DNA of 64,000 bases, from assembly GCF_014490035.1 (NCBI RefSeq), contig NZ_CP061008.1, positions 6,076,001-6,140,000 of the forward strand, given 5' to 3'. This DNA is from Achromobacter xylosoxidans (lineage in GTDB: Bacteria; Pseudomonadota; Gammaproteobacteria; Burkholderiales; Burkholderiaceae_B). Shown here piece by piece: positions 1 to 64,000 of this stretch (position 1 is the stretch's first letter; every line of letters begins with the position of its first letter). The notes under the pieces are model-generated. The model saw nothing but the letters and a program-made list of their open reading frames with translations, did not search any database and was not told the origin of the DNA. The position numbers and the translations under genes are program-made.

Positions 1-6
1 CGCAAA

Positions 7-31
7 GCACAAGGCACAAGGCACAAGGCAC
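7..31. repeat. Short tandem heptamer repeat
   Basis: Three perfect copies of GCACAAG are followed by a partial fourth (GCAC). The tract lies at the window edge in sequence with no gene. From here to 187 I see only GC-rich intergenic sequence. Confidence 0.6.
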
Positions 32-187
32 ACAGCATCACGACGCAAGACACCGCGTAAGCCCCAAAAGGCCGCCCGCGCGGCCGGCCTGGGGCGGGCC
101 CCGCAAGACACGCCCCCCAACACAGATGTCGGCAAGAACCAGAAGAACGCCAATCGCCCCAGCTGACGTCAAGTTTCAACCGCCAGA

Positions 188-351
188 GCCCGGTGCGTCG
201 GTGGCCCGGGAGGCGCGGGGCGTCGATAAGCCCGACGGAATCCGTAGGGAAGGCCGAAGGCCTGGACGAGGATGAGGACGGGGAAGTCCGGAGCGAAGGC
301 TCCGGACCGCAATCGTTGACCCGCGCCTCCCGGGCCACCGACGCACCGGGC
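188..351. repeat. Palindromic intergenic element, copy A
   Basis: A 164-bp element is bounded by a perfect 32-bp inverted repeat (188-219 and 320-351). Inside are two further hairpins: AGGCC-GAA-GGCCT at 251-263, and a 9-bp stem with a GAAG loop at 286-307 (GTCCGGAGC / GCTCCGGAC), followed by CCGCAATCG. The same architecture and core recur at 34588-34752. It lies 37 bp beyond the stop codon of the minus-strand Bug gene. No convincing protein is encoded; apparent reading frames across it are a by-product of the palindrome. It could be a MITE/REP-like repeat or a structured RNA or terminator-like element. Confidence 0.8.
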
Positions 352-388
352 GTCTTAAGAACCAACGACGCCCATCAAGACAAACCAA

Positions 389-1405
389 TCAATTCAAACT
401 AGCACCCGAGATCTTCACAATCTCCTGATACTTCGCCTTCTCGCTCTTGACGAACTCGGCAAACGCCTCAGGCGTCATCGGCGCAGCCTCAGACCCCATC
501 GTCAGCAAGCGCTGCTTCACATCCGCCTGCTGCATCGCCTCCGAGTAAGCCTTGTTCAGCTTCGCCACCACCGGCGCCGGCGTACCGCCCGTCGTGAACA
601 CTCCGAACCAGGTCCCCAGGTCAAAACCCTTGATCCCCGACTCTTCCACCGTAGGCACATCCGCCAGCAGCGACGAACGCTTGGCGGTGGTCACGGCCAA
701 TGCCTTGACCTTGCCGTCCTTGATCAGCGGCGCCGAAGCCGCCAGGTTATCGAACATGAAATCCGACTGGCCCGACAGCAGCGCCAGCTGCGCAGGCGCC
801 GCGCCCTGGTAAGGAATGTGCTCGACATTGATCCCCGCGCGCGCCTTCAACAGCTCGCCCGACAGATGGCCCGCGCTGCCGTTGCCGCCCGAACCGTAGT
901 TCAGCTTGCCCGGATTCTTCTTGGCGTAGTCGATCAGATCGGCCAGCTTCTCGATCTTGTTCTTCTGCGCGAACTCGACGTTCATCACCAGCACATTGGG
1001 CACCGAGGCCACGATGGTCACCGGCGCGAAATCCTTCACCGGGTCATACGGCAGATTGGCGAACAGCCAGGGATTGATGGCGTGGGTCGCGACCGCACCC
1101 ATCACCAGCGTATAGCCGTCGGCCGGCGCCTTGGCCACCAGGTCGGCGCCGATGTTGCCACCCGCGCCCGAACGGTTTTCCACGATGACCGGCTGCCCCA
1201 GCGAGCCGCGCACCTTCTCGGCCAGCATGCGGGCCATGGTGTCCAGCGGGCCGCCGGGCGGGTAAGGCACGACGAAGCGCAGCGGCTTGGTCGGGAAATC
1301 GGTGGCCTGGGCCAGCGCCGGAGCGCCGAAAGGCAGGGTGGCGGCCAGCGCCACGGCGCCTTGCAACAGGGCGCGGCGCACAGCGCTGCGGGGGGTCTGC
1401 GTCAT
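389..1405 (-). CDS. Bug-family (TctC-type) periplasmic solute receptor
   Basis: The 338-residue protein starts with a basic, hydrophobic signal sequence (RRALLQG then an Ala/Leu-rich stretch ending near PALAQA). The family hallmark VVPYPPGGPLD follows in the first beta-strand/loop. Bug proteins bind carboxylates or other small organic acids in the periplasm, for a tripartite tricarboxylate transporter or as orphan receptors, and are greatly expanded in Bordetella and Achromobacter. The start at 1405 was chosen because a GAGGAG ribosome site lies about 10 nt upstream and the signal sequence begins there; an upstream in-frame ATG at 1432 only adds a non-signal-like stretch. No tctA or tctB partner is nearby, so it is an orphan receptor and its ligand cannot be told. 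Confidence 0.9.
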   Translation of the reverse strand: MTQTPRSAVRRALLQGAVALAATLPFGAPALAQATDFPTKPLRFVVPYPPGGPLDTMARMLAEKVRGSLGQPVIVENRSGAGGNIGADLVAKAPADGYTLVMGAVATHAINPWLFANLPYDPVKDFAPVTIVASVPNVLVMNVEFAQKNKIEKLADLIDYAKKNPGKLNYGSGGNGSAGHLSGELLKARAGINVEHIPYQGAAPAQLALLSGQSDFMFDNLAASAPLIKDGKVKALAVTTAKRSSLLADVPTVEESGIKGFDLGTWFGVFTTGGTPAPVVAKLNKAYSEAMQQADVKQRLLTMGSEAAPMTPEAFAEFVKSEKAKYQEIVKISGASLN

Positions 1406-1538
1406 GATGTTGTTCTCCTCGCTTCGGATCAATAGCGGTCAGTAGCATACCGCAGCGAGGAATCAGGCGTAACAAAGAGATACCAGCAGAACCCCCGGCT
1501 GTTCACGCCGCTGCCCCCGCCGCGGCAACAGGCCGCCC

Positions 1539-1566
1539 AAAAAAAAAACCGCCCGAAGGCGGTTTT
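1539..1566 (-). terminator. Rho-independent terminator after the aap operon
   Basis: A 9-bp stem (AAAACCGCC 1545-1553 / GGCGGTTTT 1558-1566) with a CGAA loop is followed on the minus strand by a run of about ten T. It lies 7 bp beyond the stop codon of the ATPase gene and ends the amino-acid ABC operon. Confidence 0.9.
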
Positions 1567-1572
1567 GAAGCA

Positions 1573-2313
1573 TCAGTGCAGGATCTGGCTCAAGAAGAGC
1601 TTGGTCCGGTCGTTCTGCGGATTGTCGAAGAACTCATCCGGGCTGTTCTGCTCGATGATCTCGCCGCGGTCCATGAAGATCACGCGGTTGGCGACCTTGC
1701 GCGCGAAGCCCATTTCGTGGGTCACGCAGATCATGGTCATGCCGCTTTCCTGCGCCAGGTTGACCATCACGTCCAGCACTTCCTTGACCATTTCCGGGTC
1801 CAGCGCCGAGGTCGGCTCATCGAACAGCATGATCTTGGGGCTCATGCACAGCGAACGCGCAATCGCCACGCGCTGCTGCTGCCCGCCCGACAGCTGGCCG
1901 GGGAATTTCTTGGCCTGGTCCGGAATGCGCACGCGCTCCAGGTACTTCATGGCCGTGGCCTCGGCTTCGGCGCGCGGCTTCTTCAGCACCCACATGGGTC
2001 CCAGCGTCAGGTTCTCCAGCACCGTCAGGTGCGGGAACAGGTTGAAGTGCTGGAACACCATGCCGACGTCCTTGCGGATGGTTTCGATGTGCTTGAGGTC
2101 GTTGGTGAGTTCCGTGCCGTCCACGATGATGTGGCCCTTCTGGTGCTCTTCCAGGCGGTTGATGCAGCGGATCATGGTGGACTTGCCCGAGCCCGACGGC
2201 CCGCACACCACGATGCGCTCACCCGGCGCGACGTCCAGGTTGATGTTGCGCAGCACGTGGAACTGCCCGTACCACTTGTTCACGTCCTGCAATTTGATGA
2301 TGGCATCAGACAT
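1573..2313 (-). CDS. aapP: Amino-acid ABC transporter ATP-binding protein
   Basis: The 246-residue cytoplasmic ATPase energises the polar amino-acid importer encoded just upstream. It has a Walker A at 38-46 (GPSGSGKST), Q-loop around Q88, signature LSGGQQQR at 141-148, Walker B LFDEP at about 163-167 and an H-loop in VTHEMG. The length and the pattern [14 protein letters not shown] are those of the GlnQ/AapP subgroup. It is last in the order binding protein - permease - permease - ATPase, the aapJQMP/bztABCD arrangement. The substrate is probably glutamate, glutamine, aspartate or general L-amino acids, inferred from the family. Confidence 0.93.
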
Positions 2314-2339
2314 GCCTGTACTCCCGTAAGTATCGCGGT

Positions 2340-2364
2340 GCGCGTCCGCCCGGGGCGGACGCGC
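2340..2364 (-). other. Intercistronic hairpin in aapM-aapP gap
   Basis: An 11-bp perfect stem (2340-2350 / 2354-2364) with a CGG loop sits in the 60-bp gap between the second permease and the ATPase gene. No T-run follows, so an mRNA-stabilising or processing hairpin is more likely than a terminator. Confidence 0.6.
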
Positions 2365-2373
2365 TGCAAAGTT

Positions 2374-3474
2374 CTAGCGTGCGTGTCCCGTGGCCAGGCG
2401 TTTTTCCAGCGCCTGGCTGTACTTGGACATGGAGAAGCAGAAGACGAAGTAGATGAGCGAAATGAACAGGTACGCCTCCACCCCGAATCCGCGCCATGCC
2501 GCATCGGACAAGGCCGCCTTGGCCGCCAGCGTCAGGTCGAAGATGCCGATGATCACCACCAGCGAGGTGTCCTTGAACAGCGCGATGAAAATGCTGACCA
2601 GCGGCGGAATCACGATCTTCAGCGCCTGCGGCAGGATGATCTTGCGCATCTGCTGCCAGTAGTTCAGGCCCAGCGAATCCGCGCCCTCGTACTGGCCCTT
2701 GGGAATCGCCTGCAGGCCGCCGCGCACCGTTTCGGCGATGTACGCCGCCGCGAACATGATGATCGCGATCTGCGCGCGCAACAGCTTGTCGATGGAGAAG
2801 CCTTCAGGCAAGAACAGCGGCAACATCACCGACGACATGAACAGCAGACTGATCAGCGGCACGCCGCGGATCAGCTCGATGTACACGACGCACAGCGCCT
2901 TGATGGCAGGCATCTTGGAGCGCCGGCCCAGGGCCAGCAGCACGCCGATGGGGAAGGCGAAGGCAATGCCGAACGTGGACAGGATCAGCGTCAGCGGCAG
3001 GCCGCCCCAACGCGCGTTTTCCACGTAGGTCAGGCCGAACACGCCGCCCCACATCAGGAGCGCCACGGCCGTCAGGCCCACGGTCCAGATGACGGCGAGC
3101 TTCCAGTTCCAGAAGCGGCGGATGCCGCTGCAGACGATCACAGCCACCAGGATGATGGTTGCGATCAGCGGACGCCATTGCTCGTCGTAGGGATAGGTGC
3201 CGAACAGGATCAGCCGGTGCTTCTCGATGATGAACGCCCAGCAGGCGCCCCCGGAAGCGCGGCATTCCTGCGCGTTGGCCGCGGAGAAGTTCGCCTTGAT
3301 GAAGGCCCATTCCACCAACGCCGGCACTGCCATCAGCAGGAACCAGGCCAGCAGCACCGTGATGAGGATGTTCAGCGGCGACGAGAACAGGCGCGACTTG
3401 ATCCAGACCCAGGCGCCCACGTGGGTGCTGGGCGGCGGCAGGCCTTCGGCGGGGATATGCGAAGTGCTGCTCAT
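2374..3474 (-). CDS. aapM: Amino-acid ABC transporter permease (AapM/BztC type)
   Basis: The 366-residue inner-membrane permease is of the long type found in general L-amino-acid importers, with several extra N-terminal membrane spans before the core. The ABC-permease EAA loop lies near residues 242-283 (AETVRGGLQAIPKGQYEGA, then LGL and ILPQAL). It pairs with the other permease, whose stop codon lies 1 bp upstream of this start, so translation is almost surely coupled. The unusual length compared with HisM/GlnP-type permeases (about 220-240 residues) supports assignment to AapM/BztC. Confidence 0.92.
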   Translation of the reverse strand: MSSTSHIPAEGLPPPSTHVGAWVWIKSRLFSSPLNILITVLLAWFLLMAVPALVEWAFIKANFSAANAQECRASGGACWAFIIEKHRLILFGTYPYDEQWRPLIATIILVAVIVCSGIRRFWNWKLAVIWTVGLTAVALLMWGGVFGLTYVENARWGGLPLTLILSTFGIAFAFPIGVLLALGRRSKMPAIKALCVVYIELIRGVPLISLLFMSSVMLPLFLPEGFSIDKLLRAQIAIIMFAAAYIAETVRGGLQAIPKGQYEGADSLGLNYWQQMRKIILPQALKIVIPPLVSIFIALFKDTSLVVIIGIFDLTLAAKAALSDAAWRGFGVEAYLFISLIYFVFCFSMSKYSQALEKRLATGHAR

Positions 3475-3475
3475 A

Positions 3476-4666
3476 TCAACGCTCCACCAGCGCGATGCGC
3501 TTGTTGTACCAGTTCATGAATATCGAGATCGACAGGCTGACCGTCAGGTACGCGGCCATGATGATGAGGATGCCCTCGATGGCCTGGCCGGTCTGGTTCA
3601 GCGTGGTGTTCACCACCGACACGATGTCGGGGTAGCCGATGGCCACCGCCAGCGAGCTGTTCTTGGTCAGGTTCAGGTACTGGCTGGTCATCGGCGGGAT
3701 GATCACGCGCAGCGCCTGCGGCAGCACCACCAGGCGCAGCACCTGCTTGCGGCGCAGGCCCAGCGAGCCGGCAGCTTCCCACTGGCCATTGTTGACCGCC
3801 TGGATGCCCGAACGCACCACCTCGGCGATGAAGGCCGAGGTGTAGATCACCAGGCCCGCCATCAGGGCGGCGAATTCCGGCGACAAGGTCAGGCCGCCCG
3901 AGAAGTTGAAGCCCTTGAGCTCCGGCATGTCCAGGGTCAGCGAAGCGCCGCTGACCAGCCAGCCGACGATGGGCAAGCCGATGAGCAGGCCGATCGCGGC
4001 GCGGCCCAGCGGAAACACGCGGCCGGTCGCCTCCTGGCGCTTCTTGCCCCAGTGGCCCAGCAGGATGATCGCCACGATGGCCAGGCCCAGTCCGGCCAGC
4101 ATCCAGTCCAGCGAATTGCCTTCCAGCCCCGGCACCTTCAAGCCGCGGTTGGAGATGAAGACGCCGGGCAGCGGATTGTGCGCCTGGCGCGGACCCGGCA
4201 TGTTTTCCGTGATCAGCGCGTACCAGAAGAACAGCTGCAGCAGCAGCGGCACGTTGCGCATTATCTCGACGTAGACCGAGGTGATCTTGGCGACCAGCCA
4301 GTTCTTGGACAGGCGGCCGATGCCAATGAGCGTACCGAGGATGGTCGCCAGCACGATGCCGATGACCGCCACGCGCAGCGTGTTGAGCAGGCCCACCAGG
4401 ATGGCGCGGCCATAGGTGTCCGCAGGGGTATAGGCGATGGGCGTTTCGCCGATCGCGAAGCCGGCCTCGCGGTCCAGAAAGCCGAAGCCCGTGGCGATGT
4501 TGCGCACGGACAGGTTGTGCAGCGTGTTTGAAACCAGGAACCACACGGCCCAGGCCACCGCGGCCAGCGCCAGGACTTGATAGACCACGGAGCGCACCCC
4601 GGGATCGTTCCAGTTCAGACGCCGGGGAGGTGCCGATGCAGGCGCGCTTTTATTGGGAGTATTCAT
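3476..4666 (-). CDS. aapQ: Amino-acid ABC transporter permease (AapQ/BztB type)
   Basis: The 396-residue inner-membrane permease is the first of the two channel subunits. An early membrane span (VLALAAVAWAVWFLVS) is followed by the region RNIATGFGFLDREAGF, typical of AapQ/BztB proteins. The EAA loop lies at about 278-315 (AEVVRSGIQAVNNGQWEAA, then LGL and VLPQAL). It is co-directional with the binding-protein gene, but a terminator-like hairpin at 4755-4781 lies between them. The start at 4666 gives a hydrophilic N-terminus rich in Ala and Pro before the first span. Confidence 0.92.
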   Translation of the reverse strand: MNTPNKSAPASAPPRRLNWNDPGVRSVVYQVLALAAVAWAVWFLVSNTLHNLSVRNIATGFGFLDREAGFAIGETPIAYTPADTYGRAILVGLLNTLRVAVIGIVLATILGTLIGIGRLSKNWLVAKITSVYVEIMRNVPLLLQLFFWYALITENMPGPRQAHNPLPGVFISNRGLKVPGLEGNSLDWMLAGLGLAIVAIILLGHWGKKRQEATGRVFPLGRAAIGLLIGLPIVGWLVSGASLTLDMPELKGFNFSGGLTLSPEFAALMAGLVIYTSAFIAEVVRSGIQAVNNGQWEAAGSLGLRRKQVLRLVVLPQALRVIIPPMTSQYLNLTKNSSLAVAIGYPDIVSVVNTTLNQTGQAIEGILIIMAAYLTVSLSISIFMNWYNKRIALVER

Positions 4667-4754
4667 GAGTAAATCTACAGAAGTCGGACACCGGGCGGCG
4701 AAGCCGGTAGGGCCGCGCCACCCACTCCTGCCACCCGCCCGAGGGCGGGAGAGG

Positions 4755-4781
4755 AAAAACGGAGCGCGGGGCTCCGTTTTT
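4755..4781 (-). terminator. Attenuating terminator between aapJ and aapQ
   Basis: A perfect 11-bp stem (AAAAACGGAGC 4755-4765 / GCTCCGTTTTT 4771-4781) has a 5-nt loop and a T-run on both strands. It sits 16 bp after the stop of the binding-protein gene and 89 bp before the first permease. Partial termination here would give the usual excess of binding protein over membrane components. Confidence 0.85.
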
Positions 4782-4796
4782 CCAGGCAGCCGTGTG

Positions 4797-5813
4797 TTAG
4801 CGCACCGGCCAGCCGTACATCAAGCCACCTTGCTTGTAGGAAGCATTAAGACCGCGCTCCAGCTTCATCGCGCTGCTCTTGCCCAGCGTGTTTTCGAAGC
4901 TCTCGCCGTAGTTGCCCACGTTCTTGATGATGTTGTAGGCCCACTTGTCATCCACGCCCAGGTTCTTGCCCATGCCCGGGGTCACGCCCAGGATGCGCTG
5001 GATGTTGGGGTTCGGGCTCTTGGCCATTTCATCGACGTTGGCCTTGGTGATGCCGTATTCCTCGGCTTCGAGCATGGCGTTGAGCGACCAGCGCACGATG
5101 TTGAACCATTGCTCGTCGCCCTGGCGGACCATGGGGCCCAGCGGCTCCTTGGAGAAGTCTTCCGGCAGGATGATGAACTTGTCCGGGTTCTCGAGCGTGG
5201 TGCGGGTGGAAGCCAGCTGCGACTTGTCGGTGGTGAAGGCGTCGCAGCGGCCGGCCGAGAAGGCACGGATGATTTCGTCGTACTTGTCGATCACGACCGG
5301 CTTGAATTCGATCTTCTGGCCGCGGAACCAGTCAGCCAGGTTCAGTTCGGTGGTGGTGCCGGGCTGCACGCAGATGGTGGCGCCGTTCAGTTCCTTGGCG
5401 CTCTTGACGTTCAGGTCCTTGGAGACCATGACGCCCTGGCTGTCGTAGTAGTTCACGCCCACGCCGATCAGGCCCAGCGTCGTGTCGCGCGTCAGCGTGA
5501 CGGTGGTGTTGCGGGTGAGGACGTCGACTTCGCCGGACTGCAGCGCAGTGAAGCGTTGTTGCGTGTTCAGCGGGGTGAACTTGACCTTGGTGGCGTCGCC
5601 GAACATGGTCGAGGCGATGGCGCGGCACAGGTCCACGTCGATGCCCTTGTATTCGCCCTTGCTGTCAGCGATGGAGAACCCCGGAATGCCCGTCGAAACC
5701 CCGCACTGGACAAACCCTTTTTTCTTGACGTTATCGAAGGTTGCGCCCGCATTGGCAGCCGTGGATGCAGCAAACAAAGCGGCGCCGATCGCAGCGAGTT
5801 TCAGTACTTTCAT
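4797..5813 (-). CDS. aapJ: Amino-acid ABC transporter periplasmic binding protein
   Basis: The 338-residue precursor has a clear Sec signal peptide (MKVLKLAAIGAALFAASTAA with cleavage near ANA-GA) and a type-3 solute-binding fold. The start of the mature protein (TFDNVKKKGFVQCGVSTG, then PGFSIADSKGEYKGIDVDLC) is that of the AapJ/BztA group. The start at 5813 follows a GGAG ribosome site and begins exactly at the signal peptide; an in-frame ATG at 5867 would add 18 residues of non-signal sequence. It captures L-amino acids for the AapQMP complex. It leads the operon, and its promoter must lie in the 290-bp gap shared with ftsE. Confidence 0.93.
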   Translation of the reverse strand: MKVLKLAAIGAALFAASTAANAGATFDNVKKKGFVQCGVSTGIPGFSIADSKGEYKGIDVDLCRAIASTMFGDATKVKFTPLNTQQRFTALQSGEVDVLTRNTTVTLTRDTTLGLIGVGVNYYDSQGVMVSKDLNVKSAKELNGATICVQPGTTTELNLADWFRGQKIEFKPVVIDKYDEIIRAFSAGRCDAFTTDKSQLASTRTTLENPDKFIILPEDFSKEPLGPMVRQGDEQWFNIVRWSLNAMLEAEEYGITKANVDEMAKSPNPNIQRILGVTPGMGKNLGVDDKWAYNIIKNVGNYGESFENTLGKSSAMKLERGLNASYKQGGLMYGWPVR

Positions 5814-6103
5814 CGTGTTCTCCGTGTGGGATAAAGCGAAGTAGCACGCAGGCCGGGTTGGGTCCACGTATGGGGCGGATGGTAGCGTCCGCGCAGCACG
5901 CGGCGCATCCGGGAATTCCCTTGAAATATAGGGACACTGGGTGAAATGAAACGCTGTTTTCTACCAAAAATGGGGGCACTGTTTGAGCCGGGACAAACGC
6001 GCCCGGACGCCTTGCGCGCAAATATTTGTCCGCCCCTCGTCCAGGCGGTTTAGGCCACCTTAGTGTCCCCGAGTTACTATTGCGGCTTCATCTGACAGCC
6101 GCC

Positions 6104-6862
6104 ATGATCGAATTCCAGCACGTATTCAAATCATATGGTCGCGGCCGCAATATCCTGGCCGACATCAACTTCCGCGTGAGCGCGGGAGAATTCGTTTTCG
6201 TATCCGGGCCGTCCGGCGCCGGCAAGTCCACCTTGCTCAAGCTGATCGGCGGGCTGGAGCCCGCCAGCCGGGGTTCGATCCAGGTCAACGGCCAGCGGCT
6301 GGACAAGCTGCCCGCCCGCGCCCGGCCGTACCTGCGCCGCGCCGTGGGCGTGATTCTTCAGGACACGCATCTGCTGTTCGATCGAAGCGCGTTCGAAAAT
6401 GTCATGCTGCCGCTGGCGGTTACCGGCCACGCCTGGGACTCGGCCGCGGCGCGCGCCCGCGCCGCCCTGGACAAGGTGGGACTGTCCGGCAAGGAAGACC
6501 TTAATCCGATCGAACTGTCCGGCGGCGAACAGCAGCGCCTGGCGATCGCGCGGGCCATCGTGAACCGGCCCGCCATCCTGATCGCCGACGAACCCACCGC
6601 CAACCTCGACCACGACAACGCGCAGCGCATCATGAATGTGTTCCGCGACTTCAACCGCGTCGGCGTGACCACGCTGATCGCCTCGCACGACCAGGACCTC
6701 ATGGCGCGCTACGCCACCCGCACCTTGCGCATCGACCCGGGCAAGTTCGCCGACTCCCAGGGTTCCGCAACGCCGCCGCCTGAGGCCGGCGCGGGACAAC
6801 CCGGTATCGGACAGCAGCCGGGCGCCGCGCCCGGCCGCGCCTACCCGGGAGAGTCCGCATGA
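6104..6862 (+). CDS. ftsE: Cell-division ATP-binding protein FtsE
   Basis: The 252-residue ABC ATPase of the divisome pairs with FtsX to control septal peptidoglycan hydrolysis. Walker A GPSGAGKST lies at about 35-43, signature LSGGEQQR follows, then Walker B ILIADEPTANLD and the FtsE-like ending TTLIASHDQDLM. The start MIEFQHVFKSY is the FtsE consensus; the frame is open to 6026 but adds 26 unrelated residues. The C-terminus has about 30 Gly/Pro/Ala-rich residues beyond the usual ~222-residue length. Its stop overlaps the ftsX start (ATGA). Confidence 0.95.
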   Translation: MIEFQHVFKSYGRGRNILADINFRVSAGEFVFVSGPSGAGKSTLLKLIGGLEPASRGSIQVNGQRLDKLPARARPYLRRAVGVILQDTHLLFDRSAFENVMLPLAVTGHAWDSAAARARAALDKVGLSGKEDLNPIELSGGEQQRLAIARAIVNRPAILIADEPTANLDHDNAQRIMNVFRDFNRVGVTTLIASHDQDLMARYATRTLRIDPGKFADSQGSATPPPEAGAGQPGIGQQPGAAPGRAYPGESA

Positions 6863-7767
6863 ACGCCTGGCTGCGGCAACATCGCTATGCGCTGCTGGTC
6901 ACCCTGCGCCGGCTGATCAAGCAACCGTTCTCCTCCCTGGCCAACCTGCTGGTCATGGCCTTGGCGCTGGCGCTGCCGCTATTGGGCAGCGCCATCCTGG
7001 TTTCGGTCCAGCCGGTGGCGCGCCAGATGTCGGTCACCCCCGAAGTCACCGTCTTCATGCGCGTGGACGCCCCCGCGGGCGCCGCCGCGGACGTGGCCAA
7101 ACGCATCCAGGACGAATTCAAGGACGACATCCGAGCCGTGCGCGTGGTTGGCCGCGAGGACGCCTTGGCGGATCTGCGCGCCAACCCGGCCTGGCAGCAG
7201 GCGCTGGCCGTGCTGCCGGGCAATCCGCTGCCGGACGCGGTGGTGGTGACGCTGGCCGATGGCGACAACCTCGCCGGCCGGGCCGACAAGCTGGCCGCCT
7301 CCTGGAAACAATGGAACCACGTCGACCTGGTGCAGCTGGACAGCGCCTGGGTGCAGCGCCTGGAGGCGATCCTGCGCTTTGCCCGCATCGGCCTGGCCTT
7401 CCTGGCCGCCTGCGTGGCGGTGGTGGTGCTGGCGACGGTCTTCAACACCGTGCGTATGCAGGCGCTCTCGCAACGCGAGGAGATCGGCGTGGCGCGGCTG
7501 GTCGGCGCCACCGAATCCTTCGTGCGCCGCCCCTTCCTCTACCTGGGCGCGCTATCGGGCGCGGTGGCCTCGCTTCTGGCCATCGGCGTGGCGGCGGTCG
7601 CGCTGTCGCCGCTGAACGACGCCCTGGTCGGGCTGGCCCGCAGCTACGGGGCCGAATTCGCCCTGCACCTGCCAGGCCCGGCCGTGCTGATCGGCGCGGT
7701 GGTGGCTTCGGCCGCCCTGGGCGCCCTGTCGGCCCGCTGGTCGGTTACCCGCAGCACGCGCTTCTGA
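6859..7767 (+). CDS. ftsX: Cell-division permease-like protein FtsX
   Basis: The 302-residue inner-membrane protein overlaps ftsE by 4 bp, so the two are translationally coupled. A short cytoplasmic N-terminus precedes a first span (SLANLLVMALALALPLLGSA), then a periplasmic domain with the FtsX pattern FMRVDAP...VRVVGREDAL, then three spans near the C-terminus (FLAACVAVVVLATVF and two later). It transmits ATP hydrolysis by FtsE to periplasmic amidase activators. The NTVRMQAL and EIGVARLVGAT motifs are diagnostic. Confidence 0.95.
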   Translation: MNAWLRQHRYALLVTLRRLIKQPFSSLANLLVMALALALPLLGSAILVSVQPVARQMSVTPEVTVFMRVDAPAGAAADVAKRIQDEFKDDIRAVRVVGREDALADLRANPAWQQALAVLPGNPLPDAVVVTLADGDNLAGRADKLAASWKQWNHVDLVQLDSAWVQRLEAILRFARIGLAFLAACVAVVVLATVFNTVRMQALSQREEIGVARLVGATESFVRRPFLYLGALSGAVASLLAIGVAAVALSPLNDALVGLARSYGAEFALHLPGPAVLIGAVVASAALGALSARWSVTRSTRF

Positions 7768-8055
7768 CGCGCGGCGCCTAAAGCTCCGTATAAAGCCCCT
7801 TCTTCCCCGTGATCCGGGGAACGACTTCCGCCCGCCTGTGTAGGATGCTTGCATGCCTGCCCGCGGGCGTCTTCGGCTTTGGGCCGCGCTGCAAAAACAG
7901 GACACATTACTGCGCCCGTTACATAGCAATTCACCCGCTGGAAGCTTGAGTATGCAAGAATAAAGCGACATTTTTTTACATATTTTGATACATACCTGAT
8001 TTCCGAGCTGCCAACTTCGTGTCCCAATCGTTGTTCTTGCCCTTAATCGAGTCCC
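7768..8055. other. Intergenic region between ftsX and cheD
   Basis: The 288-bp gap contains a 7-bp hairpin TTCCCCG / CGGGGAA (7803-7821) without a T-run, and an AT-rich stretch at about 7955-8000 that probably carries the cheD promoter. I could not fit a confident -35/-10 pair or a flagellar sigma-28 site. No open reading frame looks real. Confidence 0.5.
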
Positions 8056-8802
8056 ATGGCCGCCCGTCTTGAAGCCCGTGCGACGCGCCACTATTTCGAC
8101 AGCGCGTTCCAGTGTCAGGCGGTGAAAGTACTGCCCAACGAGTACTACGTCACCAACGAAGACCTGATGATCTCGACCGTCCTGGGATCGTGCGTCGCCG
8201 CCTGTATCCACGACCCGGTCACGGGCGTGGGCGGCATGAACCATTTCATGTTGCCGGAGGGCGACATGCAGTCGCCCGCCTCGGCCACCATGCGCTATGG
8301 CGCCTTCGCCATGGAAGTGCTGATCAACGAACTGCTGAAGGCCGGCGCGGTGCGCGACCGGCTCGAAGCCAAGGTGTTCGGCGGCGGCGCCGTGCTGTCC
8401 GCCATGCAGCAGATGAACATCGGCGAACGCAACGGCCAGTTCGTGCTGAGCTATCTCAAGACCGAAGGCATCCCCGTCAAGGCGCAAGACCTGGGCGACG
8501 TGCACGCGCGCCGCATCAACTACTTCCCGCGCGACGGCCGGGTGATGGTCCGCAAGATGGCGCCGCACCACCAGCGCGCCGAGGAAATCATCGCCAAGCG
8601 CGAACAGGCGGCCGCCCAGAGCGTGCAGGCCAAGACCGAAACCCCGCAGCGCGTCGAGCGCTTCACCCGCCCCGGCGTGGAACGTTTCGACCGCCCCGCC
8701 CGTCCGGGCGTGGAACGCTTCGACCGTCCCGCCCGCCCAGGCGTGGAACGCTTCGACACCGCCCTGACCCGCCGGCGCCGCACCGAGACCACAAGCGACT
8801 GA
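8056..8802 (+). CDS. cheD: Chemoreceptor glutamine deamidase CheD
   Basis: The CheD core (about residues 20-180) contains the nucleophile motif [11 protein letters not shown] and the active-site histidine in GGMNHFMLP, followed by the conserved [10 protein letters not shown] and GGGAVL patterns. CheD deamidates glutamines of methyl-accepting chemotaxis proteins. At 248 residues it is longer than the usual 160-200 because of a tail from about residue 195 made of 11-residue repeats ([11 protein letters not shown]). No other chemotaxis or flagellar gene is in the window, so this copy is detached from a che operon here. No good ribosome site was seen before the ATG, so the start is moderately certain. 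Confidence 0.9.
8668..8757 (+). repeat. 33-bp in-gene tandem repeat (CheD tail)
   Basis: Copies at 8668-8700, 8701-8733 and a partial one at 8734-8757 share the core GGCGTGGAACG-TTCGAC. They encode [11 protein letters not shown] twice and then RPGVERFD. A degenerate further copy precedes them at 8646-8667. Confidence 0.9.
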
Positions 8803-8849
8803 ATGGCCGCGCACGCGCATCGCGCCGCATGCGCCCCTACAATCAGCGC

Positions 8850-9380
8850 ATGTCCACCGTCCGCCTGTTCTACGCCCTGTGGCCTGCCCCCTCGCTGGCC
8901 GCCCAGCTCGCGACCTGGGCGGAGCAGGCGCGTCCCGGCTGCGGCGGGCGCGCCATGCGCACGGAAACCCTGCATCTGACCCTGGCCTTCCTGGGGCCGG
9001 TGGACGCGGCGCTCGCCGACGAGCTGGCCGCGGCGACTCCTGAACGCCGCCTCGCCCCCGACGACATCCTGCTGGACCGCTACGGCGTCTTCGGCCGCCA
9101 GCGCATCCTGTGGGCCGGCCCCGGCGACACGCCCGCGGGCCTGCAGGCCGCCCACGATGAGCTCTGGCTGTGGCTGTCCGGCTTCGGCCTGGCCGCGCCG
9201 CCCCAGCCTTTCCGCCCGCACGTCACCCTGCTGCGCAACATCGAGCGCGCCAGCCCCCCTGCCGAGGCCCCCGCCCCCCTGCCCTGGCGCTACGACCGCA
9301 TGGTGCTGGTCGCCTCCGAATCGCAATCGGGCGGCAGCCGCTATCGCATCGTGACGCAGTCCCGGCCGCAAGCCTCCTGA
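8850..9380 (+). CDS. thpR: RNA 2',3'-cyclic phosphodiesterase (2'-5' RNA ligase family)
   Basis: The 176-residue protein has the two-histidine signature of the 2H phosphoesterases: H42-L-T-L and H124-V-T-L, both with the expected spacing and flanked by LAFLG and FRPHVTLLRN. The family opens 2',3'-cyclic phosphate RNA ends, and in vitro can join 2'-5' ends. The ATG at 8850 gives the family N-terminus RLFYALWP; the frame is open far upstream, overlapping cheD, but that part is unrelated. It is read in the same direction as cheD and the 5'-nucleotidase gene. Confidence 0.9.
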   Translation: MSTVRLFYALWPAPSLAAQLATWAEQARPGCGGRAMRTETLHLTLAFLGPVDAALADELAAATPERRLAPDDILLDRYGVFGRQRILWAGPGDTPAGLQAAHDELWLWLSGFGLAAPPQPFRPHVTLLRNIERASPPAEAPAPLPWRYDRMVLVASESQSGGSRYRIVTQSRPQAS

Positions 9381-9427
9381 CCTCCCGCTCTGGCACAATC
9401 AGCCGGTTGCCACCCCCCGGGACCGCC

Positions 9428-9988
9428 ATGATCATCCTGCTGGACCAAGACGGCGTGCTCGCCGATTTCGAACACGCCTTCATCGACGCCTGGCGCGCGC
9501 GCCATCCTGACATCCCGCCAGTGGCGTTCGAGGACCGCAAGTCCTTCTACATCCGCCAGGATTACGCCCCTGAGCTGCGCGGCATGGCCGAAGCCATCTA
9601 CACGGCGCCCGGCTTCATCCGCGACCTGCCGCCGGTGCCCGGCGCGCTGGAAGCCATCAAGGAATTGCTGGCGCTGGGCATGGACGTGCGCATCTGCTCC
9701 TCGCCCCTGTCGCAGTTCGAGAACTGCGTGGCGGAAAAGTATCTGTGGGTGGAAAAGCACCTGGGCCGCGAAGCGACCAACCGCCTAATCCTGACCAAGG
9801 ACAAGACCCTGGTGCACGGCCACCTGCTGATCGACGACAAGCCGCTGATCGAAGGCGCGGTCAAGCCGCGCTGGAAGCACATCCTGTTCGACGCGCCCTA
9901 CAACCGCGAGGTGTCGGACCGCCCCCGCATCAGCTGGCAGAACTGGCGCAACGTACTGGCCGGAGAGCTGTATACGGCAGATGAGTGA
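9428..9988 (+). CDS. 5'(3')-deoxyribonucleotidase-like HAD phosphatase
   Basis: The 186-residue HAD-superfamily protein resembles the NT5C family. Motif I is D6-Q-D8-G-V-L-A-D (nucleophile and acid/base aspartates), motif II lies in ICSSPLSQF, the motif III lysine in LTKDKTLVHG and the metal-binding pair in LLIDDKP. It would dephosphorylate (deoxy)nucleoside monophosphates in the cytoplasm. The cap region carries the NT5C-type sequence PGFIRDLPPVPGALEAI. It lies 47 bp after thpR; no functional link between them is evident. Confidence 0.85.
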   Translation: MIILLDQDGVLADFEHAFIDAWRARHPDIPPVAFEDRKSFYIRQDYAPELRGMAEAIYTAPGFIRDLPPVPGALEAIKELLALGMDVRICSSPLSQFENCVAEKYLWVEKHLGREATNRLILTKDKTLVHGHLLIDDKPLIEGAVKPRWKHILFDAPYNREVSDRPRISWQNWRNVLAGELYTADE

Positions 9989-10058
9989 GTCCTGTTCAGC
10001 AGCCGCGATTTGGGACTATTCTGTGTTGCTGTAGCCCCACCCCGGAGGAGCCTGCGCC

Positions 10059-11396
10059 ATGAATCTGTACCGTCTTCTGAAGCAGCGTGAAGCCGATCAC
10101 AAGCCCTTGCGTGTTGCACTGCTGGGCGCCGGAAAGTTCGGCGCAATGTTCATGAGCCAGGCCCCGCGCACGCCCGGGATGAGGCTGGTCGCGGTCGCCG
10201 ATCTGGTACCCGACCGGGCCCGCGCGGCGCTTACCCGCGTCGGCTGGCCCGCCACGGCACTCAATGCCGCCAGCACCAATGATGCGCTGAAGAACGGCAA
10301 GGTCTATTTCTGCGACGACCCCCACGCCGTGATCGCCAGCCCCGATGTCGATATCGTCATCGACGCCACCGGCCAGGCCGCCGCCGGCATCAGCCATGTG
10401 CTGGCCTGCTGCGAATACGGCAAGCACATCATCATGGTCAACGTCGAGGCCGACGCGCTGGCCGGCCCGCTGCTGGCGCGGCGCGCACGCGAAGCCGGCA
10501 TTGTCTATTCGCTGGCCTACGGCGACCAGCCCGCCCTGATCTGCGAAATGGTGGACTGGGCCCGCGCCAGCGGTTTCGAGGTCATGGCCGCGGGCAAGGG
10601 CACCAAGTACCTGCCGGAATTCCATACCTCCACGCCGGACACCGTCTGGCCCTATTACGGCTTCACCGCCGAGATGGTCGCGGCCGGCGACTTCAACGCG
10701 CAGATGTTCAACAGCTTCCTCGACGGCACCAAGAGCGCCATCGAGATGGCCGCGGTTTCCAACGCCACCGGGCTGCTGCCCTCGCCGTCCGGCCTGCACT
10801 TCCCGCCCTGCGGCGTGGACGATCTGGCGCGCGTGCTGCGGCCGCGCGAAAGCGGCGGCATCCTGCACCACCGCGGTCAGGTCGAGGTGATTTCCTCGCT
10901 GGAGCGCGACGGCCGCCCGGTGTTCCGCGACCTGCGTTGGGGCGTGTACGTGACACTGGCCGCCGACAGCGATTACGTGCGCCGCTGCTTCAAGGAATAC
11001 GGCCTGGTCACGGATCCCAGCGGCAACTACACCGCCATGTACAAGCCCTATCACCTGATCGGGCTGGAGTTGGGCATCAGCGTGGCCAGCGTCGGTTTGC
11101 GGCGCGAACCCACCGGCGCGCCCGCCGGCTGGCATGGCGACGTCGTCGCCACCGCCAAGCGCGACCTGCCGGCCGGACAGATCCTGGACGGCGAAGGCGG
11201 CTACACGGTGTACGGCCGGCTGATGCCGGCCCGCGATTCGGTCGATGAAGGCTATCTGCCGCTGGGCCTGTCGCACCAGGTCAAGCTGAAGAACCCGGTG
11301 CGTCAGTCCCAGGCGATCCGCTGGGCCGACGTGGAGTACGACGAAAGGTCCACGGCGGTGCAGTTCCGCCGCGAAATGGAACAGACCTTCGCCTAG
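10059..11396 (+). CDS. NAD(P)-dependent oxidoreductase with C-terminal SAF domain
   Basis: The 445-residue protein begins with a Rossmann fold (VALLGAGKFGAMFM at about 19-32, then VADLVPDR) like homoserine dehydrogenase. It ends with an SAF domain (RDLPAGQILDGEGGYTVYGRLMPA, about 365-395 in two parts), as found in AFP/sialic-acid synthase and FlgA proteins. Such proteins are often mislabelled as flagellar FlgA. The combination suggests a dehydrogenase or oxidoisomerase acting on a sugar acid or similar polar substrate. Start MNLYRLLKQRE follows a GGAGGAG ribosome site. The monocistronic context gives no substrate clue. Confidence 0.8.
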   Translation: MNLYRLLKQREADHKPLRVALLGAGKFGAMFMSQAPRTPGMRLVAVADLVPDRARAALTRVGWPATALNAASTNDALKNGKVYFCDDPHAVIASPDVDIVIDATGQAAAGISHVLACCEYGKHIIMVNVEADALAGPLLARRAREAGIVYSLAYGDQPALICEMVDWARASGFEVMAAGKGTKYLPEFHTSTPDTVWPYYGFTAEMVAAGDFNAQMFNSFLDGTKSAIEMAAVSNATGLLPSPSGLHFPPCGVDDLARVLRPRESGGILHHRGQVEVISSLERDGRPVFRDLRWGVYVTLAADSDYVRRCFKEYGLVTDPSGNYTAMYKPYHLIGLELGISVASVGLRREPTGAPAGWHGDVVATAKRDLPAGQILDGEGGYTVYGRLMPARDSVDEGYLPLGLSHQVKLKNPVRQSQAIRWADVEYDERSTAVQFRREMEQTFA

Positions 11397-11429
11397 AGTC
11401 CGCCCGCGCTGCGGGCAGTCCCCGGCGCC

Positions 11430-12176
11430 CTAGACCGGCGCCGGCCGCTCCGCCTGGAACAGGCGCAGACGATCCGCGGCGTTGCGCAGGTGCTGGTCGG
11501 CGGCGCGGCCAGCGGCGTCCGGATCGCCCGCGTCGATGGCGGCGAAGATCGCCTGATGCTCGCTTTGCACTGCGGCCATGCGTTCGGTGTACATGCGCGC
11601 CGTGTTGTTGCGCGCGCTGCGGATGACCCGGCGCACATTGGCTTCCAGGTAATCGTTCAGGGCCACCAAGTGCGGATTATGGGTGGCCTGCACGATGGCG
11701 TGGTGGAACTGGTAGTCCTCTTCGTCGCCCAGCTTGTCGTTGAGCAGCGCATATTCCATGCCCACCAGCGCCTGGCGCATCTTCTTCAGGTCCGCATCGG
11801 TGCGGCGCTGCGCGGCATAGCGCGCGGCGGTGACTTCGATGGACAGCATCAGCTCCAGGATGTGTTCCAGTTCCTGGTTGTCGCCCGGCGTGGGCGCGGC
11901 AATGCGGAAGGCGTTCTTCTGGAAGTTCGGGTCGACGAACACTCCGCTGCCTTGCTGCGACGTGATCAGGCCTTCGGACTTCAGGCGCGCCAGCGCTTCG
12001 CGCACGACGGCGCGGCTGACCGAATAGGTTTCCGTCAGCTGCTTTTCCGTGGGCAGGCGATCGCCGGGCGCGAGCACGCCCTGGCGGATCTGCTCCGCCA
12101 ACGCGTCGCCCAGCGCCGCCGAAAGCGAACTCTTGGGCGCGGCGCGCGGCGGATCCTGTTCTTGGTTGGGCTGCAT
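11430..12176 (-). CDS. GntR-family (FadR subgroup) transcriptional regulator
   Basis: The 248-residue regulator has an N-terminal winged helix (LAEQIRQGVLAPGDRLPTEK, then TYSVSRAVVREALARLKSEG) and an all-helical FCD ligand domain from about residue 95 (LELMLSIEVTAARYAA, then HHAIVQATHNPHLVALN). FadR-type repressors usually sense an organic acid. The ATG at 12176 begins the family-like N-terminus; upstream in-frame sequence is unlike a regulator. It is downstream of the SDR at 12284 in the same direction and probably controls the divergent operon from 13262 via the half-sites at 13145-13171. Confidence 0.9.
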   Translation of the reverse strand: MQPNQEQDPPRAAPKSSLSAALGDALAEQIRQGVLAPGDRLPTEKQLTETYSVSRAVVREALARLKSEGLITSQQGSGVFVDPNFQKNAFRIAAPTPGDNQELEHILELMLSIEVTAARYAAQRRTDADLKKMRQALVGMEYALLNDKLGDEEDYQFHHAIVQATHNPHLVALNDYLEANVRRVIRSARNNTARMYTERMAAVQSEHQAIFAAIDAGDPDAAGRAADQHLRNAADRLRLFQAERPAPV

Positions 12177-12283
12177 GGTCGAATGGTGGAAACTTGCGGG
12201 CGGCGCGCAGGCGCGCCGCCTCTTGTTTATGGGAATGCCCGGAAGAGCGGCCGCGGCATGGACAGCCACGCCATCCTGGGACT

Positions 12284-13021
12284 TTACGCGATATAGATGC
12301 CGCCGTTGACCTGCATGACCTCGCCCGTGACGAAGCCGGCCAGCGGCGAACACAGGAAAGCGATGGAGCCGGCGATTTCCTCGGCCGTGCCGTAGCGGCG
12401 CAGCGGCGTGCTTTCCAGCAGCTGCGCGCCCTTTTGCCCGATCAGGTCCTGGGTCATGGAGGTGGCGATGATGCCCGGCGCCACCGCGTTCACGCGGATC
12501 TGCGGCGCCAGTTCCAGCGCCAGGCTGCGCGTGAAGCTCTGCACCGCGCCCTTGGACGCGGAGTAGGCCGCGTGCGCATAGCTGCCGCGCTGGGCCGCCA
12601 GCGAGGTCAGCAGCACGATGGCGCCGTCATGGCGCAAGTGGCGCTGGGCGGCGCGGCACACATAGAAGGTGCCGTCCAGGTTCACGCGCATCAGCGTGCG
12701 CCAGGCCTCGTCGCTGGTGTCCTTGACCAGCTGCTCCGGGTAGATGCCGGCGCAATGCACCAGATGGTCCAGCCCACCGAAATGCTTGGCCGCGGCCTCG
12801 AACACGCGTTCGCAGTCGGCCGATGCCGACACGTCCAGCGCGTGCGTGTAAACGCGCTGCCCGCTGGGATCCAGCTCGGCCGCCACCTCTTCCAGACGCG
12901 CGTTGTCGATATCGGTCAGCACCAGCCGGGCGCCATGTGCCGCCATCAGCCGCGCCGTCGCCAAGCCGATGCCATTGCCCGCGCCGGTGATGGCGGCAAC
13001 CTTTCCTTCGAACGAAATCAT
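12284..13021 (-). CDS. SDR-family oxidoreductase
   Basis: The 245-residue classical short-chain dehydrogenase has cofactor motif TGAGNGIG near residue 13, the HCAG strand motif and active-site YSASK, with tail NGGIYIA. The aspartate after beta-2 (LVLTDIDNARL) suggests NAD preference. It is encoded upstream of the GntR gene and divergently from the transport/2-oxoacid dehydrogenase operon, so it probably acts in the same pathway, oxidising a hydroxyl group. The exact substrate is unknown. Confidence 0.88.
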   Translation of the reverse strand: MISFEGKVAAITGAGNGIGLATARLMAAHGARLVLTDIDNARLEEVAAELDPSGQRVYTHALDVSASADCERVFEAAAKHFGGLDHLVHCAGIYPEQLVKDTSDEAWRTLMRVNLDGTFYVCRAAQRHLRHDGAIVLLTSLAAQRGSYAHAAYSASKGAVQSFTRSLALELAPQIRVNAVAPGIIATSMTQDLIGQKGAQLLESTPLRRYGTAEEIAGSIAFLCSPLAGFVTGEVMQVNGGIYIA

Positions 13022-13106
13022 TCTGTCTCCTGTAGCACGCTCGTACGCGGGCTGAGCGCCGTTCCGGCGGCCGCGGAAATTCCGATTGGACTCCCGAAAC
13101 CGCCGC

Positions 13107-13136
13107 TTGACACGGGAAAAACGCTTGCCCTATGAT
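13107..13136 (+). promoter_or_regulatory. Sigma-70 promoter of the catabolic operon
   Basis: TTGACA (13107-13112) and TATGAT (13131-13136) are separated by 18 bp, a near-consensus promoter. Transcription would start near 13143, immediately at the GntR-like half-sites, and run into the gene at 13262 with a leader of about 120 nt. Confidence 0.85.
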
Positions 13137-13144
13137 TTATCGGA

Positions 13145-13171
13145 CAACTTAATAAAGTTGCCTGACAACTT
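13145..13171. promoter_or_regulatory. Overlapping GntR-type operator palindromes
   Basis: Three half-sites alternate in orientation: CAACTT (13145-13150), AAGTTG (13155-13160) and CAACTT (13166-13171). They give two overlapping palindromes with 4-bp and 5-bp spacers. TTGCCTGACAA fits the FadR-subgroup consensus TNGTNNNACNA in all but one position. The site covers the predicted start point, as expected for a repressor. Assignment to the adjacent GntR protein is inference. Confidence 0.75.
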
Positions 13172-13261
13172 ATTCCGAAAGCGTAAAGCAACTGACGCTT
13201 TCAGGCAAGAGAGTCGGGAACGACACAGCGGCAAACCGCTACCCAGGCAGGGGACAAACAG

Positions 13262-14080
13262 GTGGAAATCACCGGCAGCACTACCGTTTTCGCGATCGCG
13301 GCGGACCCGATCGCGCACGTCAAGACGCCCCAGCGGCTCAACAACCTGCTGCGCGAGCGTGGCGTGGACGCGGTCATGGTCCCGTTCCATGTGGCCCCCG
13401 ACGCCTTGCCCGGCCTGTTCGCCGGCATCCGCGGGCTGGCCAATCTGGGCGGCATCGTCGTGACGGTGCCCCACAAGGAACATGCCGCCACCCTGTGCGA
13501 CGCGCTGACGCCCTCGGCCCAATTGAGCGGCGCGGTCAACGCGGTGCGCCTGCGCGACGGCGTGCTCACCGGCGGCAACTTCGACGGACTGGGCTTCGTC
13601 GCTGGCCTGCGCAGCCAGGGCCACGATCCCGCCGGCCGCCACGTTTACCTGGCCGGCCTGGGCGGCGCCGGCAAGGCCATCGCCTGTGCCGTGGCCGACG
13701 CCGGCCCCGCCAGCCTGCGCCTGTACAACCGCAGCGCCGACAAGGCGCTGTCCTTCGCCGCCCATCTGGGCCGCCAATATCCCGGCCTGGCCATCAGCGT
13801 GGCCAGCGCCACGCCCGAGGCTTGCGACATCGCCATCAATGCGACCTCGCTGGGCCTGAACGACACCGATCCCCTGCCCTTCCAGCTGGACGCGCTTGCC
13901 GCCGGCACCGTCATCGCCGACGCCGTCATGAGCCGCGTCGATACGCCCTTGCTGCGCGCCGCCGCCGCGCGCGGCTGCCGCACGCATCCGGGCCTGTACA
14001 TGCTGGAAGGACAGATTGCCGAAATTGCCCGGTTCCTGGGCATAGAAGAGCCGCGCAAGCCCGCCCGCGCGCTTGCCTGA
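13262..14080 (+). CDS. Shikimate-dehydrogenase-like oxidoreductase
   Basis: The 272-residue protein has the AroE fold: a substrate domain with the catalytic lysine in VTVPHK and aspartate in NFDGLGF, and a NADP-type Rossmann domain (LAGLGGAGKAIA, then LYNRS). The usual shikimate-binding serines of the N-terminal motif (S-x-S-P) are replaced in ADPIAHVKTPQRLN, and NTDG reads NFDG. It may therefore act on a different hydroxy acid from biosynthetic AroE. It starts with GTG; no closer ATG fits. It is first in the operon behind the strong promoter at 13107, which argues for a catabolic role. Confidence 0.8.
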   Translation: MEITGSTTVFAIAADPIAHVKTPQRLNNLLRERGVDAVMVPFHVAPDALPGLFAGIRGLANLGGIVVTVPHKEHAATLCDALTPSAQLSGAVNAVRLRDGVLTGGNFDGLGFVAGLRSQGHDPAGRHVYLAGLGGAGKAIACAVADAGPASLRLYNRSADKALSFAAHLGRQYPGLAISVASATPEACDIAINATSLGLNDTDPLPFQLDALAAGTVIADAVMSRVDTPLLRAAAARGCRTHPGLYMLEGQIAEIARFLGIEEPRKPARALA

Positions 14081-14122
14081 TCAACACATTCACCACACTC
14101 CCGTCCCACGGAGGAGACACGC

Positions 14123-15358
14123 ATGAAATTGGCTTTCACCACCGGCCTGCTGTGCCTGGCCGGCATCGCCGCATCGGCCCAGGCCGCGCCCGTCAAGATC
14201 GGCCTGATCGAGACGCTGTCCGGCCCGCAGGCCTCGACCGGCCTGATGTTCCGCGCCGCGGTCAAATATGAGCTGGACCGCATCAACGCCGCCGGCGGCT
14301 GGAACGGCCAGCCGCTGGAACTGGTCGAGTTCGACAACCAGGGCGGCCCGGTGGGCGCGTCCGACCGCTTCCGCGCGGCCGCCGCCGAAGGCGTGCAGAT
14401 CCTGGTGCAGGGTTCGTCGTCCGCCATTTCCGGCCAGCTGACCGAAGACGTGCGCAAGCACAACCTGCGCAACCCGGGCAAGGAAGTCGTGTTCCTCAAC
14501 GTGGGCGGCGAGGCGCTGGAACTGACCGGCCAGAAATGCCACTTCTACCATTTCCGCTTCACCACCAACGCAGACCTGCGCGTGAAGGCGCTGGCCTCGG
14601 TCATGTCGGCCGACGGCACGCTGGGCAAGCGCGTGTACGCCATCAACCAGAACTACTCCTGGGGCCAGGACATGGAAGGCGCCACCGAGCGCTTCGCCAA
14701 GCAGTACGGCTATGAAGTGGTCGGCAAGACGCTGCACGAAGTCAACAAGATCCAGGACTTCGCGCCCTACGTGGCGCGCATCCGCTCGTCCAACCCCGAC
14801 ACCGTCATCACCGGCAACTGGTCCAACGACCTGTTGCTGCTGATGAAGGCCACGCAGGCCGCGGGTCTGAAGGTCCGCTTCGCCACCGTGTTCCTGGACC
14901 AGGTGGGCAACCTGGCCAACGCCGGTGAAGTCGCGCTGGGCCATTACATCGCCCACCCCTACAACATCGAAGCCGCGGGCGAGGAAGGCGCCAAGTTCGC
15001 CGAGGACTACAAGTCCAAGACCGGCCACTACCCCAGCTATACCGAGCCGCAGACCGTGATCGGCATCCGCTTCCTGGGCGAAGCGCTCAAGCAAGTGCAG
15101 CCGCAGGACGGCAAGCTGTCCGTGCCGCAACTGGCCGGCGCGCTGGAGAAGGTCACCTACACCTCGTCGTTGGGCACCTACACGATGCGCGCGGAAGACC
15201 ACCAGGTGCAGCTGCCGATGGTGGTGTCCAAGGTCGGCAAGAACGCCAAGTACAAGGCCGACGGCACCGACATGGGCTTCGAGCCGGTCAAGGTGCTGGC
15301 CGCGGCCGACGTGTCGGCGCCGCCGCAAGCCACCTGCAAGATGCAGCGGCCGAACTGA
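14123..15358 (+). CDS. Branched-chain-type ABC transporter binding protein
   Basis: The 411-residue precursor has a Sec signal peptide (MKLAFTTGLLCLAGIAASAQA, cut near AQA-AP) and a type-1 (LivK-like) periplasmic-binding fold: VKIGLIETLSGPQAS, then NAAGGWNGQPLELVEFDNQ, and later YAINQNYSWGQDM. It follows a GGAGGAGA ribosome site. It delivers ligand to the permeases encoded downstream. Ligands of this family go well beyond leucine and include aromatic acids and amides; the neighbouring dehydrogenases suggest an organic acid here. Confidence 0.9.
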   Translation: MKLAFTTGLLCLAGIAASAQAAPVKIGLIETLSGPQASTGLMFRAAVKYELDRINAAGGWNGQPLELVEFDNQGGPVGASDRFRAAAAEGVQILVQGSSSAISGQLTEDVRKHNLRNPGKEVVFLNVGGEALELTGQKCHFYHFRFTTNADLRVKALASVMSADGTLGKRVYAINQNYSWGQDMEGATERFAKQYGYEVVGKTLHEVNKIQDFAPYVARIRSSNPDTVITGNWSNDLLLLMKATQAAGLKVRFATVFLDQVGNLANAGEVALGHYIAHPYNIEAAGEEGAKFAEDYKSKTGHYPSYTEPQTVIGIRFLGEALKQVQPQDGKLSVPQLAGALEKVTYTSSLGTYTMRAEDHQVQLPMVVSKVGKNAKYKADGTDMGFEPVKVLAAADVSAPPQATCKMQRPN

Positions 15359-15363
15359 TGGGT

Positions 15364-15408
15364 TGCGCGGCCGGACCGTCAGCTTGCGCGTGACGGCCCG
15401 GCCGCGCA
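15364..15408 (+). other. Large intercistronic hairpin after the binding-protein gene
   Basis: An 18-bp stem with one mismatch (15364-15381 / 15391-15408) and a 9-nt loop starts 6 bp beyond the stop codon. No T-run follows. It is probably an mRNA 3'-end protector or weak attenuator that raises binding-protein level over the permeases. The rest of the 169-bp gap holds nothing recognisable. Confidence 0.7.
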
Positions 15409-15527
15409 CACCCCCTCATTGCCCCTGGCAACCCCAATAAGCGCACCCCCGGCGCGGGCCGGAAAAACCTGGTGCGCAATCGCTCGCAAGACGTCCGTCG
15501 TCTTAGCGCAAGAATCCTGGAGCGGAC

Positions 15528-16469
15528 ATGGAATACTTTACCGTCTCGCTGTTGAACGGCGTGATTTACGGCCTGCTGCTATTCATGGTGTCGGCAGGCC
15601 TGACACTGATTTTCGGAATGATGGGCGTGCTCAACTTCGCGCACGCCTCGTTCTACATGATAGGCGCGTACGCCGCCTACACCCTGACGCCCGTCACCGG
15701 CTTCTGGACCGCGCTGGTCCTGGCCACCATCATCGCCGGCCTGCTCGGCATGGGCGTTGAGCGCTATTTCCTGCGCCGCGTCCACAAGTTCGGCCATGCG
15801 CAGGAACTGCTGGTGACCTTCGGCCTGGCCTTCATCGTGGCGGAGCTGATCAAGCTGTTCTACGGCGACTTCCCGGTCGACTACCGCGTGCCGCCGTTCC
15901 TCAACTTCGCGGCCTTCCGCGTGTTCGACGCGGACTATCCGTTCTACCGCCTGCTGATGGGCGGCGTGTCGCTGGCGATGTTCGCCGTGATCTATCTGTT
16001 GCTGTCGCGCACCCGCGTGGGCATCGTGGTGCGTTCGGCCATCTACCGTCCGCGCATGGCCGAGGCGCTGGGCCATAACGTGCCGCTGGTGTTCATGAGC
16101 GTGTTCGGCGTGGGCGCGGCCATGGCCGGCCTGGCCGGCGCGGTCGCAGGCGCTTTCTACACCACCAACCCCAACATGGCGCTGGAACTGGGCGTGCTGG
16201 TGTTCGTGGTGGTGGTGGTGGGCGGCCTGGGCTCGCTCGAAGGCGCGATGATCGCCTCGCTGCTGATCGGCCTGATCAGCTCGTTCTCGGTCGGCATCGA
16301 CGCCAGCCTGGCGACCCTGTTCGGCCTGTTCGGCGCCGGCGAATGGGCCGAAAGCGTGGGCGGCCTGATGACCGTGAAGATTTCCAGCCTGGCCGCGACC
16401 CTGCCCTTCCTGCTGATGCTGGTGGTGCTGCTGGTCAAGCCTTCGGGCCTGAAGGGAGAACAGGCATGA
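15528..16469 (+). CDS. Branched-chain-type ABC transporter permease (LivH-like)
   Basis: The 313-residue inner-membrane protein has about eight spans and the LivH start VSLLNGVIYGLLLFMVSAGL, then LTLIFGMMGVLNFAHASFYM. The EAA-like loop carries ALGHNVPLVFMSVFGVGAAM and is followed by GGLGSLEGAMIASLLIGL. It forms the channel together with the next protein, whose start overlaps this stop by 4 bp. The gene follows a weak GGAG-type ribosome site (TGGAGCGGACATG). Confidence 0.92.
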   Translation: MEYFTVSLLNGVIYGLLLFMVSAGLTLIFGMMGVLNFAHASFYMIGAYAAYTLTPVTGFWTALVLATIIAGLLGMGVERYFLRRVHKFGHAQELLVTFGLAFIVAELIKLFYGDFPVDYRVPPFLNFAAFRVFDADYPFYRLLMGGVSLAMFAVIYLLLSRTRVGIVVRSAIYRPRMAEALGHNVPLVFMSVFGVGAAMAGLAGAVAGAFYTTNPNMALELGVLVFVVVVVGGLGSLEGAMIASLLIGLISSFSVGIDASLATLFGLFGAGEWAESVGGLMTVKISSLAATLPFLLMLVVLLVKPSGLKGEQA

Positions 16470-17734
16470 GCCAGACCCGCCGTACTTCCGCCCTGCTGCT
16501 CCTCGTCCTGTGCGTGGCCGCGCTCTGCGCGCTGCCCTGGCTGCTGCCCCCGGGCCAGCTGGTGGCAGCCGTGCAGATGCTGATCGCCGCGCTGTTCGCC
16601 TGCGCCTTCAACCTGCTGGCCGGCCAGGGCGGAATGCTGTCCTTCGGCCACGCCGCCTACTTCGGCGTGGGCACCTTCGCCACCATCCACGCCATGAATG
16701 CGCTGGGCGGCGCGGGCCTCTTGCCCACGCCGCTGATGCCGTTGGCGGGCGGCGTGGCCGGCCTGCTGTTCGGCCTGGTCGCGGGCTGGTTCGCCACCAT
16801 GCGCGCCGGCGTCTACTTCGCCATGATCACGCTGGCGCTGGCCGAGCTGCTGCATGCGCTGGCGCCGCACCTGAAAGGCGTGTTCGGCGGCGAGGCGGGC
16901 GTATCCGCCATGCGCATGCCGGCCTGGGGCTTCACCTTCGGTTCCGACATCGAGGTCTATTTCCTGGTGCTGGCCTGGGTGCTGGTGTCGCTGGCCGCGC
17001 TTTATGGCCTGACGCGCACGCCGCTGGGCCGGCTGACGCTGGGCCTGCGCGAGAACGCCAACCGCCTGCGCTACCTGGGCTATCGGCCGCACACGCTCAA
17101 GACCCTGGTGTTCGCGCTGTCCGCCATGTTCGCCGGCATCGCCGGCGGCCTGCAGGCGCTGAACATCGAGGCCGGCAACTACGTGCTGTTCGACGTCAAG
17201 CTGTCCACCGACGCGGTGCTGTTCGCCTACATCGGCGGCGTCAACGCCTTCCTCGGCCCGGTGCTGGGCGCCTCCATCCTGACCTTCCTGTCGCAGACGC
17301 TGGCCGACATCACGCGCTCCTGGCTGCTGTACCAGGGCATCCTGTTCGTGCTGGTGATGCTGTTCGTGCCGGACGGCCTGGTCGGCCTGGTGCAGGGCGC
17401 CGCCCGTTCGCTGCGCGAGCGCGGCCTGGCCAACTGGCTGCCGCGCGCCGCGGTATCCGTGGCGGGCGGCCTGCTGCTGACCTGCGCCACGGTCTTCACG
17501 GTTGAGCTGCTGCAACGCATGTTCGCCCGCGACTACCGCTCGCTGCTGGCCATGAACCCCGAGGCCGGCTGGCCCGAGATTCCGCTGTTCGGCCACGACT
17601 GGGCGCCGCTGGCGCTGTCGACCTGGCTGATTCCGCTGGCGCTGTTCGTGGCGGGCCTGGCGGCCTGCCGCTGGGCGCTGGCCCTGTGGCGCGACGACGA
17701 ACAAGCCGCTCCCGCGCTGGAGGCTGCACAATGA
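16466..17734 (+). CDS. Branched-chain-type ABC transporter permease (LivM-like), C-terminally extended
   Basis: The 422-residue inner-membrane protein has the LivM core: AFNLLAGQGGMLSFGHAAYF near the N-terminus, then LGLRENANRLRYLGYRPHTL and a terminal GGVNAFLGPVLGASIL. Family members are usually about 330-350 residues. This one carries about 80 extra residues with two further predicted spans (AVSVAGGLLLTCATVFTV and a second ending FVAGLAA). The start at 16466 overlaps the previous stop (ATGA) and the stop overlaps the ATPase start in the same way. Confidence 0.9.
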   Translation: MSQTRRTSALLLLVLCVAALCALPWLLPPGQLVAAVQMLIAALFACAFNLLAGQGGMLSFGHAAYFGVGTFATIHAMNALGGAGLLPTPLMPLAGGVAGLLFGLVAGWFATMRAGVYFAMITLALAELLHALAPHLKGVFGGEAGVSAMRMPAWGFTFGSDIEVYFLVLAWVLVSLAALYGLTRTPLGRLTLGLRENANRLRYLGYRPHTLKTLVFALSAMFAGIAGGLQALNIEAGNYVLFDVKLSTDAVLFAYIGGVNAFLGPVLGASILTFLSQTLADITRSWLLYQGILFVLVMLFVPDGLVGLVQGAARSLRERGLANWLPRAAVSVAGGLLLTCATVFTVELLQRMFARDYRSLLAMNPEAGWPEIPLFGHDWAPLALSTWLIPLALFVAGLAACRWALALWRDDEQAAPALEAAQ

Positions 17735-18483
17735 GCCACGAAATCCTGACCCTGACCGACGTGCGCAAGTCCTTTGGCGACGCGCAGATCATCCGCGGCG
17801 TGAACCTGACGGTCGAGGCCGGCGAACGCCATGCCGTCATCGGCCCGAACGGCGCCGGCAAGTCCACGCTGTTCCACCTGATGTCGGGCTCGTTCGCACC
17901 GACCTCGGGCGACATCAGCCTGCGTTCGCGCTCCATCGGCGGCCTGCCGCCGGAGCGCATCAACCGCCTGGGGCTGGCGCGCTCGTTCCAGATCACCAAC
18001 GTGTTCCCGCGCCTGTCGGTGCGCGAGAACCTGCGGCTGGCGGTGCTGCGCATGCACGGCCTGGTCTACAACTTCTGGCGCCCCATCGCCCGCAACCGCG
18101 CCGTCAACGAAGACGTCGACCGCCTGCTGGAGAAAGTGCGCCTGGCCGCCAAGCAGCACACCGCCGCCGGCGACCTGAACTATTCGGAACAGCGTTCGCT
18201 GGAAATCGGCATGACGCTGGCCTCGCGCCCCAAGGTCATCCTGCTGGACGAGCCCATGGCGGGCATGTCCCAGCACGAGGTGGACTACACGGTCGAGCTC
18301 ATCAAGGACGTGACCCGCGACTGCACGCTGCTGATCGTGGAGCACGACATGCAGGTGGTGTTCTCGCTGGCCGACCGCATCAGCGTGCTGGTCTATGGCG
18401 AGATCCTCGCCACCGGCACGCCGGCCGACATCCGCGGCGACGCCCGCGTGCGCGAAGCCTACCTGGGAGAGGAAACGGTATGA
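17731..18483 (+). CDS. Branched-chain-type ABC transporter ATPase (LivG-like)
   Basis: The 250-residue ATPase has Walker A GPNGAGKST near 39-47, the LivG-type loop LARSFQITNVFPRLSVRENL, an unusual signature region (LNYSEQRSLEIGMTLASRP in place of LSGGQ-type), Walker B VILLDEPMAGM and H-loop VEHDM. LivG proteins commonly read LSYGEQR at the signature, so NYSEQR is a mild variant. It overlaps both neighbours by 4 bp and works with the LivF-like ATPase at the membrane. Confidence 0.92.
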   Translation: MSHEILTLTDVRKSFGDAQIIRGVNLTVEAGERHAVIGPNGAGKSTLFHLMSGSFAPTSGDISLRSRSIGGLPPERINRLGLARSFQITNVFPRLSVRENLRLAVLRMHGLVYNFWRPIARNRAVNEDVDRLLEKVRLAAKQHTAAGDLNYSEQRSLEIGMTLASRPKVILLDEPMAGMSQHEVDYTVELIKDVTRDCTLLIVEHDMQVVFSLADRISVLVYGEILATGTPADIRGDARVREAYLGEETV

Positions 18484-19199
18484 CGACGCAATCCCCCTTG
18501 CTGAGCCTGCAAGGCGTGCATGCCCACTACGGCAAGAGCCACATCCTGCACGGCATCGACCTGACGGTCGGCCGCGGCGAAGTCGTAAGCCTGCTGGGCC
18601 GCAACGGCGCGGGCCGCTCCACCACCATGAAGAGCATCATGGGCCTGGTGGACGTGACCGGCGGCAGCATCGCCATCGAAGGCCGCGACATCACCAACAA
18701 GCGCCCCTTCGAGATCGCCCGCGCCGGCCTGGGCTTCGTGCCGGAAGAGCGCGAGGTGTTCGCCAACCTGACCGTGGACGAAAACCTGCGCATGGGCGAA
18801 CAGCCCAAGCGCGACGACGCGCCCTATTGGTCGACCGAGCAGATGTTCGACTACTTCCCGCGTCTGAAGGAACGTCGCGGCACCAAGGCAGGCAACCTGT
18901 CGGGCGGCGAACAGCAGATGCTGACCATGTGCCGTTCGCTCTTGGGCAACCCCAAGGTCATGCTGATCGACGAACCCACCGAAGGGCTGGCGCCGAAGAT
19001 CGTGGAAGTGATCGCCGACGTGATCCGCGACATCCACAAGCGCGGCGTGTCCGTGGTGCTGGTGGAGCAGAAGCTGACCATCGCGCTGAAGGTCTCCACC
19101 CGCGTCAGCGTGATGGGCCACGGCCGCATCGTTTTCGAAGGACCGCCCGCGCAGCTGCATGAGCGCCAGGACGTGGTCCAGGAATGGCTGGCGGTCTGA
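18480..19199 (+). CDS. Branched-chain-type ABC transporter ATPase (LivF-like)
   Basis: The 239-residue ATPase has a Walker A variant GRNGAGRST, in which the invariant lysine is arginine, as seen in many LivF subunits that read GxNGAGKS/RT. It has a clear signature LSGGEQQM, Walker B LIDEPTEGLAP and H-loop VEQK. The ending VVQEWLAV is typical of LivF. It overlaps the LivG-like gene by 4 bp. The Walker A lysine change may mean asymmetric ATP use between the two ATPases. Confidence 0.92.
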   Translation: MTTQSPLLSLQGVHAHYGKSHILHGIDLTVGRGEVVSLLGRNGAGRSTTMKSIMGLVDVTGGSIAIEGRDITNKRPFEIARAGLGFVPEEREVFANLTVDENLRMGEQPKRDDAPYWSTEQMFDYFPRLKERRGTKAGNLSGGEQQMLTMCRSLLGNPKVMLIDEPTEGLAPKIVEVIADVIRDIHKRGVSVVLVEQKLTIALKVSTRVSVMGHGRIVFEGPPAQLHERQDVVQEWLAV

Positions 19200-19233
19200 G
19201 CGCCGGCAAATACATCGCTAAGAGGCAAACATC

Positions 19234-20022
19234 TTGGACCAAACTCCGGAAGTCATCCATCCCGACCTGCGCGGCCAGAGCGTCGTCATCACCGGCGGCG
19301 CCAAGGGCATAGGCCTGGCCACGGCGCAGGCCTTCGCGCGCCAGGGCGCGCGCGTGGCGCTGCTGGACATGGACGCCGCTGCGCTGGACGAAGCCGTCGC
19401 CGGCCTGGCCGCGCTGGGTGGCGAAGCGCTGGCCGTGCAGGCCTCGGTCACCGACGCCGACGCGGTCGAGCAGGCTTTCGCACAGGTCGACAAGGCCTGG
19501 GGCCGCATCGACGTGCTGGTCAACAACGCCGGCGTCTCCGCCAACAAGCCCACGCTGGAAGTCACCGTGGACGAATGGCGCCGCGCCGTGGACATCAACC
19601 TGACCGGCGTGTTCCTGTGCGCCCAGGCCGCCGGCCGCCGCATGGTGCCCGCTGGCGCAGGCGCCATCATCAACCTGGCCTCCATGTACGGCGTGGTGGC
19701 GGCGCCCGACCGCGCCGCCTATTGCGCCACCAAGGGCGCGGTGGTGCTGCTGACCGAGACCCTGGCCGTGGAATGGGGCCCGATGGGCGTGCGCGTGAAC
19801 GCGCTGGCGCCGGGCTACGTGGAAACGGACCTGGTGCGCGACCTGGCCGCGCGCGGCCGTCTCGACCCCGAGCGCCTCAAGCAGCGCACGCCGCTGCGCC
19901 GCCTGGCGCAACCCGCCGAAATGGCCGACCTGGCGGTGTTCCTGGCCTCGCGCCAGGCCGCCTACGTCAACGGACACACCCTGGTGGCCGACGGCGGCTG
20001 GAGCCGCTACAGCTACCTCTAA
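19234..20022 (+). CDS. SDR-family oxidoreductase
   Basis: The 262-residue classical SDR has TGGAKGIG cofactor motif, NNAG, active-site YCATK and tail DGGWSRYSYL. Asp after beta-2 (ALLDMDAAAL) suggests NAD. It starts with TTG behind an AGAGG ribosome site; no ATG in frame gives the complete Rossmann strand. It lies between the transporter and the dehydrogenase complex, so it likely converts an imported hydroxy compound to a keto compound. Substrate unknown. Confidence 0.85.
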   Translation: MDQTPEVIHPDLRGQSVVITGGAKGIGLATAQAFARQGARVALLDMDAAALDEAVAGLAALGGEALAVQASVTDADAVEQAFAQVDKAWGRIDVLVNNAGVSANKPTLEVTVDEWRRAVDINLTGVFLCAQAAGRRMVPAGAGAIINLASMYGVVAAPDRAAYCATKGAVVLLTETLAVEWGPMGVRVNALAPGYVETDLVRDLAARGRLDPERLKQRTPLRRLAQPAEMADLAVFLASRQAAYVNGHTLVADGGWSRYSYL

Positions 20023-20060
20023 TCGCAAGAACGCATACACACATCTCTGGAGATTCACTC

Positions 20061-22244
20061 ATGGCCACCCACCAACCGCTTGAGTCCCAAGCGCCCTGGC
20101 GGCAACTGACGGTAGACGCCAAGGACTGGCAACAGGCGGACCCGGCCCTGCTGGGCACCATGCTGACCCAGCTGCACTGGATCCGCGCCTTTGAAGAAGC
20201 CGTGCTCGACCTGGCCGCCGAAGGCCTGGTGCACGGCCCCGCGCATTCGTCCGTGGGCCAGGAAGGCGGCGCGGTCGGCTCGGTGCTGGCGCTGGGCGCC
20301 GGCGACCAGATCAACGGTTCGCACCGCGGCCACCACCAGTTCCTGGCCAAGGCGCTGCAGCACGTCGCGCCGCTGGGCCTGGACCCGCGCAATCCGCTCA
20401 CGCCCGCCATCGATGAGGTCCTGCAGAAGACGCTGGCCGAGATCATGGGCCTGGCCCAGGGCTACTGCCGCGGCCGCGGCGGCAGCATGCACCTGCGCTG
20501 GCTCGAAGCCGGCGCGCTAGGCACCAACGCCATCGTCGGCGGCGGCGTGCCGCTGGCGGCCGGCGCGGGCTGGGCGCACAAGCACGCCGGCACCGACCGC
20601 GTCGCCGTGACCTATTTCGGCGACGGCGCGGTGAACATCGGCTCGGTGCTGGAAACCATGAACCTGACCGCGGCCTGGAAGACGCCGCTGTGCTTCTTCA
20701 TCGAGAACAACCGCTACGCCGTGTCCACCACCGTGGAAGAGTCCACCGCCGAACCGCGCCTGTCGGCGCGCGGCCTGGCCTTCAACATCCCGTCGTGGAA
20801 GGTGGACGGCATGGATCCGCTGGCGGTTCACCTGGCCATGTCCGAAGCCGTGGCGCACATGCGCGCCGGCAACGGTCCCACCATCGTCGAAGTGGACGTG
20901 TACCGCTTTTTCCACCAGAACGGCCCGTTCCCCGGCAGCGCCTTCGGCTACCGCAGCAAGGACGAGGAAGCGCAATGGCGCCGCCGCGATCCGCTGGACA
21001 AGATCGCCGCGGAAATGATCGCCCGCCAACTGATCACGCAAGCCGAAGTGGACGCCCTGCGCCAGCGCTGCAAGGACGTGATGAAGGACGTGACCGGCCG
21101 CCTGACCGAAGCCGCCGACGGCGGCAAGCGCCGCGTGCGCGCCGACCTCTGGCCCAGCCCGGACTTCCGCGACGTGGGCCTGCGCAGCGACGGCTCGGAA
21201 CTGGCCGGCCTGCGCTACCAGGAAGCCGCCGACTACGCCGGCCAATCCGCCGAGCGCAAGTTCGTCGACGCGGTGGCCGACGTGCTGGACCGCCGCATGG
21301 AAACCGACGCCGGCGTGGTGGTGCTGGGCGAAGACGTGCACCGCCTGAAGGGCGGCACCAACGGCGCCACGCGCGGCCTGAAGGACAAGTATCCGGACCG
21401 CGTGCTGGGCACCCCCATTTCCGAGAACGCCTTCGCCGGGCTGGGCGGCGGCCTGGCCATGGACGGCCGCTACCGGCCCATCGTGGAGTTCATGTACCCC
21501 GACTTCATGTGGGTCGCGGCCGACCAGATCTTCAACCAGATCGGCAAGGCCCGCCACATGTTCGGCGGCGACATCGACGTGCCCTTCGTGCTGCGCACCA
21601 AGGTCGCCATGGGCACGGGCTACGGCTCGCAGCACTCGATGGATCCGGCCGGCATCTTCGCCACCGCGCCCGGCTGGCGCGTGGTCGCGCCGTCCACGCC
21701 TTACGAGTACGTCGGCCTGATGAACACCGCGCTGGCCTCCAAGGACCCGGTACTGGTGATCGAGCACGTGGACCTGTACGCCTCCTCGGGCGAAGTGCCC
21801 GCGGACGACCTGGACTATGCGATCCCGTTTGGCAAGGCCCGCGTGCGCCGCGAGGGCGGCAAGGTCACCATCCTGACCTATCTGTCCATGGTCAGCCGCG
21901 CGCTCAAGGCGGCTGAAGCAGCCGGCGTGGACGCCGAGGTCATCGACCTGCGCACGCTGGACCGCGCCAGCCTGGACTGGGACACCATCGGCGCCAGCAT
22001 CATGAAGACCAACAACGTGCTGATCGTGGAGCAAGGCGCGCGCGGCACCTCCTACGGCGCCATGCTGGCCGACGAGATCCAGCGCCGCTACTTCGATTGG
22101 CTGGATCAGCCGGTCAAGCGCGTGACCGGCGGCGAAGCCTCGCCCAGCATCTCCAAGGTGCTCGAGCGCGCGGCCTTCGCCGACACCGAAGAAGTCATGG
22201 CCGGCCTGGCCGACGTGCTGGCCGACCTGGGAGAACAGGCATGA
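20061..22244 (+). CDS. 2-oxoacid dehydrogenase E1, fused alpha and beta subunits
   Basis: The 727-residue TPP enzyme decarboxylates a 2-oxoacid and reductively acylates the E2 lipoyl group. Residues 1-370 are the alpha part, with TPP motif G187-D-G...E-N-N and the start of substrate entry QINGSHRGHHQFLA. Residues about 398-727 are the beta part (VVVLGEDVH, TPISENAFAGLGGGLAMDG, then EFMYPDFM). Subunits are separate genes in most acetoin and branched-chain complexes; the fusion here is complete and in frame. The start at 20061 follows CTGGAGA; the frame is open further upstream but overlaps the SDR. Substrate could be acetoin, pyruvate-like or branched-chain oxoacid. Confidence 0.9.
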   Translation: MATHQPLESQAPWRQLTVDAKDWQQADPALLGTMLTQLHWIRAFEEAVLDLAAEGLVHGPAHSSVGQEGGAVGSVLALGAGDQINGSHRGHHQFLAKALQHVAPLGLDPRNPLTPAIDEVLQKTLAEIMGLAQGYCRGRGGSMHLRWLEAGALGTNAIVGGGVPLAAGAGWAHKHAGTDRVAVTYFGDGAVNIGSVLETMNLTAAWKTPLCFFIENNRYAVSTTVEESTAEPRLSARGLAFNIPSWKVDGMDPLAVHLAMSEAVAHMRAGNGPTIVEVDVYRFFHQNGPFPGSAFGYRSKDEEAQWRRRDPLDKIAAEMIARQLITQAEVDALRQRCKDVMKDVTGRLTEAADGGKRRVRADLWPSPDFRDVGLRSDGSELAGLRYQEAADYAGQSAERKFVDAVADVLDRRMETDAGVVVLGEDVHRLKGGTNGATRGLKDKYPDRVLGTPISENAFAGLGGGLAMDGRYRPIVEFMYPDFMWVAADQIFNQIGKARHMFGGDIDVPFVLRTKVAMGTGYGSQHSMDPAGIFATAPGWRVVAPSTPYEYVGLMNTALASKDPVLVIEHVDLYASSGEVPADDLDYAIPFGKARVRREGGKVTILTYLSMVSRALKAAEAAGVDAEVIDLRTLDRASLDWDTIGASIMKTNNVLIVEQGARGTSYGAMLADEIQRRYFDWLDQPVKRVTGGEASPSISKVLERAAFADTEEVMAGLADVLADLGEQA

Positions 22245-22726
22245 CCCTGCACATGACCGTGCCGATGGAAGTCGGCATCTGCTGCGCCGACCTGGACGCG
22301 CAGCTGGCCTTCTACACCGGCATCCTGGGCCTGAAGCTCGTCAACCGCGTGAACGTGCCGGCCGACAAGGCGCAGGCCACCGGCCTCACGCGCCATGGCT
22401 ACGACGTGGCGCGCCTGCAGACCAGCTACGGCGAACGCATCAAGCTGCTGCAACCCGCCGCCGCACCCGAGGCCGCTGCGCGCGGCGCGGCCATCCTGGA
22501 CCGCCAGGGCGCAACCTACCTGACCTTCATCGTGCGGGACCTGCCCGGCGTGGTCCGCGACCTGGAAGCCCGGGGCGTGGTCTTCGACAGCAAGCCCGCG
22601 CCGATGGAAGTGCGCCCCGGCACCTGGCTGGCGTTCTTCCGCGACCCTGAAGGCAATGTGCTGGAACTGGTCGAATACGACGATCCCGCCACCTACCGGC
22701 CGGACCTGGCTGGCGCCGCTGAATAG
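22241..22726 (+). CDS. VOC-superfamily (glyoxalase/dioxygenase fold) protein
   Basis: The 161-residue protein has two beta-alpha-beta-beta-beta modules typical of the vicinal-oxygen-chelate fold (VGICCADLDAQLAFYTGILG at the first, then TFIVRDLPGVVRDLEARGVV and FFRDPEGNVLELVEY). The terminal Glu in LELVEY is the usual metal ligand. It overlaps E1 by 4 bp and lies between E1 and E2, a place where complexes normally have no such gene. It might isomerise, cleave or detoxify a pathway intermediate. Function not predictable further. Confidence 0.85.
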   Translation: MTLHMTVPMEVGICCADLDAQLAFYTGILGLKLVNRVNVPADKAQATGLTRHGYDVARLQTSYGERIKLLQPAAAPEAAARGAAILDRQGATYLTFIVRDLPGVVRDLEARGVVFDSKPAPMEVRPGTWLAFFRDPEGNVLELVEYDDPATYRPDLAGAAE

Positions 22727-22736
22727 GACGAATATC

Positions 22737-24023
22737 GTGGCACACCTTATCAAGCTCCCCTCCGTTGCCGCCGACACCTCGGGCGGCACGCTGCACCAGT
22801 GGCTCAAGAAAGAAGGCGACGTGGTCGCCGTGGGCGATGCGCTGGCGGAAATCGAAACCGAAAAGGCCATTGTCGAGATCAATGCCGAGCAGGCCGGCGT
22901 GCTGGGCCGCATCGTGGTCCAGGCAGGCGCGGCCTCCGTGCCGGTGAACACCGTGATCGGCGTGCTGCTGGCGCAGGGCGAAGACGCCTCGGCCATCGAC
23001 CGCGCGCTGGCCGAAGCCGGCGCGGCCGTGCAGCCGGCAGCCGCTGCCGCTGCTTCGGCTCCCGCCGGCAATGCCGCCGCCGTTTGCCCCCCGGCCAACT
23101 GCGCTGCCGCCCCTGCCGGCGCCGCAGCCGCGCCCAAGGCGCCGGCCGCCGCCAGCAACGCTCCGGTCCCCGGCGGGCGCCTGTTCGCCAGCCCGCTGGC
23201 GCGCCGCCTGGCCGCGCAATGGCATGTGGATCTGCTGGGCGTGACCGGCACCGGTCCGCACGGCCGCATCGTGCGCCGCGACGTGGAAGCGGCGCGCGAC
23301 CGCGCCCCGGCCGCGGCGCCCGCAGCGCTGGCCGGCCGTCCCGCCGCGCGCCGCGTGCCGCATACCGGCATGCGCCGCGCCATCGCCCGCCGTCTCACCG
23401 AGAGCAAGCAGAACGTGCCGCACTTCTACCTGACGGTGGATTGCCGGATGGACGCGCTGCTGGCGCTGCGCGCCCAGGCCAACCAGGGCGGCGCGGTGAA
23501 ACTGTCGGTCAATGACTTCATCGTGCGCGCGGCCGCGCTGGCCCTGCGCGAAGTGCCGGAGGTCAATGCCAGCTGGCACGAGGACGCGGTCGAATACCAT
23601 GCCGGCGCCGACATCTCGGTGGCGGTGGCGACCGACGGCGGCCTGGTCACGCCCATCGTGCGCGATGCCGACGTGAAATCCTTGTCCGCCATTGCAGGCG
23701 AAATCGTCGAGCTGGCCGGACGCGCCAAGATCAACCGGCTCAAGCCCGAGGAATTCACCGGCGGCTCGCTGACCGTCAGCAACCTGGGCATGTACGGCAT
23801 CAGCCAGTTCGCCGCCATCATCAATCCGCCGCAGGCCGCCATCCTGGCGGTGGGCGCGGCAGAAAAGCGTCCGGTGGTGGACAGCGACGGCCAATTGGCC
23901 GCCGCCACCGTCATGACCGTGACCCTGTCCGCGGACCACCGCGTGGTGGACGGCGCGGTGGGCGCGCGCTGGCTGGCCGCCTTCCGCACGCTGATCGAAA
24001 ACCCCGTGCGCATCCTGCTGTGA
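22737..24023 (+). CDS. 2-oxoacid dehydrogenase E2 (dihydrolipoamide acyltransferase)
   Basis: The 428-residue core subunit has one lipoyl domain at 1-80 with the lipoylated lysine K43 in ETEKAIVEI, an Ala/Pro linker at about 100-145, an E3-binding domain at 148-184 (ASPLARRLA then GTGPHGRIVRRDV) and a catalytic domain with H401 and D405 in HRVVDG. It transfers the acyl group to CoA. It starts with GTG at 22737, giving VAHLIKLPS at the first lipoyl strand. No ATG fits. It belongs to the same operon as E1 and E3. Confidence 0.92.
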   Translation: MAHLIKLPSVAADTSGGTLHQWLKKEGDVVAVGDALAEIETEKAIVEINAEQAGVLGRIVVQAGAASVPVNTVIGVLLAQGEDASAIDRALAEAGAAVQPAAAAAASAPAGNAAAVCPPANCAAAPAGAAAAPKAPAAASNAPVPGGRLFASPLARRLAAQWHVDLLGVTGTGPHGRIVRRDVEAARDRAPAAAPAALAGRPAARRVPHTGMRRAIARRLTESKQNVPHFYLTVDCRMDALLALRAQANQGGAVKLSVNDFIVRAAALALREVPEVNASWHEDAVEYHAGADISVAVATDGGLVTPIVRDADVKSLSAIAGEIVELAGRAKINRLKPEEFTGGSLTVSNLGMYGISQFAAIINPPQAAILAVGAAEKRPVVDSDGQLAAATVMTVTLSADHRVVDGAVGARWLAAFRTLIENPVRILL

Positions 24024-24031
24024 GCCCCGCC

Positions 24032-25429
<1,398 letters not shown>

Positions 25430-25454
25430 GCGCCATGCCAAGCGCGGCGCGGGT

Positions 25455-26336
25455 TCAGATCCGCGCCGCGAAGAAATCCAGGAAGCAGGCGATGCGCCGC
25501 GAGAGCTGCGTGTTGCGGTGATACACCGCGTGCATGGGCTGCAGATAGTCCGTGTGCGCGGCTTCCATCAGCTTCACCAGCCGGCCGGCCTTGACGTCCT
25601 CGCGCACCACGAAGTCAGACAGGCAGGCGATGCCCACGCCGCGCACCGCCAGTTGCCGCTGCGTCTCGCCGCTGGACGTCGCCAGCGTCGGCACCGCCAG
25701 ATAGCTGGACCCGCCCGCGTGGCGCAAGGGCCAGACGTTCAGGCTCTCAGGCTGGGTGAAACCCAGCACTTCATGCGCCGCCAGGTCCTCCACCGTCTGC
25801 GGCGCGCCGCGCCGGGCCACGTAGTCCGGGCTGGCCATCACCCAGCGCGGCGACGGCCGCAGCGTGCGCGCATGCAGGGTGGAATCCGTCAGAGGCCCCA
25901 TGCGCAGCGCCACGTCGGTGCGGTGTTCCATGAGGTCCACGATGCGGTCGTTGCTGGTGAGTTCGAGCGTGATCGCCGGATACTCGTGCCGGAACTCCGC
26001 CACCAGCGGCACCACGCAATGCAGCATGACGGGCACCGACGCATCCACCCGCAAGCGGCCCGCCGGGCGCTGATGCACCATGCGCATGCAATCCTCGGCT
26101 TCGTCCAGCGACGCGACGATGTGCCGGGCCTTGGGCAGGAAATGCTTGCCCTCCTCGGTCAGTTCCATGCGCCGGGTGGTGCGGTTGATCAGGATGACGC
26201 CGAGCTCTTCCTCAAGCCGCGACAGGCCGCGGCTGACGCCCGACGCAGTATGGCCCAGAAGCTCGGCGGCGGCGCTGAGGGATCCGGCATCCACCACGCC
26301 CAGGAACAGGCGTATCGCGTCAGAGTTCAGGGACAT
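25455..26336 (-). CDS. LysR-family transcriptional regulator
   Basis: The 293-residue protein has an N-terminal winged helix (IRLFLGVVDAGSLSAAAELL then TASGVSRGLSRLEEELGV) and a periplasmic-binding-like co-inducer domain. The ATG at 26336 gives the canonical distance to the HTH; a further upstream start adds unrelated residues. A terminator at 26397-26437 separates it from the RidA operon read in the same direction, so it has its own promoter. It could regulate the aminobenzoate operon or the dehydrogenase operon; the position does not decide. Confidence 0.9.
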   Translation of the reverse strand: MSLNSDAIRLFLGVVDAGSLSAAAELLGHTASGVSRGLSRLEEELGVILINRTTRRMELTEEGKHFLPKARHIVASLDEAEDCMRMVHQRPAGRLRVDASVPVMLHCVVPLVAEFRHEYPAITLELTSNDRIVDLMEHRTDVALRMGPLTDSTLHARTLRPSPRWVMASPDYVARRGAPQTVEDLAAHEVLGFTQPESLNVWPLRHAGGSSYLAVPTLATSSGETQRQLAVRGVGIACLSDFVVREDVKAGRLVKLMEAAHTDYLQPMHAVYHRNTQLSRRIACFLDFFAARI

Positions 26337-26396
26337 GAGGCAGGCTCCTTGGTTGATGGATCGATTGTATCGAGCCCCAGCGCTCAAGAAGCCTGC

Positions 26397-26437
26397 AAAA
26401 AAAACGCCGAAGGCCAGGCGATAGCCGGCCCTCGGCG
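26397..26437 (-). terminator. Terminator at the end of the aminobenzoyl-CoA-type operon
   Basis: An 11-bp stem with one mismatch (26405-26415 / 26427-26437), whose loop forms a small GGC/GCC hairpin, is followed on the minus strand by eight T. It lies 18 bp past the RidA stop codon, so the operon ends here. Confidence 0.85.
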
Positions 26438-26455
26438 CTCAGGAGCAACCGGCGA

Positions 26456-26863
26456 TTACTGCGCCGGCACCACGGCAGTAACCTCAATCTCCACCTTGGC
26501 GCGGTCCTCGACCAGGTCCGCCACCTCCACGGCCGTCATCGCCGGGAAATGCCGGCCGATGTACTCACGATAGTGCTTGCCGATGGCGGGATAAGCCGCC
26601 ACATACTCGTTCTTGTCCGTCACGTACCACGTCATCCGGACGATATGCTCAGGCTTGGCGCCGCCCTCGGCCAGAATCGCGACGATGTTCGCCAGCGTCT
26701 GGCGCACCTGCTCCGCCAGATCGTCGGTCTCGAACTGCTGCTGGCCATTCCACCCCACCTGCCCGCCCACAAATACGAGCTTGCTGCCCACCTGCATCTC
26801 GGTGAGCACGCCATTCGAATAGCCCCGGGGCGCCATCCAATCCGGCGGTTGCAGAATTTTCAT
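26456..26863 (-). CDS. RidA-family protein lacking the canonical arginine
   Basis: The 135-residue protein has the YjgF/RidA trimeric fold: LVFVGGQVGWNG, the helix QVRQTLANIVAILAEGGA and VRMTWYVTD. The conserved arginine that holds the substrate carboxylate (normally P-A-R-S/T near the C-terminus) is methionine here (FPAMTAVEVADL). RidA enzymes hydrolyse enamines and imines to ketones and ammonia. As the last gene of a CoA-linked aminoaromatic operon it could deaminate a CoA-bound enamine, whose carboxyl is masked by the thioester; that is inference. Confidence 0.87.
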   Translation of the reverse strand: MKILQPPDWMAPRGYSNGVLTEMQVGSKLVFVGGQVGWNGQQQFETDDLAEQVRQTLANIVAILAEGGAKPEHIVRMTWYVTDKNEYVAAYPAIGKHYREYIGRHFPAMTAVEVADLVEDRAKVEIEVTAVVPAQ

Positions 26864-26905
26864 AACGTCATCCTATATTTAAGAAAAGCAAACGATCCCC
26901 GCCGC

Positions 26906-27331
26906 TTACGCTGCGGGAACCAGATAAGCCTGCATGCGTTCCCGCAGATCCGCAGGCAGCGGCATGGACTTCATCGTCCGCAAATCCACCGTTACGATCG
27001 TCTGCGTCGCCGACAAGCGCAACTGGCCATCCGGCCCCTCGAAGCGCACCAGCGCCTTGAACGACGCGCCGCCGATGCGCTGTACTTCCAGCACCTGGCG
27101 CAGACGCTCGTGCCAGCGGCTGGGCGCGCTGAAATCGCACTGCACCGACGCCATCGGCGTGCCGATGTGCCGCTCCACGTGCAGCGCATGAAACGGCAAT
27201 CCCATGCCCTTGTCGAACCATTCCTCGACAAAGTCATTGATCATCTCGAAGTAGCGAGGGTAGAAAACGATGCCCGCCGGATCGCAATGACGGAAGCGGA
27301 CTTCGACCTGGCTGATGAAAGGGGCTGCCAT
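26906..27331 (-). CDS. Acyl-CoA thioesterase, 4-hydroxybenzoyl-CoA type hotdog
   Basis: The 141-residue hotdog protein carries the 4HBT motif with catalytic aspartate D17 in RHCDPAGIVFYPRYFEM, and the dimer helix NDFVEEWFD. It hydrolyses aryl- or acyl-CoA esters. In the operon it probably releases CoA from stalled aromatic CoA thioesters or hydrolyses a ring-derived intermediate. It follows the CoA-ligase gene by 20 bp. A single domain of about 140 residues is the usual size. Confidence 0.88.
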   Translation of the reverse strand: MAAPFISQVEVRFRHCDPAGIVFYPRYFEMINDFVEEWFDKGMGLPFHALHVERHIGTPMASVQCDFSAPSRWHERLRQVLEVQRIGGASFKALVRFEGPDGQLRLSATQTIVTVDLRTMKSMPLPADLRERMQAYLVPAA

Positions 27332-27351
27332 GGAATTTCCTTGTTGCCGGT

Positions 27352-28992
27352 TCAGGCCATCTTGCGCAGCGCGAAACGCTGCAGCTTGCCGGTTTCGGTG
27401 CGCGGCAGCGCGTCGACAAACTCGATGGCACGGGGATACTTGTAGGGCGCGATATTGGCCTTCACGAACTGCTGCAGCGCCGCGACCAGCTCGCTGCCGG
27501 CTTCATAGCCCGGCTTGAGCACCACGAAGGCCTTGACCACCTGGCCGCGCTCGTCGTCCGCCGCGCCCACCACGCCACACTCCGCCACGGCCTCGTGACG
27601 CAGCAGCGCGTCCTCGACCTCGGGTCCGGCAATGTTGTAGCCCGCCGAAACAATCATGTCGTCATTGCGCGCCTGATAGAAGAAATAGCCGTCGTCATCC
27701 TGCAGGAACGTATCGCCCGGCAGGTTCCAGCCGTTCTGCACGAAGCGCCGCTGGCGCTCGTCCGCCAGATAGCGGCAGCCGGTAGGCCCCTTGATCGCCA
27801 ACCGGCCCACCGTGCCGTTGGGCACGGGATTCATATCGTCATCGACGATCTGCGCCACATAACCCGGCACCACGCGGCCGATGGCGCCGGCCTTGACCGA
27901 CTCCGGCGGGCTGGACACGAACACGTGGATCATTTCCGTGCCGCCGATGCCGTCGATCATCTCGATGCCGCTGGCTTTTTTCCAGAGCTGGCGCGTCGCA
28001 TCCGGCAGCGCCTCGCCCGCCGACACGCTCTTCTTCAGCGACGACAGATCGAACTTGCCCACCAATGCCGCCATCTGGCGGTAGAACGTGGGCGCCGTGA
28101 ACACGATGGTGGCGCGGAAATCCTGGATCAGCTGCAGCAGGCTTTCCGGCGACAGCTTCTCGGCCAGCACCGTGCTCGCGCCCACGCGCAGCGGGAAGCA
28201 CAGCAGGCCGCCCAGGCCGAAGGTAAATGCCAGCGGCGGCGTGCCGCAGAAAATGTCGTCCGGACCCGGCTTGATGACGTGCTTGGGAAACAGGTCGCAC
28301 ATCGCCAGGACGTCGCGATGGAAGTGCATGCAGCCCTTGGGCGCGCCGGTGGTGCCGCTGGTGAAGGCGATCAGGCACACGTCGTCGGCCGCGGTATCGC
28401 AGGCCTTGAAATCATCCGGCTTGGCCGCTGCCAACGCATCCAGCGCGTCGGGCGCCTTGTCGTTGAAGTACATGACCTTGGTCAGGCCAGGGCAATAATG
28501 CTCATGGCTGGACTGGGTGCAGAACTCCGCCTCGTCTTTCAGGCGGGCATCGCACAGCACGGCCTGGATCTGCGCCTTGTCGATGATCTGCTTGAGTTCC
28601 TTGGCGCGCAACAGCGGCATCGTCGGCACCGTCACCAGCCCGGCCTTGATCGCTGCCAGCCACGAGGCCGCCATCATGGGATTGTTCGGTCCGCGCAGCA
28701 GCAGGCGGTTGCCCGGCACCAGGCCCATATCTTCGGCCAACACCCGGGCGATACGGTTGGTCAGCGCGGCCAGTTCGCGGTAGGTCATCGTGGCGTGCTT
28801 GCCGTCCTGGCTCCAGCGCAGCGCGACGCGCTCGCCGTGACCGCGCTCGACCATGGCGTCCACCAGTTCGACCGCGCAGTTCAAACGTTTCGGATAGGCC
28901 ACGTCGGGGCCGTCGAGCAGGAACTCTGGCCATTGTTCGCCCGGGGGCAGATTGTCCCGGGCGAAAGTGTCGATGTGGGCGGATGCTTCCAT
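27352..28992 (-). CDS. Aryl-CoA ligase (2-aminobenzoate/benzoate-CoA ligase type)
   Basis: The 546-residue adenylate-forming enzyme has the phosphate-binding loop AFTSGTTGAPKGCMH, the motif DGIGGTEMIHVF, and a C-terminal catalytic lysine in RTETGKLQRF. Subgroup features (SAGEALPDATRQLW, then AGYNIAGPEVEDALL) match benzoate/aminobenzoate-CoA ligases. It makes the aromatic-CoA substrate for the flavin monooxygenase encoded at the head of this operon. Anthranilate is the most likely substrate, but benzoate or salicylate cannot be excluded. Confidence 0.85.
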   Translation of the reverse strand: MEASAHIDTFARDNLPPGEQWPEFLLDGPDVAYPKRLNCAVELVDAMVERGHGERVALRWSQDGKHATMTYRELAALTNRIARVLAEDMGLVPGNRLLLRGPNNPMMAASWLAAIKAGLVTVPTMPLLRAKELKQIIDKAQIQAVLCDARLKDEAEFCTQSSHEHYCPGLTKVMYFNDKAPDALDALAAAKPDDFKACDTAADDVCLIAFTSGTTGAPKGCMHFHRDVLAMCDLFPKHVIKPGPDDIFCGTPPLAFTFGLGGLLCFPLRVGASTVLAEKLSPESLLQLIQDFRATIVFTAPTFYRQMAALVGKFDLSSLKKSVSAGEALPDATRQLWKKASGIEMIDGIGGTEMIHVFVSSPPESVKAGAIGRVVPGYVAQIVDDDMNPVPNGTVGRLAIKGPTGCRYLADERQRRFVQNGWNLPGDTFLQDDDGYFFYQARNDDMIVSAGYNIAGPEVEDALLRHEAVAECGVVGAADDERGQVVKAFVVLKPGYEAGSELVAALQQFVKANIAPYKYPRAIEFVDALPRTETGKLQRFALRKMA

Positions 28993-29054
28993 GGAATTCC
29001 CCTTGCTATTGCGGTGTAGTTGCTGTGCCGGGACGACGGAGCTCGATGGCTGCC

Positions 29055-30224
29055 TTACGCCTTCAGCAGTTCACGGGCAATGATCAACTTCTGCACTTCT
29101 GTCGCGCCTTCGTAGATCCGCAGCGCGCGTATTTCCCTGTAAAGCTTCTCCACCGGCATCCCCGACACCACGCCCGCGCCGCCGAACATCTGCAGCGCGC
29201 GGTCGATCACGGTCTGCGCCGATTCCGTGGCGGTCATCTTGGCCATGGCCGCTTCGCGCGTGGTGCGCTGCTTCAGCACGTCGCGCATCCAGGCCGCGCG
29301 GTATGTCAGGAGCGCCGAGGCGTCGATGGCGGTCGCCATGTCGCCCAGCGCGGCCTGCGTCAGCTGCAGGTCCGACAGCGTCTGGCCGAACATGCGGCGC
29401 GACTTGGAACGCGCCAGCCCTTCGTCCAGCGCGCGGCGCGCGAAACCCAGCGCGGCGGCCGCTACCGAGGCGCGGAAGATGTCCAGCGTCATCATGGCCA
29501 GCTTGAAGCCCTGGCCCGCGTCGCCCAGCCGGTGCGACGCCGGAATGCGGCAGTTGTCGAACGTGATGGTCGCCAGCGGGTGCGGAGCGATCAGGTCGAT
29601 GCGTTCGCTGACCTCGAAGCCCGGCGTATCGGCATCCACCACGAAGGCGCTGATGCCACGCGCGCCGGGTGCTTCGCCAGTGCGCGCGAACACGCAATAG
29701 AAGTCCGCGATGCCGCCGTTGGAAATCCAGGTCTTGGCGCCGTTCAACACATAATGGTCGCCGTCCAGCGTGGCCTCGCAGGCCAGCGCGGCCACGTCCG
29801 AGCCGGCGTCGGGCTCCGACAGCGCAAAGGCGGCGATGGCTTCGCCGCGCGCCACGCGCGGCAGATAGCGCTGGCGCAGTTCGTCCGAGCCCATCAGCGA
29901 AATGGCGCCGCTGCCCAGGCCCTGCATGGCAAAGGCGAAATCGGCCAGCCCTTCATGGCGCGCCAGGGTTTCGCGCAGGATGCACACCGCGCGGGAATCC
30001 ACTTCCGGCAGCGCGCCGCCCCAGGCGCCGCCGGGGCCGCCCGCGACCGCGTAGCGCAGCCAGCCGGCCTCGCCCATGGCGCGCACCAGCTTCTTGCAGG
30101 CCGCGTCGGCGTCATGGTGATCCACGTCCCCCAGGGACGCTTCGCACCAGGCGTCGACCTCGTGCGCCAGCTTGCGGTGCGCATCGTCGAAAAACGGCCA
30201 ATCCAGCCAGCTTGCGTCGCGCAT
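29055..30224 (-). CDS. Acyl-CoA dehydrogenase
   Basis: The 389-residue flavoprotein has the ACAD signatures [14 protein letters not shown] and [11 protein letters not shown], and an ending [18 protein letters not shown] in which the Glu of YEGA is the catalytic base. It would desaturate an alicyclic or open-chain CoA ester made from the aromatic ring. The start at 30224 gives a family-like N-terminus and is 2 bp from the crotonase stop, so the genes are coupled. Upstream in-frame residues overlap the crotonase gene and were rejected. Confidence 0.9.
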
Positions 30225-30226
30225 GC

Positions 30227-31084
30227 TCAGTCCCCTTGGAACACCGGTTTTTGCTTGGCCACGAAGGCCTCGTAGGCGCGACGGAAATCGCGCGTCTGCA
30301 TGCAGATGGCCTGGGCCTCGGCTTCGGCCTCGATGGCCTCGTCCACGCCCATGTTCCATTCCTGGTGCAGCAGCTTCTTGGTCACGCCGTGGGCGAAGGT
30401 CGGACCCGCCGCCAGCTGCGCGGCCAGCGTCTGCGCGGCGTCGGCCAGCGCGCCGGGTTCATGCAGGGCATTGAAGAAACCCCAGCTGGCGCCTTCTTCC
30501 GCCGTCATGGCGCGGCCCGTGTAGAGCAGTTCGGACGCGCGGCCCTGGCCGATCATGCGCGGCAGCAAGGTGCATGCGCCCATGTCGGCGCCGGCCAGGC
30601 CGACTCGCGTGAACAGGAAGGCGGTGCGCGCGGCGGGCGTGCCCAGGCGCATGTCCGAGGCCAGCGCCACCATGGCGCCGGCGCCGGCGCAGATGCCGTC
30701 GACCGCCGCCACGATGGGCTGCGGGCAAGCGCGCATGGCCTTGACCAGATCGCCCGTCATGCGGGTGAAGTCCAGCAGCTCGGGCATGCTCATCTTGGTC
30801 AGCGGACCGATGATCTCATGCACGTCGCCGCCCGAGCAGAAGTTGCCGCCCGCGCCCGTCACCACCACGACCTTGATGTCGGTGGCGTACACCAGCGCGC
30901 GGAACAGGTCGCGCAACTCGGCGTAGGAATCGAACGTCAGCGGGTTCTTGCGCTCGGGGCGATTCAGCGTCACCGTGCCGATCTTGCCGTCGGCCGACAC
31001 CTGCCACAGGAACGTCTTGGCCTGGTAGCCGGCGAACGGACGCTTGTGGTGTTTCATGGTGTGCTCTTCGGGCTGGGTGCTCAT
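30227..31084 (-). CDS. Enoyl-CoA hydratase/isomerase (crotonase) family protein
   Basis: The 285-residue crotonase has the oxyanion-hole segments [10 protein letters not shown] and [16 protein letters not shown]. The first catalytic glutamate of classical hydratases (PE in QPEILLG) is valine here (TRVGLAG), while the second Glu is kept ([10 protein letters not shown]), so it may be an isomerase or a C-C hydrolase rather than a standard hydratase. A GGAG ribosome site supports the start at 31084; an ATG at 31057 is an alternative. It acts between the SDR and acyl-CoA dehydrogenase steps. Confidence 0.87.
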
Positions 31085-31125
31085 GGTGTCTCCGTTCGTG
31101 AATTGGGGTGGATGGGGCGCCGGCT

Positions 31126-31917
31126 TCAGCCGGTCATCACTTCGCCGCCGTCTACGGCGATGGCCTGGCCGTTGACCGAGGCCGAAGCCGGCAAGGCCAG
31201 CCAGGCGACCGTCTCGGCCACTTCCTCGGGCTGCACCAGGCGGCCCTGGGGGTTGCGCTCGGCCAGCTTGGCGCGCGCGGCGTCCGGCGTCATGCCGGTC
31301 TTGTCGACGATGTTCGACACCGCGCCGCGCACGATGTCGGTTTCCGTGTAGCCGGGGCATACGGCGTTGACCGTGACGCCCTTCTGCGCCGTTTCCAGCG
31401 CCAGCGAACGGGTCAGGCCGATCACGCCGTGCTTGGCCGCGCAATAGGCGCTGACATAGCCGTAGCCGATCAGGCCGGCCGTGCTGGCCACGTTGATTAC
31501 GCGGCCCCATTTTTCCTGCAGCATGCCGGGCAAGGCCGCCTGGATGCAGTGGAAGGTCCCGGTCAGATTGACGTCCAGCATCGACTGCCACAGCGCCGCG
31601 TCGGTGCGGTCAAAGCGCTGGCTGACAGCCTGGCCGGCGTTGTTCACCAGCACCAGTACCGGACCGAACTCGGCCTCGGCCTGGGCGAAGGCCGCCCGCA
31701 CCGAGGCTTCGTTGGCGATGTCGGCGCTGACGGCCTGCACCTGGCCCAGGCTGGCCAGGCTGTCGGCCGCGGCGTCCAGCGCGGCGCCGTCGCGGCCCAG
31801 CAGCGTGACGCGCGCGCCGCGCTGCAAGAGCGCCCGGGCGCAGGCCAGCCCGATGCCGCGGGCGCCGCCCGTCACCAGGGCGTGGCGTCCGGCCAGCGGG
31901 AGCGGAGTTGCGTTCAT
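31126..31917 (-). CDS. SDR-family oxidoreductase (hydroxyacyl-CoA type)
   Basis: The 263-residue classical SDR has cofactor motif [12 protein letters not shown], active-site YCAAKHG, and an ending VDGGEVMTG. The pattern [21 protein letters not shown] is like acetoacetyl-CoA/hydroxyacyl-CoA reductases. The ATG overlaps the stop of the flavin enzyme by 4 bp, so they are coupled. It probably oxidises or reduces a ring hydroxyl or keto group of the CoA-bound product. Substrate inferred only from the operon. Confidence 0.88.
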
Positions 31918-34265
31918 TTGATATCCAGTTGCGCCATCGCGGCGGCGCGTTCGAAGTTGGTTTCCAGTTGGCGCTTGCCGGCGAAGTACTGGCTCGGCCA
32001 CGAAACATCACGGTAGCCCACTCGCGCGGCTTCGCGTAGCGTCCAGGAGGCGTCAGCCAAATGGGGACGCGCCAGCGCGCAAAGGTCGGCGCGGCCCGAG
32101 GCGATGATGCCGTTGGCGTGGTCGGCCTCGAAGATGGCGCCCACCGCGATGGTCGGGATGCCGGCCTCGTTGCGCACGCGGTCCGCGAACGGAGTCTGGA
32201 ACATGCGGCCGTAGACCGGCTTTTCTTCCTTGCTGACCTGGCCGGACGAGCAATCGATCATGTCGGCGCCGGCAGCCTTGAAGTGGCGCGCGATCTCCAC
32301 CGCGTCATCGGCCGTGATGCCGCCTTCGACCCAGTCGCTGGCGGAAATCCGCACCGACATGGGCTTGTTCTCGGGCCATACCGCGCGCACGGCATGGAAC
32401 ACCTCCAGCGGGAAGCGCAGGCGGTTCTCCAGGCTGCCGCCGTATTCGTCGGTGCGATGGTTCGTGAGCGGCGAAATGAAGCTGGACAGCAGGTAGCCGT
32501 GCGCGCAGTGCAGCTCCAGCCAGTCGAAACCGGCCTGCTCGGCGCGGCGGGCGGCGGCCACGAAGTTGTCGCGCACGTCGTCCATGTCGGCGCGCGTCAT
32601 GGCGCGCGGCGTCTGCGACACGCCTTCGATGTAAGGCAGGGCCGACGCCGACAAGAGCGGCCAGTTGCCTTCGGCCAGCGGATGATCGATCTTCTGCCAG
32701 CCCAGCTGCGTGGAACCCTTGCGACCGGCGTGGCCCAGCTGCAGGCCGATGCGGGCATCGCTGTTGCCATGCACGAAGCCGACAATGCGGGCAAACGCGT
32801 CGCGCTGCTCGTCATTCCAGAGGCCCGGGCAGCCCGGGGTGATGCGGCCGTCCGGCGACACGCAGGTCATCTCGACCATGACGAGGCCCGCGCCGCCCAT
32901 GGCGCGCGCGCCCAGGTGCACCAGGTGGAAGTCGCCCGGCACGCCATCGGTGCAGGAATACATGGCCATCGGCGACACCAGAATGCGGTTCTTCAGCCGC
33001 ACGCCGCGCGCCTGATAGGGCGTCAGCATGGGGATCGCGGGCCGCTGGCCAGGCGCGGCGGCAGCGCCGGCGCGTTCCGCGATCCAGCGCTCGAAGCCTT
33101 CCAGCCAGGCCGGGTCGCGCAGGCGCAGGTTTTCGTGCGAGATCCGCTGCGAACGGGTCAACAGCGAATAGGCGAACTGTTCAGGCTCCAGGTCGGCATA
33201 GCGCTCGACGTTCTCGAACCATTCGGTGGAGTTGCGGGCGGCGTTCTGGATCTTCAGCACTTCGACGCTGCGCACTTCCTCGTAGTGCTTCAGACCGGCT
33301 TCGACGCTGCCTTCGGCGCCGCTCAGGCAGCGCGCCAGCTCGATCGCGTCTTCCAAGGCCAGCTTGGTGCCGGAGCCGATCGAGAAGTGGGCGGTGTGGG
33401 CGGCGTCGCCCATCAGCACCACGGGCACGCGGCGCTCGCCGCGGGCGGTATCCAGCTTGTTCCAGTGCACCCAGGTATTGCAGATGACGCGCGGGAAGCG
33501 GATCCAGATGGCCGAGCCGCGCAGGTGCGTGGCGTTGCTGATCAGCGGATTGCCGTCCAGCCAGGGCGCGAACAGCTTTTCGCAGTAGGCGATGCCCTCT
33601 TCCTGGCTCATCTGCTCGATACCGGCGGCCTGCCAGGTTTCCTCGGGCGTTTCCACGATGAAGGTGGACATGCCGTCTTCGTAGCGGTAGGCGTGCGCCT
33701 GGAACCAGCCGTGCTCGGTCTGGACGAAGGCGAAGGTGAAGGCGTCGAACACCTTCTTGGTGCCCAGCCACACGAAGCGGCAGCGGCGCTGGTCGATGTC
33801 CGGATGGAAAGTGTCGGCGTAGCGGGTCCGGACTTGGCTGTTGATGCCGTCCGAGGCGATGACCAGGTCGGCGTCGTATTCGCGGGCGATGGCCTGGTCG
33901 TCCTGGATGAACTGTTCGAACACCAGTTTCACGCCCACGTCCTCGCAGCGCGCCTGCAGGATGTTCAGCAGCTTCTTGCGGCCGATGCCGATGAAGCCGT
34001 GGCCGCCGCTGCGAATGCTGCGGCCCTTGAAGTTGATGTCGATGTCGTCCCAGTGGTTGAAGGCGTCGCCGATGGTCTGGGCGGAAACGGGGTCGGCTTC
34101 ACGCAGGTTCTGCATGGTGGCGTCGGAGAACACCACGCCCCAGCCGAAGGTGTCGTAAGGGCGGTTGCGCTCGATCACGGTGACTTCGTTGGCGGGGTCT
34201 TGCAGCTTCATGAGCAGACCGAAATACAGGCCGGCGGGGCCCCCGCCGATGCAGACTATTTTCAT
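31914..34265 (-). CDS. 2-aminobenzoyl-CoA (or salicylyl-CoA) monooxygenase/reductase, fused flavoenzyme
   Basis: The 783-residue protein fuses two flavin modules. Residues 1-~375 are a class-A FAD monooxygenase ([14 protein letters not shown], then [14 protein letters not shown]). Residues ~390-783 are an Old Yellow Enzyme domain ([14 protein letters not shown] and [15 protein letters not shown]). This fusion is known for 2-aminobenzoyl-CoA monooxygenase/reductase and salicylyl-CoA 5-hydroxylase, which hydroxylate and then may reduce the CoA-bound ring without ring-cleaving dioxygenases. It is the first gene behind the promoter at 34355. Ligase, thioesterase and RidA partners favour the aminobenzoyl-CoA substrate. 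Confidence 0.9.
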
Positions 34266-34330
34266 TGCCGTAGCGCTCCGTGGTAAGCGACATCCGCTCT
34301 GAATTCCTGGAGCTGGCGGCCGCAGATATT

Positions 34331-34347
34331 TAAACCTGGATAGTTTA
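34331..34347. promoter_or_regulatory. Inverted repeat at the operon start site
   Basis: TAAAC and GTTTA arms with a 7-bp spacer sit at about the predicted start point of the flavin-enzyme promoter. A bound repressor would block initiation. The regulator is not identified. Confidence 0.45.
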
Positions 34348-34354
34348 GGCTTGA

Positions 34355-34383
34355 AATATATACCTGAAGGTCCCGAGGCGCAA
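34355..34383 (-). promoter_or_regulatory. Sigma-70 promoter of the aminobenzoyl-CoA-type operon
   Basis: On the minus strand TTGCGC (34383-34378) and TATATT (34360-34355) are separated by exactly 17 bp. The start point would be near 34348, about 80 nt before the first gene. A perfect 18-bp palindrome lies 6 bp upstream of the -35 box. Confidence 0.75.
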
Positions 34384-34389
34384 ATGGGG

Positions 34390-34407
34390 AAAGTATCTAG
34401 ATACTTT
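34390..34407. promoter_or_regulatory. Perfect 18-bp palindromic operator
   Basis: AAAGTATCTAGATACTTT is fully self-complementary and centred about 50 bp upstream of the predicted start point. That is an activator position, or a remote repressor half. No regulator gene is adjacent; the LysR protein at 25455-26336 is one candidate. Confidence 0.7.
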
Positions 34408-34587
34408 GGGCCCCTAAATAGGGACGCGCTTGCCGCCTCCGCTACGGCATTCGCGCCAGCGAACACAATAGAAATGAAAGAAATCACGTATGTCATTATT
34501 GGCCGCCCGCGCGGCCAATAATGACGGGCACCAAAAGCCCCGCCCCCGACCACGGATGCAGCAGCGCCACAAGTCAAGACTCAAGTA
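34408..34587. other. Non-coding stretch upstream of the palindrome
   Basis: The stretch contains no supported gene. It has one small inverted repeat (TTGGCCGCCCGCGCGGCCAA around 34499-34518) that could fold as a hairpin but has no T-run. Confidence 0.5.
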
Positions 34588-34752
34588 GCCCGTCGGCGCC
34601 GGCGCGTGGGAGGCGAGCAACCTCGATGCGCCCGAGGGAATCGGAAGGCAGCCGCCGCAGGCGGCAACGACGATGACGACGGGGCAGTCCGGAGCGAACG
34701 CTCCGGACCGCAATCGTGGGCGCTCGCCTCCCACGCGCCGGCGCCGACGGGC
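34588..34752. repeat. Palindromic intergenic element, copy B
   Basis: A 165-bp element is bounded by a perfect 31-bp inverted repeat (34588-34618 and 34722-34752). Its core shares GGAATC, the CAGTCCGGAGC-type hairpin (GTCCGGAGC / GCTCCGGAC at 34687-34708) and CCGCAATCGT with copy A at 188-351. The outer arms differ from copy A except for the outer GCCCG and inner GGGAGGCG stretches. It lies between the ilvD terminator and the aminobenzoate-type operon promoter. No protein is likely. Confidence 0.8.
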
Positions 34753-34830
34753 GGCCTACGAAGCACCACGGCACCGGCACCCACACCGGCACCCACACGG
34801 CGTCAACACCAACCAGCACTCACCAAACGA

Positions 34831-34860
34831 CCAAAAAAAAGCGGCGCTAAAAAGCGCCGC
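34831..34860 (-). terminator. Rho-independent terminator of ilvD
   Basis: An 8-bp stem GCGGCGCT (34841-34848) / AGCGCCGC (34853-34860) with an AAAA loop is followed on the minus strand by eight T. It lies 24 bp past the ilvD stop codon. Confidence 0.9.
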
Positions 34861-34884
34861 CCTCTTACCAACCAGCAAGCAAAA

Positions 34885-36753
34885 TCAACGCTTGCCCTTC
34901 TGCTTCAGCTGCGACAAATCCCGCACAGCCCCACGATCCGCCGAAGTCGCCAACGCCGCATACGCCTGCAGCGCCTGCGACACGACACGTTCGCGGCCGA
35001 CCGGCTCCCAGCCGTCAGCACGAGCATCCATTGCCGCCCGGCGGCGCGCCAGTTCCTCGTCGGACACCGCCAGATGCATCTTGCGGTTCGGGATATCGAT
35101 CTCGATCACGTCACCCTCTTCCACCAGGCCGATCGTGCCGCCTTCCGCCGCTTCCGGCGAAGCATGGCCGATCACCAGACCCGACGAACCGCCCGAGAAA
35201 CGGCCATCCGTGAACAGCGCGCAAGTCTTGCCCAGGCCCTTGGACTTCAGGTACGACGTCGGATACAGCATTTCCTGCATGCCCGGACCGCCCTTCGGGC
35301 CTTCATAGCGGATCACCACCACGTCGCCCGGAACGATCTGGTCGCCCAGGATGCCTTCCACCGCATCGTCCTGGCTTTCGAAGACGCGCGCGCGGCCGGT
35401 GAAGACCCATTGCGACTCGTCCACGCCCGCCGTCTTGACGATGCAGCCCTTTTCAGCCAGATTGCCGTACAGCACGGCCAGGCCGCCATCCTTGGAATAG
35501 GCGCTTTCCTTGCTGCGGATGCAGCCCGTCTTGCGGTCGGTATCCAGCGTCAGGAAGGTTGCGTCCTGGCTGAACGCCACCGTGGTCGGAATGCCGCCCG
35601 GAGCCGCACGGTAGAACTTCTGCGCCTCTTCGCCAGCGCCGCCGGCCACGTCCCATTGCTTGATTGCGTTGCCCAGCGTGCCGCTGTGCACGTTGCCGCA
35701 GGACAGATCCAGCAGGTCCGCGCGCGCCAGTTCACCCAGGATGCCCAGGATGCCGCCAGCGCGGTGCACGTCTTCGATGTGGTACTTGTCGGTGGCGGGC
35801 GCCGCCTTGCACAGGCAGGGCACCTTGCGCGAAATGCGGTCGATGTCGGCCATGGTGAAGTCCACGCCCGCTTCCTGCGCCGCGGCCAGCAAGTGCAGCA
35901 CGGTGTTGGTCGAGCCGCCCATGGCCACGTCCAACGCCATCGCATTCTGGAACGCGCTCTTGGTGGCGATGCTGCGCGGCAGGACCGACTCGTCTTCTTC
36001 CTGGTAATAGCGGCGGCACAGGTCCACCACCAGGCGGCCGGCCTGTTCGAACAGCCCCTTGCGCCAGGCGTGCGTGGCGACGATGGTGCCGTTGCCCGGC
36101 AACGCCAGGCCGATGGCCTCGGTCAGACAGTTCATCGAGTTGGCGGTGAACATGCCGGAACAGGAGCCGCAGGTCGGGCAGGCGCTGCGTTCGACTTCGG
36201 CCACTTCGGCATCCGACACCTTGGGGTCGGCGGCCTTGATCATGGCGTCGATCAGGTCGATCTTGGCGATGACCTTGCCATCGGTGGGCGACTTGACCTT
36301 GCCCGCTTCCATCGGACCGCCCGACACGAACACGACCGGGATGTTCAGGCGCATCGCGGCCATCAGCATCCCCGGGGTGATCTTGTCGCAATTCGAGATG
36401 CAGACCATGGCGTCGGCGCAATGCGCGTTGACCATGTATTCGACCGAGTCGGCGATCAGTTCGCGCGAGGGCAGCGAATACAGCATGCCGCCGTGGCCCA
36501 TCGCGATGCCGTCGTCCACGGCGATGGTGTTGAATTCCTTGGCGACGCCGCCTGCGGCCTCGATTTCCTTGGCGACCAGTGCGCCCAGGTCGCGCAGGTG
36601 CACGTGGCCCGGCACGAACTGCGTGAACGAGTTCACTACCGCGATGATCGGCTTGCCGAAGTCGCCGTCCTTCATGCCGGTGGCGCGCCACAAGGCGCGG
36701 GCGCCGGCCATGTTGCGGCCGTGGGTCGAGGTGCGGGAGCGGTAGTGCGGCAT
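34885..36753 (-). CDS. ilvD: Dihydroxy-acid dehydratase
   Basis: The 622-residue enzyme dehydrates 2,3-dihydroxy-isovalerate and -3-methylvalerate in valine/isoleucine synthesis. It has the N-terminus [20 protein letters not shown], iron-sulfur cysteines in [10 protein letters not shown] and [19 protein letters not shown], and the C-terminal [20 protein letters not shown]. Length is close to E. coli IlvD (616). It stands alone with its own terminator and no other ilv gene in the window. No attenuator-like leader was recognised upstream. Confidence 0.97.
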
Positions 36754-36860
36754 GGTTTGTCTCTGGCTGTAGCTGTTAGCGTAGGCGGCAAAACGTTAAA
36801 TAATACGCTGGTTCGGGCCGCGCCCGCCCGCTGGCCGCCCCCGGGCCGCGGCCGCGGCCA

Positions 36861-37676
36861 TCAGGCGGACGCCATGCCGCGGGCCGCAAAGGCGCTGGGC
36901 GGCTCGCCCACGGCCTTGCGGAACATGGCCGCGAAGGCGCTGGGGCTTTCGTAGCCCAGGTCCAGCGCCACCTCCAGCACGCGCTCGCCGCGCGCCAGCC
37001 GCTCCATCGCCGCCAGGAGCCGCGCCTGCTGGCGCCAGCGGCCGAAAGTCATGCCCGTATGCCGCAGGAACAGGCGGTGCACGGTCTTCGGGTCCACCCC
37101 CAGCGCGCGCGCCCAATCGGCCGCGCCGTCCTGGCGTTCCGGGTGGCGCACGATGGCCCGGCAGATGCGCGCCAGGCGGGGCTCGGCGGGCTGCGGCAGA
37201 TGCAGCGGCAGCACCGGCTCCTGGCGCAATTCATCCAGCAACAGCATCATCAGCCGGCCGTCGCGCGTGTCGGGCGCCCAGTCCAGCGGCACCTCGGCGG
37301 CCGCGACCATCAGCTCCCGCAACAGGGGGGAAATCGACAACACACAGCAGCTGGACGGCAAGTGCGCGGCCGCGCCGGGCTCGACGAACACGGTGCGCAT
37401 GCGCGGCTCGCCGCTCATGCGCAAGCCGTGCGATACCCAGGCCGGCACCCAGACGCCGCGCGTGGGCGGCACCACCCAGATCCCGGCGTCGGTATCCACC
37501 ACCATCACGCCGGAGATCGCATAGAGCAATTGAGCGCGGCGGTGGCGGTGCCGGCGGACGCGATGGCCGTCTTCGTAATCCACTGCCAGCCCGGCCACCG
37601 GACGCCGCGAGGACTCATAGGGAAACAGGTCCAGCTCTGCGGGCTTGTAGGGCTTGCGGGCAGCAGGCTTGTCCAT
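36861..37676 (-). CDS. AraC-family transcriptional regulator with N-terminal cupin
   Basis: The protein has an AraC-type cupin (HRVRRHRHRRAQLLYAISGV, then PPTRGVWVPAWVSHGL) and a C-terminal double HTH (WARALGVDPKTVHRLFLRHT, then FGRWRQQARLLAAMERLARG and LGYESPSAFAAMFRKAVGE). The start was placed at 37676 (271 residues), where the cupin-like sequence begins; an in-frame ATG at 37748 would overlap the preceding LysR stop by 8 bp. It lies downstream of the LysR gene in the same direction. Target unknown. Confidence 0.85.
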   Translation of the reverse strand: MDKPAARKPYKPAELDLFPYESSRRPVAGLAVDYEDGHRVRRHRHRRAQLLYAISGVMVVDTDAGIWVVPPTRGVWVPAWVSHGLRMSGEPRMRTVFVEPGAAAHLPSSCCVLSISPLLRELMVAAAEVPLDWAPDTRDGRLMMLLLDELRQEPVLPLHLPQPAEPRLARICRAIVRHPERQDGAADWARALGVDPKTVHRLFLRHTGMTFGRWRQQARLLAAMERLARGERVLEVALDLGYESPSAFAAMFRKAVGEPPSAFAARGMASA

Positions 37677-37740
37677 TTTGCGATGATTGCGATTCAAGTG
37701 GCGTGGAATGGTCTGCGCCAGTGTACCCACGTCCTCGGAT

Positions 37741-38631
37741 TCATCCACGCAACGCCAGCAGCGACTCCTGCAGATGCCGCAACCCCCGGCTGAGCGGTTT
37801 GTCCCGCCGCAGCACGATGGCCAGGCTGCGCGACAGGCGCGGCGCCAGCGAGCGCACCTCCAGCGCCTGGCGCCGGCCCGCGCCCGACACCGCCAGCCTG
37901 GGCAGGATCGCGCAGCCCAGGCCGGCGGCGACGATCTCCTTCATGGCTTCGGTGCTGCCCAGCTCCATCACGGGCTTGGCGGCCAGCCCGGCGTCCTCGA
38001 ACCAGTCGTCCACCAGGCGGCGGGTGCGCGCGCCCGGTTCGAACAGCACCAGCGGCAGCTGCGCCAGCGCCTGCGGCGTAGCGGCCGCAGGAATGGCGGC
38101 AGCATCGCCGGCGGGAAAGATCGCCACGAACTCGTCATCCAGCACCGGCGTGACCTGGAACATGCGTCCCGGCGCGGGCAAGGTGACCAGGCCGATATCG
38201 AGCGTGTTGTTCTCCAGCCCGCGCAGCATGTCCGCCGTATTGCCGGTGCTGGCCACGATGTCCAATGCCGGAAAGCGCCGCCGCAGATCCGCCAGGATAG
38301 GCGGCAGCAGATAGGTGCAGGCGGTAGCGCCCGTGCCCAGCCGGACCCGGCCGGACACCTGCGACGCATGCGCGGTCATGGCAAGTTCGGCCTGCGCCAG
38401 CGCCGCGTCGATGACGCGCACGTGCGACAGCAGCTCCAGCCCTGCCGCTGTCGGCCCGGCGCGGCGGCCGATGCGTTCCACCAGCTTCATGCCGAAGCGC
38501 CGCTCCAACTGGCGGATTTGCAGGCTGACGGCGGGCTGCGTCACGCCGCCCCGCTCCGCGGCGGCGGAAAAACTGCCCAGTTCGATCACCTGCGCAAAGG
38601 TGCGCAGGTGATCCAGGTTGAGACCGCGCAT
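37741..38631 (-). CDS. LysR-family transcriptional regulator
   Basis: The 296-residue regulator has HTH LRTFAQVIELGSFSAAAERG then VTQPAVSLQIRQLERRFGM, and an inducer domain beginning near residue 90 (GRVRLGTGATACTYLLPPIL). It is divergent from the acetyltransferase-MFS pair across a 113-bp AT-rich gap. It may therefore control that pair, as LysR regulators often do with divergent neighbours. Ligand not predictable. Confidence 0.9.
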   Translation of the reverse strand: MRGLNLDHLRTFAQVIELGSFSAAAERGGVTQPAVSLQIRQLERRFGMKLVERIGRRAGPTAAGLELLSHVRVIDAALAQAELAMTAHASQVSGRVRLGTGATACTYLLPPILADLRRRFPALDIVASTGNTADMLRGLENNTLDIGLVTLPAPGRMFQVTPVLDDEFVAIFPAGDAAAIPAAATPQALAQLPLVLFEPGARTRRLVDDWFEDAGLAAKPVMELGSTEAMKEIVAAGLGCAILPRLAVSGAGRRQALEVRSLAPRLSRSLAIVLRRDKPLSRGLRHLQESLLALRG

Positions 38632-38744
38632 CGCTCAATCCAAAGTTTTACTTATGCAAATCATAATGGACCAAAGCTTTATTAATAAATAAGCTTGCGC
38701 GACACTGGCGGCTTCTATTTTTCTTTCCTGCTCACGGCCCGCCC

Positions 38745-39290
38745 ATGTCGTCCCCCGCTCCCACCGTCCTCATCCGCGACAGCGCGGAAGCCGACCTTCC
38801 CGCCATCAAGACCATCTACGCCCACCACGTGCTGCACGGCACGGCCTCGTTCGAGCTGGAGCCGCCGTCCATCCAGGAAATGCGCCAGCGCCGCGGCGCC
38901 GTACTGGAAAAGGAAATGCCCTATCTGGTGGCCGAGATCAACGGCGAGGTCGTGGGTTATGCCTACGTCACGCCTTACCGCCCGCGCCCGGCCTACCGCC
39001 ACACGGTCGAAGATTCGGTGTACGTGAAGGCGGGCCGCTCCGGACTGGGCATCGGCGGCAAGTTGCTGGCCGCGCTGATCGAACGCTGCACCGCCGCCGG
39101 CTGGCGCCAGATGCTGGCCGTGGTGGGCGACAGCCGCAACGCCGCGTCGCTGGCGCTGCACGCCAGCCAGGGCTTCCATCCCGCCGGCACCCTGCGTTCG
39201 GTGGGGCATAAGCACGGCGAATGGCGCGACACGGTGCTGATGCAGCGCGCGCTGGGCGAAGGCGACAACACGCCGCCGCAACGGCCGTGA
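38745..39290 (+). CDS. GNAT acetyltransferase (phosphinothricin acetyltransferase-like)
   Basis: The 181-residue protein has the PAT/Bar-like pattern IRDSAEADLPAIKTIYAHHV, FELEPPSIQEM and VEDSVYVKAG, then the acetyl-CoA loop SGLGIGGKLL. It probably N-acetylates a small amine such as methionine sulfoximine-like or phosphinothricin-like compounds. Its stop overlaps the GTG start of an MFS transporter, suggesting export or resistance linked to acetylation. Divergent LysR gene upstream. Confidence 0.88.
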   Translation: MSSPAPTVLIRDSAEADLPAIKTIYAHHVLHGTASFELEPPSIQEMRQRRGAVLEKEMPYLVAEINGEVVGYAYVTPYRPRPAYRHTVEDSVYVKAGRSGLGIGGKLLAALIERCTAAGWRQMLAVVGDSRNAASLALHASQGFHPAGTLRSVGHKHGEWRDTVLMQRALGEGDNTPPQRP

Positions 39291-40477
39291 TTGCGCCGCG
39301 CGCCATCGTCTGCCTGGGGCTGACGCAACTGGTCGGCTGGGGCGTGACGTACTACCTGATCGGCGCCCTGGGACCGGCCATGGCCGCCGACCTGGGCTGG
39401 AACGCCGCCACCGTCTACGGCGGCTTTTCGGCGGCCATCGTGGTGATGGCCCTGGTGTCGCCGCTGGCCGGCATGGCCGTGGACCGCTGGGGCGGACATC
39501 GCGTCATGCCGCTGGGCGCGGTACTGGGCGCGCTGGGCTGCGCGGGCCTGTCGATCGCGCACGCCATCCCTTGGTACTTCCTGTCCTGGGCCGTGCTGGG
39601 CGTCGGCATGCGGCTGAGCCTGTACGACGCGGCTTTCGCCTCGCTGGCGCGCGCGGCCGGACCGTCGGCGCGGCGGCCCATGTCGCAGATCACGTTGTTC
39701 GGCGGACTGGCGTCCACGGTGATGTGGCCGGTAGGTCATGCGCTGTCGGGCTGGCTGGGCTGGCGCGGCGCGGCGTTGGCCTATGCCGGTCTGGCGCTGG
39801 CCACGGTGCCGCTCTACCTGGCGCTGCCGCGTGAACGCTATGCCGCGGCGCCCGGCAGCAAGGACAAGGCGCCCGCCGGCCTCACCCGCAACGCCGCCGA
39901 GCGCCGCCTGGCGGGCGCGCTGTACGCGCTGGTCGCCATGCTGACCAACTTCCTGGCGGCGGGCAACGCGGCCCATCTGATTTCATTGCTGTCGGGCCTG
40001 GGCTTGGCCGCGGCCGCCGCGGTCAGCGTCGCGGCCCTGTGGGGCGTCGGCCAGTTCGCGGCCCGTCTGGCCGATGTGGCGTTGGGCTCGCGCCTGCATC
40101 CGCTGACCTTGACCCTGGCGGTCGGCGCGATGCTGCCCCTGTGTTTCCTGCTGGCGCTGCTGTCCGGCGGCAACCTCTATGCCACCGCCGCCTACGCGCT
40201 GCTTTACGGCGCCTGCAACGGCCTCTTGACCATTACCCGCGGCACCCTGCCGCTGGCGCTCTTCGACTTCCGCAGCTATGGCACGCTGGTAGGTTCATTG
40301 CTGATCCCCAGCTTTCTGCTTACCGCCGCCTCGCCGGTCGCCTATGCCTACATCGTGGACAGCTACGGCGCGCGCGGCGCGATGGCCCTGTCGCTGGGCC
40401 TGGCCGCGGCTATCGGTGCGGCGGCGTTCGCGCTGAGATGGAAGTTCATCGCCAGGACGCGCGCGGCATTAGCCTGA
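39287..40477 (+). CDS. MFS transporter
   Basis: The 396-residue membrane protein has about 12 spans, starting VIAPRAIVCLGLTQLVGWGV, with the loop MAVDRWGGHRVMPLGAVLG between spans 2 and 3 as the MFS D-x-x-G-x-R signature. A GTG at 39287 overlaps the acetyltransferase stop codon (GTGA), so the two are coupled; an ATG at 39221 would lie inside the acetyltransferase. It likely exports a metabolite or toxic compound. Substrate unknown. Confidence 0.85.
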   Translation: MIAPRAIVCLGLTQLVGWGVTYYLIGALGPAMAADLGWNAATVYGGFSAAIVVMALVSPLAGMAVDRWGGHRVMPLGAVLGALGCAGLSIAHAIPWYFLSWAVLGVGMRLSLYDAAFASLARAAGPSARRPMSQITLFGGLASTVMWPVGHALSGWLGWRGAALAYAGLALATVPLYLALPRERYAAAPGSKDKAPAGLTRNAAERRLAGALYALVAMLTNFLAAGNAAHLISLLSGLGLAAAAAVSVAALWGVGQFAARLADVALGSRLHPLTLTLAVGAMLPLCFLLALLSGGNLYATAAYALLYGACNGLLTITRGTLPLALFDFRSYGTLVGSLLIPSFLLTAASPVAYAYIVDSYGARGAMALSLGLAAAIGAAAFALRWKFIARTRAALA

Positions 40478-40510
40478 AGCGCCCGCCGCGCGATGGCGGC
40501 GGCCGGCGTT

Positions 40511-41230
40511 TCAGCCTTCGGCGGCGGAAGCCACCACCCATTTTTCCCAACCGATCTTGCGCAGCTTGCAGGCGGGACACTCGCCGCAACCGTAGCCCCA
40601 GTCATGGCGCGCGCCGCGCTCGCCCAGGTAGCAGGTGTGGCTTTCCTCGACGATGGTTTCCACCAGCGCGTCGCCGCCCAGCTGATGCGCCAGCGCCCAG
40701 GTCTCGGACTTGTCGATCCACATCAGCGGCGTCTCGATCGTGATCCGCGAGCCCAGTCCCAGGCCCAGCGCCACCTGCTGCGCCTTGATGGTGTCGTCGC
40801 GGCAGTCGGGATAGCCAGAGAAATCGGTTTCGCACATGCCGCCCACCAGCACGTCCAGCTGGCGCCGGTAGCCCAGCGCGGCGGCCAGCGTCAGGAACAG
40901 CAGGTTGCGCCCAGGCACGAACGTGTTGGGCAGGCCGTTGGCCTGCATCTCGATGGCGCGGTCGCTGGTCATGGCGGTGTCGCCCACCTGGCCCAGCACC
41001 TTCAGGTCCAGCAGGTGGTCCTCGCCCAGGCGCGGCGCCCAGTCAGGGAAGTTGCTGCGGATCTCGCGCAGCACGTTCAGCCGCGCTGTCAGTTCGATGT
41101 GATGGCGCTGCCCGTAATCGAACGCCACGGTTTCCACATGGGCATAGCGGTCCAGCGCCCAGGCCAGGCAGGTAGTGGAATCCTGGCCACCCGAAAACAG
41201 CACGAGCGCGCGACGTTGATGATTTTGCAT
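40511..41230 (-). CDS. queC: 7-cyano-7-deazaguanine synthase
   Basis: The 239-residue ATP-dependent enzyme makes preQ0 for queuosine. It has P-loop [18 protein letters not shown], the [12 protein letters not shown] region and zinc cysteines in [17 protein letters not shown]. Length matches the family. It stands alone here, convergent with the MFS gene and divergent from ppc. I saw no preQ1 riboswitch upstream. Confidence 0.95.
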
Positions 41231-41453
41231 AAATGGGGGCTTCTGGAAAGACGAAGGGACTGAAGGCTTGTACGCACAGGTGACGGCCTGCCTTTAGTGT
41301 AAACATGCTGCTGGCGGACTTTAAACCGACGCCGGCGGCTGGCGTAAAAAGTCTGCGTAAAATCTTCCTGGTTCTTTTTCCCGGTTTACCTGCAACGCCT
41401 CTTCTTTCCCACCCCTTCCCCCTCTCTCAGCAGCCTCGACGGATCCCCGCCAG

Positions 41454-44303
<2,850 letters not shown>

Positions 44304-44472
44304 GCCCGATCATTCCCGGGGATGGGGCCGCGCGCCGCGACACCCATCCCTTTCGCGCCCTTCCTTTGCGGCATCCCTCTTGCCGCCCCCTGCTGCCGTA
44401 GCCACCGCGTTCACTCCCGCCGGTGGCTTCCGTCCGCCGCCGTCCACCAGTCGGACACCAAAAATTCCCCAT
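44304..44472. other. Intergenic, no recognised feature
   Basis: Between ppc and the promoter described next I see no gene, clear terminator or repeat. Confidence 0.5.
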
Positions 44473-44502
44473 TTGTCCGCCCCCCGCGACTTTTAGTACT
44501 AT
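44473..44502 (+). promoter_or_regulatory. Probable sigma-70 promoter of the hydroxyacyl-CoA/AtoE operon
   Basis: TTGTCC (44473-44478) and TACTAT (44497-44502) have an 18-bp spacer. The start point would fall near 44509, just before the operator palindromes at 44515-44547. Confidence 0.65.
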
Positions 44503-44514
44503 CTCTTTCAGAAA

Positions 44515-44547
44515 TTCTATATACGCACAAATGTTCGTATATAGAAC
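44515..44547. promoter_or_regulatory. IclR-type operator with long inverted repeat
   Basis: TTCTATATACG (44515-44525) and CGTATATAGAA (44536-44546) are perfect 11-bp arms with a 10-nt spacer. Within this, GTTC-GTATATA-GAAC (44533-44547) matches the same 15-bp pattern found twice before pcaI. Both resemble the PcaR/PobR class of IclR boxes. Confidence 0.8.
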
Positions 44548-44661
44548 AAAACGATTTTTCTGGCCAGGCGCACAGGAAGGCACCCCGGAAGAGACAGAAA
44601 GCACCCTGGTTCCGCCCGTGCCCGCCCGCAAGCCCGGCGTGTCAGCACCGAGCGAACCATC

Positions 44662-45597
44662 ATGGATACTCCCCTCAAGAATCTCGCCATCGTCGGCGCA
44701 GGCGCCATGGGCAGCGGCATCGCCGCGCTGTTCGCCTCGAAGGGCTTGAACGTCGTCCTGATCGACCCGATGGAAGGCGCGCTGGACCGCGCGCTGCAGA
44801 CCATAGACCGCCAGCTGAATGTGTACGCCCCGGGCAACGTCCAGGAAGCGATGCAGCGCATTCAAGTCGCGCCCGGGCTGGAAGCAGCCTGCAACAGCGA
44901 CCTGGTGATCGAGGCAGTGCCAGAAAACCTGGAACTCAAGCGCGGCATCTTTGCCAAGCTCGATTCCCTGTGCCCCGCGCACACCCTCTTCGCCACCAAC
45001 ACTTCCGGCCTGTCCATCAACGCCATCGCCAGCGCGGTGGTGCGCCGCGACCGTTTCGTCGGCACCCATTTCTTCACGCCCGCGGACGTGATTCCGCTGG
45101 TGGAAGTGGTGCGCAACGACGGTACGTCTGAAGACACCGTCGCCCGGGTGATGGCCACGCTGCGCTACGCGGGCAAGCGTCCGGTGCTGGTGCGCCAGGA
45201 CATCCCCGGCTTCATCGCCAACCGCATCCAGCACGCCCTGGCCCGCGAAGCCATCTCGCTGCTGGAGAAAGGCGTGGCCAGCGCCGAGGACATCGACGAA
45301 GTGGTCAAGTGGAGCCTGGGCATCCGCCTGGCCCTGTCAGGACCGCTGGAACAACGCGACATGAACGGCATCGACGTGCACTACGCGATCGCCAGCTATC
45401 TCTACAAAGACCTCGAAAACCGTACCGAACCCTCCGAACTCCTGAAGAGCAAGGTCGAAAGCGGCCAGATCGGCGCCAAGAGCGGCCAGGGCTTCTATAC
45501 CTGGAGCCCCGAACGCCGCGAGCGCGTGCTGCGCGAGAAAAGCGCCGCGCTGGGCGAACTGGCTGAGTGGCTCAACGGCAAGGCCAGCGGCTCCTGA
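44662..45597 (+). CDS. 3-hydroxyacyl-CoA dehydrogenase
   Basis: The 311-residue NAD enzyme has Rossmann motif VGAGAMGSGIA near residue 11, the active-site His in VGTHFFTPADVIPLVEVV, and the C-terminal dimer domain (QDIPGFIANRIQHALAREA). It oxidises a 3-hydroxyacyl-CoA to 3-oxoacyl-CoA. It is the first gene behind the IclR-type operator and is followed by an AtoE-like transporter, so a hydroxy short-chain acid is the likely substrate. Length is that of single-domain FadB2/Hbd-type enzymes. Confidence 0.92.
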   Translation: MDTPLKNLAIVGAGAMGSGIAALFASKGLNVVLIDPMEGALDRALQTIDRQLNVYAPGNVQEAMQRIQVAPGLEAACNSDLVIEAVPENLELKRGIFAKLDSLCPAHTLFATNTSGLSINAIASAVVRRDRFVGTHFFTPADVIPLVEVVRNDGTSEDTVARVMATLRYAGKRPVLVRQDIPGFIANRIQHALAREAISLLEKGVASAEDIDEVVKWSLGIRLALSGPLEQRDMNGIDVHYAIASYLYKDLENRTEPSELLKSKVESGQIGAKSGQGFYTWSPERRERVLREKSAALGELAEWLNGKASGS

Positions 45598-45776
45598 CGG
45601 GCGAGCAAGCAAAGCATTCACACCATAAGGCGCGGGGCATCCCGCCACCAGCGCCAGCGGGCCACAAGCCCAACCACACAAAGAAAGCAATCGTCCCACC
45701 CGCCCCCGCCGACACCCGGCGCCGGGCGGCGCAAGACGCAAGAAAACCAGCCTGACCGGAGTTTGTAGGAAGCATC

Positions 45777-47117
45777 ATGAATAAACTGGCTTCATTCTTT
45801 ACGGAGCTGATGCGCAAGTATCTGCCCGACCCCTTCGTCTTCGCGATCGCGCTGACCCTGCTTACCGTGCTGCTGGCCATGGGCGTCGAGGGCAAGGGCA
45901 TCGGCGACATCACGCGCGCCTGGGGCAACGGCTTCTGGAGCCTGCTGGCCTTCACGACCCAGATGGCCGTGATCCTGGCGATGGGCTACGTGCTGGCTAC
46001 CGCGCCGCTCACCGACCGCATGCTCAACCGCATCGTCAGCCACGTGCACAAGCCGCACACCGCCATCATCGTGGCAACGCTGGTCGGCGGCATCGGCAGC
46101 TACCTGAACTGGGGCTTCGGCCTGGTCATCGGCGGCATCGTCGCCAAGAAGCTGGCCTTGAAGGTCAAGGGCGTGCACTACCCCCTGATCATCGCCGCGG
46201 CCTACAGCGGCTTCACCATGTACGGCCTAGGCCTGTCGGCCAGCATCCCCGTGCTGGTCGCCACCCCCAACCACCCCACCGCCAAGCAGATGGGCACCAT
46301 CCCGCTGTCGGAGACCATTTTCTCGGTGCCGATGCTGATCACCAGCCTGGTGATCATCGTGACGCTGCCGCTGCTCAATGCCTGGCTGCACCCCAAGAAG
46401 GGCGAGAAGATCGTTGAAGTGGACCCGGCCATCGACCGCGACGCCAATACGTCCAACGCCGCCGAAGACATGCTGGAAAAAGGCACCATCGCCTCCAAGC
46501 TGAACAACAGCCGCATCCTGAGCCTGCTGATCGGCGCGCTGGGCATCGCCTACGTGACCTTCCACTTCATGGACGGCGGCTCGCTGGACCTGAACCTGAT
46601 CAACTTCATCATCCTGTTCCTGGGCATCATCCTGCTGGGCACGCCGGCCGCCTACGTGGCCAAGCTGACCGAAGGCATCAAGACGATCTCCGGCATCATC
46701 CTGCAATACCCCTTCTATGCCGGCATCATGGCCATCATGGCCGCCTCTGGCCTGGTCACCACGATCTCGCAAGTGTTCGTCGACGTGGCCACGCCCGAGT
46801 CGCTGCCGTTCTGGGGCCTGATCAGCTCGTTCGTCATCAACTTCTTCGCGCCGTCGGCCGGCGGCCACTGGGTCATTCAGGGTCCATTCATGATCGACGC
46901 CGCCAAGGAAATCGGCAGCGCGCTGAACCAGACCACCATGGCCGTCATGCTGGGCAATGCCTGGAACGACCTGGTGCAGCCCTTCTGGATCCTGCCCGCG
47001 CTGGCGCTGTCCAAGCTCAAGCTGCGCGACGTGATGGGCTATACCGTCATCATGATGCTGTGGGTCGGCGTGATCCACATCACTGCGGTCCTGCTCTGGG
47101 GTTATCTCACCCACTGA
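45777..47117 (+). CDS. atoE: Short-chain fatty acid transporter (AtoE family)
   Basis: The 446-residue membrane protein of the AtoE/TIGR00366 family has the N-terminus FTELMRKYLPDPFVFAIALT, then LSASIPVLVATPNHP and SAGGHWVIQGPFMIDAA. It would take up acetoacetate or other short-chain acids. About 12 spans are visible. It is 179 bp after the dehydrogenase gene, and the SDR gene follows 31 bp later. The real substrate may be a branched or hydroxylated short-chain acid. Confidence 0.88.
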   Translation: MNKLASFFTELMRKYLPDPFVFAIALTLLTVLLAMGVEGKGIGDITRAWGNGFWSLLAFTTQMAVILAMGYVLATAPLTDRMLNRIVSHVHKPHTAIIVATLVGGIGSYLNWGFGLVIGGIVAKKLALKVKGVHYPLIIAAAYSGFTMYGLGLSASIPVLVATPNHPTAKQMGTIPLSETIFSVPMLITSLVIIVTLPLLNAWLHPKKGEKIVEVDPAIDRDANTSNAAEDMLEKGTIASKLNNSRILSLLIGALGIAYVTFHFMDGGSLDLNLINFIILFLGIILLGTPAAYVAKLTEGIKTISGIILQYPFYAGIMAIMAASGLVTTISQVFVDVATPESLPFWGLISSFVINFFAPSAGGHWVIQGPFMIDAAKEIGSALNQTTMAVMLGNAWNDLVQPFWILPALALSKLKLRDVMGYTVIMMLWVGVIHITAVLLWGYLTH

Positions 47118-47148
47118 TCGAAGCGCTTACTTTAGGAACGGAACCGAT

Positions 47149-47877
47149 ATGAGCAAACCTACTGCGTATCTCGTGACCGGCGGCAGCGCCGGTATCGGGG
47201 CGGCGATCATCCGCATGCTGCTGGATGCGGGACACAAGGTCGTCAACATCGACTACAAGCTGCCCGAGAATCCGCCCGCGGGACTGGTGTCGTATCAGGC
47301 CGACCTGACCGACGAAGCGCGCACCAAGGAAGTCGCCCGCGAGGTGACCGAGGCCTACAACATCGTGGGCCTGGTCAACAACGCTGGCGCCACCCGCCCC
47401 GGCACGGCCGACACGGCCACGCTGGCGGATCTGGACTACGTGGTCAACCTGCATCTGCGCACCGCGCTGATCCTGGTGCAGGCGGCGCTGCCCGCCATGC
47501 GCGAAGCCGGCTTCGGCCGCATCGTGAACATGTCGTCGCGGGCCGCGCTGGGCAAGCCTGACCGCGTGGTCTATTCGGCCACCAAGGCCGGCCTGGTGGG
47601 CCTGACCCGCACGCTGGCCATGGAGCTGGGCGGCGACGGCATCACCGTCAATGCCATCGGTCCCGGCCCCATCGCCACCGACCTGTTCACCAAGAGCAAC
47701 CCGGCAGGCGCGCCGCAGACCGAACGCATCATCAACAGCATCGTGGTCAAGCGCCTGGGCACGCCCGAAGACGTGGCGCGCGCCGCGATGTTCTTCCTGT
47801 CGCCGGACAACGGCTTCGTCACCGGCCAGATGCTGTACGTCTGCGGCGGCACGACGCTGGGCGTCGCTCCCATCTGA
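47149..47877 (+). CDS. SDR-family oxidoreductase
   Basis: The 242-residue classical SDR has TGGSAGIG, NNAG, active-site YSATK and the ending CGGTTLGVAPI. It carries a D after beta-2 (VVNIDYKLPEN). It lies downstream of the AtoE-like gene and convergent with the IclR gene. A role in the same acid pathway is likely, but the substrate is not evident. Confidence 0.88.
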   Translation: MSKPTAYLVTGGSAGIGAAIIRMLLDAGHKVVNIDYKLPENPPAGLVSYQADLTDEARTKEVAREVTEAYNIVGLVNNAGATRPGTADTATLADLDYVVNLHLRTALILVQAALPAMREAGFGRIVNMSSRAALGKPDRVVYSATKAGLVGLTRTLAMELGGDGITVNAIGPGPIATDLFTKSNPAGAPQTERIINSIVVKRLGTPEDVARAAMFFLSPDNGFVTGQMLYVCGGTTLGVAPI

Positions 47878-47924
47878 GGCCCGCCATGCGCCTGTCCGCC
47901 GCCCTCCTCCATCCCCTGCGCCGC

Positions 47925-48707
47925 CTAGCGGCGCAGCAGGGCGTGGTTGATCTGGTCAGCCGCGCGGCGCAGGGGCGGCAGGAACGCCGCCAGCATTTCC
48001 TCACGCGTAAAGCGGTTGGCATGGCCGCTGACGTTCATCGCGGCGATCACGCGGCCGCTGCGGTCCATGATGGGCACGGCAACCGACTGCAGCCCCGGCT
48101 CCAGCTCCTGCGCGACGCAGGCGTAGCCGTCGGCGCGCACGCCAGCCAGCACCCGCTTCAACTCCGCGATGTCGGTGATGGTGTGCGGGGTGTAGGACTG
48201 GATCTGGCTCAGCGCCAGCACCCGGTCCAGCTCCGGCTCCGTCAGGCCCGCCAGCAGCACGCGGCCCATCGACGTCACCCAGGCCGGCAGGCGGCTGCCC
48301 ACGGCCAGGTTGATGGTCATGACCTTGTGCGTGGACAGGCGCAGGATGTAGACGATGTCCGCGCCTTCCAGTACCGACACGGAACACGACTCCCGCGTCT
48401 GCTCGGCCACTTCTTCCATGTACGGCAACGCCAGGTTCCACAGCGGCGTGCCGGACAGGTAGGCGTAGCCCAGCTCCAGGATGCGCGGGGTCAGCGAAAA
48501 CTTGCGGTCGTCGACGGTGACATAGCCCAGGTGCTCCAGCGTCAGCAGGATGCGGCGCGCGCCGGCGCGGGTCAGCCCGGTCACCGCCGCAACCTCGGAC
48601 AAGGTCATCTGCGAACGGTCGGGGCCGAAGGCCCGGATCACGGACAAGCCGCGCGCGAAGGACTGCACGTAGCTGTCGCTGGGTTGCTGGGTATCTTGCT
48701 CGGCCAT
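47925..48707 (-). CDS. IclR-family transcriptional regulator (PcaR/PobR-like)
   Basis: The 260-residue regulator has an N-terminal winged helix (SFARGLSVIRAFGP, then LSEVAAVTGLTRAGARRILL) and a GAF-like effector domain (SVPIMDRSGRVIAAMNVSGH). The LGYV and PRILELGYAYLSG pattern is that of PcaR/CatR-type beta-ketoadipate regulators. It is divergent from pcaI, and the shared gap carries two GTTC-N7-GAAC boxes. A third box is before the 44662 operon, so it probably governs both, perhaps with 3-oxoadipate as effector. Confidence 0.9.
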   Translation of the reverse strand: MAEQDTQQPSDSYVQSFARGLSVIRAFGPDRSQMTLSEVAAVTGLTRAGARRILLTLEHLGYVTVDDRKFSLTPRILELGYAYLSGTPLWNLALPYMEEVAEQTRESCSVSVLEGADIVYILRLSTHKVMTINLAVGSRLPAWVTSMGRVLLAGLTEPELDRVLALSQIQSYTPHTITDIAELKRVLAGVRADGYACVAQELEPGLQSVAVPIMDRSGRVIAAMNVSGHANRFTREEMLAAFLPPLRRAADQINHALLRR

Positions 48708-48786
48708 CCGTCTACCGCAAAAAGAGTAAATGGGGATGACGCCACGCCGGCTCGCCTTGACGCTCGGCTCGTCCCCATGAAACGAT

Positions 48787-48801
48787 GTTCTTCAGAAGAA
48801 C
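48787..48801. promoter_or_regulatory. IclR-type box 1 before pcaI
   Basis: GTTC-TTCAGAA-GAAC is a perfect palindrome (GTTCTTC A GAAGAAC). It lies 19 bp centre-to-centre from box 2 and shares the GTTC-N7-GAAC pattern with the 44533 site. Confidence 0.8.
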
Positions 48802-48805
48802 GAAA

Positions 48806-48820
48806 GTTCTAATTAAGAAC
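48806..48820. promoter_or_regulatory. IclR-type box 2 before pcaI
   Basis: GTTC-TAATTAA-GAAC has arms GTTCT/AGAAC and is the second copy in the iclR-pcaI gap. A weak TTGACG (48757)-18-AACGAT promoter could lie just upstream, with box 1 over the start. Confidence 0.75.
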
Positions 48821-48852
48821 AAATTATGACACGCCACCTATGAGCAAACATC

Positions 48853-49542
48853 ATGATTTCTAAGCTTGTTGCAAGCGCGGCGGCCGCCCTGGCGGACGTA
48901 CCCGACGGCGCCACCGTCATGATCGGCGGCTTCGGCACCGCCGGCCAGCCCATGGAACTGATCGACGCCCTGCTGGAGCAGGGCGCGAAGGACCTGGTCA
49001 TCATCAACAACAACGCCGGCAACGGCACCACCGGCCTGGCCGCCCTGCTGGGCGCGAACCGCGTGCGCAAGATCATCTGCTCGTTCCCGCGCCAGGTGGA
49101 TTCGCAGATCTTCGACGGCCTGTACCGCAGCGGCAAGATCGAGCTGGAACTGGTGCCGCAGGGCAACCTGGCCGAGCGCATCCGCGCCGCCGGCGCCGGC
49201 ATCGGCGCATTCTTCACGCCCACCGGCTACGGCACCCCGCTGGCCGACGGCAAGGAAATCCGCGAGATCAACGGCCGCCAGTATGTGCTGGAGTATCCGC
49301 TGCACGCCGACTACGCGCTCATCAAGGCCGAACGCGGCGACCGCTGGGGCAACCTGGTCTACCGCAAGACCGCCCGCAACTTCGGCCCCATCATGGCCAG
49401 CGCGGCGCGCGTGGCCGTGGCGCAGGTGCGCGAAGTGGTTGAACTGGGCGAGCTGGACCCCGAAACCGTCGTGACCCCCGGCATCTTCGTGAAACGCGTC
49501 GTGCAGATCGCAGCCACCCCGGCCGCCAAGGAGCAGCAATGA
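48853..49542 (+). CDS. pcaI: 3-oxoadipate CoA-transferase subunit alpha
   Basis: The 229-residue subunit has the CoA-transferase family I pattern GATVMIGGFGTAGQPMELID, then GNGTTGLAALLGANRVRKII and FFTPTGYGTPLADGKEI. With PcaJ it moves CoA from succinyl-CoA to 3-oxoadipate, the penultimate beta-ketoadipate step. The neighbouring catC and pcaD genes support 3-oxoadipate over acetoacetate. It overlaps pcaJ by 4 bp (ATGA). Confidence 0.9.
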   Translation: MISKLVASAAAALADVPDGATVMIGGFGTAGQPMELIDALLEQGAKDLVIINNNAGNGTTGLAALLGANRVRKIICSFPRQVDSQIFDGLYRSGKIELELVPQGNLAERIRAAGAGIGAFFTPTGYGTPLADGKEIREINGRQYVLEYPLHADYALIKAERGDRWGNLVYRKTARNFGPIMASAARVAVAQVREVVELGELDPETVVTPGIFVKRVVQIAATPAAKEQQ

Positions 49543-50183
49543 GCACCAAACTGACCCGCGACCAGATCGCCGCCCGCGTGGCGCAGGACATTCCTGAAGG
49601 CGCCTACGTGAACCTGGGCATCGGCCTGCCCACGCTCGTCGCCAACCATCTGCCGGCGGACCGCGAAGTCATCCTGCACACCGAAAACGGCATGCTGGGC
49701 ATGGGCCCCGCCCCCGCCAAGGGCGAGGAAGACTACGACCTGATCAACGCCGGCAAGCAGCCCGTGACCGAACTTCCGGGCTGCTCGTTCTTCCATCACG
49801 CCGACTCGTTCGCGATGATGCGCGGCGGCCACCTGGACATCTGCGTGCTGGGCGCCTTCCAGGTGTCGCAGCACGGCGACCTGGCCAACTGGCATACGGG
49901 TGCGCCCGACGCGATTCCCGCCGTGGGCGGCGCGATGGACCTGGCGATCGGCGCCAAGGACGTCTTCGTGATGATGGAACTGCAAACCCGCGAAGGCCAA
50001 AGCAAGCTGGTCGAGGCCTGCACCTATCCGCTGACCGGCGTGCGCTGCGTGTCGCGCGTGTACACCGACGTGGCGGTATTCGACATCCGCGCCGACGGCG
50101 TGACCGTCATCGACATGTTCGGCGACACCACCGCCGACGAGCTGCTGCGCCTGACCGGCCTGCCGCTGAAGTTTTCCCGCTGA
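49539..50183 (+). CDS. pcaJ: 3-oxoadipate CoA-transferase subunit beta
   Basis: The 214-residue subunit carries the active-site motif LHTENGMLGMGPAP with the catalytic glutamate (ENG), then GGHLDICVLGAFQVS. The start MSTKLTRDQIAARVAQDI overlaps pcaI. It completes the heteromeric CoA-transferase. The hairpin after it separates it from catC. Confidence 0.92.
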   Translation: MSTKLTRDQIAARVAQDIPEGAYVNLGIGLPTLVANHLPADREVILHTENGMLGMGPAPAKGEEDYDLINAGKQPVTELPGCSFFHHADSFAMMRGGHLDICVLGAFQVSQHGDLANWHTGAPDAIPAVGGAMDLAIGAKDVFVMMELQTREGQSKLVEACTYPLTGVRCVSRVYTDVAVFDIRADGVTVIDMFGDTTADELLRLTGLPLKFSR

Positions 50184-50198
50184 GTTTTCATGATCCCG

Positions 50199-50219
50199 CG
50201 CTCCGGCTCCGCCGGAGCG
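50199..50219 (+). other. Intercistronic hairpin between pcaJ and catC
   Basis: A 9-bp stem CGCTCCGGC (50199-50207) / GCCGGAGCG (50211-50219) with a TCC loop lies in the 57-bp gap. With no T-run it is likely a processing or stabilising hairpin. Confidence 0.6.
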
Positions 50220-50240
50220 GCATTCCTGGAGAGAGTCATC

Positions 50241-50516
50241 ATGTTGTTCATGGTTCAAATGCAAGTCAATCTTCCCGTCGACATGCCCGCCGAGCGCGCC
50301 GACAAACTGAAGGCCGACGAAAAGGCCCTGGCGCAGCAGCTGCAACGCGACGGCAAATGGAAGAACCTGTGGCGCGTGGCCGGCCGCTACGCCAACGTCA
50401 GCATCTTCGACGTCGAAAGCAACGACGAACTGCACACGCTGCTGTCCTCGCTGCCGCTGTTCCCGTACATGGACATCAACGTCACGGCGCTGGCGCGCCA
50501 CCCCTCGGCAATCTGA
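50241..50516 (+). CDS. catC: Muconolactone delta-isomerase
   Basis: The 91-residue protein matches CatC in size and pattern (MVQMQVNLPVDMP, then LQRDGKWKNLWRVAGRYANV and the ending FPYMDINVTALARHPSAI). It converts muconolactone to 3-oxoadipate enol-lactone, the substrate of PcaD encoded downstream. Start at 50241 follows a GGAGAG ribosome site; the frame is open upstream to 50190. It implies a catechol branch, although catA and catB are not in the window. Confidence 0.93.
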   Translation: MLFMVQMQVNLPVDMPAERADKLKADEKALAQQLQRDGKWKNLWRVAGRYANVSIFDVESNDELHTLLSSLPLFPYMDINVTALARHPSAI

Positions 50517-50529
50517 CCAGGAGCGGCTG

Positions 50530-50826
50530 ATGCCCTACATCATCGAAACCTTCGACAAGCCCGGCCACCAGGAAGTGCGCCAGCAGCATCGCGCCGCGCA
50601 CCTGGAATACCTGGACGCCAACAAGCAGCTGCTGCTGGCCTGCGGCGCCAAGCTGCAGGACGACGGCAAGGACGCCGGCGGCGGCCTGTACATCGTGGCC
50701 CTGGAAACGCGCGAAGCCGCGCAGCAGTTCATCGACGCCGACCCGTTCTCCCTCGCCGACCTGTTCGAGCGCGTGACCATCACGCGCTGGCGCAAGGCCT
50801 ACGTCGACGGCGTCTGCCATCTGTAA
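50530..50826 (+). CDS. YciI-family protein
   Basis: The 98-residue protein has the YciI-like dimeric barrel pattern (YIIETFDKPGHQEVR, RAAHLEYLDANK then DPFSLADLFERVTITRW). It sits 13 bp after catC and 19 bp before pcaD, at a place where beta-ketoadipate operons do not usually carry this family. The fold is shared with muconolactone isomerase and with dehalogenating lactonases, so an isomerase or lactone-binding role is possible but unproven. Confidence 0.8.
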   Translation: MPYIIETFDKPGHQEVRQQHRAAHLEYLDANKQLLLACGAKLQDDGKDAGGGLYIVALETREAAQQFIDADPFSLADLFERVTITRWRKAYVDGVCHL

Positions 50827-50845
50827 TCGCAAGGAATAAACCCGC

Positions 50846-51625
50846 ATGTCTTACGCCGATCTCAGCCAGGCACGGCTGTACTACGTCATCGATGGCCCCG
50901 CCGACGCGCCGGTGCTCGTGCTCTCCAACTCGCTGGGCACCTGCTCCGACATGTGGGCCCGCCAGATTCCCGAACTCAGCAAGCACTTTCGCGTGCTGCG
51001 CTACGACACCCGCGGCCACGGCAAGTCGTCGATCCCCGAAGGCGAATACAGCTTCGAACAACTGGGCAACGACGTCGCCGAGCTGCTGGCGCACCTGAAC
51101 ATCAAGCGCGCGCACTTCTGCGGCCTGTCGATGGGCGGCCCCACCGGCCTGTGGCTGGCGCTGGCGCGCCCCGAACTGCTGGACAAGCTGATCCTGTGCA
51201 ACACCGCCGCGCGCATCGGCTCGGCCGAAGGCTGGAGCGCCCGCATCGCCGCGGTCGCCGAGCAGACCCTGGAAAAGATGGCGCCCACGCTGGTCGAACG
51301 CTGGCTCACCGACAGCTACCGCGCGGCCGAGCCGGGCCTGACCCAGGTGCTGATCGACATGCTGCGCCGCACGCCGGACGCCGGCTACTCGGGCAACTGC
51401 GCCGCGCTGCGCGACGCCGACTTCCGCGAACAGGTGGCCTCGATCAAGGCGCCCACGCTGGTCATCAGCAGCACGCACGACCTGGCCGCCACCCCGGCCC
51501 AGGGCCGCGAACTGGCCGCAGCCATTCCCGGCGCGCGTTACTTCGAAATGAACACCTCCCATATCTCGAACTGGGAACAACCGGAAGTCTTCACCCGCAC
51601 GGTCGTCGACTTCCTGAAGGGGTAA
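50846..51625 (+). CDS. pcaD: 3-oxoadipate enol-lactonase
   Basis: The 259-residue alpha/beta hydrolase has nucleophile S95 in CGLSMGGPTG, the acid in STHDLAATP and His in NTSHISNWEQP, with the N-terminal YDTRGHGKS. It opens the enol-lactone to 3-oxoadipate, which PcaIJ then activates. Start MSYADLSQARLYY follows a weak AAGGAAT ribosome site. It precedes the cyclase-family gene by 5 bp. Confidence 0.93.
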   Translation: MSYADLSQARLYYVIDGPADAPVLVLSNSLGTCSDMWARQIPELSKHFRVLRYDTRGHGKSSIPEGEYSFEQLGNDVAELLAHLNIKRAHFCGLSMGGPTGLWLALARPELLDKLILCNTAARIGSAEGWSARIAAVAEQTLEKMAPTLVERWLTDSYRAAEPGLTQVLIDMLRRTPDAGYSGNCAALRDADFREQVASIKAPTLVISSTHDLAATPAQGRELAAAIPGARYFEMNTSHISNWEQPEVFTRTVVDFLKG

Positions 51626-51630
51626 GCGGC

Positions 51631-52671
51631 ATGCAGCGCTGGAAAAACCGGCCCGAAGGCTCCAACTGGGGCGACTTCGGACCCGACGACCAACTCGGCC
51701 GCCTGAACCTCATCACCGAAGAACAGGTCTTGAAGGGCGCACGCGAGATCCGCGCCGGCAAGACCTTCTGCCTGTCGCTGCCGCTGGACCTGCCCGGCGG
51801 CAACGTGCTCAACCCGCGGCGCCATCCGCCGCAGTTGAGCCCCACGCGCCTGGCGGACACGCCGTACTTGAACTTCCCGCTGCGCAACGTCAACCCGGAC
51901 GCGGTGGACGTGCTGAGCGATGACCAGGTGCTGCTGTCGATGCAGTATTCGACGCAATGGGACGCGCTGGCCCACGTGGGCGCCCTGTTCGACGCCGACG
52001 CCGACGGCAAGCCCGAACTGCGCTACTACAACGGCTACCAAGCCGGCGTGGACGTCATCGGTCCGGCCGATGGCGACCATACCGGCTGCGGCTGCAACAG
52101 CGGCGGCCCGTCGGCGGCGCTGAAGCTGGGCGTGGAAAACCTGGCGCAGAAAGGCATGCAGGGCCGCGGCGTGCTGGTGGACCTGTTGCGCCACTACGGC
52201 CCCGGCCGCACGCTGATCGGCCACGCAGAACTGATGCATGTGCTGGCGACGGACGGCATCAGCGTCGAAGCCGGCGACATGCTGGTGCTGCGCACCGGCT
52301 ACGCCGAAGCGGTGGTCGCCATGAACGGCAAGCCCGACGCCGAAACGCTGCACACCTACGGCGCCGCGCTGGACGGCACCGACCAGGCGCTGCTGCAATG
52401 GATCACGGACAGCGGCATCGCCGCCATCTGCGCCGACAACTACGCCGTGGAAGCCTACCCCGCGCGCGAGCAGACCGGCCCGCGCGCCATGCTGCCGCTG
52501 CATCACCATTGCCTGTTCAAGCTGGGATTGCCGCTGGCGGAACTCTGGTACCTGAAGGACCTGGCGGACTGGCTGCACGCCAACGGCCGCCACCACTTCA
52601 TGCTGACCGCTCCGCCCCTGCGCCTGCCGCATGCCATTGGATCGCCGGTCACGCCGATCGCAACGGTGTAG
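51631..52671 (+). CDS. Cyclase-family (kynurenine formamidase-like fold) hydrolase
   Basis: The 346-residue protein of the PF04199 cyclase family has the subgroup metal motif MQYSTQWDALAHVGAL, in which D and H supply the metal ligands and the usual HxGTHxD reads STQWDALAH. GDMLVLRTGY and a late HHHCLFKLGLPLAELW follow. Members hydrolyse N-formylkynurenine, isatin or lactones/amides. Start at 51631 is 5 bp after pcaD; a longer upstream frame overlaps pcaD. As the last gene of the operon it may feed the pathway. Confidence 0.85.
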   Translation: MQRWKNRPEGSNWGDFGPDDQLGRLNLITEEQVLKGAREIRAGKTFCLSLPLDLPGGNVLNPRRHPPQLSPTRLADTPYLNFPLRNVNPDAVDVLSDDQVLLSMQYSTQWDALAHVGALFDADADGKPELRYYNGYQAGVDVIGPADGDHTGCGCNSGGPSAALKLGVENLAQKGMQGRGVLVDLLRHYGPGRTLIGHAELMHVLATDGISVEAGDMLVLRTGYAEAVVAMNGKPDAETLHTYGAALDGTDQALLQWITDSGIAAICADNYAVEAYPAREQTGPRAMLPLHHHCLFKLGLPLAELWYLKDLADWLHANGRHHFMLTAPPLRLPHAIGSPVTPIATV

Positions 52672-52702
52672 TCGTCCGCGACCAAGCGCCATCACGCAAA
52701 TG

Positions 52703-52729
52703 AAAAGAGCTCCAGACTGGAGCTCTTTT
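52703..52729. terminator. Bidirectional terminator after the pca/cat operon and ubiX
   Basis: A 12-bp stem AAAAGAGCTCCA (52703-52714) / TGGAGCTCTTTT (52718-52729) with a GAC loop sits between two converging genes. It has T-runs on both strands and serves both. Confidence 0.93.
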
Positions 52730-52743
52730 TCATGCAGCCACCG

Positions 52744-53307
52744 CTACTTCATGCCTTCCCAATGCGGTCCGGGCACGATGATATCGAACAGTTCCAATAC
52801 CCGCGCCACGGTGTGGTCCACCATCTCTTCGATGGAGGCGGGCCGGTGATAGAACGCGGGCAGCGGCGGAAACACGATGCCGCCCATTTCGGTGACGGCC
52901 GTCATGTTGCGCAGATGCGCCAGATTGAACGGCGTCTCGCGCACCATCATCACCAGGCGCCGGCGTTCCTTGAGGGTGACGTCGGCGGCGCGGGTGATCA
53001 GGTTATCCGACAGGCCATGGGCCACCGCCGCCAGCGTGCGCATGGAGCACGGCACGATCACCATGCCGGCCGTCTGGAACGCGCCGCTGGCCAGCGTGGC
53101 GCCCACGTCGCGCACGCTGTGCACGTGGTCGGCCAGGGCATAGACATCGTGGCGGCTGACGTCCAGCTCGTGCTTGATGTTCAGCACGCCCGAGGCCGAC
53201 ACCACCAGATGCGTTTCGACATCGTCCACGCCGCGCAATGCCTGCAGCATGCGCACGGCGTACAGGGAGCCCGTGGCGCCCGTGATGCCGATGACCAATC
53301 GCCGCAT
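52744..53307 (-). CDS. ubiX: Flavin prenyltransferase UbiX
   Basis: The 187-residue enzyme makes prenylated FMN, the cofactor for UbiD-type decarboxylases, by prenylating FMN with dimethylallyl phosphate. It has the nucleotide motif GITGATGSLYAVRML at about 7-21, the PCSMRTLAAVAHG signature and the ending MVDHTVARVLELFDI. It is last in the minus-strand block with grxD, prmC, prfA and hemA, and is separated from grxD by 7 bp. Confidence 0.95.
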   Translation of the reverse strand: MRRLVIGITGATGSLYAVRMLQALRGVDDVETHLVVSASGVLNIKHELDVSRHDVYALADHVHSVRDVGATLASGAFQTAGMVIVPCSMRTLAAVAHGLSDNLITRAADVTLKERRRLVMMVRETPFNLAHLRNMTAVTEMGGIVFPPLPAFYHRPASIEEMVDHTVARVLELFDIIVPGPHWEGMK

Positions 53308-53314
53308 GGGCTGA

Positions 53315-53641
53315 TCAGGCCGTTGCGCCGGACTGGTCCAGCAGCGTCTTCAGTTCGCCGGACTCGTTCATCTCGTTCATGATGTCCGAGCCGCCGATGA
53401 ATTCACCGGCCACGTACAGCTGCGGAATCGTGGGCCAGTTGGAGAATTCCTTGATGCCCTGGCGGACTTCGTCGTCCTCCAGCACATTGACGGTGACCAG
53501 CTTCTTCACGCCACAGCCCTTCAGGATCTGAATGGCCTTGCCGGAAAAGCCGCATTGCGGGAACTGGGCGGTGCCCTTCATGAACAGCACGACGGGGTGC
53601 TGGGTCACGGTTTCGCGGATGAATTCTTGAACGTCGCTCAT
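53315..53641 (-). CDS. grxD: Monothiol glutaredoxin
   Basis: The 108-residue protein has the CGFS active site with C30 ([12 protein letters not shown]), then [18 protein letters not shown]. Monothiol Grx4-type proteins handle iron-sulfur clusters. The start at 53641 gives the family N-terminus [12 protein letters not shown]; a longer frame to 53677 has no signal for initiation. It is coupled to the housekeeping block. Confidence 0.95.
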
Positions 53642-53735
53642 GGTGGTCTCTTGGACAGGCATAACGGAATACGCCAATTATAGGTACAGCAGGAAAATCC
53701 GCCCGGATACCCCGGGCGTCCCGCCGGGAATGCGG

Positions 53736-54560
53736 TCAGGCGGACTGGCGCCCCCCGGAAATACGCTCGATGCCGGCCAGGTCCTGGCGGCTGTGCACGT
53801 CCTGGAATCCAGCCGCGGCCAGCAGGTCCCGCACGGCCTGCGCCTGGTCCCAACCGTGCTCCAGCCACAGGGAGCCGCCCCGTTTCAGGTGGCGGCCGGC
53901 GCCCTGGACGATGCGGGCCAGGTCTTCCAGCCCGCCCGCGCCGTCGGTCAGCGCGCCGCGCGGCTCGAAACGCACGTCGCCCTGGTCCAGGTGCGGGTCG
54001 TCGCAGGCCACGTAGGGCGGATTGGACACGATCAGGTCGAAGCCCTCCCCGGCCGGCACGGCCTCGTACCAACTGCCTTCGACCAGGCGCACGGAGGCGG
54101 CCAGGTCCCAGGCGTTGCCGGCGGCGACCGCCAGCGCGGCCGCGCTGACGTCGGACGCCATCACCCGGGCGTCGCGGCGCGCCAGCGCAATCGAAATGGC
54201 GATCGCGCCGCTGCCGGTGCCCAGATCCAGCACCGCGGGCGCGGCCAGGCCGGCCAGGCATTCCAGCGCGGTCTCCACCAGCACCTCGGTGTCCGGGCGC
54301 GGAATCAGCACGTCCGGGGTCACGCGGAAGCGGTGGCCCATGAATTCGCGGTGGCCCAGCAGATAGGCCATGGGTTCCCCGGCCAGGCGCCGCTGGGCCA
54401 GGGCCTCGTAGGCCGCGGCCGTTTCGGGCAGCAAGGGATCGGTATCGTGCGCCAGCAGCCAGGCGCGCGGCTTGGCCAGCACGTGCTCCAGCAGCATGCG
54501 CACCTCCAGGCGGGGCAGGCGGGCGTCGAGCAGCAGGCTTTTCAGCTGGGGCGGCGTCAT
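53736..54560 (-). CDS. prmC: Peptide chain release factor N5-glutamine methyltransferase
   Basis: The 274-residue SAM methyltransferase carries an N-terminal helical domain, the SAM motif VLDLGTGSGAIAISIAL and the glutamine-binding NPPY. It methylates the GGQ glutamine of RF1 and RF2. The start at 54560 follows prfA by 8 bp, the usual prfA-prmC order. The frame is open upstream but runs through prfA. Confidence 0.95.
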   Translation of the reverse strand: MTPPQLKSLLLDARLPRLEVRMLLEHVLAKPRAWLLAHDTDPLLPETAAAYEALAQRRLAGEPMAYLLGHREFMGHRFRVTPDVLIPRPDTEVLVETALECLAGLAAPAVLDLGTGSGAIAISIALARRDARVMASDVSAAALAVAAGNAWDLAASVRLVEGSWYEAVPAGEGFDLIVSNPPYVACDDPHLDQGDVRFEPRGALTDGAGGLEDLARIVQGAGRHLKRGGSLWLEHGWDQAQAVRDLLAAAGFQDVHSRQDLAGIERISGGRQSA

Positions 54561-54568
54561 GGCCGGTC

Positions 54569-55651
54569 TCAGATGTCGTCGCCCAGGGCCGCCAGCTGCT
54601 CGGCCTGGTGTTCGGAGATCAAGGCGCCGGTCAGCTCTTCCAGGTCGCCTTCCATGATCTGCTGCAGCTTGTACAGCGTCAGGTTGATGCGGTGGTCGGT
54701 CACGCGGCCTTGCGGGAAGTTGTAGGTGCGGATGCGCTCGGAGCGGTCGCCCGAACCGATCAGGCTCTTGCGTTCGGCGGCCTCCTTGCTCTGCCGTTCG
54801 CGGGTTTCCTTGTCCTTCAGGCGAGCGGCCAGCACCTGCATGGCCTTGTCCTTGTTGCGGTGCTGCGAGCGGTCGTCCTGGCATTCCACCACCAGCCCGG
54901 TCGGCAGGTGGGTGATGCGCACGGCCGAATCGGTCTTGTTGATGTGCTGGCCGCCCGCGCCGCTGGCGCGGAAGGTGTCGATGCGCAAATCGCTGGGATT
55001 GATGACGATTTCGGACATCTCGTCCGCTTCGGCCATGATGGCCACCGTGCAGGCCGAGGTATGGATGCGGCCCTGCGCCTCGGTGGCGGGCACGCGCTGC
55101 ACGCGGTGCGCGCCGGACTCGAACTTGAGGCGGCCATAGGCGCCGTCGCCGTCGATGCGCGCGATCACTTCCTTGTAGCCGCCGAGCTCGGAGGCGCTTT
55201 CAGACATCAGCTCCACGCGCCAGCCGCGCTGCTCCGCGTAGCGCGTGTACATGCGCAGCAGGTCGCCCGAGAACAGCGCGCTTTCGTCGCCGCCCGTGCC
55301 GGCGCGGATTTCCAGGAACACGCTGCGTCCGTCGTTGGGATCGCGCGGCAGCAGCAGCAACTGCAATGCGCCTTCCAGCTCCTCGAGCTTGACGCGGCCG
55401 GACTTGATCTCGTCCTCGGCCATGGATTTCAGGTCCGGGTCGGACAGCATTTCTTGCGCCGCGGCCAGATCATCCTCGGTGCGGGCAAAGGCGGTGAACG
55501 CCTCGACCACGGGCTCCAGTTCCGCGCGTTCACGCGAGAGCTTGCGGAAACGGTCCATGTCGGACGCGGTTTCCGGTTCGGCGAGCAATGCGTCGACCTC
55601 GATGAGGCGGTGGCACAGGTGCTCCAGCCGGCTGCGCATGGAAGATTTCAT
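54569..55651 (-). CDS. prfA: Peptide chain release factor 1
   Basis: The 360-residue RF1 has the stop-codon-reading PAT motif ([10 protein letters not shown]) and GGQ motif ([16 protein letters not shown]). Its length equals E. coli RF1. The start at 55651 ([10 protein letters not shown]) is preferred to 55639 by family alignment from memory. It is followed by prmC, its modifying enzyme. Confidence 0.95.
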
Positions 55652-55741
55652 GGGGAATGACCAAAAAGAAAAGCGGGAAAGCGGATAGCGGGCGCCCAAA
55701 AGACGAACGCCCGCCAGGAGGCGGGACGTGGGGCAGAGTCG

Positions 55742-57016
55742 CTAACGGCGGGAGTCGCGGCCGGGGAACAGGCGCGGCATCCAGGCAAGCAGCTGCTTGC
55801 GGTCCTCGCCTTCGCTGCGGTTCAGGGCCGCCAGCGGGCCGTGCAGGTACTTCTGCGTCAGGCCGTGGGCCAGTTGTTCCAACACGGCTTCCGGCGATTC
55901 GCCCCGCGCCAGCAGGCGGCGGGCGCGTTCCAGTTCCGCGCTGCGCACGTCTTCGGCGGCCTGGTGCAGGTCGCGGATGACGGGCACCACTTCGCGGGAC
56001 TGCATCCAGTGCATGAAGCCCTGGACGCGGGTTTCGATGATGGCTTCGGCCTGCACCACGGCCGCGCGGCGCGCGTCGGTGCCGGTCTGCACCAGGCGGC
56101 CCAGGTCGTCCACCGAATACAGGTAGACGTCGTCCAGGCGGCCGACCTCGGGTTCGATGTCGCGCGGCACGGCCAGGTCGATCATGACCATGGGGCGGTG
56201 GCGGCGCAGGCGCGTGGCCCGCTCCACCATCCCCAAACCGAGGATGGGCAGGGAGCTTGCCGTACAGGAGACGATGACGTCGAACTCGGACAGGCGGTCC
56301 GTCAGGTCCGACAGCTTCATGGTGCTGGCCGCAAAGCGGTTGGCCAGGACCTCGGCGCGTTCGGCCGTGCGGTTGGCCACCACCATGCTGCGCGGACGCT
56401 GCGCGGCGAAGTGCGTGGCGCACAATTCGATCATTTCGCCCGCGCCGATGAACAGCGTGCGGGCCTGGTCCAGGTTGCCGAACACACGTTCGGCCAGGCG
56501 CACCGCGGCGGCGGCCATGGACACCGACTGCGCGCCGATGGCGGTTTGCGACCGGACTTCCTTGGCCACCGAGAAGGTGCGCTGGAACATCTGGTGCAGC
56601 AAGGTGCCCAGCGACCCGGCTTCGCCGGCCGCGCGCACGGCGTCCTTCATCTGGCCCACGATCTGGGTTTCGCCCAGCACCATGGAGTCCAGGCCACTGG
56701 CCACGCGGAAGGCGTGGCGCACGGCGTCGTCCTGATGATGGCGGTAGAGATGCGGGCGCAGCGTGCCGGCGTCCAGGCGGTTGTAATCGGCCAGCCAGGC
56801 GGGCAGCTGATCGGCCACGTGGCCGTCGGCGGCGCAGTAGATTTCGGTGCGGTTACAGGTGGACAGGATGGCGGCTTCGCGGACCGAGCCGCCGAACGCC
56901 GAACGCAGGCCTTCCAGCGCGGGCTTCACCAGATCGACGGGCATGGAAACGCGTTCGCGGACCGAAACCGGCGCGGACGTGTGATTCAGACCGAAGGCAA
57001 GGACAGCTACCGACAT
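55742..57016 (-). CDS. hemA: Glutamyl-tRNA reductase
   Basis: The 424-residue enzyme makes glutamate-1-semialdehyde for tetrapyrroles. Nucleophile C54 lies in [11 protein letters not shown], with [16 protein letters not shown] and the NADPH-domain motif [16 protein letters not shown]. It is the first gene of the block hemA-prfA-prmC-grxD-ubiX; a TATAAT -10 element lies at 57126-57131. The length matches bacterial HemA. Confidence 0.96.
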
Positions 57017-57125
57017 GTGGGAAGGATGGCCGGGCCATCCGCGCGTAAGCGTTAAGTACTGCCACTAAGAACGAGGCGCCGCACCGGGGATATACAAACC
57101 TGGATGCAGCGTCAGACCGCTAATC

Positions 57126-57131
57126 ATTATA
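57126..57131 (-). promoter_or_regulatory. TATAAT -10 element upstream of hemA
   Basis: A consensus TATAAT on the minus strand lies 110 bp before hemA, but no good -35 was found at 17-18 bp. The rest of the 301-bp gap to the tRNA holds no recognised feature. Confidence 0.5.
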
Positions 57132-57317
57132 CCCCTGCGGGTAATCCCCAGGCCATTTCACCCCCGGGCCGCGACCCTGGGTCGCACCTTTCGTGCCGTC
57201 CGCCCAACAATTCGGCCCTTGATTCAGGCGACGCCCCGGCAGGGCGGCGAAATATCCAGGGATTTTCTCCCCGACTGGCGCAAGCCTCAAAAATTGTGTA
57301 TAGTTGCGGACTTCGTT

Positions 57318-57393
57318 GGCCTGGTAGCTCAGTCGGTAGAGCAGAGGATTGAAAATCCTTGTGTCGGTGGTTCGATTCCGCCCCAGGCCACCA
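57318..57393 (+). tRNA. tRNA-Phe (GAA), copy 1, CCA encoded
   Basis: 76 nt with a 7-bp acceptor GGCCTGG/CCAGGCC, D-stem GCTC/GAGC, anticodon stem GAGGA/TCCTT with loop TTGAAAA (anticodon GAA), T-stem GGTGG/CCGCC with TTCGATT loop, and a templated CCA. An upstream element ATTGTGTATAGT with -10 TATAGT (57299-57304) is shared with copy 2. Confidence 0.98.
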
Positions 57394-57410
57394 AAAGATT
57401 CAAGCAACGA

Positions 57411-57433
57411 GCCCCGCACAAGCGGGGCTTTTT
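57411..57433 (+). terminator. Terminator of tRNA-Phe copy 1
   Basis: GCCCCGC (57411-57417) / GCGGGGC (57422-57428) with an ACAA loop and five T lie 18 nt past the tRNA. Confidence 0.92.
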
Positions 57434-57484
57434 GCTTTGGTCTGTTGGCTTCTGCCACTTTTGGCGCCCTGATGCCGGCTCATT

Positions 57485-58168
57485 TCATTGGCTGAGACTG
57501 ATCAAGCGCTCCATGATGAGGCCGGCGCGCTCTGGCTCGGCAATAAGACCTGGCAGCACGTTCGCGAAGTCAGGATTCTTGACTAATCGGGCGAATGCAT
57601 CGCCTACGGCTTTGCGCAATTCGACTGGGGCGACGGCCAGTTCTGCGCCCAGTTCCCCACGCCCATCGATGATGTTCAGCACATCTTCCAGGTCATGGCT
57701 GTTTATGAAATCGCCGCCCCCTCGGCTGGCGAAAGCTTCAAGTTTGGTGGCGACAAAGGCCACAGCGCTCATTAGCTTGATCGTGACACCATTTCCCAGA
57801 TCAATGGTGCCCGCAGTCTCGGCCGCGTAGGGATACCAGCGATTGGAAAAGCCCAGGACCTCCGGCTGAATTGGCATAAGGTCAAAGATCACGCCAGATT
57901 TCTTGTGTACCCACCGCCAAATAACATCGCAGCTCACATCGCGCGCAAATCCGCGCGCCGCCACGGCTTCTTCGAAGCGATGGAACCTGGCTCGATTACC
58001 CTCCAGCACGGCATCCACGTCGCGCGTAGCGCGTACGGGGTCGGCCAATGGGTCAGTGATTAGCAAGCCCGCCACGGCGCCCCCGACAAACACGACCTGC
58101 CCCCGCAGTTCGCCCAGTGCCTCGGCGATGCTGCGCAAGTAAGGCAGGTTAGGGTCGTCAGCCCGCAT
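57485..58168 (-). CDS. Nucleotidyltransferase-fold protein of a candidate toxin-antitoxin pair
   Basis: The 227-residue protein has the polymerase-beta NTase signature: GG at 29-30 (VVFVGGAVAG), D50 and D52 (TRDVDAV) and a third acid D96 (VIFDLMPI). This is the spacing of AbiEii-type and DUF6036-type NTases. Such NTases modify tRNA or proteins with nucleotides. Its start overlaps the upstream winged-helix gene by 11 bp, so the two are translationally coupled. Base use is visibly less GC-rich than that of the neighbours, suggesting transfer. The toxin role is inference. Confidence 0.8.
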   Translation of the reverse strand: MRADDPNLPYLRSIAEALGELRGQVVFVGGAVAGLLITDPLADPVRATRDVDAVLEGNRARFHRFEEAVAARGFARDVSCDVIWRWVHKKSGVIFDLMPIQPEVLGFSNRWYPYAAETAGTIDLGNGVTIKLMSAVAFVATKLEAFASRGGGDFINSHDLEDVLNIIDGRGELGAELAVAPVELRKAVGDAFARLVKNPDFANVLPGLIAEPERAGLIMERLISLSQ

Positions 58169-58703
58169 CGGCAGCTCCTGCGTCGACGCGCATCAGTTCA
58201 GTCTCCATCAGTTTGGCGGCAAGCGCACGCTCGCGGGCGCGCCCGGTGCGCAAGGCATCCAACAGCGCGAGCAGACGGTGCAGCGCCGGGTCCGATAGAG
58301 CAGCCTGCGGTGCTGTGCGGTAGAGCGGCGAAAGCGTGGGCCCTTTTGATGAGCCCGTGGGGTGTGCCCAGACGGGCGCCTCTCCTGGAGCTGCCATCAA
58401 TTGGCTGGCCAAAGGGTCGCTGCCGAAGGCTGTCGGCACGCCACGCTTGACCGGCCCCAGTGTGGCCGGCCAGACGTAGCGCGCGCCGTGCACGACAAAC
58501 TCTAGAAGATTGGCACGTACAGGTGACCATTGACCGCGTGCCGGCGCCACCGCCAGGCCCGATGCCACGGAGCGCTTCACGCTCGCATGGGCCTCCGAAG
58601 CGCTCATAGACAGCGCTGCCCCCAGCGCGGCGTAGGTCCAGCGCTGCGGCGGATGGGCGGCCACCTTTAGCAATACCAGCAGGTCTTGAGGTTTTAGTTC
58701 CAT
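58158..58703 (-). CDS. Winged-helix regulator, candidate antitoxin
   Basis: The 181-residue protein has an N-terminal winged helix at about 1-60 (LKPQDLLVLLKVAAHPPQRW, then LGAALSMSASEAHASVKRSV) and a C-terminal part with FVVHGARYVWPATLGPVKRG. It is first in a two-gene operon whose promoter region is covered by a 30-bp palindrome. The layout fits an autoregulatory antitoxin of an AbiEi-like type preceding an NTase. It ends with an Ala-rich helix. Function not established. Confidence 0.78.
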   Translation of the reverse strand: MELKPQDLLVLLKVAAHPPQRWTYAALGAALSMSASEAHASVKRSVASGLAVAPARGQWSPVRANLLEFVVHGARYVWPATLGPVKRGVPTAFGSDPLASQLMAAPGEAPVWAHPTGSSKGPTLSPLYRTAPQAALSDPALHRLLALLDALRTGRARERALAAKLMETELMRVDAGAADAG

Positions 58704-58711
58704 CTCAGGGT

Positions 58712-58741
58712 GATATTCGCTATTCGCGAATTACGAATATC
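58712..58741. promoter_or_regulatory. 30-bp palindromic autoregulatory operator
   Basis: Outer arms GATATTCG (58712-58719) and CGAATATC (58734-58741) are perfect, and the centre ATTCGCGAAT (58722-58731) is also a perfect palindrome; 13 of 15 pairs match. It ends 9 bp upstream of the winged-helix start codon and overlaps the -10 box. Confidence 0.85.
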
Positions 58742-58764
58742 GCTGACGAGACGTTTTTTTGCAA
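58736..58764 (-). promoter_or_regulatory. Promoter of the winged-helix/NTase pair
   Basis: On the minus strand TTGCAA (58764-58759) and GATATT (58741-58736) are separated by 17 bp. The -10 lies in the palindromic operator, so binding would repress. Confidence 0.65.
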
Positions 58765-58788
58765 GTGCCCTACCCTCTATCCGCGGCC

Positions 58789-58822
58789 AAAAAAAGCCCA
58801 GCCCTTACCGGCTGGGCTTTTT
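58789..58822. terminator. Orphan bidirectional terminator
   Basis: An 8-bp stem GCCCAGCC (58796-58803) / GGCTGGGC (58810-58817), flanked by A-run and T-run, has a CTTACC loop. It sits between diverging genes, with no visible transcript that needs it. Confidence 0.8.
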
Positions 58823-58917
58823 GCTTTCCGGACGCCCCTTTCCCTCAAGCGCGCTTCCGCGATATCGTAAGACGCCATTTTTCGTAGCCCGCCGCATCCA
58901 TCCACCGGAGCCGCGAC

Positions 58918-61416
58918 ATGCGCGCCCAAGCAACGGCAAGAGCAAAAGCGCTTTTCGGTCTGATTGCACTGCTGGCCAGCCTGCTCGGCCCCGCCTACGC
59001 CCAGGGCACCGCGACGGAGCCGGCCCGCCCCGTCCCGGCTTCCACGCAGGCCCACGCGATCCTGGTGGCAGAGATCCCGCTGCGCGCGGATACCGATCAC
59101 CGCTATGCCGAAAGCGTCATGGAGCGCATCACGGGGGCCGACCCCACCGACTCGCTGGCGCCCCGCCTGGAATCGATTTCCCGGTCCGTGGACGAAAAGC
59201 TCCAGCAGTTCCTGCCGGCTCAATTGCGCACCCTGCCCATCATGCGGCTGGAAAGCCTGGAGCGGCACTGGATGTTCGATGCGAGGCGTTTCGCCGACTG
59301 GCAGGCGGACATGCGCCAGGCGACCGCCGCCTACGCCAGCGATGCCGCCGAGCTGGCGCGCCGCCGCGAAGCATGGCAAGTGCTCAAGGGCGCGCCCGGC
59401 GCCGCCGATCTGCCGCCTGCCCTGACCGCGCGGATGGATTCGGTCATCGCGCAACTGGCCCGGGCCGAACAAGCCTTGTCGGTGCCGCTGGGCCGCCAGA
59501 TCGCGCTGGGCCAGCGCGCCAACTCCGTCGAAGAACGCATCCAGGCCGGACAGCGCTCGGTAGCCGACGCCATCAGCTACATCGATGCCCGCCTGCTCGA
59601 ACTGGACGGACCGCCGCTGTGGGCCGCCACCTTCACGCCCACCGCCCGCAGCGATGCAAGGGCCTATCTGCGCAGCGGCCTGGACATGGAAATGCGCTTC
59701 GCCCGCCAGTACGCGGCGGCCGATACCGGCAACCAACTTGCCCTGCACGTGCTGCAAGTGGTGCTGCTGCCCCTGCTGCTGTGGCTGGCCTGGCACAGCC
59801 GCCACGCCATCCGGGCCGGCGAAATGAGCGAGACAGCCGCGCGGGTGCTTGGGCGCCCGCTGTCAGCCTGGCTGCTGCTAGCCATGATGGGCGTGCAACT
59901 GCTGGAGTCGGACGCGCCACTGATCGTGCTGCAGATCGCCCTGCTGCTGGCGGTCGTCCCCGTGCTGCGCCTGCTGCCGCCAACCGCGCGCGAGCAACTC
60001 GACCTGTGGCCCTACGCCATCACCGGGCTGTATCTGGCGGAGCGGCTGGGCATCTTCTTCCTGGCCAGCGAAACGCTGTACCGGCTGCACAACCTCGTCA
60101 TCACCCTGCTGGCCCTGGCCACGGCGCTGTGGCTGCATGCCCGGGCCAAGCGCCGCGGCAGCGCGGCCCAGGCGCCCGGCCGGCTGCACCAGGCCGTGCG
60201 CATCGGCGCTTGGGCCGCGGTGGCGCTGCTGGCCATTGCCGGCATCGCCAACCTCGTCGGCAACCTGTCGATGGCCGAGATGCTGACCAGCGCCGTCATC
60301 AGCAGCGGCTATTTCGGCCTGATGCTCTACGCCGGGGTCACCATCATCGTCACCCTGCTGCAACTGATGCTGGCGCGGCCCGGGGTGTCGCGCTTTCGCA
60401 TCGCGCGCGAGCATGCTCCGCCTCTGGTGCAATTGCTGATCCGCCTGGTGATGGCCAGCGCGGTCGCGGGCTGGGCCATCTACACGATGGACCGCTTCCG
60501 CATCCTGCGCGCCACCTACGCCTTCACTACGAAGGTGCTTTCGTACACGCTGGCGCTCGGCGACATCACCATCAGCCTGGGCAACATCCTGGTGTTCGCG
60601 ATCTCGGTGCTGATCGCGTTCTGGGCCGCGCGCGCGATCCGCCTGGTACTGCACGACGAAGTGCTGGCCCGCATGCCGCTGCCGCGCGGCGTGGGCAACA
60701 GCATCGCCTCGCTGACCTACTACTCGGTGCTGCTGCTGGGCCTGGCGGTGGCGCTGTCGGCCGCCGGCGTCAGGACCAGCCAATTGGCCCTGGTGCTCGG
60801 CGCCCTGGGCGTGGGCATCGGCTTCGGCCTGCAGAACGTGGTCAACAACTTCGTGTCGGGCCTCATCCTGATGTTCGAGCGCCCGATCCAGCCCGGCGAC
60901 GTGGTGGAAATCGGCGAAACCTCCGGCCAGGTGCGCGAGATCGGGATGCGCGCCACCCGCATCCGGACCTTCGAGGGCGCCGACGTGGTGGTCCCGAACG
61001 GCACCCTGCTGTCGGAGAAGCTGACCAACTGGACCATGCTGGACCGCAACCGCCGCATCGAAATCAACCTTGGCCTGGCCTACGGCACGGACCCCGCGCA
61101 GGCCATCGAACTGCTGGGCTCGGTGGCACGCGGCACGCTGGGCGTCTCCACCCAGCCGGCGCCCATCGCGCTCTTCATGGGCTTTGGCGCAAGCTCCCTG
61201 GATTTCAGCGTCCGCGCCTGGACGCCGGACTTCGACCAATGGATGTCCATCCGCAGCGACATGCTGTCGCGGATGTACGAGGCGCTGACGCGGGCCGGCA
61301 TCGAGATCCCCTATCCGCAGACCGATCTGCACCTGCGCAGCATTTCCCCGGAAGCCGGCGCCGTCCTAGCGCAAGCCCGCCACGCGGCGCCGGATGGCGG
61401 ACCGCCGCCCACATGA
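58918..61416 (+). CDS. MscS-family mechanosensitive channel, large type
   Basis: The 832-residue protein has a signal peptide (about 1-29, ending YAQG), a periplasmic helical domain of about 250 residues, about ten spans, and a C-terminal MscS core: the pore helix AGVRTSQLALVLGALGVGIG, GFGLQNVVNNFVSGLILMFE, and the beta domain PIQPGDVVEI. It releases solutes under osmotic shock. The length is that of MscK/YbdG-type large channels. It lies between two tRNA-Phe genes, divergent from the NTase pair. Confidence 0.92.
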   Translation: MRAQATARAKALFGLIALLASLLGPAYAQGTATEPARPVPASTQAHAILVAEIPLRADTDHRYAESVMERITGADPTDSLAPRLESISRSVDEKLQQFLPAQLRTLPIMRLESLERHWMFDARRFADWQADMRQATAAYASDAAELARRREAWQVLKGAPGAADLPPALTARMDSVIAQLARAEQALSVPLGRQIALGQRANSVEERIQAGQRSVADAISYIDARLLELDGPPLWAATFTPTARSDARAYLRSGLDMEMRFARQYAAADTGNQLALHVLQVVLLPLLLWLAWHSRHAIRAGEMSETAARVLGRPLSAWLLLAMMGVQLLESDAPLIVLQIALLLAVVPVLRLLPPTAREQLDLWPYAITGLYLAERLGIFFLASETLYRLHNLVITLLALATALWLHARAKRRGSAAQAPGRLHQAVRIGAWAAVALLAIAGIANLVGNLSMAEMLTSAVISSGYFGLMLYAGVTIIVTLLQLMLARPGVSRFRIAREHAPPLVQLLIRLVMASAVAGWAIYTMDRFRILRATYAFTTKVLSYTLALGDITISLGNILVFAISVLIAFWAARAIRLVLHDEVLARMPLPRGVGNSIASLTYYSVLLLGLAVALSAAGVRTSQLALVLGALGVGIGFGLQNVVNNFVSGLILMFERPIQPGDVVEIGETSGQVREIGMRATRIRTFEGADVVVPNGTLLSEKLTNWTMLDRNRRIEINLGLAYGTDPAQAIELLGSVARGTLGVSTQPAPIALFMGFGASSLDFSVRAWTPDFDQWMSIRSDMLSRMYEALTRAGIEIPYPQTDLHLRSISPEAGAVLAQARHAAPDGGPPPT

Positions 61417-61451
61417 CGCGGATATTGTGTATAGTGGCGGACTTTCGCGTT

Positions 61452-61527
61452 GGCCTGGTAGCTCAGTCGGTAGAGCAGAGGATTGAAAATCCTTGTGTCG
61501 GTGGTTCGATTCCGCCCCAGGCCACCA
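61452..61527 (+). tRNA. tRNA-Phe (GAA), copy 2, CCA encoded
   Basis: All 76 nt are identical to 57318-57393, including anticodon loop TTGAAAA and CCA. The upstream stretch ATTGTGTATAGT (-10 TATAGT at 61430-61435) and following GCGGACTT are nearly the same as in copy 1. It lies 35 bp after the mscS-type stop codon. Confidence 0.98.
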
Positions 61528-61544
61528 ATGAATTCAAGCACTTG

Positions 61545-61568
61545 GCCCCGCCTTTGGCGGGGCTTTTT
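61545..61568 (+). terminator. Terminator of tRNA-Phe copy 2
   Basis: GCCCCGCC (61545-61552) / GGCGGGGC (61556-61563) with a TTT loop and five T lie 18 nt past the tRNA, similar to the terminator of copy 1. Confidence 0.92.
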
Positions 61569-61639
61569 GCTTTGGGGCGCGGCGGCGCGTGTCGGATAGC
61601 ATAGTCATGCCGTGCCATCCCTGACTTCCCCCCTACGCG

Positions 61640-63379
61640 ATGAAGCCTGACTCCACCTCCCCCTCTTCCTCCATCGGCATGGGCCGCGCGGCGCTCGTGC
61701 TGTATCGCGCGCTCTGGCACTACGCCGAAGGCGCCCGGCGGCAGCTGATGGGCGCCATCGCGCTGCTGTCCGGCGCGCAACTGGTCAAGCTGACCCTGCC
61801 CTGGCTGGCCTCGCACGCCATCAATGCCTTGCAGCAGAACGACATGCCCACCGCCGGCCTGTGGATCCTGTTCCTGGTCGGCAGCTACATGATGTCCTGG
61901 GTGTTCCACGGGCCGGGACGCGTCCTGGAAGGCAATGTGGGCGTGCATGTCCGCGAACGGCAGGCCGACGATCTCTATGCCCGCATCGCCGCCGCCCCGC
62001 TGACCTGGCGCGACGGCCGCCACTCCGGCGATCTGCAACACCGCGTGCTGCAATCCAGCCGCGCCTTGTCGACGTTCGCCCGCAGCATGTACGGCTACCT
62101 GCACAGCGCCTTGAATTTCATCGGCCCGCTGGTGGCGCTGACCTTGCTGTCCCACGTCAGCGGCATCATCGCCGTAAGCGGCTACCTGATCATCGCCCTG
62201 GTCACCTTGCGCTTCGACCTCGCGCTGATGCGGCTGGCCCGCGACGAAAACGACCAGGAACGCCGCTACGTCGCGGCGCTGCTCGATTTCGTCAGCAATG
62301 CCGGCACCGTGATAGGCCTGCGGCTGCAAGCCGCCTCGCGCAAGATCCTGGGCCGCCGCCTGCAGGCGGTCATGAAGCCCTTGCGCCGCGCCCTGTGGGT
62401 CAACGAAGTGAAATGGTGCGTGGTGGACCTGGCGGGCATGTGCCTTACCTGGATCCTCGTCGTGGAGTACGTGCTGCGGCACCGCGAACCCGGGCAGGCG
62501 CTATTGCTGGGCACTATCTTCATGATCTATCAATACGCCCAGCAGGCCGCGTCCGTGGTCAGCGCCATCGCTTCCAACTTCCAGAGCTTTGCGCGCATGC
62601 ACACCGACTACAGCAGCGCCGAACCCATCTGGCAGGCGCCCGGCAACCCCAATGCTGCCGTCCCCGCGGTCCAAGCCGACGCGCCATGGCAGACCCTGGA
62701 GTTGCGCGGCGCGACCTGGCGCTATTCGGATGAAGGCCGCGGCGGCCTGCATGGCGTCGACCTGGTGCTGCGGCGCGGTTCGCGCGTCGCGCTGATCGGC
62801 GCCAGCGGCGGCGGCAAGAGCACCCTGCTGCGCACCCTTGCCGGACTCTATCCGCCGCAGCAGGGCGAGCTGCTGCTCGACGGCAAGCCGGTGGACTGGG
62901 CCGAACTGCGCACGTTGGCCACGCTGATTCCGCAGGAAGCCGAAGTCTTCGAAGCCAGCGTGCAGGAAAATCTCACCTTCGGCGAACCTGCCGAAGCGGC
63001 CGCGCTGCAAGCCGCCGTGCACACCGGCGTGTTCGACGAAGTGCTGCAACGCATGCCCGAGGGCCTGGCCAGTCCGATGAATGAACGGGGCAACAACCTG
63101 TCCGGCGGACAACGCCAACGCCTGGCCCTGTCGCGCGGGGCGCTGGCCGCGCACGGCAGTTCCCTGCTGCTTCTGGACGAGCCCACCAGCGCGCTCGACC
63201 CGCAAGCCGAAGGCCGGGTGTTCGACCGCATGTACGCCGCGTTCCCCACGGCTTGCATCGTGGCCTCGGTGCACCGGCCCAGCCTGCTCAACCGCTTCGA
63301 CACCATCGTGGTGATGGACGCGGGGCGCGTGGTCGATGCGGGACCGCGCGACGAAGTGCTGGCCCGGCATCATCCTTGA
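61640..63379 (+). CDS. ABC exporter, fused membrane and ATPase domains
   Basis: The 579-residue half-exporter has about six spans in the first 310 residues (SGAQLVKLTLPWLASHAINA, then LWILFLVGSYMMSWVF) and an ATPase with Walker A GASGGGKST, signature NLSGGQRQRLALS, Walker [13 protein letters not shown] and H-loop SVHRP. It would act as a dimer to export a lipid, peptide or drug. No adjacent partner gene shows the substrate. Confidence 0.92.
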   Translation: MKPDSTSPSSSIGMGRAALVLYRALWHYAEGARRQLMGAIALLSGAQLVKLTLPWLASHAINALQQNDMPTAGLWILFLVGSYMMSWVFHGPGRVLEGNVGVHVRERQADDLYARIAAAPLTWRDGRHSGDLQHRVLQSSRALSTFARSMYGYLHSALNFIGPLVALTLLSHVSGIIAVSGYLIIALVTLRFDLALMRLARDENDQERRYVAALLDFVSNAGTVIGLRLQAASRKILGRRLQAVMKPLRRALWVNEVKWCVVDLAGMCLTWILVVEYVLRHREPGQALLLGTIFMIYQYAQQAASVVSAIASNFQSFARMHTDYSSAEPIWQAPGNPNAAVPAVQADAPWQTLELRGATWRYSDEGRGGLHGVDLVLRRGSRVALIGASGGGKSTLLRTLAGLYPPQQGELLLDGKPVDWAELRTLATLIPQEAEVFEASVQENLTFGEPAEAAALQAAVHTGVFDEVLQRMPEGLASPMNERGNNLSGGQRQRLALSRGALAAHGSSLLLLDEPTSALDPQAEGRVFDRMYAAFPTACIVASVHRPSLLNRFDTIVVMDAGRVVDAGPRDEVLARHHP

Positions 63380-63420
63380 TGGGCGACAACGGCCGCCTGG
63401 GACCAATACACTCACCATCC

Positions 63421-64000
63421 ATGACACAGCCGCCCACCCTCCATACCGCGCAGCGCCCTCCCCGCCGAAAGCGGACCAGCCTGCTCGTCTACGTCTGCCT
63501 GATCATCAGCCTGGTGTTTGTCTACCTGGGCACGGAAATGATCCGGGACGGCGCCGAGGCGGGCATTCCCGTCACGCTGTTCTTCGGCATCTGCGCGGCG
63601 ACCGGTGTTCTACAGATATGGCCGCAACTGCTGCAGCGCGACTCGCGCTCGGCCGCAACGATGCTGGTGCGGTATCCAGGCCCCCTGGAGCTCAAGGCAG
63701 CGAAAGGCAAGCTGCTGGTGTTCTCCCTGCTGTCGGCGGGCTTCGGCGGCGTGATCCTGTGGATGCTGCTGCACGAATCGCTGCCGCCGCTGAAGCAATT
63801 GATCCTGTGGCCGGGCGCCGCGTTCTTTCTGTTTGGCGCAGTCATGCTGCTGGTTCGCGCAGCCAAGGACGGCACCAGCCTGCGCCTGGGTCGCGATGGC
63901 TTCGAAACACAACAGGTATGGAACGGCAGGACAATACGCTGGCAAGACACCAGCGAGTTCACCGTGGTCAGAGTCAGCCGCGCGGTGCCCAAGCTCATTG
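63421..64000 (+). CDS. Hypothetical membrane protein, cut by the window end
   Basis: The reading frame opens with ATG at 63421 and remains open for 193 codons to the edge. It shows a basic N-terminus (RPPRRKRTS), a first span (LLVYVCLIISLVFVYLGTEM), a second (IPVTLFFGICAATGVLQIW), two more near 115-160, then a soluble stretch LRLGRDGFETQQVWNGRTIR that resembles the start of a bacterial PH-like domain. The start is 41 bp after the ABC gene. I do not recognise the family with certainty. Confidence 0.75.
   Translation, partial: MTQPPTLHTAQRPPRRKRTSLLVYVCLIISLVFVYLGTEMIRDGAEAGIPVTLFFGICAATGVLQIWPQLLQRDSRSAATMLVRYPGPLELKAAKGKLLVFSLLSAGFGGVILWMLLHESLPPLKQLILWPGAAFFLFGAVMLLVRAAKDGTSLRLGRDGFETQQVWNGRTIRWQDTSEFTVVRVSRAVPKLI

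Follow-up and report, generated by a model that had tools for sequence, protein, structure and literature searches.

Two perfect inverted repeats in a 64,000-nucleotide stretch of Achromobacter xylosoxidans DNA (positions 6,076,001 to 6,140,000 of NZ_CP061008.1; hereafter the window) belong to a dispersed intergenic family that appears to specify a structured, strand-specific molecule. This molecule would most likely be a non-coding RNA, transcribed in the + direction, in which base pairing and a central core are under selection, and we put the probability of this reading at roughly two in three. A repeat search of the window paired positions 188-227 with 312-351 (copy A) and 34588-34627 with 34713-34752 (copy B). 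Read pair by pair, copy A contains 32 consecutive Watson-Crick arm pairs (188-219 with 320-351) and copy B contains 31 (34588-34618 with 34722-34752), which confirms the perfect arms of 32 and 31 bp reported in a preliminary description of this DNA. The divergence between the two sets of arms that it reported was also reproduced: 12 of the 31 common pairs differ, while GCCCG on the outside and GGGAGGCG on the inside are common to both. Copies A and B fold far below their dinucleotide shuffles (z -11.45 and -11.37; for each, none of 200 shuffles did as well). The two fall in different subtypes, copy B being type 1 and copy A type 2, and do not stem from a recent duplication. Both elements are larger than their arms, with a structured and conserved core between the arms and a second hairpin upstream, as laid out below.

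61..95, + strand: copy A upstream hairpin (about 61-95), around GGCCGCCCGCGCGGCC at 70-85; from comparison of copies.
188..219, + strand: copy A (type 2) outer stem, left arm (32-bp perfect); from the repeat search and pair-by-pair reading.
220..319, + strand: copy A inner part, predicted three-way junction and GA-rich core; from folding.
320..351, + strand: copy A outer stem, right arm; from the repeat search and pair-by-pair reading.
352..363, + strand: copy A conserved 3' end motif, type 2, GTCTTAAGAACC; from comparison of copies.
34492..34525, + strand: copy B upstream hairpin GTCATTATT-GGCCGCCCGCGCGGCC-AATAATGAC; from comparison across copies.
34588..34618, + strand: copy B outer stem, left arm (31-bp perfect); from the repeat search and pair-by-pair reading.
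34619..34721, + strand: copy B inner part, predicted closing helix CGAT/ATCG, three-way junction, GA-rich rod with variable apical hairpin, and second hairpin GTCCGGAGCGAAcGCTCCGGAC; from folding, the fold being retained in a cross-genus alignment.
34722..34752, + strand: copy B outer stem, right arm; from the repeat search and pair-by-pair reading.
34753..34764, + strand: copy B conserved 3' end motif, type 1, GGCCTACGAAGC; from comparison of copies.

The view of A and B as two copies of one element held, but it was too narrow both in the extent given to the elements and in their number. The 6.76-Mb genome (G000) contains 22 copies, with A and B among them, and model R1 also gives 22; 12 are of type 1 (including copy B) and 10 of type 2 (including copy A). 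Within the genus, 42 of 43 genomes have at least one match to R1, with 1 to at least 23 per genome in a scan that scored at most 23 candidates in each. A core-pattern scan of genomes of named species found at least 120 stretches; all 80 of the matches listed by title are from Achromobacter, and the other 40 entered the analysis as well. The broader model R2 matched 66 of the 268 genomes of the taxonomic family, in 13 of its 43 genera, although beyond the genus a number of the matches are weak (E 1e-4 to 1e-3, the E-values being rough); outside the taxonomic family, a sample of 368 other genomes from the class yielded one weak match. Matches per genome range from 1 to 77, the highest total being that of G197, where a few are cut at contig ends. 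Some contigs of G197, G004 and other genomes start or end in or beside a copy, and draft assemblies seem to break there. At the gathering score, Rfam 15 matched two tRNAs only in the window and neither element, and it had no match for 16 loci, 13 of them from other genera; a relaxed Rfam search of 34400-34900 gave 12 matches, every one below its gathering score. Plasmid and phage collections searched for the element gave no match. The two tRNA genes, which have equal Rfam scores, lie about 4 kb apart (57318-57390 and 61452-61524 of the window).

On the + strand, the unit reads 5' to 3' as a small upstream hairpin, a spacer of about 60-95 nt, a main hairpin (about 165 nt) whose arms vary in sequence, and a conserved end, which is GGCCTACGAAGC in type 1 and GTCTTAAGAACC in type 2; many type 1 copies also have GTAG at the 5' edge. 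The outer stem of the upstream hairpin, which surrounds GGCCGCCCGCGCGGCC, varies in sequence across copies and is mostly paired still. Nineteen exact sites of the GGCCGCCCGCGCGGCC hairpin occur in G000, 17 of them at copies; the other two lie at a divergent partner where no main hairpin was detected. The main stem encloses a three-way junction from which one hairpin, GTCCGGAGCGAAnGCTCCGGAC, and one rod emerge. The rod, CCCGAsGGAATCsGAAGG...ACGAsGATGAsGA, carries a variable apical hairpin at its end and can be read, in our interpretation, as tandem G·A motifs. Alignment A2 holds 21 of the 22 G000 copies, the one with a 14-nt core insertion having been left out. Core lengths of 80, 81, 84, 85, 86, 94, 98 and 99 were found (range 80-99). 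Such lengths break any common frame, and a coding function was rejected for this reason; the variation speaks against a conserved reading frame without proving transcription. Core pair S13 is T-A in 119 copies, C-G in 109 and G-C in 31, with zero departures in the 259 of 269 cores that could be parsed (10 fell outside the parsing pattern). These three states combine with several identical apical hairpins, and core modules reassort between orthologues, a pattern that seems to point to frequent exchange or in-place change within the core. Two further repeats were seen near copies. The type 1 end motif CGGCCTACGAAGCA or close variants recur downstream of some copies (L031 after 1238, L030 after 3215, L034 beside 1893), and an extra inverted repeat of the kind GGATGGGTGGCGCGCG...CGCGCGCCACCCATC lies at the pair centres in L030 and L032-L035 and upstream of single copies in L031, L037 and L038.

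Pairing of the arms is retained across copies. The preliminary description had reasoned that degraded, non-matching arms in other copies would reduce the perfection seen here to chance or recent duplication. We looked for such arms and found that 267 of 269 copies retain at least 26 of 31 arm pairs, with all 31 being Watson-Crick or G·U in 147. Watson-Crick pairs fill 95.1% of 8277 arm cells (267 copies, two having been excluded from the cell count). These figures carry a mild bias towards paired arms from two sources, in that some loci were fetched with a model that uses 13 arm pairs and the arm register of each copy was set for best pairing; against this, the 269 copies themselves were chosen by core pattern. 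When the left arm of one copy was set against the right arm of another, a mean of 19.2 of 31 positions paired, and 4.65% of draws reached at least 27 because some copies have common arms. Nearly identical arms in four G000 copies rule out the idea that arms are copy-unique labels. The preliminary description had also suggested testing aligned copies for covariation. A cross-genus alignment was built with 29 distinct rows; these represent 13 genera of the taxonomic family and, in addition, a weak match from elsewhere (G592). Of its 1140 cells, 93.4% are paired, compared with 34.9-39.2% when partners are slid, double changes occur at 39 of 42 pairs, and none of 500 shuffles scored as high; this alignment was fitted to the model and hence leans towards the model fold. 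The motif GAAGG(G/A)AG...GGACGA mostly persists across genera, and the fold is retained despite quite different stems. The covariation beyond controls, together with the strand-specific departures described next, is the combination by which conserved structured RNAs in general are recognized.

A hairpin departure that reads G·T on one strand reads A·C on its complement. Processes that act on duplex DNA therefore produce the two equally, whereas selection on one folded strand does not, so that the ratio of G·U to A·C provides a test of strand. Among the 8277 cells of the 267 copies we counted 232 G·U, 21 A·C, 125 G·A, 8 C·T and 23 other departures, placing G·U:A·C at about 11:1 in the main stem. 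A smaller set of 143 copies gave 162 G·U against 8 A·C, and 83 distinct arms gave 90 against 3. The upstream hairpin, present at the same loci in the same orientation, served as a control. After filtering for pairing, it gave 14 G·U against 12 A·C (61 distinct stems with at least 6 of 9 Watson-Crick pairs) or, with a stricter filter, 10 against 7 (53 distinct stems, at least 7 of 9); control counts in which the two subtypes are mixed were 15:35, 23:28 and 3:2. The difference between main stem and control (162:8 versus 14:12) is significant by a Fisher test (p 1.4e-7). For G·A versus C·T the control is weak, at 16:4 with the loose filter and 4:2 with the strict one. Because the control lacks a G·U excess, that of the main stem is unlikely to reflect an overall mutational preference for G·U, although a transcription-linked mutation bias beginning 3' of the control could imitate some of it. 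The asymmetry of the departures, set against the even G·U:A·C of the control hairpin, makes the + strand most likely the folded strand. Single-stranded DNA, too, tolerates G·T and G·A better than other mismatches, so these counts would fit either molecule; RNA is the natural reading and, in our judgment, most likely the correct one.

It is unlikely, in our estimate, that the + strand instead folds as single-stranded DNA, in the manner of REP/RAYT, IS200/IS605 or attC, with pairing kept for transposition or recombination. Strand-specific folding, the 1 to 77 matches per genome and the conserved 3' end motifs at the outer ends of pairs would all fit such an element, but searches for the domains of a RAYT or an RVT_1-family reverse transcriptase did not reveal an enzyme partner. 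The Y1 transposase/RAYT domain (Y1_Tnp, PF01797) had no match in the copy-rich genomes G000, G001, G031 and G039, and only one of the 13 genomes searched (G021) had one. RVT_1 was found at E <= 0.001 in 5 of these 13 genomes; it is absent from the copy-rich G001, G031 and G039, and in G000 it lies more than 100 kb from any copy. On these searches of 13 genomes, in which no transposase, RAYT or reverse transcriptase could be tied to the copies, both enzymes were rejected as present mobilizers, and the family does not fit a retron or other reverse-transcribed element. Also against such an element, no target-site duplication was evident at five G000 pairs and three G197 ends found by pattern. REPs are short palindromes of about 20-40 nt with conserved sequence, and the stem here is far longer. 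The family resembles REP/REPIN elements with their RAYT in its many intergenic copies, some of them in inverted pairs, and in the GTAG edge of many type 1 copies; it differs in having a main hairpin of about 165 nt with variable arms rather than a short conserved palindrome, in its upstream hairpin, and in the lack of a RAYT domain in the copy-rich genomes tested. Integron attC sites, which are likewise strand-specific imperfect hairpins with little sequence conservation, have the edges RYYYAAC/GTTRRRY. No such edges were seen by eye, and the family is dispersed as single copies or outward-facing pairs, not as cassette arrays.

Comparison of orthologous loci showed how the arms change. Probes from the flanks of copies A and B each matched all 43 genomes of the genus, and 30 loci were fetched for each. 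By eye, the 30 loci of copy A comprise 12 with the element in place, two with the core deleted, two cut or interrupted and 14 without it. Inspection of 21 of the 30 loci of copy B, at ilvD, found the element present in eight, as a remnant in two, at a contig edge in one and absent from 10; the core pattern found no copy in the remaining nine. Copy number and presence or absence between genomes indicate that elements have spread in the past. Orthologous elements have quite different arms and retain pairing. Remnants were seen at L269, L272, L243 and L239, in which deletion of the core left a short hairpin or deletion of the main hairpin left the upstream hairpin or end.

To follow single steps, the 269 copies were grouped by 3' flank, both groups and gene calls being automatic, and nearest orthologues were compared along 111 edges with at most 7 changed pairs; this analysis and that of divergence used only the 231 copies in register, 38 of the 269 being out of register or poorly paired. 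Changes on both sides that left a Watson-Crick pair numbered 172; there were also 86 single changes of the Watson-Crick/G·U kind, 45 changes to other mismatches, 11 to A·C and 16 of other kinds. Orthologues with a single differing pair show a one-sided change in 20 of 22 cases, and double changes rise with distance. Arm changes therefore do not always come in pairs, as the preliminary description had proposed to check. Double changes are not clustered (10 of 65 lie beside another change, with 8.4 expected), which makes it unlikely that they arose mainly through conversion tracts from other copies. By type, 101 of the 172 doubles are transversions and 71 transitions, with 40 and 25, respectively, at the shortest distances. 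A path through G·U alone would favor transitions, and the excess of transversions thus goes beyond that simple story. By kind, G-C/T-A accounts for 44, A-T/C-G for 4 and C-G/G-C for 41. A path through tolerated G·A, the commonest mismatch, may explain why G-C/T-A exceeds A-T/C-G, whereas C-G/G-C doubles need several steps or a DNA route, and arm-to-arm template switching could add to the rate of double change.

Arm divergence was then set against divergence at fourfold-degenerate sites of the neighboring gene for 393 orthologue pairs, both values being uncorrected and the pairs non-independent. By bin, the values for arms and fourfold sites were 0.005 versus 0.037 (3 pairs), 0.135 versus 0.082 (15), 0.099 versus 0.124 (56), 0.126 versus 0.175 (81), 0.247 versus 0.246 (106) and 0.327 versus 0.360 (130). 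Thus, arms diverge about as much as fourfold sites, which suggests that they are close to free in sequence while structure is retained. Near-neutral divergence is also what unbiased arm-templated correction of DNA predicts, by cruciform gene conversion or by polymerase template switching in a quasi-palindrome, and such correction would need no functional RNA; the abundance of transversion-type doubles (101 of 172) is in its favor as well. Template switching that homogenizes the arms of inverted repeats is described in PMC8604942. As a full account, however, correction is distinctly improbable. It does not predict the strand-asymmetric departures (232:21 and 125:8), the missing G·U excess in the upstream hairpin (14:12), the predominance of one-sided changes (20 of 22) between nearest orthologues with a single differing pair, or the internal loops of the core, which are retained and not made perfect. 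The preliminary description had offered correction between arms and selection on a folded DNA or RNA side by side; selection gains from these data, and correction of duplex DNA as the sole cause is ruled out by the strand asymmetry and by the one-sided changes that come first. Correction may nonetheless contribute alongside selection.

Under selection on a + strand RNA, the molecule would be a rigid hairpin, with a 31-pair stem of almost free sequence, a three-way junction, a G·A rod with a variable apical hairpin, and a second hairpin. The stem would act as a duplex of fixed length, and selection would bear on pairing and core rather than on the arm sequence as such. A one-arm mutation that results in G·U or G·A would be tolerated and compensated later, and other mismatches would be removed or compensated sooner; the arms would hence drift at roughly the neutral pace without losing their pairing. 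Copies have spread, often as outward-facing pairs between convergent genes. We further infer a transcript with a role of its own, a promoter belonging to the element in or upstream of the spacer, and a partner bound by the conserved core.

In G000, the gene on the 3' side points at the element in 21 of 22 copies (automatic gene calls). For 143 copies including orthologues, the 3'-side gene is opposite in 100, in the same direction in 37 and without a call in six; 59 of the 113 copies with both neighbors called lie between convergent genes, 30 of the 143 having no gene call on at least one side. Five outward-facing pairs occur in G000, the same arrangement recurs in G044, G059, G175, G193, G195, G197, G199 and G272, and in G087 the copies of such pairs are 2.4-3.4 kb apart; divergent pairs occur in several genera. 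Inserted IS genes were the only genes found between paired copies (five G000 pairs, L225 and L226 of G087, and L403 of G197). Very improbable, finally, is a MITE-like repeat (ERIC, NEMIS or YPAL kind) that a trans-acting transposase would have spread as duplex DNA, with hairpin RNA as a read-through by-product: dispersed intergenic copies, presence or absence between species, remnants with core or main hairpin deleted, the frequent position between convergent genes and some likeness between the outer ends of a pair would suit it, but the terminal arms of MITEs are expected to be conserved in sequence, whereas in this family few parts vary more than the arms, in which pairing is what is retained, and a by-product RNA would not give G·U:A·C of about 11:1. 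MITEs are also marked by target-site duplication; none was evident at the ends inspected, and by eye the outer ends of pairs have just a short motif in common. Returning to a selected + strand RNA, we tentatively consider a fuller version of it possible, in which the element would be, family-wide, a self-spreading divergent pair of non-coding RNA genes with a sequence-free 31-bp stem rigidly maintained as a duplex of set length. The stem would evolve at about the neutral rate by two coupled routes, stepwise selection on the RNA strand and template switching between the DNA arms, the latter accelerating the transversion-type doubles, and the GA-rich core would be a protein ligand.

No published description of the hairpin family was recognized in the literature searched, where the candidates Bor-2 and BRE were compared by description only. 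ERIC, NEMIS (Correia) and YPAL repeats (for some of their features, see PMC2267715) resemble it in being dispersed, intergenic, hairpin-forming, of similar size and possibly mobile; the present family differs in its hypervariable co-varying arms, strand-specific departures, conserved three-way-junction core and frequent outward-facing pairs. Bor-2 of Bordetella bronchiseptica is reported as a 167-bp intergenic stem-loop family with 17 members (6 complete) and an RNAz value of 1.00 (PMC2267715); likened by this description rather than by sequence, it may be a relative. BRE, the Beta-proteobacterial repeat element of Bordetella, is presented in PMC3110155 as a repeat of the Alcaligenaceae linked to the small RNAs bprJ1 and bprJ2; at about 75-91 bp it is shorter than the present element, and it is often tandem and also found in the Comamonadaceae. 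Set against that description, the family's copies in G000 are non-tandem, and the 368 other genomes sampled in the class gave one weak match.

If our reading is correct, the family would be a structured RNA element without a found description, with up to 77 matches per genome across Achromobacter and its relatives. Near-neutral drift with pairing retained would make it a dense record of how helices are maintained through mismatched intermediates, and the family could separate RNA selection from DNA template switching, which is usually hard to test. Should the self-spreading pair also prove true, it would represent a mobile structured RNA of a new kind, and its hundreds of orthologous and paralogous stems would preserve compensatory evolution in unusually rich natural detail. 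At a practical level, the family flags repeats where draft contigs end and insertion sequences have entered.

Several such insertions were seen. Nearly identical matches to a Mutator/IS256-type IS lie between or beside copies in all five fetched loci of G087 (L225-L229); the element is PF00872 (tested on L226), and in L226 repeats offset by 167 bp adjoin it. As the parent gene of the G087 pairs, this transposase was rejected, since it looks like a separate IS inserted centrally. In G009, an IS110-family element (PF01548, PF02371; L092, 435-1391) lies within the apical hairpin of a copy, and the conserved core may be its target there. In G197, a divergent pair (L406) adjoins a gene whose start resembles the FAD-monooxygenase neighbor of copy B, while the gene on the other side differs (by eye).
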